Source of the DNA: Acidovorax sp. NCPPB 3576
Lineage (GTDB): Bacteria > Pseudomonadota > Gammaproteobacteria > Burkholderiales > Burkholderiaceae_C
DNA: 64,000 nucleotides
Assembly (NCBI RefSeq): GCF_028473605.1
Contig: NZ_CP097267.1
Span: forward strand, 1,790,501-1,854,500
Direction: 5' to 3'
Part shown: positions 1 through 64,000 of the stretch, one piece after another
How the letters are laid out: each line of letters opens with the position of its first letter
Numbering within the stretch: position 1 is the stretch's first letter
Program-made: the position numbers and the translations under genes
The notes under the pieces: model-generated
What the model was told of the DNA's origin: nothing
The model's database searches: none
What the model saw: the letters and a program-made list of their open reading frames with translations, nothing else

Positions 1-449
1 CGCGCATCGAGCAGGTGGTGCGCGAGTGCGGCATGGCCGAGGCCGTACAGGTCGTAGAAGGCCAATCGCACACCGTGCTGGCGGCCTGCGACTGCACGCT
101 GATCGCCAGTGGCACGGCCACCCTGGAGGCGGCCCTGTTCAAACGGCCGATGGTGATCGGCTACCACATGCACCCCATCAGCTGGCGCCTCATGCGGCGC
201 AAGCAATTGCAGCCCTGGGTGGGGTTGCCCAATATCCTTTGCGGTGAATTCGTGGTGCCCGAACTGATCCAGGACGCGGCCACCCCCGCGGCGCTGGCTG
301 CGGCCGTCACACAGTGGCTGGACGCGCCCGGGCAATCTCCCGACACGCTTTTGGCGCTGGAGCATCGCTTCACCTCGCTGCACGAAACCCTGCGCCGCGA
401 TACCCCCCGATTGGCCGCCGATGCGATCCAGAAAATCCTTGCCGCCTGA
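1..449 (+). CDS. lpxB: Lipid-A-disaccharide synthase, C-terminal part
   Basis: The reading frame is open from base 3 and begins before the window, so only about the last 148 residues are seen. LpxB is the membrane-associated glycosyltransferase that joins UDP-diacylglucosamine and lipid X to form the lipid A disaccharide. The segment [30 protein letters not shown] (written in parts: [11 protein letters not shown], then [13 protein letters not shown], then KRPMVIGY) matches the conserved nucleotide-sugar binding region of the family. The downstream rnhB starts 29 bases before this gene ends, the lpxB-rnhB order common in proteobacteria. Confidence 0.93.
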
Positions 450-1140
450 ACAGGTGGCCCTGCAATGGCATCCCCCGGGCCTCGTCGCTGGCGTGGACGA
501 GGCCGGACGCGGCCCGTTGGCCGGGCCGGTCGTTGCCGCAGCCGTCATTCTCGACGACTTGAATCCGATCGCCGGGCTGGCCGACTCCAAGACGCTGACT
601 GCCGCCCGCCGCGAGGCGCTGTACGACGAGATCCGCGCCAAAGCGCTGTGCTGCGCGGTGGCCGAGGCCAGCGTGGAAGAGATCGACACCATCAACATCT
701 TGCAGGCCACCATGCTGGCCATGCAGCGCGCGGTGCAGGGGCTGCGCCTGAAGCCCGTTCGCGTGCTGGTGGATGGCAATCGGCTGCCCGTTTTGGAAGT
801 GCCGGCGGATGCCATCGTCAAGGGCGATGCGCTGGTGCAGGCCATTTCGGCGGCGTCGATCCTGGCGAAGGTCACGCGGGACCGTTGGTGCGCGCAGTTG
901 CATCTGGAATACCCGCAGTACGGCTTTGCTGGTCACAAGGGGTATGGCACGGCGGAGCACATGGCGGCGCTGCGAGCGCATGGTGCCTGTCCGCAACACC
1001 GCCGTTCGTTTTCGCCCGTGGCCGAGGCCCTCGTTCGCGGCCGTGTGGCGGCGGTGCAGGCGGCTAACCTCCCCATGGTGGAGGTTGAGGGCGTGATGCT
1101 GCCGCAGGGTGTGGCGAAGGCGGAGTGGCAACCTGCATGA
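421..1140 (+). CDS. rnhB: Ribonuclease HII
   Basis: A 239-residue protein that cleaves the RNA strand of RNA/DNA hybrids and removes misincorporated ribonucleotides in the cytoplasm. The N-terminal motif [14 protein letters not shown] carries the first two acidic metal ligands (Asp and Glu near residues 26-27); VLVDGN supplies a third acidic residue, and [14 protein letters not shown] follows as in the family. Length is slightly above the usual 200-220 residues because of an N-terminal extension. The start overlaps the end of lpxB and the stop overlaps the next start (ATGA), so the three genes are probably translationally coupled. Confidence 0.95.
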
Positions 1141-1928
1141 CCTCGGACAACGTCACCTTCGTTCAGTCGCGCGACAACGCGTTCGTGAAAGACCTTCGGC
1201 GGCTGGCACAGGACAGCAGCGCTTATCGCAAGCAGGGCCGTGTCTGGCTGGAGGGCGACCACCTGTGCCGTGCAGCGCTGGCCCGCGGGGTGCAACCCGC
1301 ATTCGCCGTCTATGCAGAGTCTTTTTGGCCTCTAGCGCAAGAAGAATACCGGCATGCTGCTATCAAAAATATAGTGATCGCCGACAGCCTCTGGGCCGAT
1401 GTAAGCGGCCTCGAATCCCCGGCGCACATGGGTTTCGTGCTGGAGATGCCGGCCTGCGCCGCGGCATTGGTGCCAGGGGCGCCCACGGTGGTGCTGGACC
1501 GACTTCAAGATGCCGGCAATGTGGGCTCCATCCTGCGCAGCGCCTCGGCCTTCGGATTCGGGCAGATCGCGGCCATCAAGGGCACGGCCGCACTGTGGAG
1601 TGCCAAGGTGCTGCGTGCGGGGATGGGTGCCCACTTCGGACTGCGGCTGGTGGAAGGGCTGGATGCAACGGATATTGACGCACTCGGCCTGCCATTGCTG
1701 GCGACCAGCTCGCACGGCGGAGAATTTCTGCATGAAGCACTGCTCCCCTGGCCGTGCGGCTGGATCATGGGGCATGAAGGGCAGGGCGTTTCCCTGGCCC
1801 TGCAGGAGCGCGCGAGCCGGCTGATCCGCATCGCCCAGCCGGGCGGGGAAGAGTCGCTGAATGTGGGGGCAGCTGCAGCGATTTGCCTGCATGCCAGCGC
1901 TGCAAGCGCAAAAGCGAGCCGAATGTAA
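1137..1928 (+). CDS. TrmH/SpoU family RNA 2'-O-ribose methyltransferase
   Basis: A 263-residue SPOUT-class methyltransferase that would transfer a methyl group from SAM to a ribose in rRNA. The three family motifs are visible: [17 protein letters not shown] (motif 1, with the catalytic-loop Asn and Arg), [10 protein letters not shown] (motif 2) and [11 protein letters not shown] (motif 3) of the trefoil-knot SAM site. The ATG at 1137 overlaps the rnhB stop and has AAGGCGGAG 11 bases upstream; an in-frame GTG at 1125 is a weaker alternative. An AT-rich dispersed repeat (1322-1374) is translated within the N-terminal substrate-binding domain. The exact RNA target cannot be read from sequence. 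Confidence 0.9.
1322..1374 (-). repeat. Dispersed palindromic repeat, copy 1 (inside CDS)
   Basis: In minus orientation this reads CTATATTTTTGATAGC, then a short spacer, then TTGCGCTAGAGGCCAAAA. It matches copies at 20871, 27808, 29484, 46321 and 61767 (plus a core-only copy at 17843). It lies in frame within the rRNA methyltransferase gene and encodes the stretch [10 protein letters not shown]. Confidence 0.7.
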
Positions 1929-2072
1929 CGATTGGGCGGCAGATGTGCAGGCAACGCCCGGTCAGGTCGTTGTCTGTGCAACCCTTGCGCCTGAAAGCCT
2001 GGTAGCGCCAAGCCTCGCGGCCGGCGCTACCTTCGTCCTGCGGCAGGCCCGCCGACGGCCCCAGGGGACGGA

Positions 2073-2558
2073 TCAGGCCATCGCTTCTTCACCGGCCATC
2101 AATTCTTCCTTGCGCGCTTGGAGCGTCTCGCGCATGGCCACCAGGTCGAGCTTGCGGGCGGCACGCGCCTTCGGGAAGATCTCGTTGCGTTCTTCCTTCA
2201 CGTGGTGGTCGATGTACTCGCCCAGCACGGTCACCTTGGCATCGAACATTTCGTCGGCAGCATCGGCCGCCTCGATCTGTGCGATCAAGTCCTTGGCGCT
2301 GGCATGTTCCACCTCCGCTTCGGCGATGAGGTCGGTGTCCTTCAAGGCTTCCCGCATGGCGGGGTAGAAAATCTCTTCTTCGATCTGCGCATGCACCGTC
2401 AACTCGCGGCAGATCTGGCGCGCCAGTTCGAACCGCTGGGTGGCGGCCGCCTTGGAACGGGACTCCATCAGCGACTCGTATTCCTTGAACATTTTCTTGA
2501 CGGCGCGGTGGTCGGCGTCGAGCAGGGAACAGGCGTCTCGGGGTGCACGGGTGGTCAT
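2073..2558 (-). CDS. Hemerythrin HHE cation-binding domain protein
   Basis: A 161-residue all-helical protein of the hemerythrin/HHE family, which binds a di-iron centre and is tied to oxygen, NO or redox sensing or repair. Putative ligands appear in order: DADHRAVKK, TVHAQIEEEIFYPA, EVEHASAKDL and IDHHVKEERNEIFP. The start at 2558 (MTTRAP) is preferred over an upstream in-frame start at 2630 because AAGGAATT lies just before it and the HHE fold begins soon after. It stands alone, convergent with the methyltransferase gene. No N-terminal signal is seen, so it is cytoplasmic. Confidence 0.85.
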   Translation of the reverse strand: MTTRAPRDACSLLDADHRAVKKMFKEYESLMESRSKAAATQRFELARQICRELTVHAQIEEEIFYPAMREALKDTDLIAEAEVEHASAKDLIAQIEAADAADEMFDAKVTVLGEYIDHHVKEERNEIFPKARAARKLDLVAMRETLQARKEELMAGEEAMA

Positions 2559-2810
2559 GGGAATTCCTTGTTGATCGTGTGGGGAAAGCCATGCTGCACG
2601 GGAGGTATGTGCGGTGCCGTAGGACGCCAAGCCACGGACCTGCGCGGTTTTCTCTCAGGCAATCGGTGCTTCGCAGCTGTGCTGGAAAGGCGTCAGGCTG
2701 CGCATTTACCGCTTTTTTCAGGTGGGCGCGCTGGCTGCCGAATCCATCGGGTTCGACGGCGGTCGATGAATGAGGCGCTTGAATAGGCAGGCGAAGGCAG
2801 CGCCAAAAGA

Positions 2811-2842
2811 AAAACCCCTGACTCTTGCGAATCAGGGGTTTT
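2811..2842 (-). terminator. Terminator originally downstream of tRNA-Thr
   Basis: AAAACCCCTGA and TCAGGGGTTTT form a perfect 11-bp stem around a 10-base loop, with T runs on both sides. It lies just outside the left att repeat; before integration it would have sat right after the 3' end of the tRNA-Thr gene now found at 15808-15883. Confidence 0.8.
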
Positions 2843-2846
2843 CATT

Positions 2847-2893
2847 TGGTGCCGGAGAGATGAATCGAACACCCGACCTTCTCATTACGAATG
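2847..2893 (-). repeat. attL: 47-bp tRNA-Thr 3' fragment
   Basis: This is identical over 47 bp to 15808-15854, which is the 3' part (CCA end through part of the anticodon arm) of the intact tRNA-Thr(CGT). The sequences diverge immediately on both sides. The integrase gene starts less than 100 bp inside. This is the layout produced by a tRNA-targeting tyrosine recombinase and defines one end of a roughly 13-kb element. Confidence 0.92.
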
Positions 2894-2984
2894 GAAAGGT
2901 GTGGCCTTATTTTGCTGGTGATTTATGGATATGATGCCTTTATTGGCACATTTTTGGCACAGTCAGCAGCGAGTAGCGTTTTCA

Positions 2985-4121
2985 ATGGCAGCAATCAACA
3001 AGCGTGGCCCGTACCAGTGGCGGGCGCAGATCCGTAGGCATGGCTTTCCCCCTCTGAGTAAGACCTTCACGACCAAGGCCGAAGCCGAGGCCTGGGCGAA
3101 GATGAACGAGTCGGAAATGGCGCGTGGCGTCTGGGTCAGCAGGGGCGAGGCCGAGGCCACGACACTTCACGAAGCGCTGGAGCGCTACGAGGAAGAGGTG
3201 ACGCCAGGAAAGAAGAGCGCAGCCGGCGAGAAGTCGTTCTTGCGCATCTGGCGGGCCACCACGATGGCCAAGCGGCCGCTGGCGTCGATCCGCAGTGCGG
3301 ACGTGGCCAAGCTGCGCGATGTGTGGCTCAAGGAGTACCAGCCGGCCACGGTGCTCCGGCGCCTCGCTGTGTTGTCCCACGTCTTCACCATCGCGCGCAA
3401 GGAATGGGGCATGGAGAGCTTGTCCAATCCGGTCGAGCTGGTGCGAAAGCCGCAGCCAGATAACGCCCGTACCCGCCGCATCGCCGTGGAAGTGCCAAAG
3501 GCTGATCCTCTGCAAGCGGCTGATGAGCCGGCTCCGCGCAACGCCAGCGAAGGGGAGCTGGAGCGCGTCGTTGCGGCAAGTGGCTCGGTGATGCTGCCTG
3601 CGATCATCAAGCTGGCCGTCGAAACGGCCATGCGACGCAGTGAAATCGTGGGGTTGCGATGGGAGCACATCGACCTGGATCGTCGGGTGGCGCATCTGCC
3701 AGCAACCAAGAACGGCAACTCGCGTGATGTGCCGCTGTCCTCCCGTGCAATCCAAGTTCTCGCCGATTTGAAAGACGACGGGATCGACGCCAAGGAGGAC
3801 GGGGAAGAGCCCGGCGAATCAGGCACCGACGACGGGGCAGTGTTCAGCATCCGCAGCGATGCCGTTACAAGGGCCTTTGAACGCGCTGTGACGCGTGCCC
3901 GCAGGGGCTACCTGCATGAGTGCAAGGAAAAGCGCCAGAAGCCCGATGCGCGGTACCTCACCGATCTGCGTTTCCATGACCTGCGACACGAAGCCACTTC
4001 GCGCTTGGCTGAGATTTTTCCGCTGCATGAACTCACCAAGATCACGGGCCACAAAGACCCGCGAATGTTGATGCGGTACTACCACCCACGCGCCGAAGAC
4101 TTAGCCAAGAAGTTGAGCTGA
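2985..4121 (+). CDS. Tyrosine site-specific recombinase (integrase)
   Basis: A 378-residue phage-type integrase expected to recombine the element with the tRNA-Thr gene. An N-terminal Arm/SAM-like region (MAAINKRGPYQWRAQ) precedes the catalytic domain. Catalytic residues visible with this start are Arg at about 217 (ETAMRRSEIVGLRW), H331-x-x-R334 (FHDLRHEATSRL), His at about 356 (TGHKDPRM) and the nucleophile Tyr at about 365 (RYYHPRA). An in-frame ATG at 2925 is possible, but the extra 20 residues lack family character. Its position directly inside attL fits a functional element-encoded integrase. No excisionase is recognised. Confidence 0.93.
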   Translation: MAAINKRGPYQWRAQIRRHGFPPLSKTFTTKAEAEAWAKMNESEMARGVWVSRGEAEATTLHEALERYEEEVTPGKKSAAGEKSFLRIWRATTMAKRPLASIRSADVAKLRDVWLKEYQPATVLRRLAVLSHVFTIARKEWGMESLSNPVELVRKPQPDNARTRRIAVEVPKADPLQAADEPAPRNASEGELERVVAASGSVMLPAIIKLAVETAMRRSEIVGLRWEHIDLDRRVAHLPATKNGNSRDVPLSSRAIQVLADLKDDGIDAKEDGEEPGESGTDDGAVFSIRSDAVTRAFERAVTRARRGYLHECKEKRQKPDARYLTDLRFHDLRHEATSRLAEIFPLHELTKITGHKDPRMLMRYYHPRAEDLAKKLS

Positions 4122-4185
4122 GGCGGCGAGGGTCAGGTCCTGCTTGTTGTTGGTGAGCGCCGAGTGGAAGCGCCAAGAATCCTCT

Positions 4186-4215
4186 TTATTGGTGTTGTGA
4201 CCCATGGGTTACAAT
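4186..4215 (+). promoter_or_regulatory. Promoter with overlapping palindromic operator
   Basis: TTGTGACCCATGGGTTACAA (4195-4214) is symmetric at 9 of 10 base pairs. It overlaps a plausible -10 TACAAT (4210-4215), with TTATTG (4186-4191) as -35 at 18-bp spacing. It precedes the phosphoribosyltransferase/SLOG-HTH pair, and the likely repressor is the HTH domain of the second gene. This is inferred from layout. Confidence 0.6.
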
Positions 4216-4242
4216 GACAATCTTCGTTGAAAGGGGTTCGGC

Positions 4243-4830
4243 ATGGTCGCTATCCATCCGCAAAAGATCGACGGTAAGTGGCATTCGGGTATCGCCCTGG
4301 ATTTTCACACCACCAGCAGTACGCCTATTGGTCACAACGAATACGGACATATGCAGTTCGACACGGTAAGGCCGGAAATTGCCGAGCTGCTGTATCAACT
4401 CAAGTACAAAGGTAATCAAGCAGCAGCGCAGGGAATTGTCGCCACGGCTGCAGCGTACTTACAGCCGCATCGCACCCGATTCGATTTGATAATTCCTGTG
4501 CCGCCGTCGACCGCTCGACCTGTGCAACCCGTCCTCGTAATGGCGAATGGAATTGGCGCGGCGGTTCAACTGCCTGTAATTCAGTGCGTCACTCCTACCC
4601 GAGCAACTACACAGCTCAAGGGTGTGACTGACCCTAATGAGAGGAAGGAACTACTAGTTGGCCTTTACGCTGTTGACGCTCGATATACCAGTGGAAAAAA
4701 CGTGCTGTTGTTCGATGACCTCTTCCGATCAGGTTCTACTATGAACGCTATCACCGACGTGCTTCTTCAACAGGGTCGTGCGGCATCCGTGTGCGTTTTC
4801 ACTATCACCCGCACCAGGAGCAATCAATGA
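4243..4830 (+). CDS. ComF-like phosphoribosyltransferase domain protein
   Basis: A 195-residue type I phosphoribosyltransferase-like protein. The PRPP-binding signature VLLFDDLFRSGSTMNAI has the paired acidic residues at about D158-D159, and DLIIPVPPS with TRATTQLKGV resembles ComF-family amidophosphoribosyltransferases. The Cys-rich zinc-ribbon that begins classical ComF is missing. The start has AAAGGGG 8 bases upstream. The stop overlaps the next start (ATGA), so the two proteins are almost certainly made together. This stretch is visibly less GC-rich than the chromosome. No substrate can be assigned; a role in a nucleotide-linked conflict module is inferred from the SLOG-HTH partner. Confidence 0.8.
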   Translation: MVAIHPQKIDGKWHSGIALDFHTTSSTPIGHNEYGHMQFDTVRPEIAELLYQLKYKGNQAAAQGIVATAAAYLQPHRTRFDLIIPVPPSTARPVQPVLVMANGIGAAVQLPVIQCVTPTRATTQLKGVTDPNERKELLVGLYAVDARYTSGKNVLLFDDLFRSGSTMNAITDVLLQQGRAASVCVFTITRTRSNQ

Positions 4831-5705
4831 ACACCGTCTTCATCGGGGGGTCACGCCACGTGTCCCGTCTGTCCGCCCAAGTTAAAGAGCGCTTGAATAA
4901 CGTCATTAACAACGGCCACCAAGTGGTGGTTGGAGACGCCAACGGTGCCGATAAAGCGGTGCAAAAACATCTGCTGGAAGCCCACTACGATAAAGTAACC
5001 GTATTTTGCTCCGGCGAGAATCCTCGTAATAATCTCGGCGAGTGGCAGACTCACAATGTGATGCCGCCCAAGGGAGTAAAAGGGTTTCATTTCTACGCCG
5101 CCAAGGACCGTGAAATGGCACAGGTGGCGGATTTTGGCCTCATGATTTGGGACGGGAAGAGTCCGGGCACGGTATTGAACGTACTGCGTCTGATTCGTGC
5201 TGGCAAAATTTCTGTGCTTATCAATGTCCCAGAACAGACGCCTATCAGCATAAAAACGCCGACGCAATGGGATGAGTTTCTGTCTCACTGCAGCGCAGAG
5301 TTGCTTGCAGATTTGCGCGAACGAGCTACTCCGGACGAATGGGAGCCAGATAGCACAAGCGCGCAGCCCAGCTTTTTCGAGGCGTTGGAGTCGCCAGATA
5401 TCAAACCGATGCCGACGATTGAGTCGGGGCAAACCGAATCGACACTTCCCACGTCAGAGGATGAGTTGGCCGCAAGTCTCAATGCAGCGCTTGCGGCTGG
5501 CGATCCTGCCTCCGTCGTCGATGTGCTAGGGAATATAGCGAAGGCCCGTGGGATGACTCAGGTGGCTAAAGACGCCGGCTTGGCGCGCGAGAGCCTATAC
5601 CGCTCACTCGTGAACGGCGGCAACCCCGAGTTCGCGACAGTACTCAAGGTGATGGCTGCTGTAGGGTTGCGTTTAGAGGCCAACAGGACTCACGTCGGAG
5701 CGTAG
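4827..5705 (+). CDS. SLOG domain fused to HigA-type antitoxin HTH domain
   Basis: A 292-residue two-domain protein. Residues 1 to about 125 look like a Rossmannoid SLOG nucleotide-binding domain: MNTVFIGGSRHV, then VVVGDANGADKAVQ, then ADFGLMIWDGKSPGTVLN. After an acidic, probably disordered linker (about 170-220), the C-terminus (about 225-285) matches probable addiction-module antidote proteins (HigA/prophage type): LGNIAKARGMTQVAKDAG, then LARESLYRSL, then VLKVMAAVGLRL. The start at 4827 overlaps the upstream stop; an upstream ATG at 4791 lies inside the previous gene. The fusion suggests a regulator that couples sensing or binding of a nucleotide to DNA binding. Function is not established. 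Confidence 0.82.
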   Translation: MNTVFIGGSRHVSRLSAQVKERLNNVINNGHQVVVGDANGADKAVQKHLLEAHYDKVTVFCSGENPRNNLGEWQTHNVMPPKGVKGFHFYAAKDREMAQVADFGLMIWDGKSPGTVLNVLRLIRAGKISVLINVPEQTPISIKTPTQWDEFLSHCSAELLADLRERATPDEWEPDSTSAQPSFFEALESPDIKPMPTIESGQTESTLPTSEDELAASLNAALAAGDPASVVDVLGNIAKARGMTQVAKDAGLARESLYRSLVNGGNPEFATVLKVMAAVGLRLEANRTHVGA

Positions 5706-5711
5706 GTTATT

Positions 5712-5724
5712 TTTAGCGGCTAAA
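5712..5724. promoter_or_regulatory. KorB operator (OB-type), copy 1
   Basis: TTTAGCGGCTAAA is a perfect match to the IncP KorB operator consensus TTTAGC(G/C)GCTAAA as remembered for RK2. It lies in the 22-bp gap between two convergent genes and so is not promoter-proximal; KorB is known to act both near promoters and at a distance. Confidence 0.85.
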
Positions 5725-5727
5725 AAT

Positions 5728-5940
5728 TCAGGGCTGATTCCCTTTGCGCCGTGCACGCTCTCTCTCCGCAATCCCACTTGGCAATACGGCAAGATCGGCG
5801 CCGGAGAGGCAGGCTAAGACCTCGCTCAGCCGACGTGTTGACACATGCTTCGGGGGTTCGAAAACATACCCAGCAGCCCGCATGTCGTCCTCGATTTCCT
5901 CCGTGATGAAAAATGGCTCTGCTTCTGCGTGCTTGTTCAT
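5728..5940 (-). CDS. Small conserved-type hypothetical protein (70 aa)
   Basis: Not recognised. The protein is acidic at the N-terminus (AEAEPFFITEEIEDDMRAAG) and ends in a basic tail (ERERARRKGNQP). The start has a GAGG ribosome-binding site at normal spacing. It is in the same orientation as trbJKL and the 78-residue gene upstream and could be the last gene of that plasmid transcription unit. Its stop lies 3 bp from a KorB operator. A plasmid accessory role is inferred only from position. Confidence 0.55.
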   Translation of the reverse strand: MNKHAEAEPFFITEEIEDDMRAAGYVFEPPKHVSTRRLSEVLACLSGADLAVLPSGIAERERARRKGNQP

Positions 5941-5996
5941 GTCTTGGCCTCTTGGTGTTGAATCGATTGTCGGCGGCTAAGGTCTGGTCAGTTCAT

Positions 5997-6015
5997 TTGC
6001 CATGACCCATGGCAA
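5997..6015. repeat. 8-bp inverted repeat between small plasmid genes
   Basis: TTGCCATG-ACC-CATGGCAA is a perfect 8-bp inverted repeat with a 3-base centre, in the 129-bp gap between the 78-residue and 70-residue genes. It lacks a T tract, so an operator is at least as likely as a terminator. Confidence 0.45.
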
Positions 6016-6069
6016 CAGGCGGCGCAAAAGCGGCCAACGGCCGCAGTTTGATATTGGGCGCTTGGGGTC

Positions 6070-6306
6070 CTAGTGGACCTTCAGTGATTGCCGTAGGCCG
6101 GCTTTGGCGGCAAGAAAATCGTGTTTTGTCGCATGCCCGGTTTCGGCCTGGTAGTAGACGATCATCAGCATGTTGACAACCGCCTCAATCAGCGGCGACA
6201 CATGCAGTGCCATTTCTTGATTCAATAAATCGAAGTCGATTCCTGCGAGCTGCGTAGCCGCTTGCTGAACTGCCTTCGTTGCTTCTGTACTATTCCGAGT
6301 TGCCAT
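6070..6306 (-). CDS. Hypothetical protein downstream of trbL (78 aa)
   Basis: Not recognised. It has a strong ribosome-binding site (GGAGAGGTG) before the ATG at 6306. The protein is helical in character, with a hydrophobic segment in the middle (IEAVVNMLMIVYY) and no clear signal peptide. It follows trbL by 68 bp on the same strand, where RK2 carries trbM and others, but no similarity to TrbM is evident. It is probably co-transcribed with trbJKL. Confidence 0.55.
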   Translation of the reverse strand: MATRNSTEATKAVQQAATQLAGIDFDLLNQEMALHVSPLIEAVVNMLMIVYYQAETGHATKHDFLAAKAGLRQSLKVH

Positions 6307-6374
6307 GATTCACCTCTCCATCAGGTGTTAAGTGGAAGTGCCGGCCGGTTCCACCCGGCCGGTGCGATTTGCTC

Positions 6375-8045
6375 TTACTGAGGGCGTCCGCTGACGAACG
6401 CTGCAACCTCGTCGTCAGCGACGGGAGCCTTGCCAAGACTGTTGCTGTCGAACGCGGCGGCGTCGTGTGACGCACCTTCTTGATCTCGGCTTGCCCGAAT
6501 CGCGGAAGCAATCTTTCCGCCCGTGGTTTCGCTGATGCGATCAAGAGCCGACTCGCGCATGCTCGCGGCCTTGGCCTTCGCCACGTCCCAGGAACCTTGC
6601 GCCAGGTTGCCCGCTGTGCCCGCAGCGATGGTCGCAGCACGGCCCAACATGCTGCCGGTGGAGCGTTGTTCGCCCGGTGCCAGGCCGGTGCCCAGCCCGC
6701 CTCCCTTGGCGTCAGAACCTGCGGCCTTGCCGCCCGCGTCGGCCTTCCCTTCGGCACCAGGTGCCGCACCACCGCCGCCCGCGTCCTTGCCCTCGCCGAC
6801 CGGCGCGCTGCCTTGGCCGCCCGAACCGCCGCCTTCGGAGGCACCACCACCGAAGCCGCCGCCCGAGCTGCTGCCGGAGCCACCGCCCGAGCTGCTGCCG
6901 CTGTCCATGCCAGCGAAGACGCTGCCACCGCCCGAGCTGCCGCTGCCAGGTCCTGCAGCTGCTGTAGCGACGCCGCCCATCGTTTCGCCCATGCCACCAC
7001 CGCCGCCGCCCTCGCTGGAGGCCGCAGAGGCTTTGCTGTAGGCTGCCTTGAGGGCCGATGCACCGCCAGCGGTCGAGGCTGCGCTACCCATCACAGCCGT
7101 ACCAGCCACGCTTGCTGCGCCTGCGGCCATGGTCGCGGCGCCCATCGCGGCCCCCATGGCCGCACCCGCGCCGAAGTTACCGATGCCACCCGCGCCGCCA
7201 ACACTTGAACCTGTGATGACGCCGGCGACGAGGGGAGGCACGCGGTTGACCAACATCAGCAACGCCAAGCAAAAAACCAGCATCACTCCCAGCTCTTCAA
7301 AGTTCAGCGTGCCCGTGTTCATCTTGGCGTAGAAGCTGGACAGCAGGTCGTTTCCGATGCCAACCAGCAGCACCATCGTCATGATCTGCACGGCCACGCC
7401 CAACACGGTCTTGTAGTAGTTGATCGCCATGTCCGAAGTCCACCGCGATCCACCGAACCCCAGGAAGAAGATCCCGGCGTAGGAGAGCAGCCAGCCCGAT
7501 ACAAGGAGGAGCAGCATGTTCACTGCGATAACGGCCAGCAGCAGCAGGATGCCAGCGCTCAAGACCGCGCCAATGAAGCTGTCGATGGGCGACCAGGCTG
7601 ACAGGTTGCGGATCGCCTGCTTCCAGATCATGAAGCCCACATCGACGATGCTGGACGGCGTGATCGAAGAAAAGCCGGAAGCCTGCTCGCCGATCCGCGC
7701 CAGTGACTGGATGATCGAGTTTGCGAAGTTCGGGCCGTTGCGCAGGAGCCAGAGGAAGAAGCCGAAGAACAAAATGAATTTGATGAACTCGGCGAAGAAC
7801 TCGCCAATATCGGCTTTTCGTAGCGCCATGAAGCCGAACGTGACCACCATCGAGATCATGCCCAACGTCCAGAACAGGAACATGGCGGCGTTCATCACCA
7901 CCGTTTGCCAGGCCGTGGCGCGCGTGGCGAACTCCGTGACCACCTGATCAAGCATCCCCTGGTTGGTGAGTTGGGCCGATGCGGCTGTGCAGCAGAGCGC
8001 GAGGAACGCACCGATCAGCAGCGCCGGCTTTTGCAGTGTTTTCAT
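6375..8045 (-). CDS. trbL: Conjugal transfer protein TrbL (VirB6-like inner membrane protein)
   Basis: A 556-residue polytopic membrane protein of the P-type mating-pair-formation system, equivalent to VirB6. A signal-like N-terminus (LLIGAFLALCCTAASA) is followed by several membrane segments within residues 40-290 (for example MFLFWTLGMISMVVTFGFMA, LLLLAVIAVNMLLLLVSGW and LMLVNRVPPLVAG). The C-terminal half is low-complexity Gly/Ser/Ala, as in TrbL. The start overlaps the trbK stop. Order trbJ-trbK-trbL agrees with IncP plasmids, but the rest of the Trb system (trbB-I) is absent from the window. Confidence 0.92.
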   Translation of the reverse strand: MKTLQKPALLIGAFLALCCTAASAQLTNQGMLDQVVTEFATRATAWQTVVMNAAMFLFWTLGMISMVVTFGFMALRKADIGEFFAEFIKFILFFGFFLWLLRNGPNFANSIIQSLARIGEQASGFSSITPSSIVDVGFMIWKQAIRNLSAWSPIDSFIGAVLSAGILLLLAVIAVNMLLLLVSGWLLSYAGIFFLGFGGSRWTSDMAINYYKTVLGVAVQIMTMVLLVGIGNDLLSSFYAKMNTGTLNFEELGVMLVFCLALLMLVNRVPPLVAGVITGSSVGGAGGIGNFGAGAAMGAAMGAATMAAGAASVAGTAVMGSAASTAGGASALKAAYSKASAASSEGGGGGGMGETMGGVATAAAGPGSGSSGGGSVFAGMDSGSSSGGGSGSSSGGGFGGGASEGGGSGGQGSAPVGEGKDAGGGGAAPGAEGKADAGGKAAGSDAKGGGLGTGLAPGEQRSTGSMLGRAATIAAGTAGNLAQGSWDVAKAKAASMRESALDRISETTGGKIASAIRASRDQEGASHDAAAFDSNSLGKAPVADDEVAAFVSGRPQ

Positions 8046-8311
8046 GGCCTCGCTCCCTTCTGATCTTTCGGGTCGGCCAGCTCAAGCCAGTTCATGGGCT
8101 TCTCGGTCGGCGCAATGCTGCCGCCAGTCGGGGATCGCCGCGAGCACAACCCGGCGAAGGTTTCGCGTGCCGCCTTGTCCTCGATCTTCCTGATCGTCTC
8201 GATCTGACAGTTGGTGTCGTTGACCTCGGGCATGGGCATGGTGGCCGGCTTGTTGTCGCAGCCGGCCAGTAGCGCCGCTGTGAGGCCGACGAGCAGCATC
8301 GTTTTTCTCAT
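8042..8311 (-). CDS. trbK: TrbK-like entry-exclusion lipoprotein
   Basis: An 89-residue small lipoprotein: a hydrophobic leader ends in the lipobox LLAGC (Cys near residue 18), followed by a short periplasmic part with a second Cys pair. In RP4/RK2, TrbK is the entry-exclusion factor encoded between trbJ and trbL, and this gene has that position, size class and leader. The C-terminus contains NWLEL, a motif also present at the extreme C-terminus of the neighbouring TrbJ. The stop overlaps the trbL start. If expressed, it should hinder entry of related plasmids into this host. Confidence 0.82.
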   Translation of the reverse strand: MRKTMLLVGLTAALLAGCDNKPATMPMPEVNDTNCQIETIRKIEDKAARETFAGLCSRRSPTGGSIAPTEKPMNWLELADPKDQKGARP

Positions 8312-8326
8312 GGTGCGCCTCTCTGG

Positions 8327-9109
8327 TCAGCGGGTCAGTTCGAGCCAGTTTTTGGGACTGCTCGTCTTGCCAATACGGGACTCCGTCGAAGTGGCGTGCG
8401 TCGCCTGCTGTCGGGCTTCAAGATCGGCCTCGGCTTGCATCCTGGTCGTGACCGCGTTTTGCTGTGCGATCAACAGGCCGCGAATCTGCAGGAGCTGGTT
8501 GGCCTGGTTGCTGGCAAGCTGGTTTGCAAACCCGATGGCCTGCATCTGGCCGCTTGCGCCCTGTGCCGCCGACTGAAGCCGTTCCAGCGTGCGCGAGTCC
8601 GAGGCGAGGTTTCTCTGCTGCTGTTCCAAGCCCTTGAACAGCGCATCATTGGCCTTCTTCTGGCTCTCGCTCGCCAGACGCCGGTTCTGTTCCATCGCTG
8701 CGCGCTCCGCGTCGCTGCATCCGCTGGCCGAGAAGCAGGGCGAAGATTTGTAGTAGCTCACGTCCTGGAACTTGCCGATGTAGCTGTCCAGGCTGCCGAG
8801 CTGGTTCTTGTAGTAGTCAAGCGTGTTGACGGCGTTCATCAATCCACTGATCGTTGACTGCGCCTGATCCCAGATATACGCGGCCGGCGCGACCGTGTTC
8901 TGGATCATGTTCTCGTACTGCTGGAGCTGAGTGCGGTACTGCTCGATCTGCTTGAGCGTCTGCGCCACGTTCTCGACGGCCGACATGACGGTCTGTGTCA
9001 GGTTGGCCCCGTCGATCACGGGAATGCCTGCAAGCACTGGGGTTGTAACGCCGGGAGCGGCGAGGGCAACCACCATGGCAACTTTAGCCGCTAAATTTTT
9101 CGTCTTCAT
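8327..9109 (-). CDS. trbJ: Conjugal transfer protein TrbJ (VirB5-like)
   Basis: A 260-residue periplasmic protein of the P-type transfer apparatus. An N-terminal signal peptide (MKTKNLAAKVAMVVALAA, then a predicted cleavage after VLAG) is followed by TQTVMSAVENVAQTLKQIEQY and long Gln-rich coiled-coil-prone helices typical of TrbJ/VirB5. AGGAGAG precedes the ATG. A perfect KorB operator (9083-9095) lies within codons 5-9, so repression and coding overlap. It is first in a trbJ-K-L unit that is known in IncP plasmids to include entry-exclusion functions. The protein ends in NWLELTR. Confidence 0.92.
   Translation of the reverse strand: MKTKNLAAKVAMVVALAAPGVTTPVLAGIPVIDGANLTQTVMSAVENVAQTLKQIEQYRTQLQQYENMIQNTVAPAAYIWDQAQSTISGLMNAVNTLDYYKNQLGSLDSYIGKFQDVSYYKSSPCFSASGCSDAERAAMEQNRRLASESQKKANDALFKGLEQQQRNLASDSRTLERLQSAAQGASGQMQAIGFANQLASNQANQLLQIRGLLIAQQNAVTTRMQAEADLEARQQATHATSTESRIGKTSSPKNWLELTR
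9083..9095 (-). promoter_or_regulatory. KorB operator (OB-type), copy 2, inside trbJ
   Basis: On the minus strand this reads TTTAGCGGCTAAA, perfect to the KorB operator. It begins about 14 bases after the trbJ ATG and encodes residues LAAK. KorB bound here would block transcription of trbJKL or read-through from upstream. Confidence 0.85.
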
Positions 9110-9139
9110 GCTGAACTCTCCTGTTGAAAAGAAATTGGG

Positions 9140-9514
9140 TCATCGTTTGGAGCGAGGCATAACGACTTCGCGCATGGCCTCATACATTTGATTTTGGTTT
9201 TGATCTATTTTTGAAAGCAGTGCGCGAATAGTCGATTCACCGAATCGGCGAGTCCGTACGTCGTCTGTAAGCCAAAGCTTTAGCAGTCCACCTAGCCGCC
9301 CTAAATCACCATTTATGCGAGCCAGTTCTTCAACGCGTTTGTTGTCGACAATAGATTTCACCTGATATCCCATTCCTAAATTCCGTAGAAATGTGGAAGT
9401 GCTGAGTCCAGTTGCTTTTGCCAGCGATGTGATTTCGTATTTCTCATCTGGCGTCACCCAAACATTAATGGGTGTGTGCCCTTTTCTGGTGGCAGCGGAT
9501 TTGCGCTCAGGCAT
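9140..9514 (-). CDS. traJ: Relaxosome/oriT-binding protein TraJ
   Basis: A 124-residue ribbon-helix-helix relaxosome protein; in RK2 (123 residues) TraJ binds the inverted repeat beside nic and recruits the relaxase TraI. The stretch ELARINGDLGRLGGLLKLWL followed by TDDVRTRRFGESTIRALL is close to the RK2 protein as remembered, as is INVWVTPDEKYEI at the N-terminus. Start 9514 (MPERKS) gives the family length; in-frame starts further upstream would lie within oriT. The oriT immediately upstream has the RK2 arrangement. The relaxase gene that should follow is missing; trbJ follows instead. Confidence 0.9.
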   Translation of the reverse strand: MPERKSAATRKGHTPINVWVTPDEKYEITSLAKATGLSTSTFLRNLGMGYQVKSIVDNKRVEELARINGDLGRLGGLLKLWLTDDVRTRRFGESTIRALLSKIDQNQNQMYEAMREVVMPRSKR

Positions 9515-9529
9515 GGCTGGTTGCATTTC

Positions 9530-9650
9530 GGCGGTAGCCGATTGCCTCGCAGAGCAGGACTCCCCGTTGAGCACGAAGTGCGAATAAGGGGATGGCGAAG
9601 AACATGAACCGGCTTGCCGGTACATGTACTTCGCCCATCCTGCCCGTACT
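9530..9650. other. RK2/IncP-type origin of transfer (oriT)
   Basis: On the minus strand the traJ-proximal part contains CCCCTTATTCGCACTT, GTGCTCAACGGGGAGTCCTG and CTCTGCGAGG in the same order and spacing as RK2 oriT as remembered. On the plus strand CTTCGCCCATCCTGCCCG matches the RK2 nic region (CTTCACCTATCCTGCCCG), giving a predicted nick between 9642 and 9643 (ATCCTG/C). A TraJ-site-like inverted repeat lies between. Confidence 0.88.
9597..9632. repeat. Putative TraJ-binding inverted repeat in oriT
   Basis: GAAGAACATGAACCGGC and GCCGGTACATGTACTTC form 17-base arms matching at 15 of 17 positions around a 2-base centre, ending 10 bp before the predicted nick. The position equals that of the TraJ site in RK2, but the arm sequence differs, suggesting co-evolved binding specificity. 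Confidence 0.75.
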
Positions 9651-9823
9651 TTCGCGCCATGAAGTACGCTGTCGCCGCGTCAACTTCATCGCCTCGATCA
9701 CGCTGCTTAACGAATGCAGCTGGCCTGCAGCGCGAAAATAGCGCTGACTGATCGAAAGTGTTGTGCCAGTAGCATTCAGGCAGCGCATTGATAGTGCATT
9801 GACTGAGTAGAAAAAGCGATTCG

Positions 9824-10159
9824 TCACAGCAGTTCGTCCCTCTTTGGGTTTGGACTGAATGAGAACGAAGTGGATGCATTCGCTGTTTTTGATTGGCTTT
9901 GGTTTCTCGTCTTTTTTGTACTTGTGCTTTTCTTGATATGGCGATGAACGTATTTGAGGAACGTTTCATAGCGGAATGAAACTCTCTTTCTTTCTCGCAA
10001 ATGTTCCCATATGGTTTTCAGCTCGAAGCCGGCATCTATTGCTTCGCGGACATTTTCAGAAACTGCGAGGAAAGACGCCAAGGTCGTAGCATGTGTCGAT
10101 TTATTTCCTTTGCGCTCACTTAACCATTCGGCTAGATCGTTTCGATAATTTCCCATCAC
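9824..10159 (-). CDS. traK: oriT-binding protein TraK homologue
   Basis: A 111-residue basic protein. The pattern LAEWLSERKGNK, then FLAVSENVREAIDAGFEL, then TIWEHLRERKRVSFRYETF, then a Lys/Ser/Thr-rich linker and a terminal FSFSPNPKRDELL agrees with RK2 TraK, which wraps the leading side of oriT. In RK2 traK points away from oriT; here it is on the same strand as traJ and its 3' end faces oriT, so the gene is inverted relative to that plan. The start overlaps the stop of the preceding 80-residue gene. Confidence 0.82.
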   Translation of the reverse strand: MMGNYRNDLAEWLSERKGNKSTHATTLASFLAVSENVREAIDAGFELKTIWEHLRERKRVSFRYETFLKYVHRHIKKSTSTKKTRNQSQSKTANASTSFSFSPNPKRDELL

Positions 10160-10398
10160 TCAGTTCCTTTTCTGATTAGATCGCCGGTGAGTAATTCGGC
10201 AACCGCATCCGTTGGAAAATGAACTCTACGTCCAATGTAAATCTTCCGGCTATTCAAGCTTATGGCCCATTCCTCTGTTCGCATGGCCAGGACCACACGA
10301 ACTCCTCCAGGCTTGCGTTTCAGAACAACCGCAAGTTCCTCTAAGGTCATTGTTGGTCCGTACTTCTGAAGAAGAAAATCGAGAGGGGTGGTCGCCAA
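10156..10398 (-). CDS. Small plasmid protein, probable DNA-binding (80 aa)
   Basis: An 80-residue protein read from a TTG start preceded by AGGTGAG at good spacing. The segment MTLEELAVVLKRKPGGVRVV resembles a helix-turn-helix of the AlpA/excisionase type, and RRVHFPTDAVAELL looks like the following wing. It is translationally coupled to traK (4-bp overlap), so a role in controlling or assisting the relaxosome is plausible. Family assignment is tentative. Confidence 0.6.
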   Translation of the reverse strand: MATTPLDFLLQKYGPTMTLEELAVVLKRKPGGVRVVLAMRTEEWAISLNSRKIYIGRRVHFPTDAVAELLTGDLIRKGTE

Positions 10399-10418
10399 AT
10401 TCTCACCTGTGACAGTTA

Positions 10419-10436
10419 ATCGAAGTTAATTTCGAT
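10419..10436. promoter_or_regulatory. Inverted repeat in divergent promoter region
   Basis: ATCGAA and TTCGAT flank a 6-base AT-rich centre in the 117-bp gap between the leftward traK unit and the rightward 227-residue gene. It is a candidate operator controlling one or both. No protein is assigned to it. Confidence 0.4.
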
Positions 10437-10515
10437 GAATTTTGTGCTGGTTTACGTTATATTTCCAGGTAATGGCAGGCGAAATTTACTACCCGGGCAA
10501 TTTGCCCTAATCATC

Positions 10516-11199
10516 ATGAAGTCGACCGCAGAGATACGCCGGCATATCGCACGCACCACAGCGTTACTTCGCATGCTGTGCGAGCGTGAAGGAATCACAT
10601 CAATTTACGGGTTTGCAGTGAAATACGATGCGTCGGCGGCGCCCGTGCACTTGACTCGCTATCACGGGAAAAATGGATGGCAGGCGTTATTTAAGGGCGT
10701 GCGGCCGTTATCCGCAGCCAGGCTGCGTGCGCTTTCTGCCGTAGAAGCGTGGTCAGATGCAACCACCCTCTATGAGAATGGCCCTGAGAATCTTTGGAGG
10801 GCGATGTGGGGGCCGCCCGACCAGCTCCGCCTTGTCATTGCGGACGAGCTAAACGAATGTCGAAGTTTCGATCAAGTTGTCGCTGAATTCGAGGGAGAGT
10901 TACTGCTGGCCCACGAATATCGCGCACCGCTGACCCTTGTGCATCTTGCGAAGGCAATTGCACTTTATCGATTGCAATACGAAATTCTCGGGTTGAGTGA
11001 TGCCGGCGTAAGCGGTGGTGTCGCACAATGCTTGTGCAATGAGGTCTTACAAGCGGAGATGGAGCGCCTGGGAGTCAGGCAAATGGTCAATGAGGAGTTG
11101 GCGAAGTTTCACAGAACTGGAGCCAATTACGAATTCACCTCTTTAACTGTGGCTGCTCGATGGGAGGCCGTTGCAGCACGGCTGGATTGGGTCAGTTGA
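10516..11199 (+). CDS. Hypothetical plasmid protein (227 aa)
   Basis: Not recognised. The protein begins MKSTAEIRRHIARTT; an in-frame ATG at 10435 is rejected because it lies in the putative promoter. Residues 1-60 contain a region (SIYGFAVKYDASAAPVHLTR) that could be a degenerate phage-repressor-like HTH. The rest is predicted helical, without membrane segments or signal peptide. It stands alone, divergent from the traK operon, and a KorB operator lies 43 bp past its stop. Base composition is lower in GC than the chromosome. A regulatory role is only a guess. Confidence 0.6.
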   Translation: MKSTAEIRRHIARTTALLRMLCEREGITSIYGFAVKYDASAAPVHLTRYHGKNGWQALFKGVRPLSAARLRALSAVEAWSDATTLYENGPENLWRAMWGPPDQLRLVIADELNECRSFDQVVAEFEGELLLAHEYRAPLTLVHLAKAIALYRLQYEILGLSDAGVSGGVAQCLCNEVLQAEMERLGVRQMVNEELAKFHRTGANYEFTSLTVAARWEAVAARLDWVS

Positions 11200-11242
11200 A
11201 CGCCAAGAAGGGGACGGCAGAGGTGTGCCCCCCTTCAAAAAT

Positions 11243-11255
11243 TTTAGCGGCTAAA
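11243..11255. promoter_or_regulatory. KorB operator (OB-type), copy 3
   Basis: Perfect TTTAGCGGCTAAA in the gap between the 227-residue gene and the 3' remnant of the IS-interrupted antitoxin-like gene. Confidence 0.85.
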
Positions 11256-11391
11256 GTTCTACCGCCCCCCAAGTGTCAATGAAACAGTAGATCTGACGGC
11301 CCTGCGGCTTGGCTACCCATTGTGAGGATTGGGGCCGTCCGCCGCAAGCATAGTTCGAAGCCGCGACTTGTAGCTCTCTACGATCTCTTTA

Positions 11392-12894
11392 GTCCGTCCT
11401 GAACAATTCCCAAGCTGTTGATCTGGCTTGCAGTTCTTCGGTTTGATGGACGCAGGATTTGCAAGGTATGGTTGTTCCAGTACCTGTTTTCTTGCAAATC
11501 GCCCCGAGGAGTTCGATGGGTCCGAAGCCTTCACAGCCGCAGAGCGGCGAGTTGTTCATCTCCCGGCTCGACGAGTTGATCAACATGCAGCACCCGCTGG
11601 TCCGACTGGCGGCGCTGATCGACTGGGCCGAGATCGAGCGCACGTTCGCGGTGTCGTTCACTTCTGTGCGTGGCCGGCCGGCCTTGCCGCCGCGCTTGGT
11701 CGCCGGCCTGCTGTACCTGCAGCACACGTTCGACGCCTCCGACGAAGCCGTGGTCAATACGTGGGTGGAGAACCCGTACTGGCAGTTCTTCTGCGGCGAG
11801 ACCTACCTGCAGACCGAGGCGCCCATCGATCCGTCGAGCCTGACGCGCTGGAGAAAGCGCATCGGCGAAGAAGGCGTGGAGACGCTGCTGGCCGCCAGCA
11901 TCGACGCTGCCCGCCAGGGCGGCGTGATCCAGAAGGCCAGTACGCAGCAGGTGATCGTGGACACCACGGTGATGCCCAAGGCCATTGCGCACCCCACCGA
12001 CAGCCGCTTGCTGGACAAGAGTCGCCAGCACTTGGTCAAGGCGGCCGAGGACAACGGACTGCGGCTGCGCCAGAACTACAACCGGGTGGCCCCTCGGTTG
12101 GCCGTGCAGATCGGGCGCTACGCGCACGCCAGGCAATTCAAGCGCATGAAGAAGGCCGTGCGCACGCTGCGCACTCGTGTCGGGCGGGTGCACCGCGAGG
12201 TGCAGCGCCAACTGCACGTGCTGCCCGAAGCGGCCAAAGCCAAGGTCCTGGACCTGCTGCAGCGCACAGGTCGCATCCTGACCCAGGCACCCAAGGACAA
12301 GAGCAAGCTGTACGCCCTGCACGCGCCCGAGGTGGAGTGCATCAGCAAGGGCAAAGCCAGGACACCCTACGAGTTCGGCGTGAAGGTCAGCATCGCCACC
12401 ACGCTCAAGGAAGGCCTGGTGGTGGGCATGCGCTCCATGCCGGGCAACCCCTACGACGGCCACACGTTGGCCCAGACGCTGGAGCAGGTGGGCATCCTCA
12501 CAGGCACGGACAGGCCGCCCGCCACGGCCATCGTGGACAAGGGCTACCGGGGTGTGGAGATCGAAGGCGTGCGCATCCTGCGCTCGGGCCAGAAGCGGGG
12601 CATCACGAGGACGCTCAAGGCCATGATCAAGCGAAGAAGCGCCATCGAGCCAGCGATAGGCCACATGAAGATGGACGGCAGGCTGGGTCGCAATCCGCTC
12701 AAGGGTGCGCTGGGCGATGCGCTGCATGCGGTGATGTGCGGCGCCGGGCACAACCTGCGCCTGATCCTGGCCGCGCTGCGGCTTTATTGCGTCCGATTCG
12801 GGCTGTCCATGCAGGCAGTCATCTCTGCACTGGTCGCAGCACCTGATGACCGCCGACCCGTCTGATGCTGAAAGCAGAATTGTTCAGGGCGGAC
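11392..12894 (+). mobile_element. IS5-like insertion sequence, 1503 bp
   Basis: Imperfect terminal inverted repeats begin GTCCGTCCTGAACAATTC on the left and GTCCGCCCTGAACAATTC on the right (read inward, 17 of 18 matching). A 6-bp direct repeat TCTTTA flanks it (11386-11391 and 12895-12900). One transposase gene fills the element. The intact ends, intact gene and restorable target gene indicate a fairly recent insertion. Its GC content is like the host chromosome and higher than the surrounding plasmid DNA. Confidence 0.9.
11516..12865 (+). CDS. IS5-family DDE transposase
   Basis: A 449-residue transposase: an N-terminal DUF772-like domain (LINMQHPLVRLAALIDW, then RPALPPRLVAGLLYLQ) and a DDE catalytic domain (VIVDTTVMPKAI with the first Asp; TAIVDKGYRGVEI with the second; RRSAIEPAIGHMKMDGR with the Glu). 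The start at 11516 (MGPKPSQ) has GAGGAG at 7-base spacing and is preferred to an ATG at 11459 near the terminal repeat. The central region around residues 180-260 is basic and helical. No frameshift is seen, so it is probably active. Confidence 0.92.
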   Translation: MGPKPSQPQSGELFISRLDELINMQHPLVRLAALIDWAEIERTFAVSFTSVRGRPALPPRLVAGLLYLQHTFDASDEAVVNTWVENPYWQFFCGETYLQTEAPIDPSSLTRWRKRIGEEGVETLLAASIDAARQGGVIQKASTQQVIVDTTVMPKAIAHPTDSRLLDKSRQHLVKAAEDNGLRLRQNYNRVAPRLAVQIGRYAHARQFKRMKKAVRTLRTRVGRVHREVQRQLHVLPEAAKAKVLDLLQRTGRILTQAPKDKSKLYALHAPEVECISKGKARTPYEFGVKVSIATTLKEGLVVGMRSMPGNPYDGHTLAQTLEQVGILTGTDRPPATAIVDKGYRGVEIEGVRILRSGQKRGITRTLKAMIKRRSAIEPAIGHMKMDGRLGRNPLKGALGDALHAVMCGAGHNLRLILAALRLYCVRFGLSMQAVISALVAAPDDRRPV

Positions 12895-13056
12895 TCTTTA
12901 ATCGTAGTTTCTCCGCGCACCCATTTTTCGCAGTCTTGTAATGCCTGAGCGTCTGGCTCATGTCCTTCCATGCGTTGGCTCGCAAGATTGCTGCGGATCG
13001 TGGCGCGACGTTCCCATTGTTCGACTGCAGATACGCGTTGGTGAACCATGGCTGAT

Positions 13057-13069
13057 TTTAGCGGCTAAA
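13057..13069. promoter_or_regulatory. KorB operator (OB-type), copy 4
   Basis: Perfect TTTAGCGGCTAAA ending 7 bp from the start codon of the interrupted antitoxin-like gene (start at 13049, minus strand), a classical operator position for repression of that gene. Confidence 0.87.
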
Positions 13070-13151
13070 AATATCTGTTTGGTTGAGACATGAGGGGCGA
13101 CCACAGGTTCCTAGGTGCTTGCTCATCGGCGTGAGGTTGTTTGAATCCATG

Positions 13152-13185
13152 GCGGTAATAATAAGAATATTATTATTCTCACCGC
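13152..13185. repeat. AT-rich inverted repeat between KorB site and origin
   Basis: Arms AATAATAA and TTATTATT around GAATA, flanked by GCGGT and ACCGC (offset by CTC), make a long imperfect hairpin in otherwise GC-rich DNA. It lies 200 bp from the iterons. Possible roles are an AT-rich unwinding element, a partition-like site or an operator; nothing in the window names a binding protein. Confidence 0.5.
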
Positions 13186-13383
13186 TATTGCGGCGAGGTG
13201 TGATTGCGCGTCTTATGGATCGGCAAAATCAGGGGCATATCCCCTTGGAGTAAAACCTGCAGGCGTCTGGCCATGAAGCTGTTGCGCCGGGTTCGCCCCT
13301 AAAGATATTCACAGCGCGAAGCCGCCCTCTTACAAGCAATAGATATAGGGAAAGCTAAAGGCAAAAACCTTACAGGTTTAGGG

Positions 13384-13596
13384 GAGGTCCGATTCCGCGA
13401 GCTTTTGGGGTCCGATTCCGCGCGTTTTAACTGCGGTGCCGGGGTCGGATTCCGCGCAGAAGGGGGTCGAGTTCCGCGTGGATAACTTCCCCGATCCACA
13501 GACTTGCCCACCGGTGTTACGTTCGTTACATCGGTGGCCTGTCAGCAGTGGATAAAAGGCAGCGCGAAGCGTCGGGTTGCGGGGTCCGATTCCGCG
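13384..13596. other. Iteron-type replication origin (oriV)
   Basis: Five copies of a 16-bp direct repeat close to GGGGTCCGATTCCGCG start at 13384, 13407, 13441, 13463 and 13581. Spacings of 22-23 and 34 bp put the first four on one helical face. DnaA-box-like GTGGATAA occurs at 13478-13485 and 13548-13555, and the AT-richer stretch 13321-13380 adjoins. The repA gene ends 90 bp away. Together these form a plasmid origin retained in the integrated element. Confidence 0.85.
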
Positions 13597-13685
13597 TGCG
13601 GTCGTGCCCAGCACTGCGCGGCCCTTCATGGTGCGGAAAGAGCGCGCGATGACTGCCCTCCGCAGGCCGGGCTAAGTGAAGGTGC

Positions 13686-14924
13686 TCAGGTTGGCTTGTA
13701 CGGAATAGGAGGAGGCGATGGCATTAACAAAAGGCCCCCAGTGACCTGTTTCACCCTGGCTTGCGGGTAGACGGCCAGCGCGTCACGCAAAGCCGGCAGG
13801 AACTTCTTCTTGAAGTCCTTGCCTGGCTCTTTGCCTTGATACTCCTGGCCAAACTGGTCGCGCAGATTGGCCCAGTACAGCCGTACCTGGCGTCCGGTGA
13901 TGCGGTGCAGTCTATCAGCGAGCATCGTGTAGACATCCATTGCCAGTGCCGATCCCCGGAGTGCTGACAAGGCTCTCACGTCGAGGGGCACGGCATGGTT
14001 TATCAAGGTCCGAAAATATTCATCCGAGAACGTCACAACGCCTGGCCACAAAGTGGATTGACTGTCGTGAGTGTTCAGCCATGCCTCAAACTTTTTGATG
14101 GGCTTACCTTCGTAGGTATACGCCTTTCCGGCAGCATTGAAACCAAGCGTCATGCAGCATGCGGAGAGCGCCTGCATCTGTATGCGAACCACCGTGTAGC
14201 CGCCTTTTCTGCCGCCGCTCGTGTCCTTGCCCAAAACTCGCAAGAACTCAGCGGCGCTGTGTCCGACTGGGATTTCAGGCGTCTTATGACGCACGGCGTA
14301 CGTGTTCATCCAAGCGAGCATGAGGCGCGGTGAAGCCCCGTAGGGGACGATCTGCTGCACAAATTGCTTTCCGTCCCACAGCTTGCCAGCGGCGACGTTC
14401 AGTCCAGCACCGCCGCATTGACGCTCGAACTCAAGGGCATCGACCCATTTGCCATCTGCTGTCTTGTGACCGACTTTCGAGCGAGGCAATCCAACTTGGC
14501 ACATGATGGCATGCATGAATGCCATGTCTTCGCCGCTTGGTCGTTCGTCGGCAATTTTCGCGGCGACGTCGATTACCTTGCCGTCGCGCTTCGGGCGTGC
14601 CGCCTTGGACGATACGAGGTCGCGTGCCGGCGAGTAGATCAGCGGCGCGGTGCCGACCTTCTTGTCTGCGCCCTGTTGTGTCAGTGCTTCGACCTGTGTC
14701 GCCTGGTCGAATAGATTACTGCCTTGCGGCCCTAACTTCACTGAACGCGTGAACGTGGTTGCGCGCGCTGCTGCGGTCTTTGCTGCCACCTCGGCCGCTG
14801 ATGTCGGGTCGATGCCGCCTGCGATCAGCTTGTCGCGGTATGCCGTCGCGTTGAAGTGTTCGGCAGTTGTTGGCGTACGTTCCCGCACCGACCGAACAGC
14901 GTCGGGACCAATAGGAAAAGCCAT
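13686..14924 (-). CDS. Plasmid replication initiator, RepA_C family
   Basis: A 412-residue protein resembling plasmid-encoded RepA initiators (RepA_C type): PLIYSPARDLVSSK, then FMHAIMCQVGLPRSKVG, then YGASPRLMLAWMNTYAVRHK, then a SALRGSALAMDVYTML segment and a C-terminal RLYWANLRDQFGQEY, typical of winged-helix initiators. It should bind the iterons found directly downstream of its stop. An HTH gene ends 3 bp before its start, so the two form one operon. Unlike IncP TrfA in length and motifs, it implies a chimeric backbone (IncP-like transfer and control, non-IncP replication). Confidence 0.85.
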   Translation of the reverse strand: MAFPIGPDAVRSVRERTPTTAEHFNATAYRDKLIAGGIDPTSAAEVAAKTAAARATTFTRSVKLGPQGSNLFDQATQVEALTQQGADKKVGTAPLIYSPARDLVSSKAARPKRDGKVIDVAAKIADERPSGEDMAFMHAIMCQVGLPRSKVGHKTADGKWVDALEFERQCGGAGLNVAAGKLWDGKQFVQQIVPYGASPRLMLAWMNTYAVRHKTPEIPVGHSAAEFLRVLGKDTSGGRKGGYTVVRIQMQALSACCMTLGFNAAGKAYTYEGKPIKKFEAWLNTHDSQSTLWPGVVTFSDEYFRTLINHAVPLDVRALSALRGSALAMDVYTMLADRLHRITGRQVRLYWANLRDQFGQEYQGKEPGKDFKKKFLPALRDALAVYPQARVKQVTGGLLLMPSPPPIPYKPT

Positions 14925-14927
14925 TGC

Positions 14928-15251
14928 TCAGCTCCTCGCAGGAGCAGAGGCTTGCCCGGTTACAGAGGACTGGACGCGCCGCTGTTTCGCCACCTGCTCG
15001 GCCTTCGTCGGCCGCCCGCGTCGTTGCGGCGGGCAATCCAGGACTGCAGGCGTTGGGTTCCGCGGCGAAAGCGTGACATGTTGAGCAAGCCACCGCTCAA
15101 CGTCCTCCGTACGCCAGAGAAGGCGTTTTGTGCCAGGTAGCCGGCACATTGGAGGGAGAGACTTCGGGTTGCGTGTCGCATCGCTGCGAATGCTGGCGAC
15201 GGACTTATGCAGGCAGGCGGAAAGCTGTTCTACGTTGAGTAGATTGTTCAT
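14928..15251 (-). CDS. Small HTH/excisionase-like DNA-binding protein
   Basis: A 107-residue protein. The N-terminal part MNNLLNVEQLSACLHKSVAS, followed by SLPPMCRLPGTKRLLWRTED, resembles MerR/AlpA-type helix-turn-helix domains (short HTH then a wing naming a site). The C-terminus is basic and proline-rich (RRGRPTKAEQVAKQRR). It lies directly upstream of repA on the same strand and could regulate replication or serve as the excisionase partner of the integrase. A second in-frame ATG at 15263 is possible. Confidence 0.65.
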   Translation of the reverse strand: MNNLLNVEQLSACLHKSVASIRSDATRNPKSLPPMCRLPGTKRLLWRTEDVERWLAQHVTLSPRNPTPAVLDCPPQRRGRPTKAEQVAKQRRVQSSVTGQASAPARS

Positions 15252-15263
15252 GGGCGAGACCAT

Positions 15264-15755
15264 TCCGTTCCCGACCGGTCAATGGTGACCGGTCGGGTTC
15301 GGATGAGTCCGCGGCCCCGTCCGCTGTTCAGATGATCCGAGAATTTATGCCTAGGGCGACTCGATCAAATTTGCGATAAACAGCTTACGGTGGGGTCGTC
15401 CCCCATGGGTAACTCGCTCTCCAGTGGCGCACCGCACCTTGCTTCCGGCCTCATCCTGACCGGCGGCAGCGCGTACTGGCGATTGCTCGAAGCATCTTTT
15501 CCTACCTTCCCCCAATCCGCTTATGGGGGAGGACTGCTGAACGGTGCGTGGCTTTCGCTTATGCGGTATGGATGGCTTGCAAGCGATCCATACCAGTTGC
15601 TTTTTTCTCGAAGCCGTTTTCAACGCCCTCAGCGCGAGATGAGGGAATGATAGCTGCAAAACGCCGCAATGGCGTGCTCTATGAAGCGCTGGCGGGGGAG
15701 CTGGGCTTGGCACAAATCTGGCACACGCAGTGTGCAAAAACGTGCCCATAAAAGC
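15264..15755. other. Right end of the element, no gene supported
   Basis: About 490 bp between the HTH gene and the terminator near attR. It holds only overlapping short frames without family similarity or convincing ribosome-binding sites. ACCGGTC repeats (near 15276-15295) lie just upstream of the HTH gene and may belong to its promoter. Integrase arm-type sites would be expected here but none is identified. Confidence 0.5.
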
Positions 15756-15797
15756 AAAACAACGCACTAACCTGCAAGGGTTAGTGCGTTGTTTTTA
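15756..15797 (-). terminator. Element-borne terminator behind tRNA-Thr
   Basis: AAAACAACGCACTAA and TTAGTGCGTTGTTTT form a perfect 15-bp stem with a 10-base loop, ending 11 bp from the 3' end of tRNA-Thr. The element replaces the terminator displaced to 2811-2842, so the tRNA transcript is still ended properly after integration. Confidence 0.85.
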
Positions 15798-15807
15798 TTA
15801 CCAAAAA

Positions 15808-15854
15808 TGGTGCCGGAGAGATGAATCGAACACCCGACCTTCTCATTACGAATG
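15808..15854 (-). repeat. attR: 47-bp repeat within tRNA-Thr
   Basis: Identical to 2847-2893. This copy is part of the intact tRNA gene, so the element restored the 3' end of the tRNA on insertion and lies between the two copies (about 12.96 kb). Confidence 0.92.
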
Positions 15855-15883
15855 AGCTGCTCTACCGACTGAGCTACACCGGC
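15808..15883 (-). tRNA. tRNA-Thr (anticodon CGT)
   Basis: A 76-nt cloverleaf with encoded CCA: D arm GCTC/GAGC, anticodon loop TTCGTAA giving anticodon CGU for ACG codons, T loop TTCGATT. The 5' end lies 11 bp after the fbp stop on the same strand, so it is probably read from the prfB-pepN-fbp side or a nearby promoter. It is the integration target of the adjacent element. Confidence 0.95.
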
Positions 15884-15894
15884 TAAGACTCAAA

Positions 15895-16902
15895 TTATAT
15901 ATCGGAATGGTAGCGTGTCACGCGCTCCACTTCATTTTTCGAACCCAGCACCACGCTGACGCGCTCGTGCAACTGCGTGGGCTGGATGTCCAGGATGCGC
16001 TGCTTGCCGTTGGTGGCGGCGCCTCCGGCCTGCTCGACGAGCCAGCTCATGGGATTGGCCTCGTACATCAGGCGCAGCTTGCCGGGCTTGTTGGGTTCGC
16101 GCTTGTCCCAGGGGTACAGGAACACGCCGCCGCGCGTGAGGATGCGGTGCACGTCGGCCACCATGCTGGCGATCCAGCGCATGTTGAAGTCCTTGCCGCG
16201 CGGGCCTTCGGTGCCGGCCAGGCACTCGTCGATGTAGCGCTTGACCGGGGTGTCCCAGTGGCGCATGTTGCTCATGTTGATGGCGAATTCCTTCGTGTCT
16301 TCGGGAATCCGCACGTTCTCTTCCACCAGCACGAACGAGCCCTGCTCGCGGTCCAGCGTGAACATGGCGACGCCGTCGCCCACGGTCAGCACCAGCGTGG
16401 TCTGGGGGCCGTAGATGCAGTAACCCGCGGCCACCTGCTGGGTGCCGGCCTGCAGGAAGTCCTCCGTCATGACACCGGGGTGGCCTTCGGGCTTTTTCAG
16501 CACGCTGAAGATGGTGCCGATGCTCACGTTCACATCGATGTTGGAGGAGCCATCGAGCGGATCGAACAGCAGCAGGTACTCGCCCTGCGGATAGCGGTTG
16601 GGCACCACGTAGATGCTGTCCATCTCTTCGGACGCCATGGCCGCCAGGTGGCCGCCCCATTCGTTGGCTTCGATGAGCACTTCGTTGGCGATGATGTCCA
16701 GCTTCTTCTGGATCTCGCCCTGCACGTTCTCGCTGGTAGCGGTGCCCAGTACGCCGCCCAGCGCACCCTTGTCCACCGCGTGGCTGATGCTCTTGCAGGC
16801 GCGGGCGACCACTTCGAGCAGCAGGCGCAGTTGCGAGGGGATGAGGCCGTCCACCCGCTGCTGTTCGACGAGGTAGCGGGTGAGGCTGATGGTTTTTGCC
16901 AT
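15895..16902 (-). CDS. fbp: Fructose-1,6-bisphosphatase class 1
   Basis: A 335-residue cytoplasmic enzyme hydrolysing fructose-1,6-bisphosphate to fructose-6-phosphate in gluconeogenesis and, where present, the Calvin cycle. The metal/phosphate motif [20 protein letters not shown] and the substrate-binding [19 protein letters not shown] are clear, and the length is that of the family. It starts 24 bp after pepN, making prfB-pepN-fbp one probable transcription unit, and ends just before tRNA-Thr. AAGGAAA precedes the ATG. Confidence 0.97.
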
Positions 16903-16926
16903 GGAGAGGATTTCCTTTTTGTTTTA

Positions 16927-19650
16927 TCAGTCGGCCAGCGCGCGGGTGACCACCTCGCGCACGTCGTTGGACAGATCGGGCTTGGCCGCCACGCGGGCGA
17001 TGGCGTCGCGCGCCGCGCCGCGGTAGGGATCGGCCAGCTTCTTCCAGCGGTCGAGCGCCCGGGCCAGGCGCGCCGCCACCTGCGGGTTGAGCGTGTCCAG
17101 CTCCAGCACGCGATCGGCCCAGAACTGGTAGCCCGCGCCGTCCAGGCGGTGAAAGCCCCCGGGGTTGGCGCTGCAGTAGCTGAAGATCACGCTGCGCGCG
17201 CGGTTCGGGTTCTTGAGGCTGAAGTCCGCGTGCTTCATGAGCTGCTGCACGGCCGCCAGCACCTGGCCGCCGCGGTCGGGCGCGCCCGCCTGCAGCGAGA
17301 ACCATTTGTCCAGCACCAGGGCCTCGTCCTTGAACAGGGCATGAAAGCGCGCGAGCGCCGGCTCGGCCAGGGCATGGCCGCTGTACACCAGCGCCGTGAG
17401 GGCGTTGAAGCGGTCGGTCATGTTGCCAGCGTCCTTGAAACGCTGGTACGCCTTGCCCGGCCACACGGTGTCGCCCGTGGTGCGGGCCGCCAGGCACAGC
17501 ATGGACAGCGCCAGGCCCGACAGCGCGCGGCGGCCGGCCGAGATCGCGTCGGGGCGGTAGGCGCCCGTGTCGTGGTGCTGCGCCCAGATGGCTTCCCACT
17601 CCGGTTGCAGCGCGACGGCGAGCTGCGCGCGCATCGCTTCGCGCACGGCGTGCACGCGCTGCGGGTCCACCACGTCCAGGTGCTCGGCGATGTAGCCCTC
17701 GGAGGGCAGGCTGAGCACCAGCTCCTTGAAGGCCGCGTCCAGCGTCGGATGGCGCAGCACGCCGCGCATGGCCTCGACGAAACTCTCGGGCACGATCTGT
17801 TGCTCGATGGGCCCGCCTGCCGGCGGATTGATTGCCTCGTCTGCTATTGTTTTAATAGCGATTCGCAGGGCCAGCCGCTGGCCGGCCTCCCAGCGGTTGA
17901 AGGCGTCGGTGTCGTGCGCCAGCAGGGCGAGCAGCTCGGCATCGCTGTAGTCGATGTCCAGCACCACCGGGGCGCTGAACCCGCGCAGCAGCGACGGCAC
18001 GGGCTGGGAGCCCACGTTCACGAAGGTGAACGCATGGGTGGCCTCGGTCAGCACCACGGTGCGGTCCGCGCCGCCCGCGGCGGCTTCGCCCTCCAGTTGC
18101 AGCGGCAAGGCGCTGCCGTCCGCGCCCAGCAAGCCCAGGGCCACCGGGATCACGGCGGGCTCCTTGAGCGGCTGGCCGGGCGTGGGCGCGAGGCTTTGCG
18201 ACAGCGTGAGCGTGTAGGTGCGCGCGGCGGCGTCGTACACGCCCGTGGCCTGCACGCGCGGCGTGCCGGCCTGCGAGTACCAGCGCTTGAACTGCGGCAG
18301 CAGGCGGGCCAGGTCGCTGTCCGGATTGGCATCGGCGATGGCCTGCGCGAAATCGTCGCAGGTGACGGCCTGGCCGTCGTGGCGCTCGAAGTACAGCTTC
18401 ATGCCGCGCGCGAAGCCTTCGCGGCCCACCAGCGTGTGCATCATGCGCACGACCTCGGCACCCTTTTCGTAGATGGTGACGGTGTAGAAGTTGTTGATCT
18501 CGACGTAGCTGTCGGGGCGCACCGGGTGGGCCATGGGGCCGGCGTCTTCCGGGAACTGCGCGGTGCGCAGCACGCGCACGTCCTCGATGCGCTTGACGGC
18601 GCGGGCCGAAGGACTGCCCGACAGGTCCTGGCTGAACTCCTGGTCGCGAAAGACCGTGAGGCCTTCCTTGAGCGACAGCTGGAACCAGTCGCGGCAGGTG
18701 ACGCGGTTGCCGGTCCAGTTGTGGAAGTACTCGTGGCCCACCACGCTTTCGATGTTGCCGAAATCCACATCGGTCGCCGTGGCCTGGCTGGCCAGAACGT
18801 ACTTCGTGTTGAAGATGTTCAGGCCCTTGTTCTCCATGGCGCCCATGTTGAAGTCGCTGGTGGCGACGATCATGAAGCGCTCAAGATCCAGCGGCAGGCC
18901 GAAGCGCGCCTCGTCCCAGGCCACGCTGGCCATGAGGGAATTCATGGCGTGCTCGGTCTTCTCCAGGTCGCCCGGGCGCACGTACACCTGCAGCAGGTGG
19001 TCGGCGCCGGAGCGCGAGCGGATGCGCTGCTCGCGCGCCACGAGCTTGCCGGCCACCAGCGCGAACAGGTAGCAGGGCTTCTTGTGTGGGTCCTGCCATT
19101 TGGCGAAGTGGCGCGCGCCGTTCGGGCCGTCGTCCAGCGGGCCGTGGTCGATCAGGTTGCCGTTGGACAGCAGCACCGGGTAGGCGGCCTTGTCGGAGCG
19201 CAGCAGCACGGTGAAGCTGGCCATCACGTCCGGCCGGTCCAGGAAGTAGGTGATGCGCCGAAAGCCCTCGGCCTCGCACTGGGTGAAGAAGGTGCCCTGG
19301 CTCACGTACAGGCCCGACAGCTGCGTGTTCTTGTCGGGCGCGCAGGTGGTGAAGATCTCCAGGTCGAAGGGCTCGTGGCCCTCCGGCAGGTTCTCCAGCA
19401 CCAGCTGGCCGCCTTCCATCTTGAACGAGGTGCCCGCGCCGTTGACCAGCACGCGCGCCAGGTTCAGGTCGTCGCCATCGAGCCTCAGGGCGCCCGCGGG
19501 CACGTCCGCGTTGCGGCGCAGCCGCATCTTGTTGAGCACCCGGGTCTTGGCCGGGTCCAGGTCGAACGTGAGGTCCACCGTGTCGATCCAGAACGCGGGG
19601 GCGGTGTAGTCGGCACGGTGGATGGCCGTGGCGTGTCCTTCTCTCATCAT
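16927..19650 (-). CDS. pepN: Aminopeptidase N (M1 metallopeptidase)
   Basis: A 907-residue zinc aminopeptidase that removes N-terminal residues from peptides in the cytoplasm. The exopeptidase motif GAMEN is near residue 270 and the zinc motif HEYFHNWTGNR with the third ligand Glu (LKEGLTVFRDQEF) near 304-330. The start at 19650 (MMREGH) follows the prfB stop by 22 bp; the frame is open further upstream, but that part overlaps prfB and is not coding. A palindromic repeat core at 17843-17859 is translated as AIKTIA in the C-terminal domain. Confidence 0.96.
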   Translation of the reverse strand: MMREGHATAIHRADYTAPAFWIDTVDLTFDLDPAKTRVLNKMRLRRNADVPAGALRLDGDDLNLARVLVNGAGTSFKMEGGQLVLENLPEGHEPFDLEIFTTCAPDKNTQLSGLYVSQGTFFTQCEAEGFRRITYFLDRPDVMASFTVLLRSDKAAYPVLLSNGNLIDHGPLDDGPNGARHFAKWQDPHKKPCYLFALVAGKLVAREQRIRSRSGADHLLQVYVRPGDLEKTEHAMNSLMASVAWDEARFGLPLDLERFMIVATSDFNMGAMENKGLNIFNTKYVLASQATATDVDFGNIESVVGHEYFHNWTGNRVTCRDWFQLSLKEGLTVFRDQEFSQDLSGSPSARAVKRIEDVRVLRTAQFPEDAGPMAHPVRPDSYVEINNFYTVTIYEKGAEVVRMMHTLVGREGFARGMKLYFERHDGQAVTCDDFAQAIADANPDSDLARLLPQFKRWYSQAGTPRVQATGVYDAAARTYTLTLSQSLAPTPGQPLKEPAVIPVALGLLGADGSALPLQLEGEAAAGGADRTVVLTEATHAFTFVNVGSQPVPSLLRGFSAPVVLDIDYSDAELLALLAHDTDAFNRWEAGQRLALRIAIKTIADEAINPPAGGPIEQQIVPESFVEAMRGVLRHPTLDAAFKELVLSLPSEGYIAEHLDVVDPQRVHAVREAMRAQLAVALQPEWEAIWAQHHDTGAYRPDAISAGRRALSGLALSMLCLAARTTGDTVWPGKAYQRFKDAGNMTDRFNALTALVYSGHALAEPALARFHALFKDEALVLDKWFSLQAGAPDRGGQVLAAVQQLMKHADFSLKNPNRARSVIFSYCSANPGGFHRLDGAGYQFWADRVLELDTLNPQVAARLARALDRWKKLADPYRGAARDAIARVAAKPDLSNDVREVVTRALAD
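17843..17859 (-). repeat. Dispersed palindromic repeat, core only (inside pepN)
   Basis: GCTATTGTTTTAATAGC is an AT-rich palindrome in GC-rich coding DNA and matches the GCTAT...ATAGC core of the dispersed repeat, without the GCGCTnGnGGCC part. It is read through in frame. Confidence 0.5.
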
Positions 19651-19672
19651 GGCTTGGGGCTTTCCGGGCGCT

Positions 19673-20777
19673 TTACACGCCCTGCTTGAGGGAGGCTTCG
19701 ATGAAGGCGTCGAGATCGCCGTCCAGCACCTTCTGGGTGGCGGATATTTCGACGTTGGTGCGCAGGTCCTTGATGCGGCTGTTGTCCAGCACGTAGCTGC
19801 GGATCTGGTGGCCCCAGCCGACATCGGTCTTGGTGTCTTCCAGCTTTTGCTGCTCTTCCTGGCGCTTGCGCATCTCGAAGTCGTACAGGCGCGAGCGCAG
19901 GCGCTGCCATGCCACGTCGCGGTTGCTGTGCTGGCTGCGGCCATCCTGGCATTGAACGACGATGCCGGTCGGAATGTGCGTCAGACGCACGGCCGAATCG
20001 GTCTTGTTGATGTGCTGCCCGCCCGCGCCGCTGGCGCGGAAGGTGTCGGTGCGCACGTCGGCCGGATTGATGTCTATCTGGATCGAGTCGTCGATCTCCG
20101 GATAGACGAACAGGCTGGCGAAGCTGGTGTGGCGCCCGCCCGAGGAGTCGAACGGGCTCTTGCGCACCAGCCGGTGCACGCCGGTCTCGGTGCGCAGCAG
20201 GCCGTAGGCGTATTCGCCCTCGATCTTGATCGTGGCGCTCTTGATGCCGGCCACGTCGCCCGGGGTTTCGTCTTCCACCGTGGTCTTGAAGCCCTTGCGC
20301 TCGGCGTACTTGAGGTACTGGCGCAGCAGCATGCCCGCCCAGTCGCAGGCCTCGGTGCCGCCGGCGCCGGCCTGGATGTCCACGAAGCAATTGAGCGGAT
20401 CGGCCTCGTTGCTGAACATGCGGCGGAACTCGAGCATCTCGATCTCGGGCTTGAGCTTGGCGGTCTCGGCCTCGATGGTCATCAGGCCGTCATCGTCGCC
20501 TTCCTCCTTGCTCATGTCGAAGAGCTCGGTGTTGTCGGCCAGCTCGCGCGTGAGCCGCTCCAGCGTGAGAACCACGCCGTCCAGGCTCTTCTTTTCCTTG
20601 CCCAGCTCCTGGGCCTTCTTGGGGTCGTTCCAGACCGTGGGGTCTTCCAGCGAGGCGTTTACCGTGCGCAGGCGTTCGAATTTGGCATCGAAGTCAAAGA
20701 TACCTCCGTAACTCTTGCGTTCGCACGGTCAGGTCGGAGAGGGTGTTGCCGATGAGGTTGATGCGTTCTGCGTCCAT
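19673..20777 (-). CDS. prfB: Peptide chain release factor 2, programmed +1 frameshift
   Basis: Total product is about 367 residues, recognising UGA and UAA stops. The first 27 codons (20777 to 20697) end at CTT followed by in-frame TGA (20696-20694); the frame continues after skipping one base (20695 to 19673). The classic signal is intact: an AGG-rich internal Shine-Dalgarno (ACGGAGGTAT) directly before CTTTGAC. The anticodon tripeptide SPF ([10 protein letters not shown]) and catalytic GGQ ([11 protein letters not shown]) are present. RF2 level controls its own frameshift. The gene heads the prfB-pepN-fbp run. Confidence 0.95.
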
Positions 20778-20870
20778 GGTGCGTGTCCTGAGTGTTCGGT
20801 GGAATAACCGGCGATTTTCTCACGCGATGCGGCGACAGCCCCCAATGCCCTTGGGCGGAACGCAAAACAG

Positions 20871-20930
20871 GCCATTATTTCAAAAATGATAGCAAGATGC
20901 CCTAGTGGAATATGCGCTAGCGGCCTTTTT
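20871..20930 (+). repeat. Dispersed palindromic repeat, copy 2
   Basis: TTTCAAAAATGATAGC, then GATGCCCTAGTGG, then TGCGCTAGCGGCCTTTTT. It lies between prfB and the hydrolase stop codon and may double as a terminator for the hydrolase gene. Confidence 0.75.
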
Positions 20931-21886
20931 CATTCAAGGTCGCTCAGGAACGACGCGATCAGTGCCGCCACTGCCCGGGGCTGGTCGTGGTGCAGCATGT
21001 GGCCGGCGTCCTGGACCACGGCGGTGCGGCAATCGCGCACGTGGCGCAGGCGGGCGTGGTATTCGGGCAGGTCGTAGCGGTCCTTCCACCACAGGCCCAT
21101 GCTGTCGTCGCTGGCCTCCACTGCGAGGGTGGGCGCGGTGATGCCGTCGTAGAGGGCCAGCGCTTCCTCCACGCGGTAGATCTGCGAACTGGTGATCTTG
21201 TGCGCGGCATCGCCCAGGATGCGCCAGCGGCCCTGCGCGTCGGGCGCAGCCCACTGCCGGGCGAGCCACGCGGCCTTGTCGGCGGACAGGCGCGGGTTGG
21301 TCTTGATGAGGCGCTGGGCCACGCCGTCGGCGCTGTCGTAGGCCTTGAGCGATTTTTCGCCCCGCTCCAGCGCCCGGATCTCGTCCATCCACTGCGCGTA
21401 GCGCTTCGGGGCCTGGTCGGGCGTGGTGGCCGGCAGGCCGAAGCCTTCCAGGTTGACCAGCCGGCGGATGCGCGCGGGCCGCACGCCGGCATAGGCCATG
21501 CACACGTTGCCGCCCATGCTGTGGCCCACCAGATCGACCGGCTGGCCGGGCGCGTAGTGGTCCAGCAGGTGGTCCAGGTCGGCCAGGTAATCGGCGAACA
21601 CGTAATGGTCGCAGGGCGCGGGCAGGCGGCTCAGGCCGAAGCCCCGCCAGTCGGGCGCGATGACCGTGCGGCCGGCGAAGAACGCCTCTGGCAGCGCATC
21701 GACCACGAACTGGTAGGAGGCGCCCACGTCCATCCAGCCGTGCATCAGCACCAGCGGCGGGCGGGAAGCAGAAGGAGAAGCGGAGGTGGCGGAGGGCGGC
21801 GCCTCGCCGTTCCAGCGGCGAACGTGGTACTGCAGGGTGCGGACGGGGACGAATTCGCTCTGGGAGGCGCGGGCGGGCTGGTACAT
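20930..21886 (-). CDS. Alpha/beta-fold hydrolase
   Basis: A 318-residue serine hydrolase. LVLMHGWMDVGASY gives the HG oxyanion hole, DLVGHSMGGN the nucleophile elbow (Ser near 132), and the C-terminal VVQDAGHMLHHDQP the catalytic His, with the acid probably in LAVEASDDSMG. No signal peptide, so cytoplasmic; the substrate is unknown (epoxide hydrolase/esterase-like subfamily by cap region). It is divergent from tas with 175 bp between. Confidence 0.87.
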   Translation of the reverse strand: MYQPARASQSEFVPVRTLQYHVRRWNGEAPPSATSASPSASRPPLVLMHGWMDVGASYQFVVDALPEAFFAGRTVIAPDWRGFGLSRLPAPCDHYVFADYLADLDHLLDHYAPGQPVDLVGHSMGGNVCMAYAGVRPARIRRLVNLEGFGLPATTPDQAPKRYAQWMDEIRALERGEKSLKAYDSADGVAQRLIKTNPRLSADKAAWLARQWAAPDAQGRWRILGDAAHKITSSQIYRVEEALALYDGITAPTLAVEASDDSMGLWWKDRYDLPEYHARLRHVRDCRTAVVQDAGHMLHHDQPRAVAALIASFLSDLE

Positions 21887-22061
21887 CGGCCGATTATTCG
21901 CCGCAGGGTGCGGCAGCGTCAGTCAAGGCTGGGACAAGCGGCGGCCCGCTCGCTTTTCGCTCCCGCTGCGGGGGCCTTCGGGCATGCGGCGCGCTCGCTG
22001 CGGGAACGGGGAAAATCCATTATTCTGCCCAGCCCATCCGCAGCTTGTAGGTCCTCTCCCC

Positions 22062-23123
22062 ATGCAAAAAATCCCATTGGGCGCCAGCGCGCTCCAGGTC
22101 ACGCCCATCTGCCTGGGCACCATGACGTTCGGCGAACAGGTGGACGAAGCCACGGCCCACGCCATTCTCGACCGCTCGCTGGAGCGGGGCGTGAACTTCA
22201 TCGACACCGCCGAAATGTATGCCGTGCCGGCGCGCGCAGAGACCTTTGGCGCCACCGAAACCATCATCGGCCGCTGGTTCGCCAGCCGCCCCGGCGCCCG
22301 CGAAAAGACGGTGCTGGCCACCAAGGTGGCAGGCCCGTCGCGCGGCATGCCCTGGGTGCGCGAAGGCAAGGGAATGACCCCGGCCGACATCGTGGCCTCG
22401 TGCGACGCCAGCCTGCGCCGCCTGCAGACCGACGTGATCGACCTCTACCAGATCCACTGGCCCGAGCGCCACGTGCCGGCGTTCGGCACGGTGTACTACG
22501 ACCCCGCCAAGGAAACTTCGGCCACGCCCATCCACGACCAGCTGCAGGCGCTGGCCGGGCTGGTGCAGGCCGGCAAGGTGCGTGCCATCGGCCTGTCCAA
22601 CGAAACGCCGTACGGCGTGCACGAATTCGTGCGGCTGGCCGAGCAGCACGGCCTGCCGCGCGTGGCCACGGTGCAGAACCCGTACTGCCTCATCAACCGC
22701 ACGTGGGAAAACGGCATGGACGAGTCCTGCCACCGCCTGGGCGTGTCGCTGCTGGCGTATTCGCCGCTCGGTTTCGGGCTGCTCACGGGCAAGTACGACG
22801 CCAGCGGCACGACCGGCGACGGTGCGCCGAAGGGCGCGCGCATCGCCAGCTACGAATCGGTGCGCAAGCAGCGTTGGGGCCGGCCCGAGGCGCTGGAGGC
22901 CTCGCGCCGCTACAACGCGCTGGCGCGCGAGCACGGCCTCACGCCCACGCGGATGGCGCTGGCGTTCTGCTACACCAAGTGGCAGGTGGCCAGCACCATC
23001 ATCGGCGTGACCTCGCTGGCCCAGCTGGACGAAGACCTCGATGCCTGGGGCACCACCCTCTCGCCCGAGCTGCTCGCGGCCATCGATGCGGTCCGCTGGG
23101 AACTGCGAGACCCGGCCCTGTGA
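22062..23123 (+). CDS. tas: NADP(H)-dependent aldo/keto reductase, Tas-type
   Basis: A 353-residue TIM-barrel oxidoreductase. GTMTFGEQVDEATAHAIL, FIDTAEMYAVPARAETFGAT (catalytic Asp and Tyr), VLATKVAGPSRG (Lys) and YQIHWPERHVPAFG (His) are conserved, and the extended loops match E. coli Tas as remembered. Start 22062 (MQKIPLG) is chosen because family similarity begins there; the frame is open further upstream without similarity. The stop overlaps the GTG start of ybaK (GTGA), implying coupling. Confidence 0.92.
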   Translation: MQKIPLGASALQVTPICLGTMTFGEQVDEATAHAILDRSLERGVNFIDTAEMYAVPARAETFGATETIIGRWFASRPGAREKTVLATKVAGPSRGMPWVREGKGMTPADIVASCDASLRRLQTDVIDLYQIHWPERHVPAFGTVYYDPAKETSATPIHDQLQALAGLVQAGKVRAIGLSNETPYGVHEFVRLAEQHGLPRVATVQNPYCLINRTWENGMDESCHRLGVSLLAYSPLGFGLLTGKYDASGTTGDGAPKGARIASYESVRKQRWGRPEALEASRRYNALAREHGLTPTRMALAFCYTKWQVASTIIGVTSLAQLDEDLDAWGTTLSPELLAAIDAVRWELRDPAL

Positions 23124-23623
23124 GCAAGAAGGCCGCCAAGGCCGCCCATGTGAGCGAAACCCCGGCCACCCAGTGGCTGCGGCGCCAGGGCGTGGCCTTC
23201 ACCGAGCATCCCTACGACTACGTGGAGCACGGCGGCACCGCGCACAGCGCGGCCAGCCTCGGGCTGGACGAGCATGGGGTCGTCAAGACGCTGGTGATGC
23301 AGGACCAGGACGCCAAGCCGCTCATCGTGCTGATGCACGGCGATCGCAAGGTGTCCACCAAGAACCTGGCGCGGCAGATCGGCGCCAAGTCGGTCGAGCC
23401 CTGCCAGCCCGAGGTGGCCAACCGCCACAGCGGGTACCTGGTGGGCGGCACCTCGCCGTTCGGCACGCGGCGCGACATGCCGGTGTACATCGAGGAGAGC
23501 ATCCTCGCGTTGCCGCGCATCGCCATCAACGGCGGCCGCCGGGGCTTTCTCGTGCAGATCGATCCGCAGGTGTGCGTGCAGTTGCTCGGTGCAAAGCCGG
23601 TGCAGTGCGCGCTGGCAGAATAG
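23120..23623 (+). CDS. ybaK: Aminoacyl-tRNA deacylase YbaK (Cys-tRNA(Pro) type)
   Basis: A 167-residue trans-editing protein that hydrolyses mischarged Cys-tRNA(Pro) or related tRNAs. The YbaK/EbsC fold is seen in TPATQWLRRQGVAFTEHPYD, then DEHGVVKTLVM with the catalytic-site Lys, then GGTSPFGTRRDMPVYIEESI and a C-terminal INGGRRGFLVQIDP. It starts at GTG 23120, overlapping the tas stop by 4 bp. Confidence 0.92.
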   Translation: MSKKAAKAAHVSETPATQWLRRQGVAFTEHPYDYVEHGGTAHSAASLGLDEHGVVKTLVMQDQDAKPLIVLMHGDRKVSTKNLARQIGAKSVEPCQPEVANRHSGYLVGGTSPFGTRRDMPVYIEESILALPRIAINGGRRGFLVQIDPQVCVQLLGAKPVQCALAE

Positions 23624-23707
23624 GCCGCCCCGCCGAACCGGTGCCGCGCCTTCGAGGCGCCGCCACCCGGCATTTCCTGGCGCCTGCATCCTGAAGGACT
23701 CACTACC

Positions 23708-24337
23708 TTGACCACTGTCTATTGCCTCCTGGCCACCGTGGCCGCCTACCTGCTGGGCTCGCTGTCGTTCGCCGTCATCGTGAGCCGCACCATGGGCCTG
23801 AACGATCCGCGCACCTACGGCAGCAAGAACCCCGGCGCCACCAACGTGCTGCGCTCCGGCTCCAAGGCCGCGGCCGTGATCACGCTGCTGCTCGATGCGG
23901 TCAAGGGCTGGCTGCCCGTGGTGCTGGTGCAGGCCTTCGGCAAGCCCTATGGCCTGGAGGACGGCACCGTGGCGCTGGTGGGCTTGGCGGCGTTCCTGGG
24001 GCACCTGTGGCCCGTGTTCTTCCGCTTCGAAGGCGGCAAGGGCGTGGCCACGGCGCTGGGCGTGCTGGTCGGCATCAGCCCCTGGCTGGGGCTGGCCACG
24101 CTGCTGACCTGGGTCATCATCGCCTTCTTCTTTCGCTATTCGTCGCTGGCCTCGCTGGCGGCGGCGGTGTTCGCGCCGCTGTACTACGTGATGTTCGGCG
24201 GCGTGCTCTGGTACACCGATGCGACCATCGGCGTGTCCATCGCGGCCATGTCGGCGTTGCTGGTGTGGCGGCACCGCGAAAACATCCGCCGCCTCATGGC
24301 CGGCACCGAATCGCGGCTGGGCAAGAAAAAGCCCTGA
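23708..24337 (+). CDS. plsY: Glycerol-3-phosphate acyltransferase (acyl-phosphate dependent)
   Basis: A 209-residue inner-membrane enzyme transferring acyl groups from acyl-phosphate to glycerol-3-phosphate, the first step of phospholipid synthesis. Family motifs [11 protein letters not shown], then [17 protein letters not shown] and [20 protein letters not shown] are clear, with about five membrane segments. The start is TTG at 23708, with AAGGA upstream; no ATG occurs before the first conserved motif. Confidence 0.94.
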
Positions 24338-24388
24338 ATCGGCGGGTGGGCGGGCTCGGGCCTGTCGCCCGGCATGGCGTGACGCGGC

Positions 24389-25408
24389 TTACGGCCGGCC
24401 CGGCGTGTTCACCAGCCCCATCAGCCCGCTGCTGTGCTGGGCCGCATAGTGGCCCAGGCGCACCAGCGTGCGGTGGTTGATCTCCACCTTCACCGCCGGC
24501 CTTGCCAGTGCCGACTGGATGCGGGGGCGCCCGGTGGCCGTCTGGTGCAGGCGCGGCTGGGCCAGGTGTTCGCCGTCGCGGTCGAGCAGGCTGGCGACCA
24601 GGGGAGAGTTGACCTTCTCGCTGCGGCGCAGCACCAGCGCGGTCTCGCCGTTGTCCAGCCGAACGAAGGTGCCGGGCGGGCACAGCCCGACGGCGCGCAC
24701 CAGCGCATAGGTGACCTCGTCGCGCCGGTCCACGTCCTGGCCCACGATGGCGCGCACCGAATCCGTGGCGCTGCGGCCCGCACGCGACTTGCGCGGGCTG
24801 ATCATGGCGGCGTAGCGGTCGATGGTGCCCAGGATGCGGTTGAGCCGCTCTTCCGCGGGCATGCCCGCCAGCGGCTCTGTCTCGGTCAGGGGCGCATGGT
24901 GCTGCCCCACCACGTCCAGCCAGAGCGGGTCCTTCACGTCCAGTTGCTCCAGCAGGGTCATGCTGCGCAGCGGGTGCGCCTCGATGGCTTCCTGCTGCGC
25001 GGGACTGGGCCGCTCGCGCTGGTTGGCCAGTTCGTCCTGCAGCGCGGTCATGCCGATGTTCATGGTGATCGCTGCCCGCACCAGGCTGTCGCGCTCCAGG
25101 GAGGGCAGCTGCAGCTCGTGCGCGAGGATGTGGCACAGCGTGCCGCACACCAGGGCGTGCGAGGTGCTGTAGCCCACCGTGGAGGTGGAGGCTAGCTGGA
25201 ACATGAGGTACAGCGCCGCGTCGATGTCATGCGCCACCAGGTCCTGCAGCCATCGGTCGCACTGGCGCACCTTGGCAGGAAAATCGTGCACCTGCAGGGG
25301 CCGCGACAGCAGCACCGCCAGTGCGGATTCCAGGTCCGACCAAAGCCCGAGCAGGTCTTCGTATTCGCTGTCGGACGGCTCGCCGGCGCTGGTGGGGCTG
25401 TGGGGCAT
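24389..25408 (-). CDS. HD-GYP-related domain protein, catalytic residues degenerate
   Basis: A 339-residue cytoplasmic protein whose layout follows HD-GYP phosphodiesterases: an all-helical middle with STSHALVCGTLCHILA, RAAITMNIGMTAL, then LLEQLDVKDPLWLDVVGQHH and RILGTIDRYAAMISPRKSR (the typical post-GYP helix). The HD pair is not found (SHAL at the expected place) and GYP is absent, so it is probably not an active c-di-GMP hydrolase. It begins 10 bp after the protease gene; a GTG at 25417 is an alternative start. Confidence 0.75.
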   Translation of the reverse strand: MPHSPTSAGEPSDSEYEDLLGLWSDLESALAVLLSRPLQVHDFPAKVRQCDRWLQDLVAHDIDAALYLMFQLASTSTVGYSTSHALVCGTLCHILAHELQLPSLERDSLVRAAITMNIGMTALQDELANQRERPSPAQQEAIEAHPLRSMTLLEQLDVKDPLWLDVVGQHHAPLTETEPLAGMPAEERLNRILGTIDRYAAMISPRKSRAGRSATDSVRAIVGQDVDRRDEVTYALVRAVGLCPPGTFVRLDNGETALVLRRSEKVNSPLVASLLDRDGEHLAQPRLHQTATGRPRIQSALARPAVKVEINHRTLVRLGHYAAQHSSGLMGLVNTPGRP

Positions 25409-25418
25409 GGTACGCACG

Positions 25419-26063
25419 CTACTGGCGTTTTTCCAGCACCATCTGGTCGTTGATGCGGCTCATCTGGAACTCGTTCAGGAAACTGTTGCCCAGCAGCACG
25501 AAGGGCATGGCCTGGGGCGTGACGACGGCGTCCACGCCGAGCACCTCGACGTCGCCGATGCGCACCGAATCGAGCTTGATCCGCCAGCCCTGGGCCGTGC
25601 CATTGGCCGTGCCCAGCACCACGGGCTGCCCGCTGCGGTAGGCCAGGCCCATGCGGTCCGCCTCGGGCTGGCCGATGGCCACGGTGCTGGCGCCGGTGTC
25701 CACCAGGTACTGCATCGGCCGGCCGTTGATGGTGCCGCTGTTCACGAAATGCCCGCGGCTGTCGGAGGTGAGCACCACGCGCTTGCCCGTGCCTGCCCCG
25801 CGGCTGCCCACGCTGACCGGGGCCTCGCCCAGGATCAACGTGCGCCGCGCGCCGGCCAGTTCGACCACCGCCTCGTCGCGGCCGACCGAGACCACTTTCA
25901 CGCCCTGGTGGCTTTCACCCGGGCCCACCCCGCGCGGCGCGCCGCCGTTGACCACGAGCAGCGCCTTGGTGCCCAGAATGCCGGACAGTGCCACCGCCTG
26001 GGCGTGCGCCTGCCACGGCGCGAGCACCAGGGCGGCAGCGAGGGGCAGGGCACGCAGGAGCAT
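25419..26063 (-). CDS. Exported retropepsin-like aspartic protease (clan AA)
   Basis: A 214-residue protein with a signal peptide (LLRALPLAAALVLAPWQAHA). The C-terminal half is a single-domain retropepsin of the TIGR02281 type: the active-site loop YLVDTGASTVAIG with DTG near residue 122, then LGNSFLNEFQM near the end. Such proteins dimerise in the periplasm. The gene is upstream of the HD-GYP-like gene in the same direction. The substrate is unknown. Confidence 0.87.
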   Translation of the reverse strand: MLLRALPLAAALVLAPWQAHAQAVALSGILGTKALLVVNGGAPRGVGPGESHQGVKVVSVGRDEAVVELAGARRTLILGEAPVSVGSRGAGTGKRVVLTSDSRGHFVNSGTINGRPMQYLVDTGASTVAIGQPEADRMGLAYRSGQPVVLGTANGTAQGWRIKLDSVRIGDVEVLGVDAVVTPQAMPFVLLGNSFLNEFQMSRINDQMVLEKRQ

Positions 26064-26112
26064 CGGGGTGGCCGTGGGGTGCGGGGCGTGATGAAGCAGG
26101 CAGCGTGAAATG

Positions 26113-26598
26113 TCAGTCGCGGAAGTTGTCGAACGACAGCGGAATGTCCACCACTTCCTTGCGCAGCAGGGCCATGGCGGCCTGCAGGTCGTCGCGCTTG
26201 GCGCCGGTCACGCGCACTTTTTCTTCCTGGATGGCGGCCTGCACCTTGAGCTTGCTTTCCTTCAGGAGCTTCTGGATCTTCTTGGCCAGCTCGCTCTCGA
26301 TGCCGTTGCGCACCTTCACGACCTGCTTGACCTTGTCGCCGCCGACCTTCTGCGGCTTTTCCATGTCGAGAAAGCGCACATCCACGTTGCGCTTGGTGAG
26401 CTTGTTGCGCAGGATGTCTTCCACCTGGGTGAGCTGGAAGTCGGCATCGCCGAACAGCGTGATCTCCTTGTCCTTGAGTTCGATGGCGGCGGATGTGCCC
26501 TTGAAGTCGAAGCGGGTGCCGATTTCCTTGGCGGTGTTTTCGACCGCGTTCTTCACTTCTACGAGGTTGGCTTCACAAACGGTGTCAAAAGAAGGCAT
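26113..26598 (-). CDS. yajQ: YajQ-family nucleotide (c-di-GMP) binding protein
   Basis: A 161-residue cytoplasmic protein of two ferredoxin-like folds, known in the family as a cyclic-di-GMP or nucleotide-binding effector. [20 protein letters not shown], then [20 protein letters not shown], and the end [11 protein letters not shown] match closely. The start at 26598 is fixed by the conserved N-terminus. It is divergent from murB with 67 bp between. Confidence 0.94.
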
Positions 26599-26665
26599 GG
26601 CATCACTCTCGGAAACTGGGGGAGAACCCGGCCGCCAAAAGGGGCCGGGTGCGACAATCCGGCTG

Positions 26666-27748
26666 ATGTTAGTCGAGAAAAACGCTCCCCTGCAGCACTG
26701 CAATACCTTCGGCATCGTGGCCCGCGCGCACACGCTGGTGCGCGCCCGCTCGGTCGATGACGTGCGCGCCCTGGTGTCCGACCCGCAGCTGGCGGCCTCT
26801 CCCGTCTTCGTGCTGGGCGGCGGCAGCAACATCGTCCTCACCGGCGACGTCAAGCCCGTGGTCCTCAAGATGGAGATCAAGGGCCTGCGGCTGGTGCAGG
26901 AAACCCCCCAGGCCTTCATCGTGGAGGCCGGTGCGGGCGAATCGTGGCACGACGCCGTGGCCTGGACCCTGGCGCACGGGTTCCCCGGCCTGGAAAACCT
27001 GGCGCTCATCCCCGGCACCGTGGGCGCGGCGCCCGTGCAGAACATCGGCGCCTACGGCGTCGAGCTGCAGGACCGCTTCGAGTCCCTGGACGCCATCGAC
27101 CTGGCGACGGGCCAGCCGTTCACGCTCGATGCCGCCCAGTGCGCGTTCGGCTACCGCGATTCCGTCTTCAAGCACCAGGCGCCCACCGCCCCCGGGGACG
27201 CCGCCGAGGGCAGCGCGCCGCGCGGCATGGGCCTGGCGGGGCGCGCTGCCATCACGCACGTGCGCTTTCGCCTGCCCAAGCCCTGGAAGCCCGTGCTGGG
27301 CTACCTCGACCTGGAGCGCAAGCGTGCAGAGGCCGGCGTGGCCGATCCCACGGCGCAGCAGATCTTCGACTGGGTGTGCGAGGTGCGCCGCGCCAAGCTG
27401 CCCGACCCGGCCGTGGTGGGCAATGCCGGCAGCTTCTTCAAGAACCCCACGGTCACGCCCGACCAGTGCTCGGACATCATTGCCCGCGAGCCGCGCATCG
27501 TGCACTACCCCATGCCCGACGGCACCATCAAGCTGGCGGCGGGTTGGCTGATCGATGCCTGTGGCTGGAAGGGCAAGAGCGTGGGCAAGGCCGGGGTGTA
27601 CGAAAAGCAGGCGCTGGTGCTGGTCAACCGCGGCCGCGGCGCCGACAGCGTGACCGGCGGCGAGGTGATGACGCTGGCCAAGGCGATCCAGACCAGCGTG
27701 TACGAGCGCTTCGGCATCCGGCTGGAGCCGGAGCCGGTGGTGGTCTAG
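26666..27748 (+). CDS. murB: UDP-N-acetylmuramate dehydrogenase
   Basis: A 360-residue FAD enzyme reducing UDP-GlcNAc-enolpyruvate to UDP-MurNAc in peptidoglycan synthesis. The FAD-binding [35 protein letters not shown], and the catalytic Ser in [12 protein letters not shown] are visible, with [20 protein letters not shown] toward the C-terminus: a type I MurB. Start 26666 ([15 protein letters not shown]) is at the conserved N-terminus; the frame is open upstream but lacks similarity. Confidence 0.95.
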
Positions 27749-27807
27749 CTTGGCGCTTGCGGCGGGTTCTGCCGCGAAGCGGCTGCGAAAGCCGTCGCCG
27801 AGAGATT

Positions 27808-27862
27808 GCTATTTTATTGATAGCATAAACGGCATGATTTTCTAGGGCATGGGCCTGTTTTG
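27808..27862 (+). repeat. Dispersed palindromic repeat, copy 3
   Basis: GCTATTTTATTGATAGC followed by a variant spacer and CTAGGGCATGGGCCTG, in the gap between convergent murB and the carboxymuconolactone decarboxylase-like gene. The second half diverges from other copies. Confidence 0.65.
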
Positions 27863-27898
27863 GCTCTGATTTTCCGTGCGGTGGCCCGAACGGGGCGC

Positions 27899-28357
27899 TC
27901 AGGCGCCGGCGCCGCCCGCCGGTGGCGCGCGGAAGGCGACCTGGAACCGGTTCCAGCCGTTGATGGCGACGACGGCCAGCGACAGCTCGACGATCTCTGC
28001 CTCCGAGAACTGCGCCGCCACCATGTCATAGACCGCGTCCGGCACGTCTTGCGTGGCGTCCAGGCGGGTCAGCGATTCGGCCCAGGCCAGCGCGGCGCGT
28101 TCGCGGGCATCGAACAGGCCGGCTTCGCGCCAGGCGGCCAGCAGGTGCAGGCGCCGGTCGGTCTCGCCATGCTGCCGGGCCACGCCCACGTGCAGGTCGA
28201 TGCAGAACGCGCAGCCGTTGATCTGCGACACGCGCATCTTCACCAGTTCCTTGAGGGAAAGGGGCAGCGCGCCGGCGCGCAGCTGGTTTTCCAGCGCCAT
28301 CATGGCTTTCGCGGTGGCGGGATGGTTGTTCATGAGGTCGATGCGGGCGTGTGACAT
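27899..28357 (-). CDS. Carboxymuconolactone decarboxylase/AhpD-like protein
   Basis: A 152-residue AhpD-fold protein with the redox-active or catalytic CxxC-H motif NGCAFCIDLHVGVAR. Paralogues act as alkylhydroperoxidases or decarboxylases; the substrate is unknown. It lies downstream of an ECF41-type sigma factor on the same strand. ECF41 sigma factors are known to be linked with carboxymuconolactone decarboxylases, oxidoreductases or epimerases, so this is the expected target/partner. Confidence 0.9.
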   Translation of the reverse strand: MSHARIDLMNNHPATAKAMMALENQLRAGALPLSLKELVKMRVSQINGCAFCIDLHVGVARQHGETDRRLHLLAAWREAGLFDARERAALAWAESLTRLDATQDVPDAVYDMVAAQFSEAEIVELSLAVVAINGWNRFQVAFRAPPAGGAGA

Positions 28358-28492
28358 GGGGAGCCTTTCTTGGCGCTGGGTTGGATGAAGGAGCGGTGAG
28401 AAAACCGTTGCCCCATGGCGCGGCCCGTACCCGGCGCGGGTGCCATGCCATCGGGAACGGGACAGAAAAAGGAGACCGCGCGGCGGCAGGGC

Positions 28493-29383
28493 CTACAGCC
28501 CGCGCAGCTTGTCCGGGTTCAGCACGGCGTAGATGCCGTGGATGTGCTTGCCGTCGGTCTGCAACGCCAGCGCCACGCGCGGCGTGCCGTCCTCGCGCAG
28601 CACCAGGCCCGGCGTGCCGTTGATCTGCACCTCTTGCACGGTGAGGTGGCGCAGGTACACGCGCCACAGGCCCGACGCCAGCCGGGCCAGGGCCCGGGGG
28701 CCGCGCACCACCTTAGTGGCGGCCTGGACCTTGCCGCCCGCATCGGGCGTCCAGGTGGCGTCCGGCGCGAAAAGGGCGAGCAGGGCGCCGTGGTCCTGCG
28801 TGCGCATCGCATCCATGAAGCGATGCAGCAGGGCCCGTGCGGCGTCCGGCGTGGCGGAAAAGCGCACCTTGTCCTGCCGCACCTGGGTGCGGGCGCGGTG
28901 AACCAGTTGCCGGCAGGCCGCCTCGCTGCGGTCCAGCACCGCGGCGATCTCGGCGTAGTCGCTGTCGAACACGTCGTGCAGCAGGAAGGCAGCGCGCTCG
29001 TCGGGCGACAGGCGCTCCAGCACCACCAGCAGCGCGATGGACAGATCGGACGCCAGTTCGGCGCGCGCATCGGCCGCCGGCGCGGTGGCGTCGCGGTCCA
29101 CCCAGGGCTCGGGCAGCCACGGGCCGCTGTAGGCCTGGCGCTCGGTGCGGGTGGCGCGCAGCCGGTCCACGCACAGGCGGGTGACGGTGGCCACCAGCCA
29201 GGCCTCGGCCGTCTGCACGCGATCGGCATCGGTGGCCTGCCAGCGCAGCCAGGCATCCTGCATCGCATCCTCCGCATCGGCCCGGCTGCCCAGCATGCGG
29301 TAGGCCACGCCCATGAGGCGCGGGCGGTGCCGCTGGAAGGTGGCGGTGTGCGGGTCCGGGGCGGGGAAGGTGTCGGCGTTCAT
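28493..29383 (-). CDS. ECF41-type RNA polymerase sigma factor
   Basis: A 296-residue sigma factor: region 2 (LMGVAYRMLGSRADAEDAMQ, then DAWLRWQ), linker WLPEPWVD, region 4 (LSPDERAAFLLHDVFDSDYA, then EIAAVLDRSEAACRQLVHRA) and a C-terminal SnoaL-like extension. WLPEP, a DGGGK-like DAGGK and the terminal NPDKL are the hallmarks of ECF41, where the extension acts in cis as an anti-sigma-like regulator instead of a separate anti-sigma factor. A cognate-type promoter lies directly upstream, suggesting autoregulation. The partner AhpD-like gene follows. Confidence 0.92.
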   Translation of the reverse strand: MNADTFPAPDPHTATFQRHRPRLMGVAYRMLGSRADAEDAMQDAWLRWQATDADRVQTAEAWLVATVTRLCVDRLRATRTERQAYSGPWLPEPWVDRDATAPAADARAELASDLSIALLVVLERLSPDERAAFLLHDVFDSDYAEIAAVLDRSEAACRQLVHRARTQVRQDKVRFSATPDAARALLHRFMDAMRTQDHGALLALFAPDATWTPDAGGKVQAATKVVRGPRALARLASGLWRVYLRHLTVQEVQINGTPGLVLREDGTPRVALALQTDGKHIHGIYAVLNPDKLRGL

Positions 29384-29391
29384 GCCTTCAA

Positions 29392-29418
29392 GACGGGTGG
29401 CCGGGCCGGTTTGTGACA
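29392..29418 (-). promoter_or_regulatory. ECF41-type promoter upstream of the sigma gene
   Basis: On the minus strand TGTCACA is followed after exactly 16 bp by CGTC, the -35/-10 pattern remembered for ECF41 regulons. The -10 lies 8 bp before the ATG, implying a very short leader. Confidence 0.72.
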
Positions 29419-29435
29419 GGAATCTGCCCCGCCTG

Positions 29436-29475
29436 CCAAAAAAAGAAAACCGCCCGGCCGGGTGGCGGGGCGGTT
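29436..29475 (-). terminator. Terminator downstream of argG
   Basis: On the minus strand AACCGCCC and GGGCGGTT form a stem followed by TTCTTTTTTT. It ends transcription from argG before the sigma-factor gene. Confidence 0.75.
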
Positions 29476-29483
29476 GCTCTTTT

Positions 29484-29529
29484 TTTCATAGCTGCCAGCG
29501 CATGTCGCAGTAGCGCTGGAGGCCTTTTT
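29484..29529 (+). repeat. Dispersed palindromic repeat, copy 4
   Basis: TTTTCATAGCTGCCAGCGC and TAGCGCTGGAGGCCTTTTT: the right half is a good match to other copies, while the left palindrome arm is shortened. It lies between argG and its terminator. Confidence 0.7.
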
Positions 29530-29540
29530 GACGCCTGTCG

Positions 29541-32037
<2,497 letters not shown>

Positions 32038-32149
32038 GGAGAAGCTCCTTTCGGTCGGTGTACAACGCATCAGGCTGAGAAAAAGTTTAGGGTCGCCGTG
32101 TCAAGCCTGCAGCCGGGGGCCGTAAATCTGGGTAAAGATTTGTGCCGTT

Positions 32150-32563
32150 TCAGGGCTTGGAGCTCGTGGTGGCGGCTTCGTTCCAATCGGCTTCGTTGAA
32201 ACCCACGGTGATGCGGCCGTCCGCCCATTCCACGACCGGGCGCTTGATGACGCTGGGCTGCGCCTTCATCACCTCGGCGGCGCTGCCCGCGTCGTGCACG
32301 GCGGCCTGGGTGTCCGCATCCAGCTTGCGCCAAGTCGTTCCCTGGCGGTTGAGCAGCTTTTCCCAGCCCACTGCATCGGCCCAATGCGGCAGGCGATCGG
32401 CCGGAACGCCCTGCTTCTTGAAGTCGTGGAACTGGTGCGCAACGCCCTGGGCGGCGAGCCAGGCGCGGGCCTTCTTGACCGTGTCGCAGTTGGGAATGCC
32501 GTAGAGCACGGTGGTGTCCGGGTGGGCAGCGGCTTGGGCGGGGGTACGGGTGGGGGTACTCAT
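32150..32563 (-). CDS. ArsC/Spx-family (YffB-like) reductase
   Basis: A 137-residue thioredoxin-fold protein of the arsenate reductase/Spx group. YGIPNCDTVKKARAWL carries a single active-site Cys (no CxxC), and VIKRPVVEWADGRITVGF is the conserved substrate-side motif. It resembles YffB, thought to be a glutathione-dependent thiol reductase. The start MSTPTRTP is chosen over an upstream in-frame start. It is divergent from folC with 47 bp between. Confidence 0.87.
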   Translation of the reverse strand: MSTPTRTPAQAAAHPDTTVLYGIPNCDTVKKARAWLAAQGVAHQFHDFKKQGVPADRLPHWADAVGWEKLLNRQGTTWRKLDADTQAAVHDAGSAAEVMKAQPSVIKRPVVEWADGRITVGFNEADWNEAATTSSKP

Positions 32564-32610
32564 GGCGCCGATCATCGTGCAAGCCGCGCTCGGCGACAAT
32601 CCGGCCCCGT

Positions 32611-33936
32611 ATGCACACCAATTTCGACACCCTGGAAGGCTGGCTCGGCCATTGCGAGCGCCTGCACCCGAAGAACATCGACATGGGCCTGGACCGCGTG
32701 CGCGCCGTGGCCCGGCGCATGGATCTGCGGTTCGACTGCCCGGTCATCACCGTGGCCGGCACCAATGGCAAAGGCTCCACCTGCGCCATGCTCGAAGCCG
32801 TGGCGCTGCAGTCGGGCTACCGCACCGGGGTGTACACGTCGCCGCACCTGGTGCACTTCGAGGAGCGGTGCCGCATTCACGGCGAGATCGTCGCCGCATC
32901 GGATTTGATAGCGCACTTTGCCGCCGTGGAAAGCGCCAGGACCCTGAACGGCGAAGACATTTCGCTGTCGTATTTCGAGTTCACCACGCTGGCGATCCTG
33001 CGGCTCATGAGCCTGGCGCGGCTGGATGTGGCCATTCTCGAAGTGGGCCTGGGCGGGCGGCTGGACGCCACCAACGTGATCGACACGGACTGCGCCGTCA
33101 TCACCAGCATCGACATCGACCACACCGAATTCCTGGGTCCCGACCGCGAATCCATCGGGCGCGAGAAGGCCGGCATCATGCGCACGGGCCGCCCCGTGGT
33201 GGTGAGCGATCCCATGGCCCCGCAGAGCGTGCTCGACCATGCGCTGGAAATCGGCGCCGACCTGTGGCGCTTCGGCCATGACTTCAACTTTTCGGGCGAC
33301 AAGCAGCAGTGGAGCTGGGCCGGGCGGGGCCGCCGCTATGCCGGCATGGCGTATCCCTCCTTGCGGGGCGCCAACCAGCTCGTCAATGCCTCCGGCGCCC
33401 TGGCGGCGCTCGAAGCGGTGCGCGACCGGCTTCCGGTCACCGCCCAGGCGGTGCGCAACGGGCTGGCCATGGTGGAGCTGCCCGGGCGCTTCCAGATCGT
33501 TCCCGGCCAGCCGACCCTGGTGCTGGATGTGGCCCACAACCCCCATTCGGTGTCGGCGCTGACCGCCAACCTGGACGCGATGGGGTTCTTTCCCACCACG
33601 CATGCGGTGCTGGGCGCCATGGCCGACAAGGACCTGGGGCCCATGCTGGCCAAGATCGGCCCGCTGGTGGACCGCTGGTATTTCACCGATCTGCCTACGC
33701 CCCGCGCGCAGAGCGCCGCAGGCCTGCAGCAGAAATGGAACGCCCTGCAGATCGTGGCCGGGGGGCGACGCACCGTGCCTACCAGCCTGCACGCGGACCC
33801 CCAGCAGGCACTGCAGGCCGCCGTCGATGCCGCGGAGCCGGCTGATAGAATCGTGGTCTTTGGCTCGTTCTACACGGTGGGCGGCGTTCTGACCAATGGA
33901 ACGCCTCGCCTGCAGGCCAAGCATCTGGGCGCATAA
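32611..33936 (+). CDS. folC: Bifunctional dihydrofolate/folylpolyglutamate synthase
   Basis: A 441-residue Mur-ligase-fold enzyme adding glutamate to dihydropteroate and to folates. The P-loop VAGTNGKGSTCAMLEAV, AILEVGLGGRLDATNVID and DIDHTEFLG, and the C-terminal VLDVAHNPHSV are all present. Its end overlaps the open frame of the SPOR gene, whose probable start lies 22 bp downstream. The cluster folC-SPOR-cvpA-purF is a conserved order in beta- and gammaproteobacteria (folC-dedD-cvpA-purF). Confidence 0.96.
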   Translation: MHTNFDTLEGWLGHCERLHPKNIDMGLDRVRAVARRMDLRFDCPVITVAGTNGKGSTCAMLEAVALQSGYRTGVYTSPHLVHFEERCRIHGEIVAASDLIAHFAAVESARTLNGEDISLSYFEFTTLAILRLMSLARLDVAILEVGLGGRLDATNVIDTDCAVITSIDIDHTEFLGPDRESIGREKAGIMRTGRPVVVSDPMAPQSVLDHALEIGADLWRFGHDFNFSGDKQQWSWAGRGRRYAGMAYPSLRGANQLVNASGALAALEAVRDRLPVTAQAVRNGLAMVELPGRFQIVPGQPTLVLDVAHNPHSVSALTANLDAMGFFPTTHAVLGAMADKDLGPMLAKIGPLVDRWYFTDLPTPRAQSAAGLQQKWNALQIVAGGRRTVPTSLHADPQQALQAAVDAAEPADRIVVFGSFYTVGGVLTNGTPRLQAKHLGA

Positions 33937-33958
33937 GGTCCGCACGATTCTGCACTCC

Positions 33959-34807
33959 ATGGCATTTTTCAAGTTTCGGTGGCCCGGCAGCAAGGAGCAA
34001 CCCGACAAACCCGCGGGTAAGCGTTCGCGCAATGCCCAGGCCGAGAGCATCGATGCCATGCGCCGTCGCGCACGGCATCGGCTGATCGGCGCAGCGGTGC
34101 TGGTGTTGCTGGGGGTGGTGGGTTTCCCCATCCTGTTCGACACCCAGCCGCGCCCCATCCCGGTCGATATTCCCATCGACATTCCCGATCGCAACAAGGT
34201 GGCTCCCCTGGTGGTGCCCGAAGCGGCGCCAGCTCGTCCGGCGGCCCCGGCCCCGGCCATGGCGTCGGCCGGTGGCTTGGCCGAAGGCGAAGAGGTCGTG
34301 CCGTCCAGCCGCAACGCGCCCAAGCCGGCGGCGTCTGCGCCGGTCCATGCTCCGGCTCCTGCGCCTGCGGTGGTGTCCAAGCCCGAGGCGCGGGCCGAGC
34401 CCAAGCCGGCCCCCCGGCCAGAGCCCAAGCCGCAGGTCCACGAATCGAAGCCGGAACCCAAACCCGAACCCAAGCCCGAAGCCAAACCGCAGCGCTCGGA
34501 AGACGCGGCGCGTGCGCGGGCCTTGCTCGAAGGGCGCGATACCCAGCCGGCCGCTGCGGCGGCTTCCAAAAGCGAAGAGGGCCGGCTGATCGTGCAGGTG
34601 GGTGCCTTCGCCGATGCCGAAAAGGCCCGCGAAGTGCGCCAGTCGCTGGAGCGCGCCGGTCTCAAGACTTACACCCAGGTGGTGGACACCAAGGACGGTA
34701 AACGCACCCGTGTGCGGGTCGGCCCCTATGCCTCCCGCGCCGAAGCGGACAAGGCCGCCGCGCGCGTGAAGGGCCTGGGCCTGTCGGCTTCGGTTCTTGC
34801 GCTGTAG
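33959..34807 (+). CDS. SPOR-domain cell division protein (DedD-like)
   Basis: A 282-residue inner-membrane protein: short cytoplasmic part, one membrane segment (LIGAAVLVLLGVVGFPILF, residues about 42-60), a long Pro/Ala/Lys/Glu periplasmic linker with PKPEPKPEAKPQ-type repeats, and a C-terminal SPOR domain (LIVQVGAFADAEKAREVRQS to the end) that binds denuded septal peptidoglycan. Position between folC and cvpA equals dedD of E. coli. Start 33959 (MAFFKFRWPG) is preferred to an ATG at 33896 inside folC. Confidence 0.9.
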   Translation: MAFFKFRWPGSKEQPDKPAGKRSRNAQAESIDAMRRRARHRLIGAAVLVLLGVVGFPILFDTQPRPIPVDIPIDIPDRNKVAPLVVPEAAPARPAAPAPAMASAGGLAEGEEVVPSSRNAPKPAASAPVHAPAPAPAVVSKPEARAEPKPAPRPEPKPQVHESKPEPKPEPKPEAKPQRSEDAARARALLEGRDTQPAAAAASKSEEGRLIVQVGAFADAEKAREVRQSLERAGLKTYTQVVDTKDGKRTRVRVGPYASRAEADKAAARVKGLGLSASVLAL

Positions 34808-34831
34808 CCGGCCAACGGCTCGCGTGCGTGC

Positions 34832-35320
34832 ATGGCATCGCTGGACTGGATTTTCTTGGCGGTGTTGCTGGGGTCCCTGGTGCTGGGGGCTTGGCGCGGG
34901 CTGATTTATGAAGTGTTGTCGCTGGCGGGTTGGGTCATGGCCTTTTTCATGGCCCAGTGGTGGGCCGAGGACGTGGGGCGCTGGCTGCCGATTTCCGATT
35001 CGGCCGAGTCGGTCCGGCATGCCGCAGGATTTGCCCTGGCATTCATCGGCACGCTGTTCGCCTGTGGATTTCTCGCCTGGTTGGCCAAGAAGCTGATCGA
35101 GGCGGTGGGCCTTCGGCCTGTGGACCGCACGCTCGGTGCCGCCTTTGGGGCACTGCGGGGCATGGTGTTACTGCTGGCCGCATCGCTGGTGGTGCTGTGG
35201 ACCCCTTTGCATGAGGGGCTATGGTGGAAAGAGTCCCAGGCCGCCCCCATGTTGACGGGCATGCTGGAAGTTTTGAAGCCGGCTTTGCCGCCAGCGCTGG
35301 GAAGGCATCTGCCTTCATGA
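34832..35320 (+). CDS. cvpA: CvpA family membrane protein
   Basis: A 162-residue inner-membrane protein with about four membrane segments (WIFLAVLLGSLVLGAWRGL, then YEVLSLAGWVMAFFMAQW, AGFALAFIGTLFACGFLAWL and GMVLLLAASLVVLW). LGAWRGLIYEVLSLAGW is the family signature. CvpA is linked with envelope homeostasis and was first known from colicin V production. It lies 24 bp after the SPOR gene and 78 bp before purF. Confidence 0.92.
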   Translation: MASLDWIFLAVLLGSLVLGAWRGLIYEVLSLAGWVMAFFMAQWWAEDVGRWLPISDSAESVRHAAGFALAFIGTLFACGFLAWLAKKLIEAVGLRPVDRTLGAAFGALRGMVLLLAASLVVLWTPLHEGLWWKESQAAPMLTGMLEVLKPALPPALGRHLPS

Positions 35321-35398
35321 CAGGAATGCGGAGCCACCCAGGTGGTGCCGCACCAATTTTTTACTGCGGGATCGCCCGCCTTTGGATGGAATGCGAAT

Positions 35399-36907
35399 AT
35401 GTGTGGAATCGTCGGCGTGGTCAGCACGGCTCCTGTCAACCAACTGGTCTATGACGCTCTGCTGCTGTTGCAGCACCGGGGCCAGGATGCGGCGGGCATC
35501 GTCACCCAGCAGGGTCGCAAGTTCTTCATGCACAAGGCCAAAGGCATGGTGCGCGACGTGTTTCGCACGCGCAACATGCGTGCGCTGCCGGGCACGGTCG
35601 GCCTGGGTCAAGTGCGCTATCCCACGGCAGGCAACGCCTACAGCGAGGAAGAAGCCCAGCCGTTCTACGTGAACGCCCCCTTCGGCCTGGTGCTGGTGCA
35701 CAACGGCAACCTGACCAATGCGCAATCGCTGCGCGCGGAACTGTTTTCGACAGACCACCGCCACACCAACACCGAGAGCGACTCCGAAGTGCTGCTCAAC
35801 GTGTTCGCGCATGAGCTGGAGCGTGCCACTCGCGGTGTACCTCTGCAGACCGAGGACGTGTTCGCAGCCGTGCGCGCCGTGCACCGCCGCGTGAAGGGTT
35901 CCTACGCCGTGATCGCGCTGATCGCCGGCCACGGGCTGGTCGCTTTCCGCGATCCCCACGGCATCCGCCCGCTGTGCATGGGGCGCAGCCCGGAAGGCAC
36001 TGTGATGGTCGGCAGCGAGTCGGTGGCCCTGGAAGGGACCAACCACGTTTTCGAGCGCGATATCCAGCCGGGTGAGGCCGTGTTCATCACGGACGACGGC
36101 ACGGTGCATGCGCAGCAATGCGCCGATGCGCCGCAGCTCAACCCCTGCATCTTCGAGTTCGTCTATTTGGCGCGTCCCGACTCGGTGCTCGACGGCATCT
36201 CGGTGTACCAGGCCCGCCTGAACCTCGGCGAGGCATTGGCCAAGCGTGTGATCTCCACCGTGCCGCCCAACGAGATCGACGTGATCATTCCTATCCCGGA
36301 ATCGAGCCGGCCGAGTGCAACGCAGTTGGCGCATCTGCTGGGTATTCCATACCGCGAAGGCTTCGTCAAGAACCGCTACGTGGGTCGCACTTTCATCATG
36401 CCGGGGCAGGGCGTGCGCAAGAAGTCCGTACGGCAAAAACTCAACGTCATCGCCAGCGAATTCAAGGGCCGCAACGTGCTGCTGGTGGACGACTCCATCG
36501 TGCGCGGAACCACCTCGCGCGAGATCGTTCAGATGGCGCGCGATGCAGGTGCCCGCAAGGTGTACCTGGCCAGCGCTGCGCCGCCGGTGCGCTATCCCAA
36601 CGTTTACGGTATCGACATGCCCACCAGCAGCGAGTTGGTGGCCCACGGCCGCACGGTCGAAGAGGTCCGGCAGTCCATCGGCTGCGATGCGCTGATCTAC
36701 CAGGACGTCAACGGCATGAAGAAGGCCATCGGTTCCTTGAACGGGCGCATCGAAGGCTTCGACGCGTCGTGCTTCGACGGCGTGTATGTGACAGGCGACA
36801 TCACCGCGCAGGACATCGCACGGTTGAACGAAGGCCGTGTGGGAGTGGAGGAGCCGCAGGAGGAAGACACCTCCCGCCTGGCCTTGCCCAACGCACAAGA
36901 CGCTTGA
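35399..36907 (+). CDS. purF: Amidophosphoribosyltransferase
   Basis: A 502-residue enzyme that starts purine synthesis by converting PRPP and glutamine to phosphoribosylamine. The start at 35399 places the catalytic Cys at position 2 (MCGIVGVVS), as required after Met removal. The glutaminase domain is followed by the PRT domain with NVLLVDDSIVRGTTSREI. Upstream in-frame starts would bury the nucleophile and are rejected. Confidence 0.97.
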   Translation: MCGIVGVVSTAPVNQLVYDALLLLQHRGQDAAGIVTQQGRKFFMHKAKGMVRDVFRTRNMRALPGTVGLGQVRYPTAGNAYSEEEAQPFYVNAPFGLVLVHNGNLTNAQSLRAELFSTDHRHTNTESDSEVLLNVFAHELERATRGVPLQTEDVFAAVRAVHRRVKGSYAVIALIAGHGLVAFRDPHGIRPLCMGRSPEGTVMVGSESVALEGTNHVFERDIQPGEAVFITDDGTVHAQQCADAPQLNPCIFEFVYLARPDSVLDGISVYQARLNLGEALAKRVISTVPPNEIDVIIPIPESSRPSATQLAHLLGIPYREGFVKNRYVGRTFIMPGQGVRKKSVRQKLNVIASEFKGRNVLLVDDSIVRGTTSREIVQMARDAGARKVYLASAAPPVRYPNVYGIDMPTSSELVAHGRTVEEVRQSIGCDALIYQDVNGMKKAIGSLNGRIEGFDASCFDGVYVTGDITAQDIARLNEGRVGVEEPQEEDTSRLALPNAQDA

Positions 36908-36933
36908 TCGCCATTCGCTTGGATCTTCACGCC

Positions 36934-38166
36934 ATGAATTCCCCCTTGAATGCCCGGACCCTTCCCGAAGGCCTGCACCCCGACACGCTGGCGGTGCGCG
37001 AAGCCATTCCCCGCAGCGTGTACGGCGAGCATTCCGAAGCGCTGTATCTGAGCAGCAGCTTTGTGCAGCCCGACGCGGCGACGGCGGCGCGCCGGTTTGC
37101 CGGCGAGGAAGAGGGCTATACCTACACCCGGACCGGCAATCCCACGGTCACGAGCTTCGAGCGGCGCCTGGCCGCCCTGGAAGGCACCGAGTCCGCGATC
37201 GGCACCGCCACCGGCATGTCGGCCATCCTGCTCATGTGCCTGGCGCTGCTCAAGACCGGCGACCATGTGATCTGCTCCCGGTCGATGTTCGGATCGACCA
37301 TCAAGCTCATCGGCGGAGAGCTGTCGCGTTTCGGTGTGCACACCACCTTCGTGCCACAGACCGATGCGGCCGCATGGAAGGCCGCGCTGCGTCCGGAAAC
37401 GCGGCTCATGTTTGCGGAAACCCCCACCAATCCGCTGACCGATCTGTGCGACATCCAGGCGCTGGCCGACATTGCCCACGAAGCGGGCGTGCTGCTCGCC
37501 GTGGACAACTGCTTTGCCTCTCCCGCCTTGCAGCAACCCGCCAAATGGGGTGCGGATCTGGTCCTGCACTCCGGCACCAAGTTCCTCGACGGACAGGGCC
37601 GGGTGATGGCAGGGGCCGTGTGCGGACCCCGCGCGCTCATCGACGACAAGCTCGCGCCCATGATCCGCAGCGCGGGCATGAATCTGTCGCCCTTCAATGC
37701 ATGGGTGGTGCTCAAGGGCATGGAAACCTTGTCCATCCGCATGAAGGCGCAAAGCGCCAACGCGCTGCAGCTGGCCACCTGGCTCGAATCGCATCCGCAG
37801 GTGAGGCGGGTGTACTACCCGGGGCTGGCGTCCCATCCCCAGCATGCGCTGGCCATGCGCCAGCAATCCGGCCTTGGCGGCGCCGTTGTATCGTTCGATG
37901 TCAAGGTGAAAGAGGGCGATCCGGCCTCGGCCCGTGCGCAGGCATTCCATGTGATCGATAGCACGCGGGTGTGCAGCATCACGGCCAATCTCGGCGACAC
38001 CAAGACCACCATCACCCATCCCGCCAGCACCTCGCATGGCCGCCTGACCGAAGAGCAGCGCCAGGCTGCCGGCCTGGGGCAAGGCCTGATCCGCGTGGCG
38101 GTCGGGCTGGAACACATCGAAGATTTGAAGGCCGACCTCGCGCGCGGCCTGGATACCCTGCAATGA
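36934..38166 (+). CDS. metZ: O-succinylhomoserine sulfhydrylase
   Basis: A 410-residue PLP enzyme of the Cys/Met metabolism family making homocysteine from O-succinylhomoserine and sulfide. [20 protein letters not shown], the FAETPTNPL and [12 protein letters not shown] motifs, and the PLP lysine in [14 protein letters not shown] are seen; the CxxF-type [17 protein letters not shown] follows. MetZ is called over the paralogous MetB/MetC by the [12 protein letters not shown] and NPL context, with moderate certainty. The stop overlaps the gltX start (ATGA). Confidence 0.9.
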
Positions 38167-39578
38167 CCGAAGCCAACCTGACCCAGCGCGTTCGCACGCG
38201 TTTCGCTCCCTCGCCCACGGGGTTCATCCATCTGGGGAACATTCGCTCCGCCCTGTACCCCTGGGCGTTCGCCCGCGCGACGGGTGGCGATTTCATCCTC
38301 CGCATCGAGGACACCGACCTGGAGCGGTCCAGCCAGGCCGCCGTGGACGTGATTCTGGAAGGAATGGAATGGCTCGGCATGCAGCCTGACGAAGGCCCGT
38401 TCTATCAGATGCAGCGCATGGACCGGTACAAGGAAGTTCTGGCCCAGTTGCAGGAGGCCGGCCATGTCTATCCTTGCTACATGAGCGTTCAGGAGCTCGA
38501 CGCGCTGCGCGAACGGCAGATGCAGGCCAAGGAAAAGCCACGCTATGACGGCACCTGGCGTCCCGAGCCTGGCAAGACCCTGCCGGCAGTGCCGCAGGGC
38601 GTGCAGCCGGTGCTGCGTTTTCGCAACCCTCTGGGCGGCTCCGTCGTCTGGGAAGACAAGGTCAAGGGACGCATCGAGATCAGCAACGATGAACTTGACG
38701 ATCTGGTCATTGCAAGGCCGGATGGAACGCCAACGTACAACTTCTGCGTGGTGGTCGATGACATCGACATGGCGATCACGCATGTGATCCGTGGCGACGA
38801 CCATGTGAACAACACCCCGCGGCAGATCAACATCTTCGAATCCCTCGGCAAGCAGCCGCCGGTGTATGCCCACCTGCCCACCGTGCTCAATGAGCAGGGC
38901 GAAAAGATGAGCAAGCGCAACGGCGCCAAGCCCGTCACCCAGTATCGCGATGAAGGCTACCTGCCCGAAGCCATGGTGAACTATCTGGCCCGCCTGGGCT
39001 GGAGCCACGGCGACGACGAAATCTTCAGCCGCGAGCAGTTCTTGCAGTGGTTCAATCTCGATCATCTGGGGCGCAGCGCTGCCCAGTTCGACGAAGCCAA
39101 GCTGCGCTGGGTGAATGCCCAGCATTTGAAAACCATGGCGGACGACGCGTTGGCCGCGCTCGTGGCGCCGCGGCTGGAACAGCGGGGCGTTTCTGCGGCA
39201 GAGCTTGCCGATGGCCGCCTGCCGCGCATCTGTGCGCTGTTCAAGGACCGCTGCGATACGGTCGTGGCGCTGGCTGACTGGGCTTTCGTGTTCTACGGCG
39301 ATGTCGCTCCCAACCCCGAGGAATACGCCAAACACGTGACCGATGCGGTCTGGCCTGCCATTGATGCATTGGCGCAGGCCCTTGGCACTTGTGCATGGGA
39401 CAAGGCGGCAATTTCTACGGCGTTCAAGGAAGTGCTGGCGGTCCATTCGCTCAAGATGCCGCAATTGGCCATGCCCGTGCGCGTGTTGACGGTGGGAACG
39501 GCCCACACACCTTCCGTCGATGCCGTACTCGAACTCGTAGGCCGCGAAAAAATCGCAGCGAGATTGCGGAAGCCTTAA
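38163..39578 (+). CDS. gltX: Glutamyl-tRNA synthetase
   Basis: A 471-residue class I synthetase. The HIGH motif region [20 protein letters not shown] and the KMSKS variant [11 protein letters not shown] are present, and the length is standard. It overlaps metZ by 4 bp. A tRNA cluster that includes two tRNA-Glu genes follows directly, and a strong promoter-like sequence for that cluster lies within its last codons. Confidence 0.97.
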
Positions 39579-39593
39579 AAACCTGTCTATAAT
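39564..39593 (+). promoter_or_regulatory. Promoter of the tRNA cluster
   Basis: TTGCGG and a perfect TATAAT separated by 18 bp, 51 bp before the first tRNA. It overlaps the 3' end of gltX. Confidence 0.7.
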
Positions 39594-39643
39594 TCAAGGC
39601 TCAGGAAATGATGAAAGTCACAGTGTGAATGTGGTCATTCAGT

Positions 39644-39719
<76 letters not shown>

Positions 39720-39753
39720 CTGAGAGTTAGAGAACGGTTAGTTCCCAGGTTTT

Positions 39754-39829
39754 GACCCTATCGTCTAGAGGCCTAGGACATCACCCTTTCACGGTGAGTA
39801 CCGGGGTTCGAATCCCCGTAGGGTCGCCA
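39754..39829 (+). tRNA. tRNA-Glu (anticodon TTC), copy A
   Basis: 76 nt with CCA. Acceptor GACCCTA/TAGGGTC, anticodon loop CTTTCAC gives TTC, T loop TTCGAAT. Confidence 0.96.
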
Positions 39830-39879
39830 AGTTTGTAGCACTTGGCTTGTGTGTATGCACAAGCAAACGCTGCCTGCCA

Positions 39880-39956
39880 GGAGTGGTAGTTCAGTTGGTT
39901 AGAATACCGGCCTGTCACGCCGGGGGTCGCGGGTTCGAGTCCCGTCCACTCCGCCA
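39880..39956 (+). tRNA. tRNA-Asp (anticodon GTC), copy A
   Basis: 77 nt with CCA. Acceptor GGAGTGG/CCACTCC, anticodon loop CTGTCAC gives GTC, T loop TTCGAGT. Confidence 0.96.
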
Positions 39957-39963
39957 GTCAACA

Positions 39964-39997
39964 CCCTTGCAGGTCTTGGATATGCAAGGGTTTTTCT
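39964..39997 (+). terminator. Terminator after first tRNA triplet
   Basis: CCCTTGCA and TGCAAGGG stem followed by TTTTTCTTT, between the two tRNA triplets. Confidence 0.82.
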
Positions 39998-40018
39998 TTG
40001 GTGAATGCCAAAGAAAGT

Positions 40019-40094
<76 letters not shown>

Positions 40095-40128
40095 CTGAGA
40101 GTTAGAGAACGGTTAGTTCCCAGGTTTT

Positions 40129-40204
40129 GACCCTATCGTCTAGAGGCCTAGGACATCACCCTTTCACGGTGAGTACCGGGGTTCGAATCCCCGTAGGGTC
40201 GCCA
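40129..40204 (+). tRNA. tRNA-Glu (anticodon TTC), copy B
   Basis: Identical to the gene at 39754-39829. Confidence 0.96.
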
Positions 40205-40254
40205 AGTTTGTAGCACTTGGCTTGTGTGTATGCACAAGCAAACGCTGCCTGCCA

Positions 40255-40331
40255 GGAGTGGTAGTTCAGTTGGTTAGAATACCGGCCTGTCACGCCGGGG
40301 GTCGCGGGTTCGAGTCCCGTCCACTCCGCCA
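40255..40331 (+). tRNA. tRNA-Asp (anticodon GTC), copy B
   Basis: Identical to the gene at 39880-39956. Confidence 0.96.
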
Positions 40332-40336
40332 TATGA

Positions 40337-40372
40337 AAGCCCTCGCAAGTTTTGCTTGCGGGGGCTTTTTCT
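40337..40372 (+). terminator. Terminator after second tRNA triplet
   Basis: AAGCCCTCGCAAG and CTTGCGGGGGCTT pair around TTTTG and are followed by TTTCTTT. Confidence 0.85.
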
Positions 40373-40661
40373 TTGGCCTTTCTACAGCATGTGCTTTTTG
40401 CAGGCGGATCAAGCGTCGATACAGCTGTTGGATAACTTCGGGTCTGCAGAAGCTGAACTGGCTCACAGACTGCCCATTCGTCGAATGCCCGCCCTGCTGC
40501 TTCGAGCCACTCCACTCACCAGGGCGCACGCGTACCGGCCATCGAGGGACGTATCGAGCCTGCGGCGACTGACGAGGCCCCTCTGCGATCCTGACGATCC
40601 CATCGCTGTCCAGGTATGCCGATTGCCAGGGACCGTTCTATCGCAGCGTTATCAAAATCCC
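40373..40661 (+). other. Non-coding gap after tRNA cluster
   Basis: Counted from the last tRNA, this makes a 330-bp stretch without a supported gene. Frames are open on both strands but show no family features; the minus-strand one runs through tRNA-Asp and tRNA-Glu. It probably holds the promoter for the 40662 gene. Confidence 0.5.
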
Positions 40662-40829
40662 ATGAAGCAAGAAGACGCCTTTCAGCGCTCCATTTCCCTG
40701 CCACCCACCGCCCATGAAGACGCTCCTGCGCCGGAAGCGCTTTTCGTGGGCCTGCTGCGGGCCATCGGCTGGATCGAGCAGTCCTGCTGCACTGGCGAGA
40801 CCGCTTCCGTCTCCAAGGACAGCGGATGA
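40662..40829 (+). CDS. Small hypothetical protein coupled to the next gene (55 aa)
   Basis: Not recognised. It begins MKQEDAFQRSISLPPTAHED and has a central helical stretch FVGLLRAIGWIEQSCC. The stop overlaps the next start (ATGA), which supports translation. Longer frames upstream without similarity are rejected. No clear ribosome-binding site is seen; existence is moderately likely. Confidence 0.45.
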   Translation: MKQEDAFQRSISLPPTAHEDAPAPEALFVGLLRAIGWIEQSCCTGETASVSKDSG

Positions 40830-41269
40830 GCCCGTCTCGCTGCTGGATCCTTGTGGCGGATGAGGCTGCTGCCTGCATCATCGTGCGCGCGGGGATGTCC
40901 GGCCGGCTGGACAAGGTGGGCGAACTGCGATGGGACGAGTGGCCCGCGGACAGCGCCGAGCCAGCGCACGCCGCCTCGGCCCGGCATGCCGGAGGTACTT
41001 TCCCGGCGGCTGGCGAAGGCCCGCAGCAGCATCGGCAGGGTGCCGACTTTGCCGAGCGAGTGGCCGAACACCTGAGCGAGGCGGTGCGCGCGCAGCGGTT
41101 CGATGCGCTGATCATCATGGCGCCGCTGCGTTTTCTCGGGCTGTTGCGCAAGGCGTTGCGTGTCGAGGTGGCATCGCGGGTCACCCAGGAGATCGGGGAG
41201 GAGGTGGCGCAGCTATCCAACGGTGAAATCGCGCAACGGCTCTTCGCAGAGGTGGCCCTCGGCGGATGA
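40826..41269 (+). CDS. Host-attachment family protein (PF10116-like)
   Basis: A 147-residue cytoplasmic protein. It follows the pattern of the family first described as required for attachment to host cells: N-terminal WILVADEAAACIIVRAG, central ADFAERVAEHLSEAVRAQRF and LIIMAPLRFLGLLRKAL. Its biochemical role is unknown; the fold resembles eRF1/NYN-like domains. It overlaps the 55-residue gene by 4 bp. Confidence 0.8.
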   Translation: MSPSRCWILVADEAAACIIVRAGMSGRLDKVGELRWDEWPADSAEPAHAASARHAGGTFPAAGEGPQQHRQGADFAERVAEHLSEAVRAQRFDALIIMAPLRFLGLLRKALRVEVASRVTQEIGEEVAQLSNGEIAQRLFAEVALGG

Positions 41270-41479
41270 CCGCGCCGTCGATGCCATCGACCGCGACGTC
41301 GTGATCGGCGATGGCCCGGACGGGCCGACTGCGGCACTTTGTCCGGCAGCGGTGCCCATCCGTGCACAATCGCGGCTTTTCGCCCACCCGCTGCCAAAGG
41401 ATCGCTCCTGCCGCCGCCCGGTCTTGGCACTGCCCTGCCGCGGCAGGCCGGGGCCACGCCGGCCGTGCGTCACCCCGTC

Positions 41480-42661
41480 ATGCCCATCGACCGTTCCCTG
41501 CCTCACCCCCAAGCTGGCCCCGCCTCCGCCCGGCTGCAATCCATCGACGCGCTGCGCGGGCTCGTCATCCTGTTCATGCTGCTGGACCACGTACGAGAAA
41601 CGTTCTTCCTGCACCACCAGGTCGGCGATCCCATGGCGGTGGCGACTACCTCGCCCGACCTGTTCGCGAGCCGCCTGCTGGCCCATGTGTGCGCGCCGGT
41701 ATTCGTGTTTCTCACGGGGCTGTCCGCCTGCCTGTACGGAGCGCGGCAGGGCGGGGGGCGGGCGTCGGCCTCGGTGTTCCTGCTGCAGCGCGGGCTCTTC
41801 CTGGTCGCTCTGGAACTCACCCTGGTGAACTTCGCATGGACCTTCCAGTGGCCGCCCAAGGTGGTGTATCTGCAAGTGATCTGGGTCATCGGACTGAGCA
41901 TGCTGGCGCTGGCGGGATTGCTTTGGCTGCCGCGCAAGGGGCTGATCGCGCTGGGCATGGCGATCGTGGCAGGGCACAACCTGCTCGACGGGCTGCATTT
42001 TCCGGTCGGGCATGCGCTGCACATTCCCTGGGCCGTGCTGCATGACCGCGGCTGGATCGAGGTGAGCGATTCGCTGCGGCTTCGCACCTCGTACCCGCTG
42101 CTGCCGTGGATCGGCGTGATCGCCCTGGGTTATGCCGCCGGGCCGTGGTTTCTGCCTTCTGCCGATGCGGGCGCTCGGCAGCGCCGCCTGCTGGCCTGGG
42201 GCGCCGGGCTGCTGGCGGGCTTCGCCGTGCTGCGCTGGTGGAACGTATATGGCGACAAGCCCTGGGTGCCTGGCGACACGGCCCTGGCCACCGCGATGTC
42301 GTTTTTCAACGTGACCAAATACCCACCCTCGCTGCTGTTCATCGCGCTCACGTTGGGCATCGGCCTGCTCGTGCTGCGGGCGTTCGAACGGCTGCCACCG
42401 GGCGGCGGGCTGCGGGTGCTGGCCGTGTTCGGTGCGGCACCCATGTTCTTTTACCTGCTGCACCTCTACGTGCTCAAGCTGCTCTACCTCACTGCCGTGG
42501 CCATCTGGGGGACGACCCAGGGCACGTACTTCGGATTCGACGCCATGTGGGCCGTCTGGCTGTGCACGGCCGTGCTCGCCGCGCTGCTGTACCCCGCGGT
42601 GAAAGCCTTCGGGGCCTTCAAGGCGCGGCGGCGCGACATCGCCTGGCTCAAGTACCTTTGA
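41480..42661 (+). CDS. DUF1624/HGSNAT-like membrane acyltransferase family protein
   Basis: A 393-residue inner-membrane protein with roughly 9-10 membrane segments. SARLQSIDALRGLVILFMLL followed by DHVRETFFLH is the signature of the heparan-alpha-glucosaminide acetyltransferase-like family. TSYPLLPWIGVIALGYAAGP and FNVTKYPPSLLFIALTLG are further conserved motifs. The substrate is unknown. The start at 41480 (MPIDRSLP) is chosen because upstream residues lack similarity. It is convergent with the CDF gene. Confidence 0.87.
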   Translation: MPIDRSLPHPQAGPASARLQSIDALRGLVILFMLLDHVRETFFLHHQVGDPMAVATTSPDLFASRLLAHVCAPVFVFLTGLSACLYGARQGGGRASASVFLLQRGLFLVALELTLVNFAWTFQWPPKVVYLQVIWVIGLSMLALAGLLWLPRKGLIALGMAIVAGHNLLDGLHFPVGHALHIPWAVLHDRGWIEVSDSLRLRTSYPLLPWIGVIALGYAAGPWFLPSADAGARQRRLLAWGAGLLAGFAVLRWWNVYGDKPWVPGDTALATAMSFFNVTKYPPSLLFIALTLGIGLLVLRAFERLPPGGGLRVLAVFGAAPMFFYLLHLYVLKLLYLTAVAIWGTTQGTYFGFDAMWAVWLCTAVLAALLYPAVKAFGAFKARRRDIAWLKYL

Positions 42662-42695
42662 GCCGAGACGGGGCTCGCATGGGTGCGCAGCTGGA

Positions 42696-43493
42696 TCAGT
42701 GTGGCCGGCCGGAGCCGTCAGGCCGGTTCACCTCGATGGAGACGTGCACCAGTTCCTCGTGCACGCTCAGCAGGCGCTTGAAGAAGTCGGGCGCCACGGC
42801 CGGGTCGAGCCAGTCGGCGCCCCATAGCAGTCCCCCGCACAGCGCGGCGATGGCCAGCACCGATGTGGCAGCGTCGGCCACCACGTGCAGGTAGGCCGAC
42901 CGCAGGTTCAGATCGGCTGGTGTCGTCCCATGGCTGTGGCCGTGGCTTTCATGCGCATGGTGTTCGTGATGCGAGTGGTGCGCGTTGCGCGCGTGCCCGC
43001 CGTGCAGTAGCCAGGCGCACGCCAGGTTGACCATCAGTCCCAGCGCAGCCATGAAGACGGCTTGCTCATACTGGGTGAGCGCCGGGGCGAGGAGCCGCTG
43101 CACAGACTGGTACACCATGAGCCCAGCCACGAGCAGCAACAGGATGGCGCTGGTGTACCCGCCCAGCACCTCGATCTTCCAGGTGCCGAAGGCGAAGCGG
43201 CTGTCGTGCGCATGGCGCCGGGCGGCGGCATACGCCACGGCGGACAGCCCCAGGGCCAGGGCGTGCGAACTCATGTGCCACCCGTCCGCCAGCAATGCCA
43301 TCGAGCCGAAGGCCCAGCCGCCGACGATTTCCCCCACCATCATGGCGACCGTCAGCACCACCGCCCAGCGGGTGTTGTGCTCGGCCAGAGGATTGCCCTG
43401 GCAGGCATGGGGGTACTGCAGCAAATCGCGGCTGTCCGCGGCGCGGTGAATGGCCTGATGGCGCACATGCTGGAAGGCCACATCCTTCAGCAC
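42696..43493 (-). CDS. DmeF-like cation diffusion facilitator, internally shortened
   Basis: A 265-residue CDF transporter; DmeF relatives export Co2+/Ni2+. EIVGGWAFGSMALLADGWHM carries the zinc-site residues of TM2 and a His-rich loop follows (HHSHHEHHAHESHGHSHG). TM5 (SAYLHVVADAATSVLAIAAL) is intact, but after WLDPAV the sequence jumps to FKRLLSVHEELVHVSIEVN, the extreme C-terminus of the family. TM6 and most of the cytoplasmic domain (roughly 80-90 residues) are missing, in frame. The start appears to be GTG 43493 and is uncertain. The protein is probably non-functional or altered. Confidence 0.8.
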   Translation of the reverse strand: MLKDVAFQHVRHQAIHRAADSRDLLQYPHACQGNPLAEHNTRWAVVLTVAMMVGEIVGGWAFGSMALLADGWHMSSHALALGLSAVAYAAARRHAHDSRFAFGTWKIEVLGGYTSAILLLLVAGLMVYQSVQRLLAPALTQYEQAVFMAALGLMVNLACAWLLHGGHARNAHHSHHEHHAHESHGHSHGTTPADLNLRSAYLHVVADAATSVLAIAALCGGLLWGADWLDPAVAPDFFKRLLSVHEELVHVSIEVNRPDGSGRPH

Positions 43494-43669
43494 CTGGGCG
43501 ACCTGCTACCCCCGCACCGAAGCGCGCGCAGGACGTGGCGGCGGTGGCCTCGGCACTGCGCTCCTACCTCAAATAAGCCTGGCACAGGCACTGGAGTCAA
43601 GACTGCGCCCGAGGGGCGGCCAATCCTGCGCCCGAGCGACGGATGCCGACCTTGGCGACAATCAGGCCC

Positions 43670-44881
43670 ATGTTTCCTTCGCCCTTCCTTCGCGCCGCCC
43701 TCGTTCTGGGCCTTCTCTCGGCCATCGGCCCGTTTGCCATCGACATGTACCTGCCGGCGCTGCCCGACATCGGGCGCAGCCTGGGCGCGCAGGTCGGCGC
43801 CGTGCAGTGGAGCCTGACGGCATTCTTTCTCGCCCTGGGCGCGGGACAGCTGTTCTACGGCCCGGTGTCCGACATGGTGGGGCGCAAGCCGCCGCTGTAT
43901 TTCGGGCTGCTGCTGTTCACCGTGGCGAGCGTGGGCTGCGCTCTGGCGACCGAGATCGAGACGCTGGTGGCGCTGCGCTTCCTGCAGGGCCTGGGCGCCG
44001 CCGCCGGCATGGCCATTCCACGCGCCGTGGTGCGCGATCTGCACACGGGCACCGACGCCGCGCGCCTGATGGCGCTGCTGATGCTGGTGTTCAGCGTGTC
44101 GCCCATCCTCGCGCCGCTGGCGGGCAGCGCGGTCATCGCGCTCACGGGCTGGCGGGGCGTTTTCTGGTTGGTGGCAGTGGCCGCCATCGCGGGGCTGGCG
44201 CTGGTCCATGGTGCGCTGCGCGAGACGCGGCCCGCCGCCGACCGGGTGGAAAGCAGCCTGGGCGGTGCCCTGCGGGCCTACGGGCTGCTGCTGCGCGACC
44301 GCCATTACCTGGGCCTGGTGTTCATCGGCGGCTGCGCCATGTCGGGGTTCTTCGTCTATCTGGCCGGCTCGCCTTTCGTGCTCATCAACCACTACGGGCT
44401 CACGCCCACGCAGTACAGCCTGGCGTTCTCGCTGAACGCCGCGGCCTTCATCGGATCGTCGCAGTTCACCGGCATGCTAGGCCGGCGCTTCGGCCTGGTG
44501 CCGATCGTCAAGGTGGCCGCCAGCGCATCCGGCGTGGTCATGGTGCTGCTGCTGGGCTATTACCTGACGGGTGGCGACCGGTTGCCGGTGCTGATCGCGC
44601 TTTATTTCGTGTCCAGCGCCTTCATGGGGCTGGTGATTCCCACCACCTCGGTGCTGGCGCTGGAAAAGCACGGCGCCATCGCTGGCACGGCATCGGCCCT
44701 GCTGGGCACGCTGCAGATGCTGACGGGCGCGGCGGCCATGGGCATCGTCGGCCTGTTCGCCACCGGCAAGCCCTTGCCCATGGTGATCGGCATGGCCGCG
44801 GGCGCGCTGGTGGGCGTGGCGCTGACCTGGATCACGCTGGCGGGTCATTCTGCCTCCGGGGCCGGGGAGGCGCGGGTTTGA
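43670..44881 (+). CDS. Bcr/CflA family MFS drug efflux transporter
   Basis: A 403-residue, 12-segment major facilitator of the DHA1 type. PFAIDMYLPALPDIGRSLGA and GPVSDMVGRKPPLYFG (motif A) with RFLQGLGAAAGMAIPRAVVR are typical of Bcr/CflA, which exports bicyclomycin, chloramphenicol and related compounds. An upstream ATG at 43643 is possible. It overlaps the next MFS gene by 4 bp. Confidence 0.9.
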   Translation: MFPSPFLRAALVLGLLSAIGPFAIDMYLPALPDIGRSLGAQVGAVQWSLTAFFLALGAGQLFYGPVSDMVGRKPPLYFGLLLFTVASVGCALATEIETLVALRFLQGLGAAAGMAIPRAVVRDLHTGTDAARLMALLMLVFSVSPILAPLAGSAVIALTGWRGVFWLVAVAAIAGLALVHGALRETRPAADRVESSLGGALRAYGLLLRDRHYLGLVFIGGCAMSGFFVYLAGSPFVLINHYGLTPTQYSLAFSLNAAAFIGSSQFTGMLGRRFGLVPIVKVAASASGVVMVLLLGYYLTGGDRLPVLIALYFVSSAFMGLVIPTTSVLALEKHGAIAGTASALLGTLQMLTGAAAMGIVGLFATGKPLPMVIGMAAGALVGVALTWITLAGHSASGAGEARV

Positions 44882-46314
44882 GTGCGGGGCCCAGCGCTGC
44901 GGCGGGCCAAAGCGTGCCGACCGCGCCCGACGGCCTGCCACCGGGCGCCCGCGCCCGGGCCATGCTGGTCATCATCCTCGGGCTGGCCGTGGCGGTGCTG
45001 GACGGCAGCATCGTCAACCTCGCGCTGCCCGGCATCGCACGCGAGCTGAACGCCGGCGCTTCTCAGGCCATCTGGGTGGTCAACGCCTACCAGATCGCCA
45101 CGCTGGTCATGCTGCTGCCGCTGGCATCGCTGGGCGAGCGCATCGGCTACCGGCGGGTGTACTTGCTCGGCATGGCGCTGTTCGCGGTGTCGTCGCTCGG
45201 GGCCATGCTGGCCACGTCGCTGCCTGCGCTGGTCGTGGCGCGGGCGGTGCAGGGGCTGGGCGCGGCGGGCATCATGAGCGTGAACGCCGCCCTGGTGCGC
45301 CTGGTCTATCCGCGCGCCCACCTGGGCCGGGGCATGGCCATCAATTCGCTGGTGGTGGCCACCTCGTCGATGGCCGGGCCCTCGGTGGCGGCTGCGATCC
45401 TGTCGTTCGGCTCATGGCCGTGGCTGTTCGCGCTGAACCTGCCGCTGGGCCTGTTCACCCTGTGGCTGGGGCGGCGCGCGCTGCCGTTCAACCCGCCCAC
45501 CACGCACACGGGCGCGCGGCTCACGGTGCTGGACGTCACGCTCAACATCCTCATGTTCGCGCTCATCTTCATCGGTGGCGAGCAGCTCGGCGTGCGGGGC
45601 GAGGCCTCGCGCGCGGCGGCCCCGCTGGGCTGGGCGCTGCTGCTGGCCGGCGTTGCGGTGGGCGGGGTGTATCTGCGGCGGCAGAGGCGCGTGGCCGTGC
45701 CGCTGTTTCCCGTGGACCTGCTGCGCATTCCGGTGTTCGCACTGTCGATGGGCGCGTCGGTCGGGGCCTTCTGCGCGCAGATGCTGGCCTTCCTGTCGCT
45801 GCCGTTCCTGCTGCTGGAGGCGCAGGGCAGGTCGCACTTCGAGGCGGGCCTGCTCATCACCGCCTGGCCGCTGGCCATCGTGGTGATAGCGCCGTTCGCG
45901 GGAAGGCTCATCGGCCGCTTCGCGGACGGCCTGCTGGGCGGCGTCGGCATGGCGGTGTTTGCGTGCGGGCTGATCGCGCTGGCCGTGCTGCCGCCGCAGC
46001 CGGGCTTGTTCGACGTGGCGTGGCGCATGCTGCTGTGCGGGGCGGGCTTCGGCCTGTTCCAGTCGCCCAACAACCACACGATCGTGGCTTCGGCGCCGTT
46101 GCATCGTTCGGGCGCGGCCAGCGGCATGCTGGGCACCGCGCGCCTGACCGGGCAGACGTTGGGCGCCGTGCTGCTGGCGGGCATCTTTGCCGTCTGGGGG
46201 CAGCACGACGGGCAGGGCGAATCGGTGGCGCTGATGGTGGCTGCCGGCTGCGCGGCGTTGGCGGGCGTTTGCAGCGTGATGCGGCTGCGGCACGGCGCCA
46301 CGGTGCACGCCTGA
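44878..46314 (+). CDS. DHA2-type MFS multidrug transporter
   Basis: A 478-residue, 14-segment transporter of the EmrB/QacA group. LDGSIVNLALPGIARELNAG, then WVVNAYQIATLVMLLPLASL and ARAVQGLGAAGIMSVNAALV are characteristic (motif D1, motif C). The proposed TTG start overlaps the previous stop (TTGA) and has GGGGAGG 8 bases upstream; ATG 44962 is an alternative. Two MFS exporters in one operon are unusual and may handle related substrates. Confidence 0.87.
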   Translation: MSAGPSAAAGQSVPTAPDGLPPGARARAMLVIILGLAVAVLDGSIVNLALPGIARELNAGASQAIWVVNAYQIATLVMLLPLASLGERIGYRRVYLLGMALFAVSSLGAMLATSLPALVVARAVQGLGAAGIMSVNAALVRLVYPRAHLGRGMAINSLVVATSSMAGPSVAAAILSFGSWPWLFALNLPLGLFTLWLGRRALPFNPPTTHTGARLTVLDVTLNILMFALIFIGGEQLGVRGEASRAAAPLGWALLLAGVAVGGVYLRRQRRVAVPLFPVDLLRIPVFALSMGASVGAFCAQMLAFLSLPFLLLEAQGRSHFEAGLLITAWPLAIVVIAPFAGRLIGRFADGLLGGVGMAVFACGLIALAVLPPQPGLFDVAWRMLLCGAGFGLFQSPNNHTIVASAPLHRSGAASGMLGTARLTGQTLGAVLLAGIFAVWGQHDGQGESVALMVAAGCAALAGVCSVMRLRHGATVHA

Positions 46315-46320
46315 ATCCGG

Positions 46321-46384
46321 TTTTGGCCTTTTAGCCCGCCAGCGCAATTGATACTAGGGCGTTGTGCTATTAAATTAATAGCAT
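46321..46384 (-). repeat. Dispersed palindromic repeat, copy 5
   Basis: In minus orientation: GCTATTAATTTAATAGC, ACGCCCTAGTATC, TTGCGCTGGCGGG and GGCCAAAA. Among the fullest copies, between the convergent MFS and DUF72 genes. Confidence 0.78.
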
Positions 46385-46422
46385 TCCGATGGGGGCATGT
46401 TCGATCGCTTGAGGCCTTCGCG

Positions 46423-47532
46423 CTAACCCAGGGGCGCCACCTGCTCCGCCAGCGTGCGCAAGGTGAGGGGCGCGCACCCTTCGGCATGGTTGCTGACCGT
46501 GACGAAAGCGTTCTGGCCTGCGCCGGTCACCCCCGCGATCGTGCGCGACAGCACTTCGTGCACCTCGGGGGCCGGGTGCAGGATGCGGTCGTAGGGGGCG
46601 TACAGCTTTTCGGCGTCTTCGTACCCATAGGCGCCATGCACCGGGTTCAGGTTCCAGCGGCACACCAGCGGTCCGGGCCACAGCCGGCGCACCAGGTGCA
46701 GTTGCTCCGCCAGCGGCGGCATCTTGGCGTGCAGCCCGATGCAGTAGGTGGCGCCGGCTTCGCGCAGCACGGCGGCAAAGTGCGGCATGAACTCGGGCGA
46801 CAGCCATTCGGGGTCGCGCACTTCCACGGCCAGCACGCCGTCTGGCGCGGTGGGCGCCAGCGGCAGCTGCGCGAGCAGCATCGTGCGCAGGCGCTCCAGC
46901 ACCTGCGGCAGCCGGTCGAGTTGCGCCAGCGGCAGGGGACTCAACTGGAACACCAGCGCACCCACCTTGGCGCCCAGGCCTTCGAGCGCCGGCGCCACGA
47001 ACTCCTGCGTGGCCAGCGCGGCATCCAGGAACGCCGGGTTGGCCTGGCGCCCGCGCCCGTCCTCGCCGCGCACCAGCGCATCGGTCACCAGGCTGGGCGC
47101 CTTCACCACGAAGCGGAAGTCATGCGGCACCTGCGATGCGTAGCGCTCGTACTGGCTCACCGTGAGTGGCCGGTAGAAGCTGCGGTCGATGCTCACCGTG
47201 CGCATCAGCGGGTGCTGCGCATAGATCGGCAGCCCGTTCTTGGAGAGCGTCTGCTCGGAATGCTCGCCCTCCCATAGCAGCCCCTTCCAGCCCGGATAGG
47301 TCCATGACGATGTGCCCATGCGCAGGCGAGGCGGTAGCCGTGCAGCGAGATCGCGCAAGTCGTCGCTCCAGTCGGCCGGTTGAACGGTGCCGCTGCGGCG
47401 CACGGCGGGGGCCTTGGGCTCGCCGGCATCGGCCACGGAGGCCGGACGTTTGGCAGGGCGCGCAGGGGATGCGGCAGGCGCCGCGAGCGGTGCGGGTGGA
47501 ACGGGCAGGTCGCCGAAAAGATCGTCTTGCAT
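46423..47532 (-). CDS. DUF72 domain protein (YecE-like)
   Basis: A 369-residue cytoplasmic TIM-barrel-like protein. MGTSSWTYPGWKGLLWEGEH, then DRSFYRPLTVSQYERYASQV and FRFVVKAPSLVTDALV are DUF72 hallmarks, as is the closing FVTVSNHAEGCAPLT. A Pro/Ala-rich N-terminal extension (residues 8-60) follows a conserved MQDDLFGDLP, a signature of this subgroup. The function is unknown. Confidence 0.87.
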   Translation of the reverse strand: MQDDLFGDLPVPPAPLAAPAASPARPAKRPASVADAGEPKAPAVRRSGTVQPADWSDDLRDLAARLPPRLRMGTSSWTYPGWKGLLWEGEHSEQTLSKNGLPIYAQHPLMRTVSIDRSFYRPLTVSQYERYASQVPHDFRFVVKAPSLVTDALVRGEDGRGRQANPAFLDAALATQEFVAPALEGLGAKVGALVFQLSPLPLAQLDRLPQVLERLRTMLLAQLPLAPTAPDGVLAVEVRDPEWLSPEFMPHFAAVLREAGATYCIGLHAKMPPLAEQLHLVRRLWPGPLVCRWNLNPVHGAYGYEDAEKLYAPYDRILHPAPEVHEVLSRTIAGVTGAGQNAFVTVSNHAEGCAPLTLRTLAEQVAPLG

Positions 47533-47645
47533 GGATGGAGATGGCGGGGGGCGGGAGGCGGGACGCGCAGGCCCTGCACATTGCCGATGTGGGGGCCGTG
47601 GCGCGTTCTTCCAGCGCTTCAGTGTTTCCTTTGGTTTGCCCGCAT

Positions 47646-48080
47646 TCACTCCCCCGAAAACAGCCCGCCCTCATTCAGCAGGTCGTAGGCGATCTCGGGG
47701 TGCCGGTCCATGCTCTTCTTGATCGCCGCGGGAATGGCCTGCCGGGTCTTGCGGCACAGCCCCCGCTGCTCCAGCACCAGGATGGCGATGCCGCGCAGGC
47801 TGCGGACCTCGTTGGGGCTGGTGGTGATGGTGAGGCGGATGCCCAGTTGCGCCTCCAGCCGGTCCTGCATGCGGCGCAGCTCGCCCAGGCTACCCAGGTT
47901 TTCCAGCCGCTCGATGAGCCGCTTTTCTTCCTCCCGCGTGAGGCGCAGCACCCGCAGGTCGCCGCTCGGCGCCTGCAGCAGCGCATCGCGGTCGCACACG
48001 CACGCGCCTGGCGGGCATTCGGTGCGGACCGGATAGGGAAAGGGCGTCATGGGCTCAGGGTCGGGGGCGTTGGTCGCCAT
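47646..48080 (-). CDS. Hypothetical protein with N-terminal Cys cluster (144 aa)
   Basis: Not recognised. ECPPGACVCDRDALL near residues 22-35 could bind a metal or cluster, followed by a helical middle (LTREEEKRLIERLENLGSLG, then ELRRMQDRLEAQLGIRL) and an acidic end. It is cytoplasmic. The start MATNAP is chosen because it follows the neighbouring stop; a very long upstream open frame is not coding. Confidence 0.6.
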   Translation of the reverse strand: MATNAPDPEPMTPFPYPVRTECPPGACVCDRDALLQAPSGDLRVLRLTREEEKRLIERLENLGSLGELRRMQDRLEAQLGIRLTITTSPNEVRSLRGIAILVLEQRGLCRKTRQAIPAAIKKSMDRHPEIAYDLLNEGGLFSGE

Positions 48081-48121
48081 GGTGTGGCGGTGATCTGCGC
48101 ATTTTAGGGACGCCCCCACGG

Positions 48122-49249
48122 TCACTGCGCGCTGTACACCAGCCCCGGCCGCGCCCCGTCGAGGTCGTCGGTCTCGCCGTCCTGCACCGGCTCCGTGCCG
48201 AACGTGCGCCCCAACGCCACGAAACGGTAGATGCCCTGGCGGTCGGTGTACACGGCCCAGCCGCCGGGCGTGATGGCAATGCCATGCCAGGGGCCGGCGA
48301 TGCGCGCGTCCACCACGCTGGCCACTTGCTGGCCGTCGGCGGTGCGGTAAACGCGCAGTTCGCCGGTATTGCGCAAAAGGGCGGTGTCGGCAACGCCGTC
48401 GGCGGATGGCTCGGCGGTGGCCTCGCGCCGCTGGACCTCGCGCACGGCAAACCGTCCTCCCGGCGCCAGCCGCACGGGGCCGCTGCCTCCATCGGTGGGC
48501 GCGGCCAGCCGCACGAAGCGACGCGCGGCGTGATCGGCAAAGCCCGCCTGGGCTTGACCGCCGCCCGAGAATTCCACCAAGGACACATCGCCCGACCATT
48601 GGGTGAAGCGTGCAAAGGCCAAGCCCTGGCCGTCTGCATACCCTGCCAGTTCGGCCGAGGCATCGGGCTCCGCCTCGGACGGGCGGGGCACCCACTGGCC
48701 GGCCTGCGGCCCACGCACCATGCGCGGCGGCGTGCCGTTGAGCACGTCGAACATTCCCAGGTCCACCTGCTGCCGCAGCGTCCAGTCGGGCAGCGAGAAC
48801 GTCAGCAGGCGATAGGCTTTCTGCCCATCGGCATCGCTGCGGTAGAACCGGGGCGTTGCGACCAGCTGCACCTGGCGCTCCGCTGTGCCACCCGCGCCAT
48901 CCGTGGCAGCGGGCCGTGCCAGGCAACTGTCGGGCTTGACGCCGGGAGACGGCGCTGCAGCGACGGCGGGCGGCGTGCCGCTGCGCTCGCTGAGCGCGAA
49001 CGACGCGACCTTGGCGGGCTGCGCCAGATCGAGTCGGTCCACGGTGCCGTTGCAGTAGATGACGTAGAGAAACCGGGGGCCGGACTGATGGCCTTCGCCG
49101 GGAGGCACAGCAGCCGAAACGGCTTGCGCCGTGGATGTCCGCAGACCGCTGGCAGTATCTTGGCCTGCCGAGCAAGCGCCCAGCAGCAGCGCGGCGCAGA
49201 CCACGGCCAGGGGTGCCGGAAACCGGCCAGGGATTGGCGATGGCGTCAT
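48122..49249 (-). CDS. Putative lipoprotein of unknown function (375 aa)
   Basis: An exported protein: leader ending in the lipobox LLLGACS (Cys near 26). The body has repeated beta-strand-like segments (RFLYVIYCNGTVDRLDL, RVYRTADGQQVASVV, then PGGWAVYTDRQGIYRFVAL) compatible with a beta-propeller. No catalytic motif is recognised. It lies 41 bp upstream of the 144-residue gene and 90 bp after livF on the same strand; a link with either is not shown. Confidence 0.7.
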   Translation of the reverse strand: MTPSPIPGRFPAPLAVVCAALLLGACSAGQDTASGLRTSTAQAVSAAVPPGEGHQSGPRFLYVIYCNGTVDRLDLAQPAKVASFALSERSGTPPAVAAAPSPGVKPDSCLARPAATDGAGGTAERQVQLVATPRFYRSDADGQKAYRLLTFSLPDWTLRQQVDLGMFDVLNGTPPRMVRGPQAGQWVPRPSEAEPDASAELAGYADGQGLAFARFTQWSGDVSLVEFSGGGQAQAGFADHAARRFVRLAAPTDGGSGPVRLAPGGRFAVREVQRREATAEPSADGVADTALLRNTGELRVYRTADGQQVASVVDARIAGPWHGIAITPGGWAVYTDRQGIYRFVALGRTFGTEPVQDGETDDLDGARPGLVYSAQ

Positions 49250-49339
49250 GGAAATCAACGTTCAGGCACGGTCCCAGGTGAAGGGGGCGACCGAGCGGGC
49301 CCGCGCCGCGCGATCGCCTGGACCGGCCATGCTCCGAGC

Positions 49340-50097
<758 letters not shown>

Positions 50098-50101
<4 letters not shown>

Positions 50102-50856
50102 GGCGCGGCCTCCAGGGTTTCGGTGCCCAGGTACACGGCCTGCACTTCGGCGTTGCTGCGGATCTCCTGGGGCGTGCCGCTCGTGAGCACCCGGCCGTAC
50201 ACCAGCACCGAGATGCGGTCGGCCAGGCGGAAGACGGCCTCCATGTCGTGCTCGATCAGCAGCACGGCCATGTCCCGGCGCAGGCTGTCGATCAGCTGCA
50301 CCATCTGCTGCGATTCCTCCGGCCCCATGCCGGCCATGGGTTCGTCCAGCAGCAGCAGCTTCGGCGCGCAGGCCAGGGCCAGCGCCACGTCCAGCGTGCG
50401 CTGGGCGCCGTGCGGCAGGGCGCCGGCGATGCCGTCCATGCGGCCCTGCAGGCCCACGCGCTCGGCCAGCCGGTCGGCGGCCTCGTACAGCCCGCGCGCC
50501 TGCGAGCGCGGCTGCAGAAAGCGAAAGCTCGATCCGCTGTGCGCCTGCACGGCCAGCAGCAGGTTGTCGCGCACGGTCTGTTGGGGAAAGATGCGCGTCA
50601 CCTGAAAGCAGCGCGACAGGCCCTTGGCCACGCGGCGGTGCATGGGCAGGGCGGTGATGTCCGCGCCGTCGAGCAGCACGCGGCCTGCGTCGGGCGCCAG
50701 CAGCCCCGAGATCTGGTGGACCAGCGTGGTCTTGCCCGCGCCGTTGGGGCCGATGAGGGCGTGGACCTCGCCGTGCGCCACGGCCAGGCTCACATGGTCG
50801 GTGGCCAGCAGGCCGCCGAAGCGCTTGACCAGGCCCTGCACTTGGAACAGGCTCAT
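50098..50856 (-). CDS. livG: Branched-chain amino acid ABC transporter ATPase LivG
   Basis: A 252-residue ATPase with Walker A GPNGAGKTT, the degenerate LivG-type signature LPHGAQRTLDVALALA and Walker B LLLLDEPMAGMGPEES. It overlaps livM upstream and livF downstream by 4 bp each. Confidence 0.94.
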
Positions 50857-51848
50857 CGTGCACTCCTTGCGCGCAGGTCCGCCAGCGCGGCCAGGCCCTT
50901 GGGTGCGTACAGCGCGGTGGCGATCAGCAGCAGGCCCAGCGGCAGGTGCCAGTAGTCGGTGTGGAGCTTGAGCGCCTCTTCCAGCGCCAGCCACACGGCC
51001 GCGCCCAGCGGCCCGCCCCAGCGCCGGCCCAGGCCGCCGATGACGACCATCACGATGAGCGTGGCCGATTGCGTCCAGTGCATCATGGCCGGGCTCACGA
51101 AGCTGTTGCCCGTGGCCAGCAGCGCGCCCGCCAGGCCTGCCACCGCGCCGGCCAGGGTGAAGGCGGCCAACTGCAGCAGGTACACCGGATAGCCGAGCGC
51201 GCGCATGCGCGTCGCGTTGTCGCGGATGCCCGCCAGCGCCGCGCCGAAGCGCGAGGCCGTGGCCCGGTCCAGCCACCACAGCACCAGTGCCACCAGCGCC
51301 AGCACCACCCAGTACAGGGTGGGCTCGTGCATGGCATCCAGGCCCAGGCCGAGCACGGGCCGCAGGGGCAGGGTGTAGCCGTCGTCCCCGCCATAGCTGC
51401 GCAGCGAGACGAACACGAAGTACAGCATCTGCGCGAAGGCCAGCGTGATCATGATGAAGTACACGCCCTGGGTGCGCAGCGAGATCGCGCCCACCAGTGC
51501 TGCGGCCAGCGCGGCCAGCACCATGGCGGCGCCCCACACCACCCAGGCCGAGGTGGCGCCGGCGTCGCTGAGAACCACCACCGCGTAGGCACCCACGCCC
51601 ATGAAGCCCGCGTGCCCCAGCGCCACCATGCCGCCGAAGCCCATGATGAAGTTCAGGCTGGCGGCGGCCAGGGCCACGACCAGCACCCGGCGCACGAAGC
51701 CGATATAAAAATCCAGCCCCAGGGCCGATGCCACCAGCGGAAACACCGCCAGTGCCGCCAGCAGCGCCAGCGGCAGCAGCGCGCCACGCCAGCGCGGGGT
51801 GGCAGGGCGCTGCGGCGGGGAAGAGGGAGTCAGGGAGGCAGCAGACAT
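50853..51848 (-). CDS. livM: Branched-chain amino acid ABC transporter permease LivM
   Basis: A 331-residue inner-membrane permease with about 9 segments. LNFIMGFGGMVALGHAGFMG is the LivM hallmark and SRFGAALAGIRDNATRMRAL is the coupling-helix region facing the ATPases. It starts 5 bp after livH. Confidence 0.94.
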   Translation of the reverse strand: MSAASLTPSSPPQRPATPRWRGALLPLALLAALAVFPLVASALGLDFYIGFVRRVLVVALAAASLNFIMGFGGMVALGHAGFMGVGAYAVVVLSDAGATSAWVVWGAAMVLAALAAALVGAISLRTQGVYFIMITLAFAQMLYFVFVSLRSYGGDDGYTLPLRPVLGLGLDAMHEPTLYWVVLALVALVLWWLDRATASRFGAALAGIRDNATRMRALGYPVYLLQLAAFTLAGAVAGLAGALLATGNSFVSPAMMHWTQSATLIVMVVIGGLGRRWGGPLGAAVWLALEEALKLHTDYWHLPLGLLLIATALYAPKGLAALADLRARSAR

Positions 51849-51853
51849 GTCGC

Positions 51854-52774
51854 TCAGGCCTTGGCAGAAAACAGCCCCGCGGGGCGAAAGCTCAGAACCG
51901 CCGCCATCAGGGCGTACATGGCCACTTCGGCGCACAGCGGTCCTAAGTCGGCGGCCACGGCGGGCGGCAGGGTGGCGCGCAGCAGCAGCGGCAGGAACGC
52001 GCGGCCGATGGTGTCCACCAGGCCCACCAGCAGGGCAGCCACGAAGGCGCCGCGCACCGAGCCGATGCCGCCGATGACGATCACCACCAGCGCGGGAATC
52101 AAAATGGATTCGCCCATGCCGACCTGCACCGCCATCAGCGGCCCCATGAGGGCGCCCGCGAGGGCCGCCAGGGAGGCACCCAGCACGAAGATGCCGCAGA
52201 ACACGCGCTGGACGCGCACGCCCATCAGCTCGGCCATCCAGCGGTCCGACGCGCCCGCGCGCACCAGCATGCCCAGGCGGCTGTGGTTGACCAGCAGGTA
52301 CAGCAGCCCCGCCACCAGCACGCCCGCGCCCAGCACCACCAGGCGGTACGACGGGTAGGGCAGACCGGCGAACAGTTCCACCGGGCCCGAGAGCCAGGCC
52401 GGCGTGGGCGCCATGACGGGGGAGGGGCCCCACACCATCTTCACGGCATCGTCCGCCACGAGGATCACGCCGAAGGTGGCCAGCACCTGGGCCAGGTGGT
52501 CGCGCCCGTAGAGGCGGCGCATCAGCGTCACCTCCAGCAGGGCCGCCACCGCCACCGTCGCGGCCACGGCCACCAGCACCGCCACGGCGAACGAGCCGCT
52601 CTGCACATGCACCGTGGCCGCCACGTAGGCGCCCACCATGAACAGCGAGCCGTGGGAGAGGTTCATCACGTCCATGATCCCGAAGACCAGGGTGAGCCCC
52701 GCCGCGATCAGGAAAAGCATGAGCCCGTAGCCCGCGCCGTTGAGCAGTTGTTCGAAGACGAGGATCGGATTCAT
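51854..52774 (-). CDS. livH: Branched-chain amino acid ABC transporter permease LivH
   Basis: A 306-residue inner-membrane permease. NGAGYGLMLFLIAAGLTLVF and GIMDVMNLSHGSLFMVGAYV are the LivH signature; the coupling region is VRAGASDRWMAELMGV. It pairs with LivM. Confidence 0.94.
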   Translation of the reverse strand: MNPILVFEQLLNGAGYGLMLFLIAAGLTLVFGIMDVMNLSHGSLFMVGAYVAATVHVQSGSFAVAVLVAVAATVAVAALLEVTLMRRLYGRDHLAQVLATFGVILVADDAVKMVWGPSPVMAPTPAWLSGPVELFAGLPYPSYRLVVLGAGVLVAGLLYLLVNHSRLGMLVRAGASDRWMAELMGVRVQRVFCGIFVLGASLAALAGALMGPLMAVQVGMGESILIPALVVIVIGGIGSVRGAFVAALLVGLVDTIGRAFLPLLLRATLPPAVAADLGPLCAEVAMYALMAAVLSFRPAGLFSAKA

Positions 52775-52957
52775 GGCGCAGCCCCAGTGGATGAGGAGGG
52801 GTTCGATGTCATTTCAGGGTTCCATGTCCGCAAGCGACGCGCGCTGCCTTTCAAAACGGGCGCGGCCCCAAGCCAGCAGCCGCCGCGCAAGGGCCGCCCC
52901 GCCGCGCTGGCGGCGTCCCCCCTCCGGGGGGAAGGCGCGAAGCGACTCAGGGGGGTG
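52775..52957. repeat. GC-rich spacer with hairpin repeat between livK and livH
   Basis: A 184-bp gap inside the liv operon. From about 52861 it holds a run of inverted GC blocks, including CCCCCCTCCGGGGGG (52917-52931) and GGCGCGAAGCGACTCAGGGG. Similar blocks are common between genes in Comamonadaceae. It may attenuate transcription after livK, raising binding-protein level relative to permease. Confidence 0.5.
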
Positions 52958-52958
52958 C

Positions 52959-54164
52959 TTATTTCATACCGCACTGAGCAGAGAACGCATCCCCATAGTT
53001 TTCCAGCACCGTCTTGATGGTCTTGTTGGTCACGCGGCCTTCGGCGTCCTTGCCGATGGTGCGCAGGTAGAAGTTCTGCACCGGGTAGTGGTTGTTGGCG
53101 TAGCGGAAGTTGCCGCGCACCGAAGGAAACTGCGCCTTGGCCAGCGCCTTGATCAGCGCATCGCGGTCGGCCACCTTGCCGCCCACGGCCTTGACGGCCG
53201 AGTCCATGGCGGTGATCACGTCGAAGGCCTGCGCGGCATAGATGGACGGATAGCGCCCGCCGTATTCCTTGCGGAACGCGGCCACGAAGGCCTTGTTGGC
53301 CGGGTTGTCCAGGTCGTGCGCCCAGTGCGAGGTGTTGAACAGCCCCAGCATGGGCTCGCCCACGGCGCTGATGACGTCTTCGTCGGCCGAGAAGCCGCTG
53401 GTCACCAGCGTGATGTCCTTGGACAGTCCCGCGCCCACGAACTGCTTGATGAAGTTGATGCCCATGGCGCCCGGCAGGAAGAAGTACACGGCCTCGGGCT
53501 TGGCGGCGCGCAATTGCGCCAGTTCGGTCGCGTAGTCGATCTGGCCGAGCTTGGTGTACATCTCGTCCACCACCGTGCCCTTGAACTTGCGCTTGAAGCC
53601 GTTGATCCCGTCCTTGCCGGCGGGGTAGTTGGGGGCGATCAGCACCATGCGCTTGAAGCCCCGGTCGGCCGCGAACTGGCCGGCGGCCTCGTGGTACTGG
53701 TCGTTCTGGTACGCCGTGCCGAAGAAATACGGATTGCACTGCGCGCCCGCCAACTGGCTGGGGCCCGCGTTGTTCGACAGGTAGGGCACCTTGGCGGCGA
53801 ACAGCGTGGGCGCCACGGCCAGCGCCACGTTGGAGGCGATGGGTCCGGTGAACAGGTCGATCTTCTCGCGCTGCACGAAGCGGTCCACCAGCTGCTTGGC
53901 CTGGTCGGGGCTGCCGGCCATGTCGGTCTGCACGAACTGCACGGGCTGGCCGCCGAGCTTGCCGCCCAGTTGCTTGATGCCCAGCGCGAAGCCGTCCCGC
54001 ACCTCGGCCCCCAGGGCGGCGAACGGGCCGGAGATGTCCAGCGCAATGCCCACCTTGATGGGGGCCTGCTGGGCCAGCACCGGCAGGCTGGCGCACGCGG
54101 CCAAGGTGAAGAGGGCCGCTGCCCCGAGTTGGGTGCGAAGCGAGATACCGGAGAGTTGTGCCAT
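52959..54164 (-). CDS. livK: ABC transporter substrate-binding protein, LivK type
   Basis: A 401-residue periplasmic type I binding protein with a signal peptide (LGAAALFTLAACASLPVLAQ). PIKVGIALDISGPFAALGAE and the long two-lobed body (FTGPIASNVALAVAPTLF) match the Leu/Ile/Val-type family. It is first of the operon. The gene's relatives include receptors for aromatic acids and amides; the ligand is open. Confidence 0.92.
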   Translation of the reverse strand: MAQLSGISLRTQLGAAALFTLAACASLPVLAQQAPIKVGIALDISGPFAALGAEVRDGFALGIKQLGGKLGGQPVQFVQTDMAGSPDQAKQLVDRFVQREKIDLFTGPIASNVALAVAPTLFAAKVPYLSNNAGPSQLAGAQCNPYFFGTAYQNDQYHEAAGQFAADRGFKRMVLIAPNYPAGKDGINGFKRKFKGTVVDEMYTKLGQIDYATELAQLRAAKPEAVYFFLPGAMGINFIKQFVGAGLSKDITLVTSGFSADEDVISAVGEPMLGLFNTSHWAHDLDNPANKAFVAAFRKEYGGRYPSIYAAQAFDVITAMDSAVKAVGGKVADRDALIKALAKAQFPSVRGNFRYANNHYPVQNFYLRTIGKDAEGRVTNKTIKTVLENYGDAFSAQCGMK

Positions 54165-54869
54165 TCGTCAGTCCTTATCCATCAACCAAGGAAAACCTGC
54201 CAGATCGCTGCAAGTCCAGAGGGGGCAGTGCGGGACCCGGGGGCCCCATTTCGGCGCGCGCCGCCGCTCTCACTGTTGCAATACGCACCGGGAACTTGCG
54301 CACCGCCGGGGTCAGGCGCTTTGCGGGGCCTTTCTGGCCAGTGCCGCAGGCTACTGATGCAAGGGGCGTTCCATGCAGCGTGTCTTTTCCGTCGCTGCCG
54401 CCATCGACCGCTATGGAAGTGCGTGGAATCGTACAGGCGCAGTGGATGTTCGGGCCTACAGGTCTTCCCTGGCACGCAACGTCGGGCAAACCCTTTGCCG
54501 CTGCTACTCGGCGCGCGATGCCAGTAGCAGCGTTCCGTGAGGGGGCGTAGCTACTGGTGAATGCGCTGACCATGGGTGATTGCCGTACCTCCTGCCGTGA
54601 TCGCATCCGCCACGGGACACCGCCCGGCTCATGCCCATCGTGCGTGCCATGGCCGTGCCTGTCTCTGCGTTCGCCGCTCTGGTAAGAATCAGTAAGACTC
54701 AACGGATGCGCTAAAACCAGTGCAAATCCCGCATGGTGGGCTTTTACACTTAGTTCGCGCTGAGGGTCCACTGACTCCACCCGGCAACGCACCGCGTCGG
54801 GCCGGGCTGGTAGCGGACCTTCAATGCAGCTTCTATTCAATAAGACGACTCAAGAGGAAAGGGAAAAGA
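54165..54869. other. 705-bp divergent intergenic region
   Basis: No gene is supported; overlapping frames on both strands lack similarity. It must hold the leftward livK promoter and the rightward promoter of the oxygenase/oxidoreductase pair. GAGGAAAGGGAAAAGAATG near 54854 is the ribosome-binding region of the latter. Confidence 0.55.
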
Positions 54870-55898
54870 ATGCGTAGCGATTCCAATCACAGCGCCTATG
54901 TCAGATACCACGAGGGTGATCCGCGAATACCGATCGTGAGCCTGGCTGCGTGCCGAACCCGCGACGAAGCGCGCAAGCGTGAACTGGCACAGGCGATCGA
55001 CAAGGTCTGCAGGGAAAGGGGCTATTTCCAGGTCGAAGACCATGGTGTATCCGAGGACGTGCTGAAGGCCGCGCAGGGTGCCGTGCTGGATTTCTTCGAC
55101 CTGCCGCTGCATGAAAAAATGGCGATACATATCGCGCATTCGCCTTATCACCGTGGCTATGTGCCTGCGGGTGGTGAGACGGCCTACGGCAGCACGATCA
55201 GGGACATCAAAGAGGCCTTCGACATGGCCCTGGAACTGGATTTGGCCGATCCCGATGTCCAGGCTGGCAAGTTTTTTCATGGTCCCAATGCCTGGCCGGA
55301 TGCACAGCCGCTGCTGCAGCCAACGCTGTCCCGCTTGTACCGGGAATGGGTTGCCATGTGCGGGAACATCAGCGAACTGTTTGCCATTGGACTCGGTCTT
55401 CCGAATACTTATTTCGCCGAAAGGACCACCAAGCCGTTGGCGCAACTGCGTGCAGCGCGTTATCCGTCGCAGCCGCCGGACGACACGGGGGGGGCGATCG
55501 GATGCGGCGAACATACCGATTACGGGATCGTCACGGTAATCTGGCAGATGGACAGCGAAGGGCTCGAAGTCTGCGATCCGCAAGGGAACTGGATCCGTGT
55601 GCCGCGTATACCCAATACCTTCACCTGTCTGCTCGGGGATGTGACGGGCATGTGGACGAACGATCACTGGCGTGCCACCCCGCACCGCGTTCTGAACGTC
55701 TCTGGCGAGATGCGCCATTCGCTCAATTTCTTTTTCGATCCGGACTACGACTGCGTGGTCGAGCCGCTACCGCCCTTTGTGACTGCCGCCAAACCAGCGC
55801 TGTACCAGCCCACGACGATGGGCGCCCATCTCATTCAAAGCTTTGACGGTGTATTCGAATACCGCAAGCAAGCCGCTTCTGCCGAAGCAATGGCCTAA
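54870..55898 (+). CDS. 2-oxoglutarate/Fe(II)-dependent oxygenase (isopenicillin N synthase-like)
   Basis: A 342-residue cytoplasmic oxygenase. The iron triad is visible: GCGEHTDYGIVT (His and Asp near 215-217) and RATPHRVLN (His near 271), with RHSLNFFFDPDYD holding the Arg-x-Ser that binds 2-oxoglutarate. The N-terminal DIOX_N domain (IPIVSLAACRTRDEARKREL, then YFQVEDHGV) is complete. It probably hydroxylates or desaturates a small molecule. It is followed after 19 bp by an FAD oxidoreductase, which suggests one pathway. An upstream ATG at 54720 is rejected. Confidence 0.88.
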   Translation: MRSDSNHSAYVRYHEGDPRIPIVSLAACRTRDEARKRELAQAIDKVCRERGYFQVEDHGVSEDVLKAAQGAVLDFFDLPLHEKMAIHIAHSPYHRGYVPAGGETAYGSTIRDIKEAFDMALELDLADPDVQAGKFFHGPNAWPDAQPLLQPTLSRLYREWVAMCGNISELFAIGLGLPNTYFAERTTKPLAQLRAARYPSQPPDDTGGAIGCGEHTDYGIVTVIWQMDSEGLEVCDPQGNWIRVPRIPNTFTCLLGDVTGMWTNDHWRATPHRVLNVSGEMRHSLNFFFDPDYDCVVEPLPPFVTAAKPALYQPTTMGAHLIQSFDGVFEYRKQAASAEAMA

Positions 55899-55917
55899 CC
55901 TGAAAGAAAAAAGAATC

Positions 55918-57369
55918 ATGAAAAATATCGTAGTAATCGGCGGCGGGATGCTGGGTCTCTCCATTTCCTTGGAATTGAGCGACCATGGTGTGAATGTGAC
56001 CAATGTTTTTCCGCGGACCGGCGATACGTTGTCGGCGTCGCGCGCAGCGGGCGCCATGCTCGGGGCATTCGGGGAACTGTCTGCTGACGATGGCGCCGAA
56101 GAAATGGCGGAGTTCGATTTTCGTCTCTCGGCCCAGCGCTATTACCCGGCATGGCTCGCTCGGGTTCGCGAACGGTCAGGTGCTCGCGTGTCGCAGGTCG
56201 AGGGCACCATCATCATTGCCAATAACCAGGGGGCACGTGATCGCGACTGCATCCGGAGAATGGAGCAAGAGGCGGTCCTTCGCGGCGAGCCGGCCGAGTG
56301 GATCGAGCCCAGCGATGTGCCCGGCCTCAAGCCCAGTCCGGTCCATGCGCCAGCGCTTTGCCTGCATTTGAAGAACGAGCACGCCGTCAACTCAGGGGAG
56401 CTGCTCGATGCGATGGAACTGGCGCTGGGCCGGTGCAATACGTATCGGCATCTCGACAAGTCGGTCTTGCGGGCAAGCCCCGATGGTCTGTCGTGGGCCG
56501 TCGCGCTTTCGGACGGCACCACGCTGGTGGCAGATGCTGTTGTGCTGGCGAATGGTTCCCGCTCGCTCGAGTGCCTCGATCCTTCGCTGGTGGAGGACGC
56601 GGCACTGCCTGCATTGAGTTTCGGCAAGGGCGTGTCATGCCTGATCAGCGGCGGCCCGGCGATAGCGCACACCATCCGAACGCCGAACCGCACTTTTGCA
56701 TGCGGCATCCATTTGGTGCCACGCCCTGAAAGCGGGGAGCTATACCTCGGTGCCACCAACTTCACCGGCGTTGACGAGATGGCAGAACGCAAAGTCCAGC
56801 CTGGCGAACTGCACGGCCTATTCGATGAAGCGATCCACCAGATCAACACGGACATTCGCACCAGTCGGATCGAACAGATTCGTGTCGGCTTTCGGCCGAT
56901 TGCAGCGTTCAAACGCCCTCTTGTTGGCCAGACCCGGGTGCCAAACCTCTACATCGCCACTGGTACGTATCGCAACGGGGTGCTGATGGCACCGCTGGTG
57001 GCTGCAATGATCGCTTCGGAACTGGGCCTGTGCGTCTCGCCATACCAGGGCAATCCGTTTTCGGTGCTTACCGAGCAAAAGCAGAACGGCTGGGATGTGG
57101 AGCGTTTGCTCGATGTGGGTGTGCGCGATCTCGTGGCGTTCATCCAGGAACCACGCAGCCCGCTACCGTACAGCCGGGCACGCGAACTGGAGACGTATTT
57201 GCGCACGCTGCTACAGGCTGCGGTGTACCAGGACGCCAGCGGCGAATCCCTGCATGCCATGATCCAGTCCCGTCTGAAGGAGGCGCCTTTCAACGAGACG
57301 GTTCACAAGCTCTTCTATGAAGTCGGGGATCAGGCGCGCAAGCCAGCGGCCGAAACTGCCGAAGTGTGA
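55918..57369 (+). CDS. FAD-dependent oxidoreductase (D-amino acid oxidase-like)
   Basis: A 483-residue flavoprotein of the DAO/ThiO superfamily. The dinucleotide motif VVIGGGMLGLSISLELSDHG opens the protein, SRAAGAMLGAFGEL binds FAD, and the C-terminal IATGTYRNGVLMAPLVAAMI is the family's second FAD segment. A further 90 residues follow with no known domain. With the preceding 2OG oxygenase it suggests two-step oxidation of an amino acid-like compound. A putative terminator follows. Its product is unknown. Confidence 0.87.
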   Translation: MKNIVVIGGGMLGLSISLELSDHGVNVTNVFPRTGDTLSASRAAGAMLGAFGELSADDGAEEMAEFDFRLSAQRYYPAWLARVRERSGARVSQVEGTIIIANNQGARDRDCIRRMEQEAVLRGEPAEWIEPSDVPGLKPSPVHAPALCLHLKNEHAVNSGELLDAMELALGRCNTYRHLDKSVLRASPDGLSWAVALSDGTTLVADAVVLANGSRSLECLDPSLVEDAALPALSFGKGVSCLISGGPAIAHTIRTPNRTFACGIHLVPRPESGELYLGATNFTGVDEMAERKVQPGELHGLFDEAIHQINTDIRTSRIEQIRVGFRPIAAFKRPLVGQTRVPNLYIATGTYRNGVLMAPLVAAMIASELGLCVSPYQGNPFSVLTEQKQNGWDVERLLDVGVRDLVAFIQEPRSPLPYSRARELETYLRTLLQAAVYQDASGESLHAMIQSRLKEAPFNETVHKLFYEVGDQARKPAAETAEV

Positions 57370-57401
57370 TGTTGTGTGATGGACGGGGCTTTAAAAATCA
57401 C

Positions 57402-57421
57402 AGGTGAAGTGCTCACCTTTT
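57402..57421 (+). terminator. Terminator after the FAD oxidoreductase
   Basis: AGGTGA-AGTGC-TCACCT followed by TTT. A modest stem but well placed, 32 bp after the stop. Confidence 0.55.
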
Positions 57422-57696
57422 GTGCGCGGTTGAAGCCCCGCCGCCGCTTTGCTCCGTTTTCAGGGACGGATGAAGGGGCTTGCATGGGGATGGTCACGGA
57501 AAATAAATGACGTGCTTTTCCCGTGAGCCAGGGCTGGCGAAGGCCTTGAAGGCCGACGCCAGCCCCAGCGCTCTGGTTGCATGGCGAATGGGCGCGATTT
57601 CACAAAATTTGGCGGAGATGCCGTGTCCAGTCCGAAGAGCGCCTGTGGCACACTCGCCCGCTTTTCCAAAGCCGAGCCCTCGGGAGCGTTTTCAGC
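57422..57696 (+). other. Upstream region of tex
   Basis: With the preceding terminator this is a 327-bp gap between genes. No further gene is supported; it should contain the tex promoter. Confidence 0.5.
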
Positions 57697-60063
<2,367 letters not shown>

Positions 60064-60106
60064 AAGTTGCGTGGATAATCGCCGGAACCTTACTTCCGGC
60101 CGTTCC

Positions 60107-60931
60107 ATGGACCTCATCTCCCTGCTGGGGATTCCCGTTGCGCTGCCGAGCATTCCCCGCGCGGTGGCGCTGCTGATGAACGAGCTGGCCGCGCCCGAGC
60201 CCAACCTGCGGCGCGTCACGCAGCTCTTCGGCACCGACCCGGCCATGGCCGCACGGCTGCTGGAAGAGGCCAATTCCCCCGCGTTCCAGGCCCAGCAGCA
60301 GATCAGCGGCATTCCCGAGGCGCTGTCGCTGCTGGGTGTGCAGCAGCTGCGCACGCTGGTGGCGTCCGCGCCGCTGGGAACCACCTCGCGGTCGGTGCCG
60401 GGCGTCAACCTGCAGCAGTTCTGGCGCTACAGCCTGCACACCGCCAAGCTGGCGCGGTCGCTGGCCGGCAGCGTGCACCACAACCAGATCGCCGCATACA
60501 CCGCGGGCCTGCTGCACGGCGTGGGCGAGTTGCTGCTGCACCTGGGCAACCCCGAGCGCGTGCAGTCCATCAACCGTTTGGTCGGCCCCTTCGATCCGCG
60601 CCGCTCCAAGCTGGAGCAGCGGCTGCTGGGCTATTGCTACTCGCAGGTGAGCGCCGGCATGGCGCGCCGCTGGCAGTTGCCGCAGGTGGTGGTGGATGCC
60701 CTGCAGTACCAGAGCGCGCCGTTCGAGAACAGCGTGTACGAGCCGCTGGCCGGCGTGCTGCACCTGGCTGCCTGGCGCGTGCGGGCCCGCGAGGCAGCGC
60801 TGGGCGAGAAGGAGCTGGCGGTGTCGTTTCCCGGCGAGGTCGGGCTGGCGCTGGGGCTCGATATCGACATGGTGCTGCAGCAGGACCCGATCGACTGGAC
60901 CGTGCGCCCCGACCCGGGCGACTACGTGTGA
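60107..60931 (+). CDS. HDOD domain protein
   Basis: A 274-residue cytoplasmic protein with the HDOD domain (LPSIPRAVALLMNELAAPEP, then ARLLEEANSPAFQAQQQISG and GIPEALSLLGVQQLRTLV), a non-catalytic HD variant linked with signalling and stress response. No second domain is seen. Its role is inferred only from family knowledge. Confidence 0.85.
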   Translation: MDLISLLGIPVALPSIPRAVALLMNELAAPEPNLRRVTQLFGTDPAMAARLLEEANSPAFQAQQQISGIPEALSLLGVQQLRTLVASAPLGTTSRSVPGVNLQQFWRYSLHTAKLARSLAGSVHHNQIAAYTAGLLHGVGELLLHLGNPERVQSINRLVGPFDPRRSKLEQRLLGYCYSQVSAGMARRWQLPQVVVDALQYQSAPFENSVYEPLAGVLHLAAWRVRAREAALGEKELAVSFPGEVGLALGLDIDMVLQQDPIDWTVRPDPGDYV

Positions 60932-60959
60932 ACGCCGCGGCCCGCCGGTGCCCCGGCCG

Positions 60960-62144
60960 ATGAAGGCGCTGCGCATCCACGCGGGACCGCTGGCGCGGGC
61001 GCACATCGCCCGGCACGGCCTGCAGCCCGCCGACATCGGCGTGATCCCGGCCGCGGCCGGCGGGCCCAAGGGGCTGGTCCTCGGGCCGCTGGACCGCTTC
61101 GTGTTCGGGCACTGGCTGCAAGGCTCTACCCAGCCGGTGCATCTGGTGGGCGCCTCGATCGGCGCCTGGCGCATGGCCACCGCCTGCCTGGATTCGCCCG
61201 TGGCCGCGCTGGAGCGGCTGGAGCGCGCCTACATCCACCAGCACTACGCGCCGCCGCCCGGCCGCCAGCGCCCCACGGCTGCGCAGGTGAGCGGGCAGTT
61301 CGGGCAGGGGCTGCGCGATTTCTACGCCGGGCAGGTGGGGCCGTTGCTGGCGCACCCGCGCTGGCGGCTGCACATCGTGGCTTCGCGCGGGCGGCACCTG
61401 CTGTCGCGCGAGCGCCGCCTGGCCACGCCGCTCGGCTACCTGGGGGCGTTCGCCGCCAACGCGGTGCACCGCCGGGCGCTGGGGTGGTGGCTGGAGCGGG
61501 TGGTGTTGTCCGGGCCGGCTGGCGAAGCGCCCGGTGCCGCCATGGCGGCGCTGCCGTTCGCCACCAGCGACTACCCCACGCGGCAGGTGGCGCTGACGGA
61601 GGCGAACTTTCTTCCGGCCTTGCAGGCCAGTTGCTCCATCCCCTTCGTTCTGCAGGCGGTGCACGACATTCCGGGTGCGCCGGCCGGCGCCTACTGGGAC
61701 GGCGGCCTGACCGATTACCACCTGCATCTGCGCTACCGGCCACTGGCGGACATCGAGAAGATGGATGCTATAAAAAATATAGCTATATGCCCTAGTACTG
61801 ATTGCGCTGGAGGCCAAAAACACTCAGATCCCCCCGGCGCCCTGGTGCTGTACCCGCATTTCCAGCAGAGCGTGGTGCCCGGCTGGCTGGACAAGGGCCT
61901 GCGCTGGCGCCACCGCGCCACGCCCGCGCTGGACCGCATGGTGGTGCTGTCGCCGCACCCCGACTGGGTGCGCACGCTGCCGAACGCCAAGCTGCCCGAC
62001 CGCAACGATTTCCTGCACTACGGCAGCGACCTGGCCGCCCGCGTGCGCGCGTGGAGCGCGGCCACTTCGGCCAGCCGCCAGTTGGCCGACGAGTTCGCCG
62101 AATGGCTGCGCCGGCCCGACCCGGCGGTGGTGCTGCCGCTCTGA
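60960..62144 (+). CDS. Patatin-like phospholipase
   Basis: A 394-residue lipid acyl hydrolase: oxyanion region AAAGGPKGL, nucleophile Ser in VGASIGAWRMA, catalytic Asp in YWDGGLTDYH. A dispersed AT-rich repeat (61767-61820) is translated as AIKNIAICPSTDCAGGQ between the Asp motif and the C-terminal part, an insertion relative to expected spacing. It starts 28 bp after the HDOD gene, so they are probably co-transcribed. Confidence 0.87.
   Translation: MKALRIHAGPLARAHIARHGLQPADIGVIPAAAGGPKGLVLGPLDRFVFGHWLQGSTQPVHLVGASIGAWRMATACLDSPVAALERLERAYIHQHYAPPPGRQRPTAAQVSGQFGQGLRDFYAGQVGPLLAHPRWRLHIVASRGRHLLSRERRLATPLGYLGAFAANAVHRRALGWWLERVVLSGPAGEAPGAAMAALPFATSDYPTRQVALTEANFLPALQASCSIPFVLQAVHDIPGAPAGAYWDGGLTDYHLHLRYRPLADIEKMDAIKNIAICPSTDCAGGQKHSDPPGALVLYPHFQQSVVPGWLDKGLRWRHRATPALDRMVVLSPHPDWVRTLPNAKLPDRNDFLHYGSDLAARVRAWSAATSASRQLADEFAEWLRRPDPAVVLPL
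61767..61820 (+). repeat. Dispersed palindromic repeat, copy 6 (inside CDS)
   Basis: GCTATAAAAAATATAGC, then ATGCCCTAGTACTG, then TTGCGCTGGAGGCCAAAAA. A near-complete copy of 54 bp, which keeps the reading frame (54 = 3 x 18). Confidence 0.8.
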
Positions 62145-62181
62145 CCTTCGGCCGCCGCTGGCCGGCGCTGGGGCCCCGTGG

Positions 62182-63318
62182 CTACATCGATTCGGCGAGC
62201 ATCGCCCGGTAGTCGTCCACGCTGGCCTCGCGCGGGTTGGTCTTGTGGCAGTGGTCGGCCATGGCGCCTTCGATCACGGCGCCGAACAGCGCTTCGGTCA
62301 CGCCCATCGCGGCCAGGCCCGTGGGCAGCCCCAGCCGCGCGCTCATGTCGCGGATGGCCTCGGGAATGTCGCCCGCGGACGCCAGCCCCATGGCGTGGGC
62401 CATGCGCTCCAGGCGCCGGTCTTTCTGCACGGCGGGGTCCTGCGCGTTGAAGCGCACCACGGCGGGCAGGAACACCGCGTTCAGCGTGCCGTGGTGCAGC
62501 CGCGGGTTCACGCCGCCCAGGCTGTGGCTCAGCGAATGCACGCAGCCCAGCCCTTTCTGGAACGCCATCGCGCCTTGCATGCTTGCGCTCATCATGTTCA
62601 GGCGGGCCTCGCGGTCGCTGCCGTCGCGCGTGGCGCGTTCGATGTGCGCCCAGCCGCGCGTGAGCCCCTCCAGCGCGATGCCGTCGGCCGGCGGGTTGAA
62701 GGCCGAGGACATGAAGGTCTCCATGCAGTGCGCGATCGCGTCCATGCCGGTGGCCGCCGTCAGCGCGGGCGGCAGGCCCAGGGTCAGGCCCGGGTCGCAG
62801 ATGGCCATCTTGGGCACCAGGTGCCACGAGTGGAAGCCAAGCTTGCGGTGGTCGTCCACGATGATGATCGCGCCGCGCGCCACCTCGCTGCCGGTGCCGG
62901 CGGTGGTGGGCACGGCAATCAGCGGCACGGCGCGCTCGGTGATGCGCGGCGAGCCGCCCTCGATGGTGGCGTAGTGCGTGAGCGGCCCTTCGTGCGTGGC
63001 CGCGATGGCGATGCCCTTGGCGCAGTCGATGGCCGAGCCGCCGCCCACCGCGACGAGGCCGTCGCAGCCCTGGTCGCGGTACACCTGCACGGCGGCGCGC
63101 ACGGCGGCTTCGGTGGGGTTGGAGGGCGTCTGGTCGAACACGGCCACGGGCACGCCGGCCAGTGCATCCAGCGCGTGCTGCAGCACGCCCGCGGCCTTCA
63201 CGCCGGGGTCGGTCACCACGAGCGGGCGCGTGATGCCCACGCGGTCGCACTCCTGTTTCAGGAGCTTGATGGCGCCGAATTCGAACTGGATCTGGGTGAC
63301 GTAGTAGATGAAGGCCAT
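62182..63318 (-). CDS. Iron-containing (group III) alcohol dehydrogenase
   Basis: A 378-residue NAD(P)-dependent dehydrogenase. Nucleotide motif GGGSAIDCAKG, then TTAGTGSEVARG. Metal ligands are in GMDAIAHCMETF (Asp and His), CVHSLSHSLGG and the terminal ADHCHKTNPR. Relatives act as 4-hydroxybutyrate dehydrogenase or lactaldehyde reductase; the substrate is not assigned. It is divergent from the hydratase-like gene at the window edge. Confidence 0.9.
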   Translation of the reverse strand: MAFIYYVTQIQFEFGAIKLLKQECDRVGITRPLVVTDPGVKAAGVLQHALDALAGVPVAVFDQTPSNPTEAAVRAAVQVYRDQGCDGLVAVGGGSAIDCAKGIAIAATHEGPLTHYATIEGGSPRITERAVPLIAVPTTAGTGSEVARGAIIIVDDHRKLGFHSWHLVPKMAICDPGLTLGLPPALTAATGMDAIAHCMETFMSSAFNPPADGIALEGLTRGWAHIERATRDGSDREARLNMMSASMQGAMAFQKGLGCVHSLSHSLGGVNPRLHHGTLNAVFLPAVVRFNAQDPAVQKDRRLERMAHAMGLASAGDIPEAIRDMSARLGLPTGLAAMGVTEALFGAVIEGAMADHCHKTNPREASVDDYRAMLAESM

Positions 63319-63394
63319 GGTGGATTGCGAGGATGCGCGCAGGGCGCGGTTTGGTTAGCATGCCGGCCAGCCAATCTACAACCGGGAGCCCTCC

Positions 63395-64000
63395 ATGGCC
63401 ATGCAGCAAACCCTCATCGCCGCCGTGCTGGCGGTCGCCTGTGCGACAACCGCGCAGGCCGAATGCCTGAGCGACGCCCAGGTGGCCGAGATGGCCGCCC
63501 ATTACTCGGGCAAGACCCCCGCCGCCAACCTGCCTGCCCTGAGCGATGCCGATGCTGCCTGCACCCGCGCCAAGTTCAATGCCTTGCTGGCGCAGCGCCT
63601 TGGCAAGGTGGTGGGCTACAAGGCCGGGCTGACCAACCCTGCGGTGCAAAAGCGATTCGGCACCGACAAGCCGGTGTGGGGCAAGCTGTACGAAGGCATG
63701 GTGCTGCGCGATGGCGCCGTGGTGGATGCGGCGTTCGGCGCGCGCCCGCTGTTCGAGGCCGACATGCTGGTGCGCGTGAAGAGCGCCGCCATCAACCATG
63801 CGCGCACGCCGATGGAGGTGCTGGAGCACATCGACCAGGTCATCCCTTTCATCGAGCTGCCCGACCTGCTGGTGCAGGCGCCGCCGCAGCTCGACGGGGC
63901 TGGCGTGGCGGCCATCAACGTGGGGGCTCGGCTGGGCGTGGCCGGCGCCCCCATCGCCGTGCCGCGCCTGCGCGCGGAGCGCTATGCGATGGTCGATGCG
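63395..64000 (+). CDS. Exported FAH/2-keto-4-pentenoate hydratase-like protein, partial
   Basis: The first 202 residues; the gene continues past the window. After a signal peptide (IAAVLAVACATTAQA), RLGKVVGYKAGLTNPAVQKR and VIPFIELPDLLVQAP match the hydratase/decarboxylase family (MhpD/FAH fold) of meta-cleavage pathways. Those enzymes are cytoplasmic; the signal peptide here is unexpected and suggests a periplasmic role or altered function. Confidence 0.82.
   Translation, partial: MAMQQTLIAAVLAVACATTAQAECLSDAQVAEMAAHYSGKTPAANLPALSDADAACTRAKFNALLAQRLGKVVGYKAGLTNPAVQKRFGTDKPVWGKLYEGMVLRDGAVVDAAFGARPLFEADMLVRVKSAAINHARTPMEVLEHIDQVIPFIELPDLLVQAPPQLDGAGVAAINVGARLGVAGAPIAVPRLRAERYAMVDA

Follow-up and report, generated by a model that had tools for sequence, protein, structure and literature searches.

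Two overlapping genes next to the integrase of an integrative element in Acidovorax sp. NCPPB 3576 probably form a two-gene toxin-antitoxin module that represses its own expression (we put the probability at about 0.72). The toxin would be a phosphoribosyltransferase (PRTase) and the antitoxin a SLOG-domain protein with a C-terminal helix-turn-helix (HTH), and the kind of module would include PsyrTA/RqlHI and ShosTA. Its role is probably phage defence or maintenance of the element. The pair was analyzed within a stretch of 64,000 nucleotides, hereafter the window, which contains the following features.

2925..4121, plus strand: tyrosine integrase of the integrative element (PF00589, 2.5e-26), preceding the pair.
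4097..5711 (edges approximate), no strand: exchangeable cargo slot of the element, from DNA alignment with the sister element L122.
4195..4214 (core 4196-4213), no strand: palindromic predicted operator TTGTGACCCATGGGTTACAA, from a palindrome scan.
4210..4215, plus strand: possible -10 hexamer TACAAT, read from the sequence, overlapping the right half of the operator.
4243..4830, plus strand: ComF-type PRTase, proposed toxin, 195 aa.
4702..4740, plus strand: PRPP-binding loop VLLFDDLFRSGST with D158, D159, and G164, from residue comparison.
4827..4830, plus strand: ATGA overlap of the PRTase and SLOG-HTH genes (translational coupling), from the sequence.
4827..5705, plus strand: SLOG-HTH protein, proposed antitoxin and autorepressor, 292 aa, with its ATG at 4827.
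4827..5336, plus strand: SLOG domain, residues 1-170.
5451..5684, plus strand: HigA-type HTH, residues 209-286 of 292 (TIGR02684, PF21716).
5710..5726, no strand: inverted repeat TTTTTAGCGGCTAAAAA bordering the slot on the right, for the most part also present in the sister element.

The original prediction of a ComF-like PRTase translationally coupled to a SLOG-HTH protein is borne out by the two intact open frames and their ATGA overlap. Profile matches of the PRTase are weak but consistent (PF00156, 1.4e-4; TIGR00201 ComF, 2e-10), both falling under the curated cut-offs. Among the PADLOC profiles, it matches PsyrT at 6.5e-15, with residues 46-194 on profile positions 540-687, which correspond to the C-terminal domain, and ShosT at 2e-8. 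Profile searches found no helicase in this 195-aa protein. A comparison of 10 PRTases, one of them ShosT, shows no variation at D158, D159, and G164, nor do these residues vary in 18 close PRTases. In the 10-PRTase comparison, position 162 is Arg in the window protein, Thr in ShosT, and Asp in RecQ-PRTases. When the published motif is aligned by eye, Asp663 of RqlH appears to align with Arg162; this RqlH residue is shown to matter in the available part of PMC4670107.

The HTH predicted to be of the HigA type scored 95.3 bits against TIGR02684, above the cut-off of 53.7 (1.9e-27), and matched PF21716 at 1.4e-24, both measured on the protein minus its first residue; this is the only match to TIGR02684/PF21716 in the genome. 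The SLOG assignment holds in part. By profile it is weak (PF02481, 3e-4, under the cut-off), but the structure predicted for residues 1-170 speaks for it: TM1055, MoCo carrier, YpsA, LOG, ShosA, and DprA rank best in VIA-align, and we take all of these to be SLOG-fold proteins. The HTH part of the model is of low confidence (about 60). No Foldseek match to the SLOG-HTH model reached E ≤ 0.001, and the best rows above that value are mixed (TRPM channels, ShosA, LOG, and DXR reductoisomerases); by sequence, no solved structure matched the SLOG profile at E ≤ 1. The SLOG domain contains invariant pocket-like motifs, and its most conserved residues are also kept in the antitoxins without an HTH, so that their role cannot be confined to the control of transcription. 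A LOG-type hydrolase was rejected as an identity for the protein because it lacks the LOG phosphoribohydrolase catalytic motif, which we recall as PGGxGTxxE: the corresponding stretch reads GKSPGTVLN, with Asn118 at the position of the Glu.

Upstream of the PRTase gene, the palindrome at 4195-4214 lies inside the region highlighted by the original prediction, which starts at 4186, but is not named there. At a limit of fewer than 3 mismatches to TGTRACCCATRGGTTACA, the 5.41-Mb genome has no other such site. In loci with a TIGR02684-type HTH, a palindrome of the form TGTARCC-N4-GGYTACA starts 28-59 bp before the PRTase. With at most one mismatch, it was found in each of the 24 loci that have a good HTH (in 19 of them exactly), in none of 4 loci with a diverged HTH, and in 1/44 other loci, against a frequency of 1.4e-4 per region in shuffled upstream sequences (Fisher test, p = 1.7e-17, relatedness ignored). 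The exception, L017, ends inside the SLOG gene at a contig end. These counts leave out the own-genome duplicates L001, L069, L072, and L102 and the distant PRTase L002, as well as, from the 44, L049, the upstream slice of which is malformed. The four loci with a diverged HTH were counted apart; one of them, L063, retains just the final part of the PRTase, which makes its upstream region a guess. Dropping the fused L044, L055, L058, and L062, the twin L051, and the extrapolated starts L050, L052, and L061 gave 1/36, also when 600 bp were scanned. Because the pattern had been read off most of the HTH loci beforehand, 24/24 is a description rather than an independent test; L073, the sole HTH locus unseen when the pattern was made, has 0 mismatches.

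On a PRTase tree (n = 64, quick search, midpoint root), built without the PRTases of L003, L033, L043, L047, L049, L050, L051, L054, L061, and L063, the 21 HTH loci included all lie within a single supported group (26 rows), in which there are a few losses or divergences. The HTH thus appears to have been gained about once, giving 1-2 independent contrasts on the tree, and the link between HTH and palindrome does not amount to many independent correlations. The weight of the link lies elsewhere: the palindrome stays intact while other upstream DNA differs and the proteins go down to about 52% identity, and it is absent from loci that lack the HTH (L005, L010) or have an altered one (L004, L012, L033). 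HigA-type autoregulation, as originally proposed, is what this conservation points to. The overlap of the operator with the possible -10 hexamer would fit repression. A consensus scan listed no sigma-70 promoter in 4100-5900, and its terminator-like matches were at chance level only.

The HTH and its operator may have a common source. Among 23 stand-alone TIGR02684-type antitoxin loci, those fetched out of a much longer list and unseen when the pattern was made, 9 carry an operator-like site with at most 2 mismatches (shuffled background, 0.004 per locus), and no such site was found at this threshold in the other 14. In eight of the nine, the site lies 377-432 bp before the HTH, and six of these eight sites are no more than some 30 bp away from where a RelE/HigB-like ORF, as identified by eye, begins. 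Upstream ORFs that look RelE-like, again by eye, are found in many of the stand-alone members of the family. The simplest reading is that the HTH and operator were taken from a HigBA-type operon. The window pair shares with HigBA (TIGR02684) the HTH family and, for 9/23 loci, a similar operator upstream of the operon, but the toxin of HigBA is RelE/HigB-like, whereas the upstream neighbor of the HTH gene in the window is the PRTase, the proposed toxin, and the HTH is fused to SLOG.

Next to these regulatory features stands the recurrence of the pair itself. A scan for the PRTase, with one genome per species, found 61 loci (two of which, L050 and L051, are twins). The gene directly downstream encodes a short SLOG protein in 51/61, a DprA-type protein in 7 (four by PADLOC; L052, L055, and L061 by eye), and neither was seen in the remaining 3. 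As short SLOG genes follow in so many loci, the pairing is not due to chance, and the pair does co-occur elsewhere, as the original prediction would require. The exact 4-base overlap is present in 50/63 PRTase-SLOG junctions, and the distance matrices of the two proteins are correlated (r = 0.876, 0/1000 permutations, n = 53). Searching from the SLOG side in 398 genomes drawn from the phylum, a PRTase adjoins the SLOG match in 7/7 cases, the own genome included. Small non-DprA SLOG proteins after a PRTase occur in many phyla, and the HTH fusion in one clade. The pairs without an HTH resemble the window pair in gene order, overlap, and both domains but lack the HTH and the operator; we found no name for them.

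Several loci depart from this layout. In five close loci, L003, L033, L043, L047, and L049, the PRTase frame is interrupted or cut, with the downstream antitoxin frame intact in all but L049, a pattern in keeping with toxin genes in decay. Plasmids of Sphingobium, Shinella, and Methylobacterium (L124, L125, and L126), chosen since they were absent among the PRTase matches listed, encode SLOG relatives, and no PRTase was found within 4 kb in 3/3; these relatives could be orphan antitoxins or anti-defence proteins. A Sinorhizobium meliloti plasmid (L127:1132-3840) carries a SIR2-family gene, a PRTase, and a SLOG protein the HTH of which is not matched by the HTH model built in our analysis, and in Methylorubrum (L065:4597-5457) the SLOG protein has an HTH of another family (PF13744), so that an HTH may have been joined to SLOG on more than one occasion. 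Two gammaproteobacterial genomes (Lysobacteraceae and Rhodanobacter), at loci without the HTH and the operator, encode a SLOG partner that either forms an in-frame fusion with a DNA methyltransferase (L005:8585-10939; PF01555, 1e-28) or is closely followed by one (L010:8585-11009; type III methyltransferase, 4e-90); judging by gene layout, the PRTase/SLOG pair is tied there to a putative modification enzyme.

The same scan connects the window pair to characterized systems. Four PRTases that are 34-46% identical to it (L046, L048, L058, and L062) are followed by a protein that PADLOC calls PsyrA/ShosA (6.9e-55 and 2e-41 in L046), and in L062 the PRTase is fused to a RecQ-type helicase. These loci place the window pair in the same broad kind as PsyrTA, RqlHI, and ShosTA. 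In Flavobacterium (L058:2362-7186), three genes stand in a row: a RecQ-PRTase and a second PRTase fused to a long N-terminal region, both identified by eye, and one of the PsyrA type (1e-82), apparently a doubled PsyrTA-like arrangement. As in PsyrTA/RqlHI, the window pair is an operon in toxin-antitoxin order with a PRTase domain of the PsyrT kind, but their toxin is a RecQ helicase-PRTase and their antitoxin is DprA-like, whereas the window PRTase has no helicase and its partner gave no match at E ≤ 1 to PsyrA of PADLOC. In ShosTA of Peduovirus P24C9, ShosT has 424 aa and the order is A-T, compared with a PRTase of 195 aa that comes first in the window; ShosA is DprA-like, unlike the window partner, which lacks the N-terminal part of DprA and has a HigA-type HTH. 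A ShosA identity for this partner was rejected by sequence (PADLOC, 0.016; hhalign, P = 0.44), and the short SLOG partner of L031 matched nothing in PADLOC at 0.1.

A wholly new kind of system, as suggested in the original prediction, is thus rejected: the PRTase matches PsyrT and ShosT, and PRTase plus DprA-type pairs are already published as toxin-antitoxin and anti-phage systems, going by the available parts of PMC9122126 and PMC4670107. In the portion of PMC9122126 at hand, Rousset et al. report protection from T7 and lambda by a DprA+PRTase pair; they also cite homologues of DprA in the role of antitoxins. According to the accessible text of PMC4670107, toxicity of RqlH needs its PRTase domain, and RqlI restrains RqlH. 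A review of Pu et al. 2025, available in part, describes ShosT as both a phosphoribosyltransferase and a pyrophosphatase, with purine pools thrown out of balance by it, and ShosA as binding DNA (PMC12593503). A literature search of partial coverage showed, among the matches listed, no description of a SLOG-HTH antitoxin with a PRTase.

The genomic setting, predicted as integrase-adjacent cargo, is a slot that can be exchanged. The window and the sister element are 93.8% identical up to 4096 and 94.9% from 5765, with different content in between. In the sister species (G411), where the element sits at the same place with a 95% identical integrase, the slot holds a MerR-like gene (by eye) and restriction-modification-like content, a 1029-aa N6-methylase with Eco57I/MmeI matches (PADLOC type IIG, 8e-19). 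The tested part of the gene after this methylase matches no Pfam family. The G+C content of the pair is 54%, versus 62-63% in two other parts of the element. Past the slot, conjugation-like genes on the minus strand (6375-9109) include TrbL/VirB6 and TrbJ/VirB5 relatives, by eye. A phage-borne version of the pair in the phage collection was rejected, the PRTase having no tblastn match there at 1e-5. Together with the wide recurrence of the pair and the relation of the PRTase to PsyrT/ShosT, this setting favors the toxin-antitoxin-like or defence-like module originally suggested.

Neighboring genes were surveyed in 21/24 HTH loci (112 of 114 ORFs, without a control set). In five HTH loci, a raw count likewise lacking a control set, a defence-type gene lies within 5 kb: a mads-type protein (L011), SIR2 (L018), a DUF4263/CBASS-endonuclease-like protein (L020), Gabija GajB (L029), and an OLD-like ATPase (L068). 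Among 18 flanking ORFs of HTH loci scanned singly, 5 match defence models and 13 match none; the flanking-ORF tally also includes a CBASS cyclase that was not traced to a locus.

These neighborhoods bear on the strongest alternative, a possibility of real but clearly lower standing, in which the pair serves the maintenance of the integrative element (as an addiction module) and plays no part against phages, its toxin punishing loss of the element. A HigA-type HTH with its operator is what ordinary toxin-antitoxin operons have, the pair adjoins the integrase, and 41/64 plasmid records with a PRTase relative, most of the relatives being distant, are predicted conjugative, although the two HTH-type plasmids that were opened are typed non-mobilizable. 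Against it, the slot of the sister element carries restriction-modification-like genes instead, so that the element does not need the PRTase/SLOG module, and the five defence-type neighbors listed above, counted without a control, also point away from it.

It is improbable that the pair is a nucleotide-responsive regulator in which SLOG senses a nucleotide and the HTH tunes a non-toxic salvage PRTase. SLOG folds bind nucleotides in other families, and the pocket-like motifs, HTH, and operator would all suit such a role; but most relatives outside the HTH clade have a SLOG protein without such an HTH, which argues that the basic job of the partner is not transcriptional, and the PRTase is related to the PsyrT/ShosT toxins. 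Finally, an origin in competence or DNA uptake, with ComF and a DprA-like partner having moved to a mobile element, is very improbable, considering that the PRTase scores 41 against a ComF cut-off of 234, the genome has a second, distant PRTase match (24% identity) as candidate housekeeping ComF, the SLOG protein is not DprA in profile searches, the two same-genus genomes among the 398 drawn have no match, and regulation appears to be of the HigA type.

For the autorepressed PRTase-toxin/SLOG-antitoxin module, we infer toxicity, neutralization, DNA binding, repression, trigger, and defence as follows. The PRTase would use PRPP and, when free, be harmful to the cell, most likely through a disturbance of the nucleotide or PRPP pool; by analogy with ShosT, its target would be the PRPP or purine pool. 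The SLOG-HTH protein, made in step with the PRTase through the ATGA overlap, would restrain it through its SLOG domain, while its HTH tail would bind the palindrome overlapping the probable promoter and repress the operon. Loss or titration of the antitoxin, e.g. upon phage infection or element loss, would de-repress the operon and release the PRTase.

How the SLOG domain would act is a more tentative matter. A short SLOG partner without the extra domains of DprA may neutralize its PRTase differently, by direct or nucleotide-mediated inhibition. One version, which we consider rather unlikely as a whole, is that the short SLOG protein is a PRTase antitoxin unlike DprA/ShosA, which has no DNA-repair domains and binds the enzyme, its substrate, or its product, and that in the HTH clade its nucleotide-binding state also sets repression, so that a nucleotide pool altered by infection frees toxin and promoter together. 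If true, the module would be a self-contained nucleotide-sensing alarm, consisting of a PRTase/SLOG pair fused to the regulatory half of HigBA.

In the part of the literature available, tested PRTase toxins with SLOG/DprA antitoxins are few and all their partners are DprA-type. New here are a minimal SLOG partner found over many phyla in constant gene order, and a clade that carries a HigBA-type regulatory half plus its type of operator. The operator and HTH provide a sequence signature for finding more such modules, and the pair offers a simple, testable minimal system for how SLOG domains would restrain PRTase toxins.
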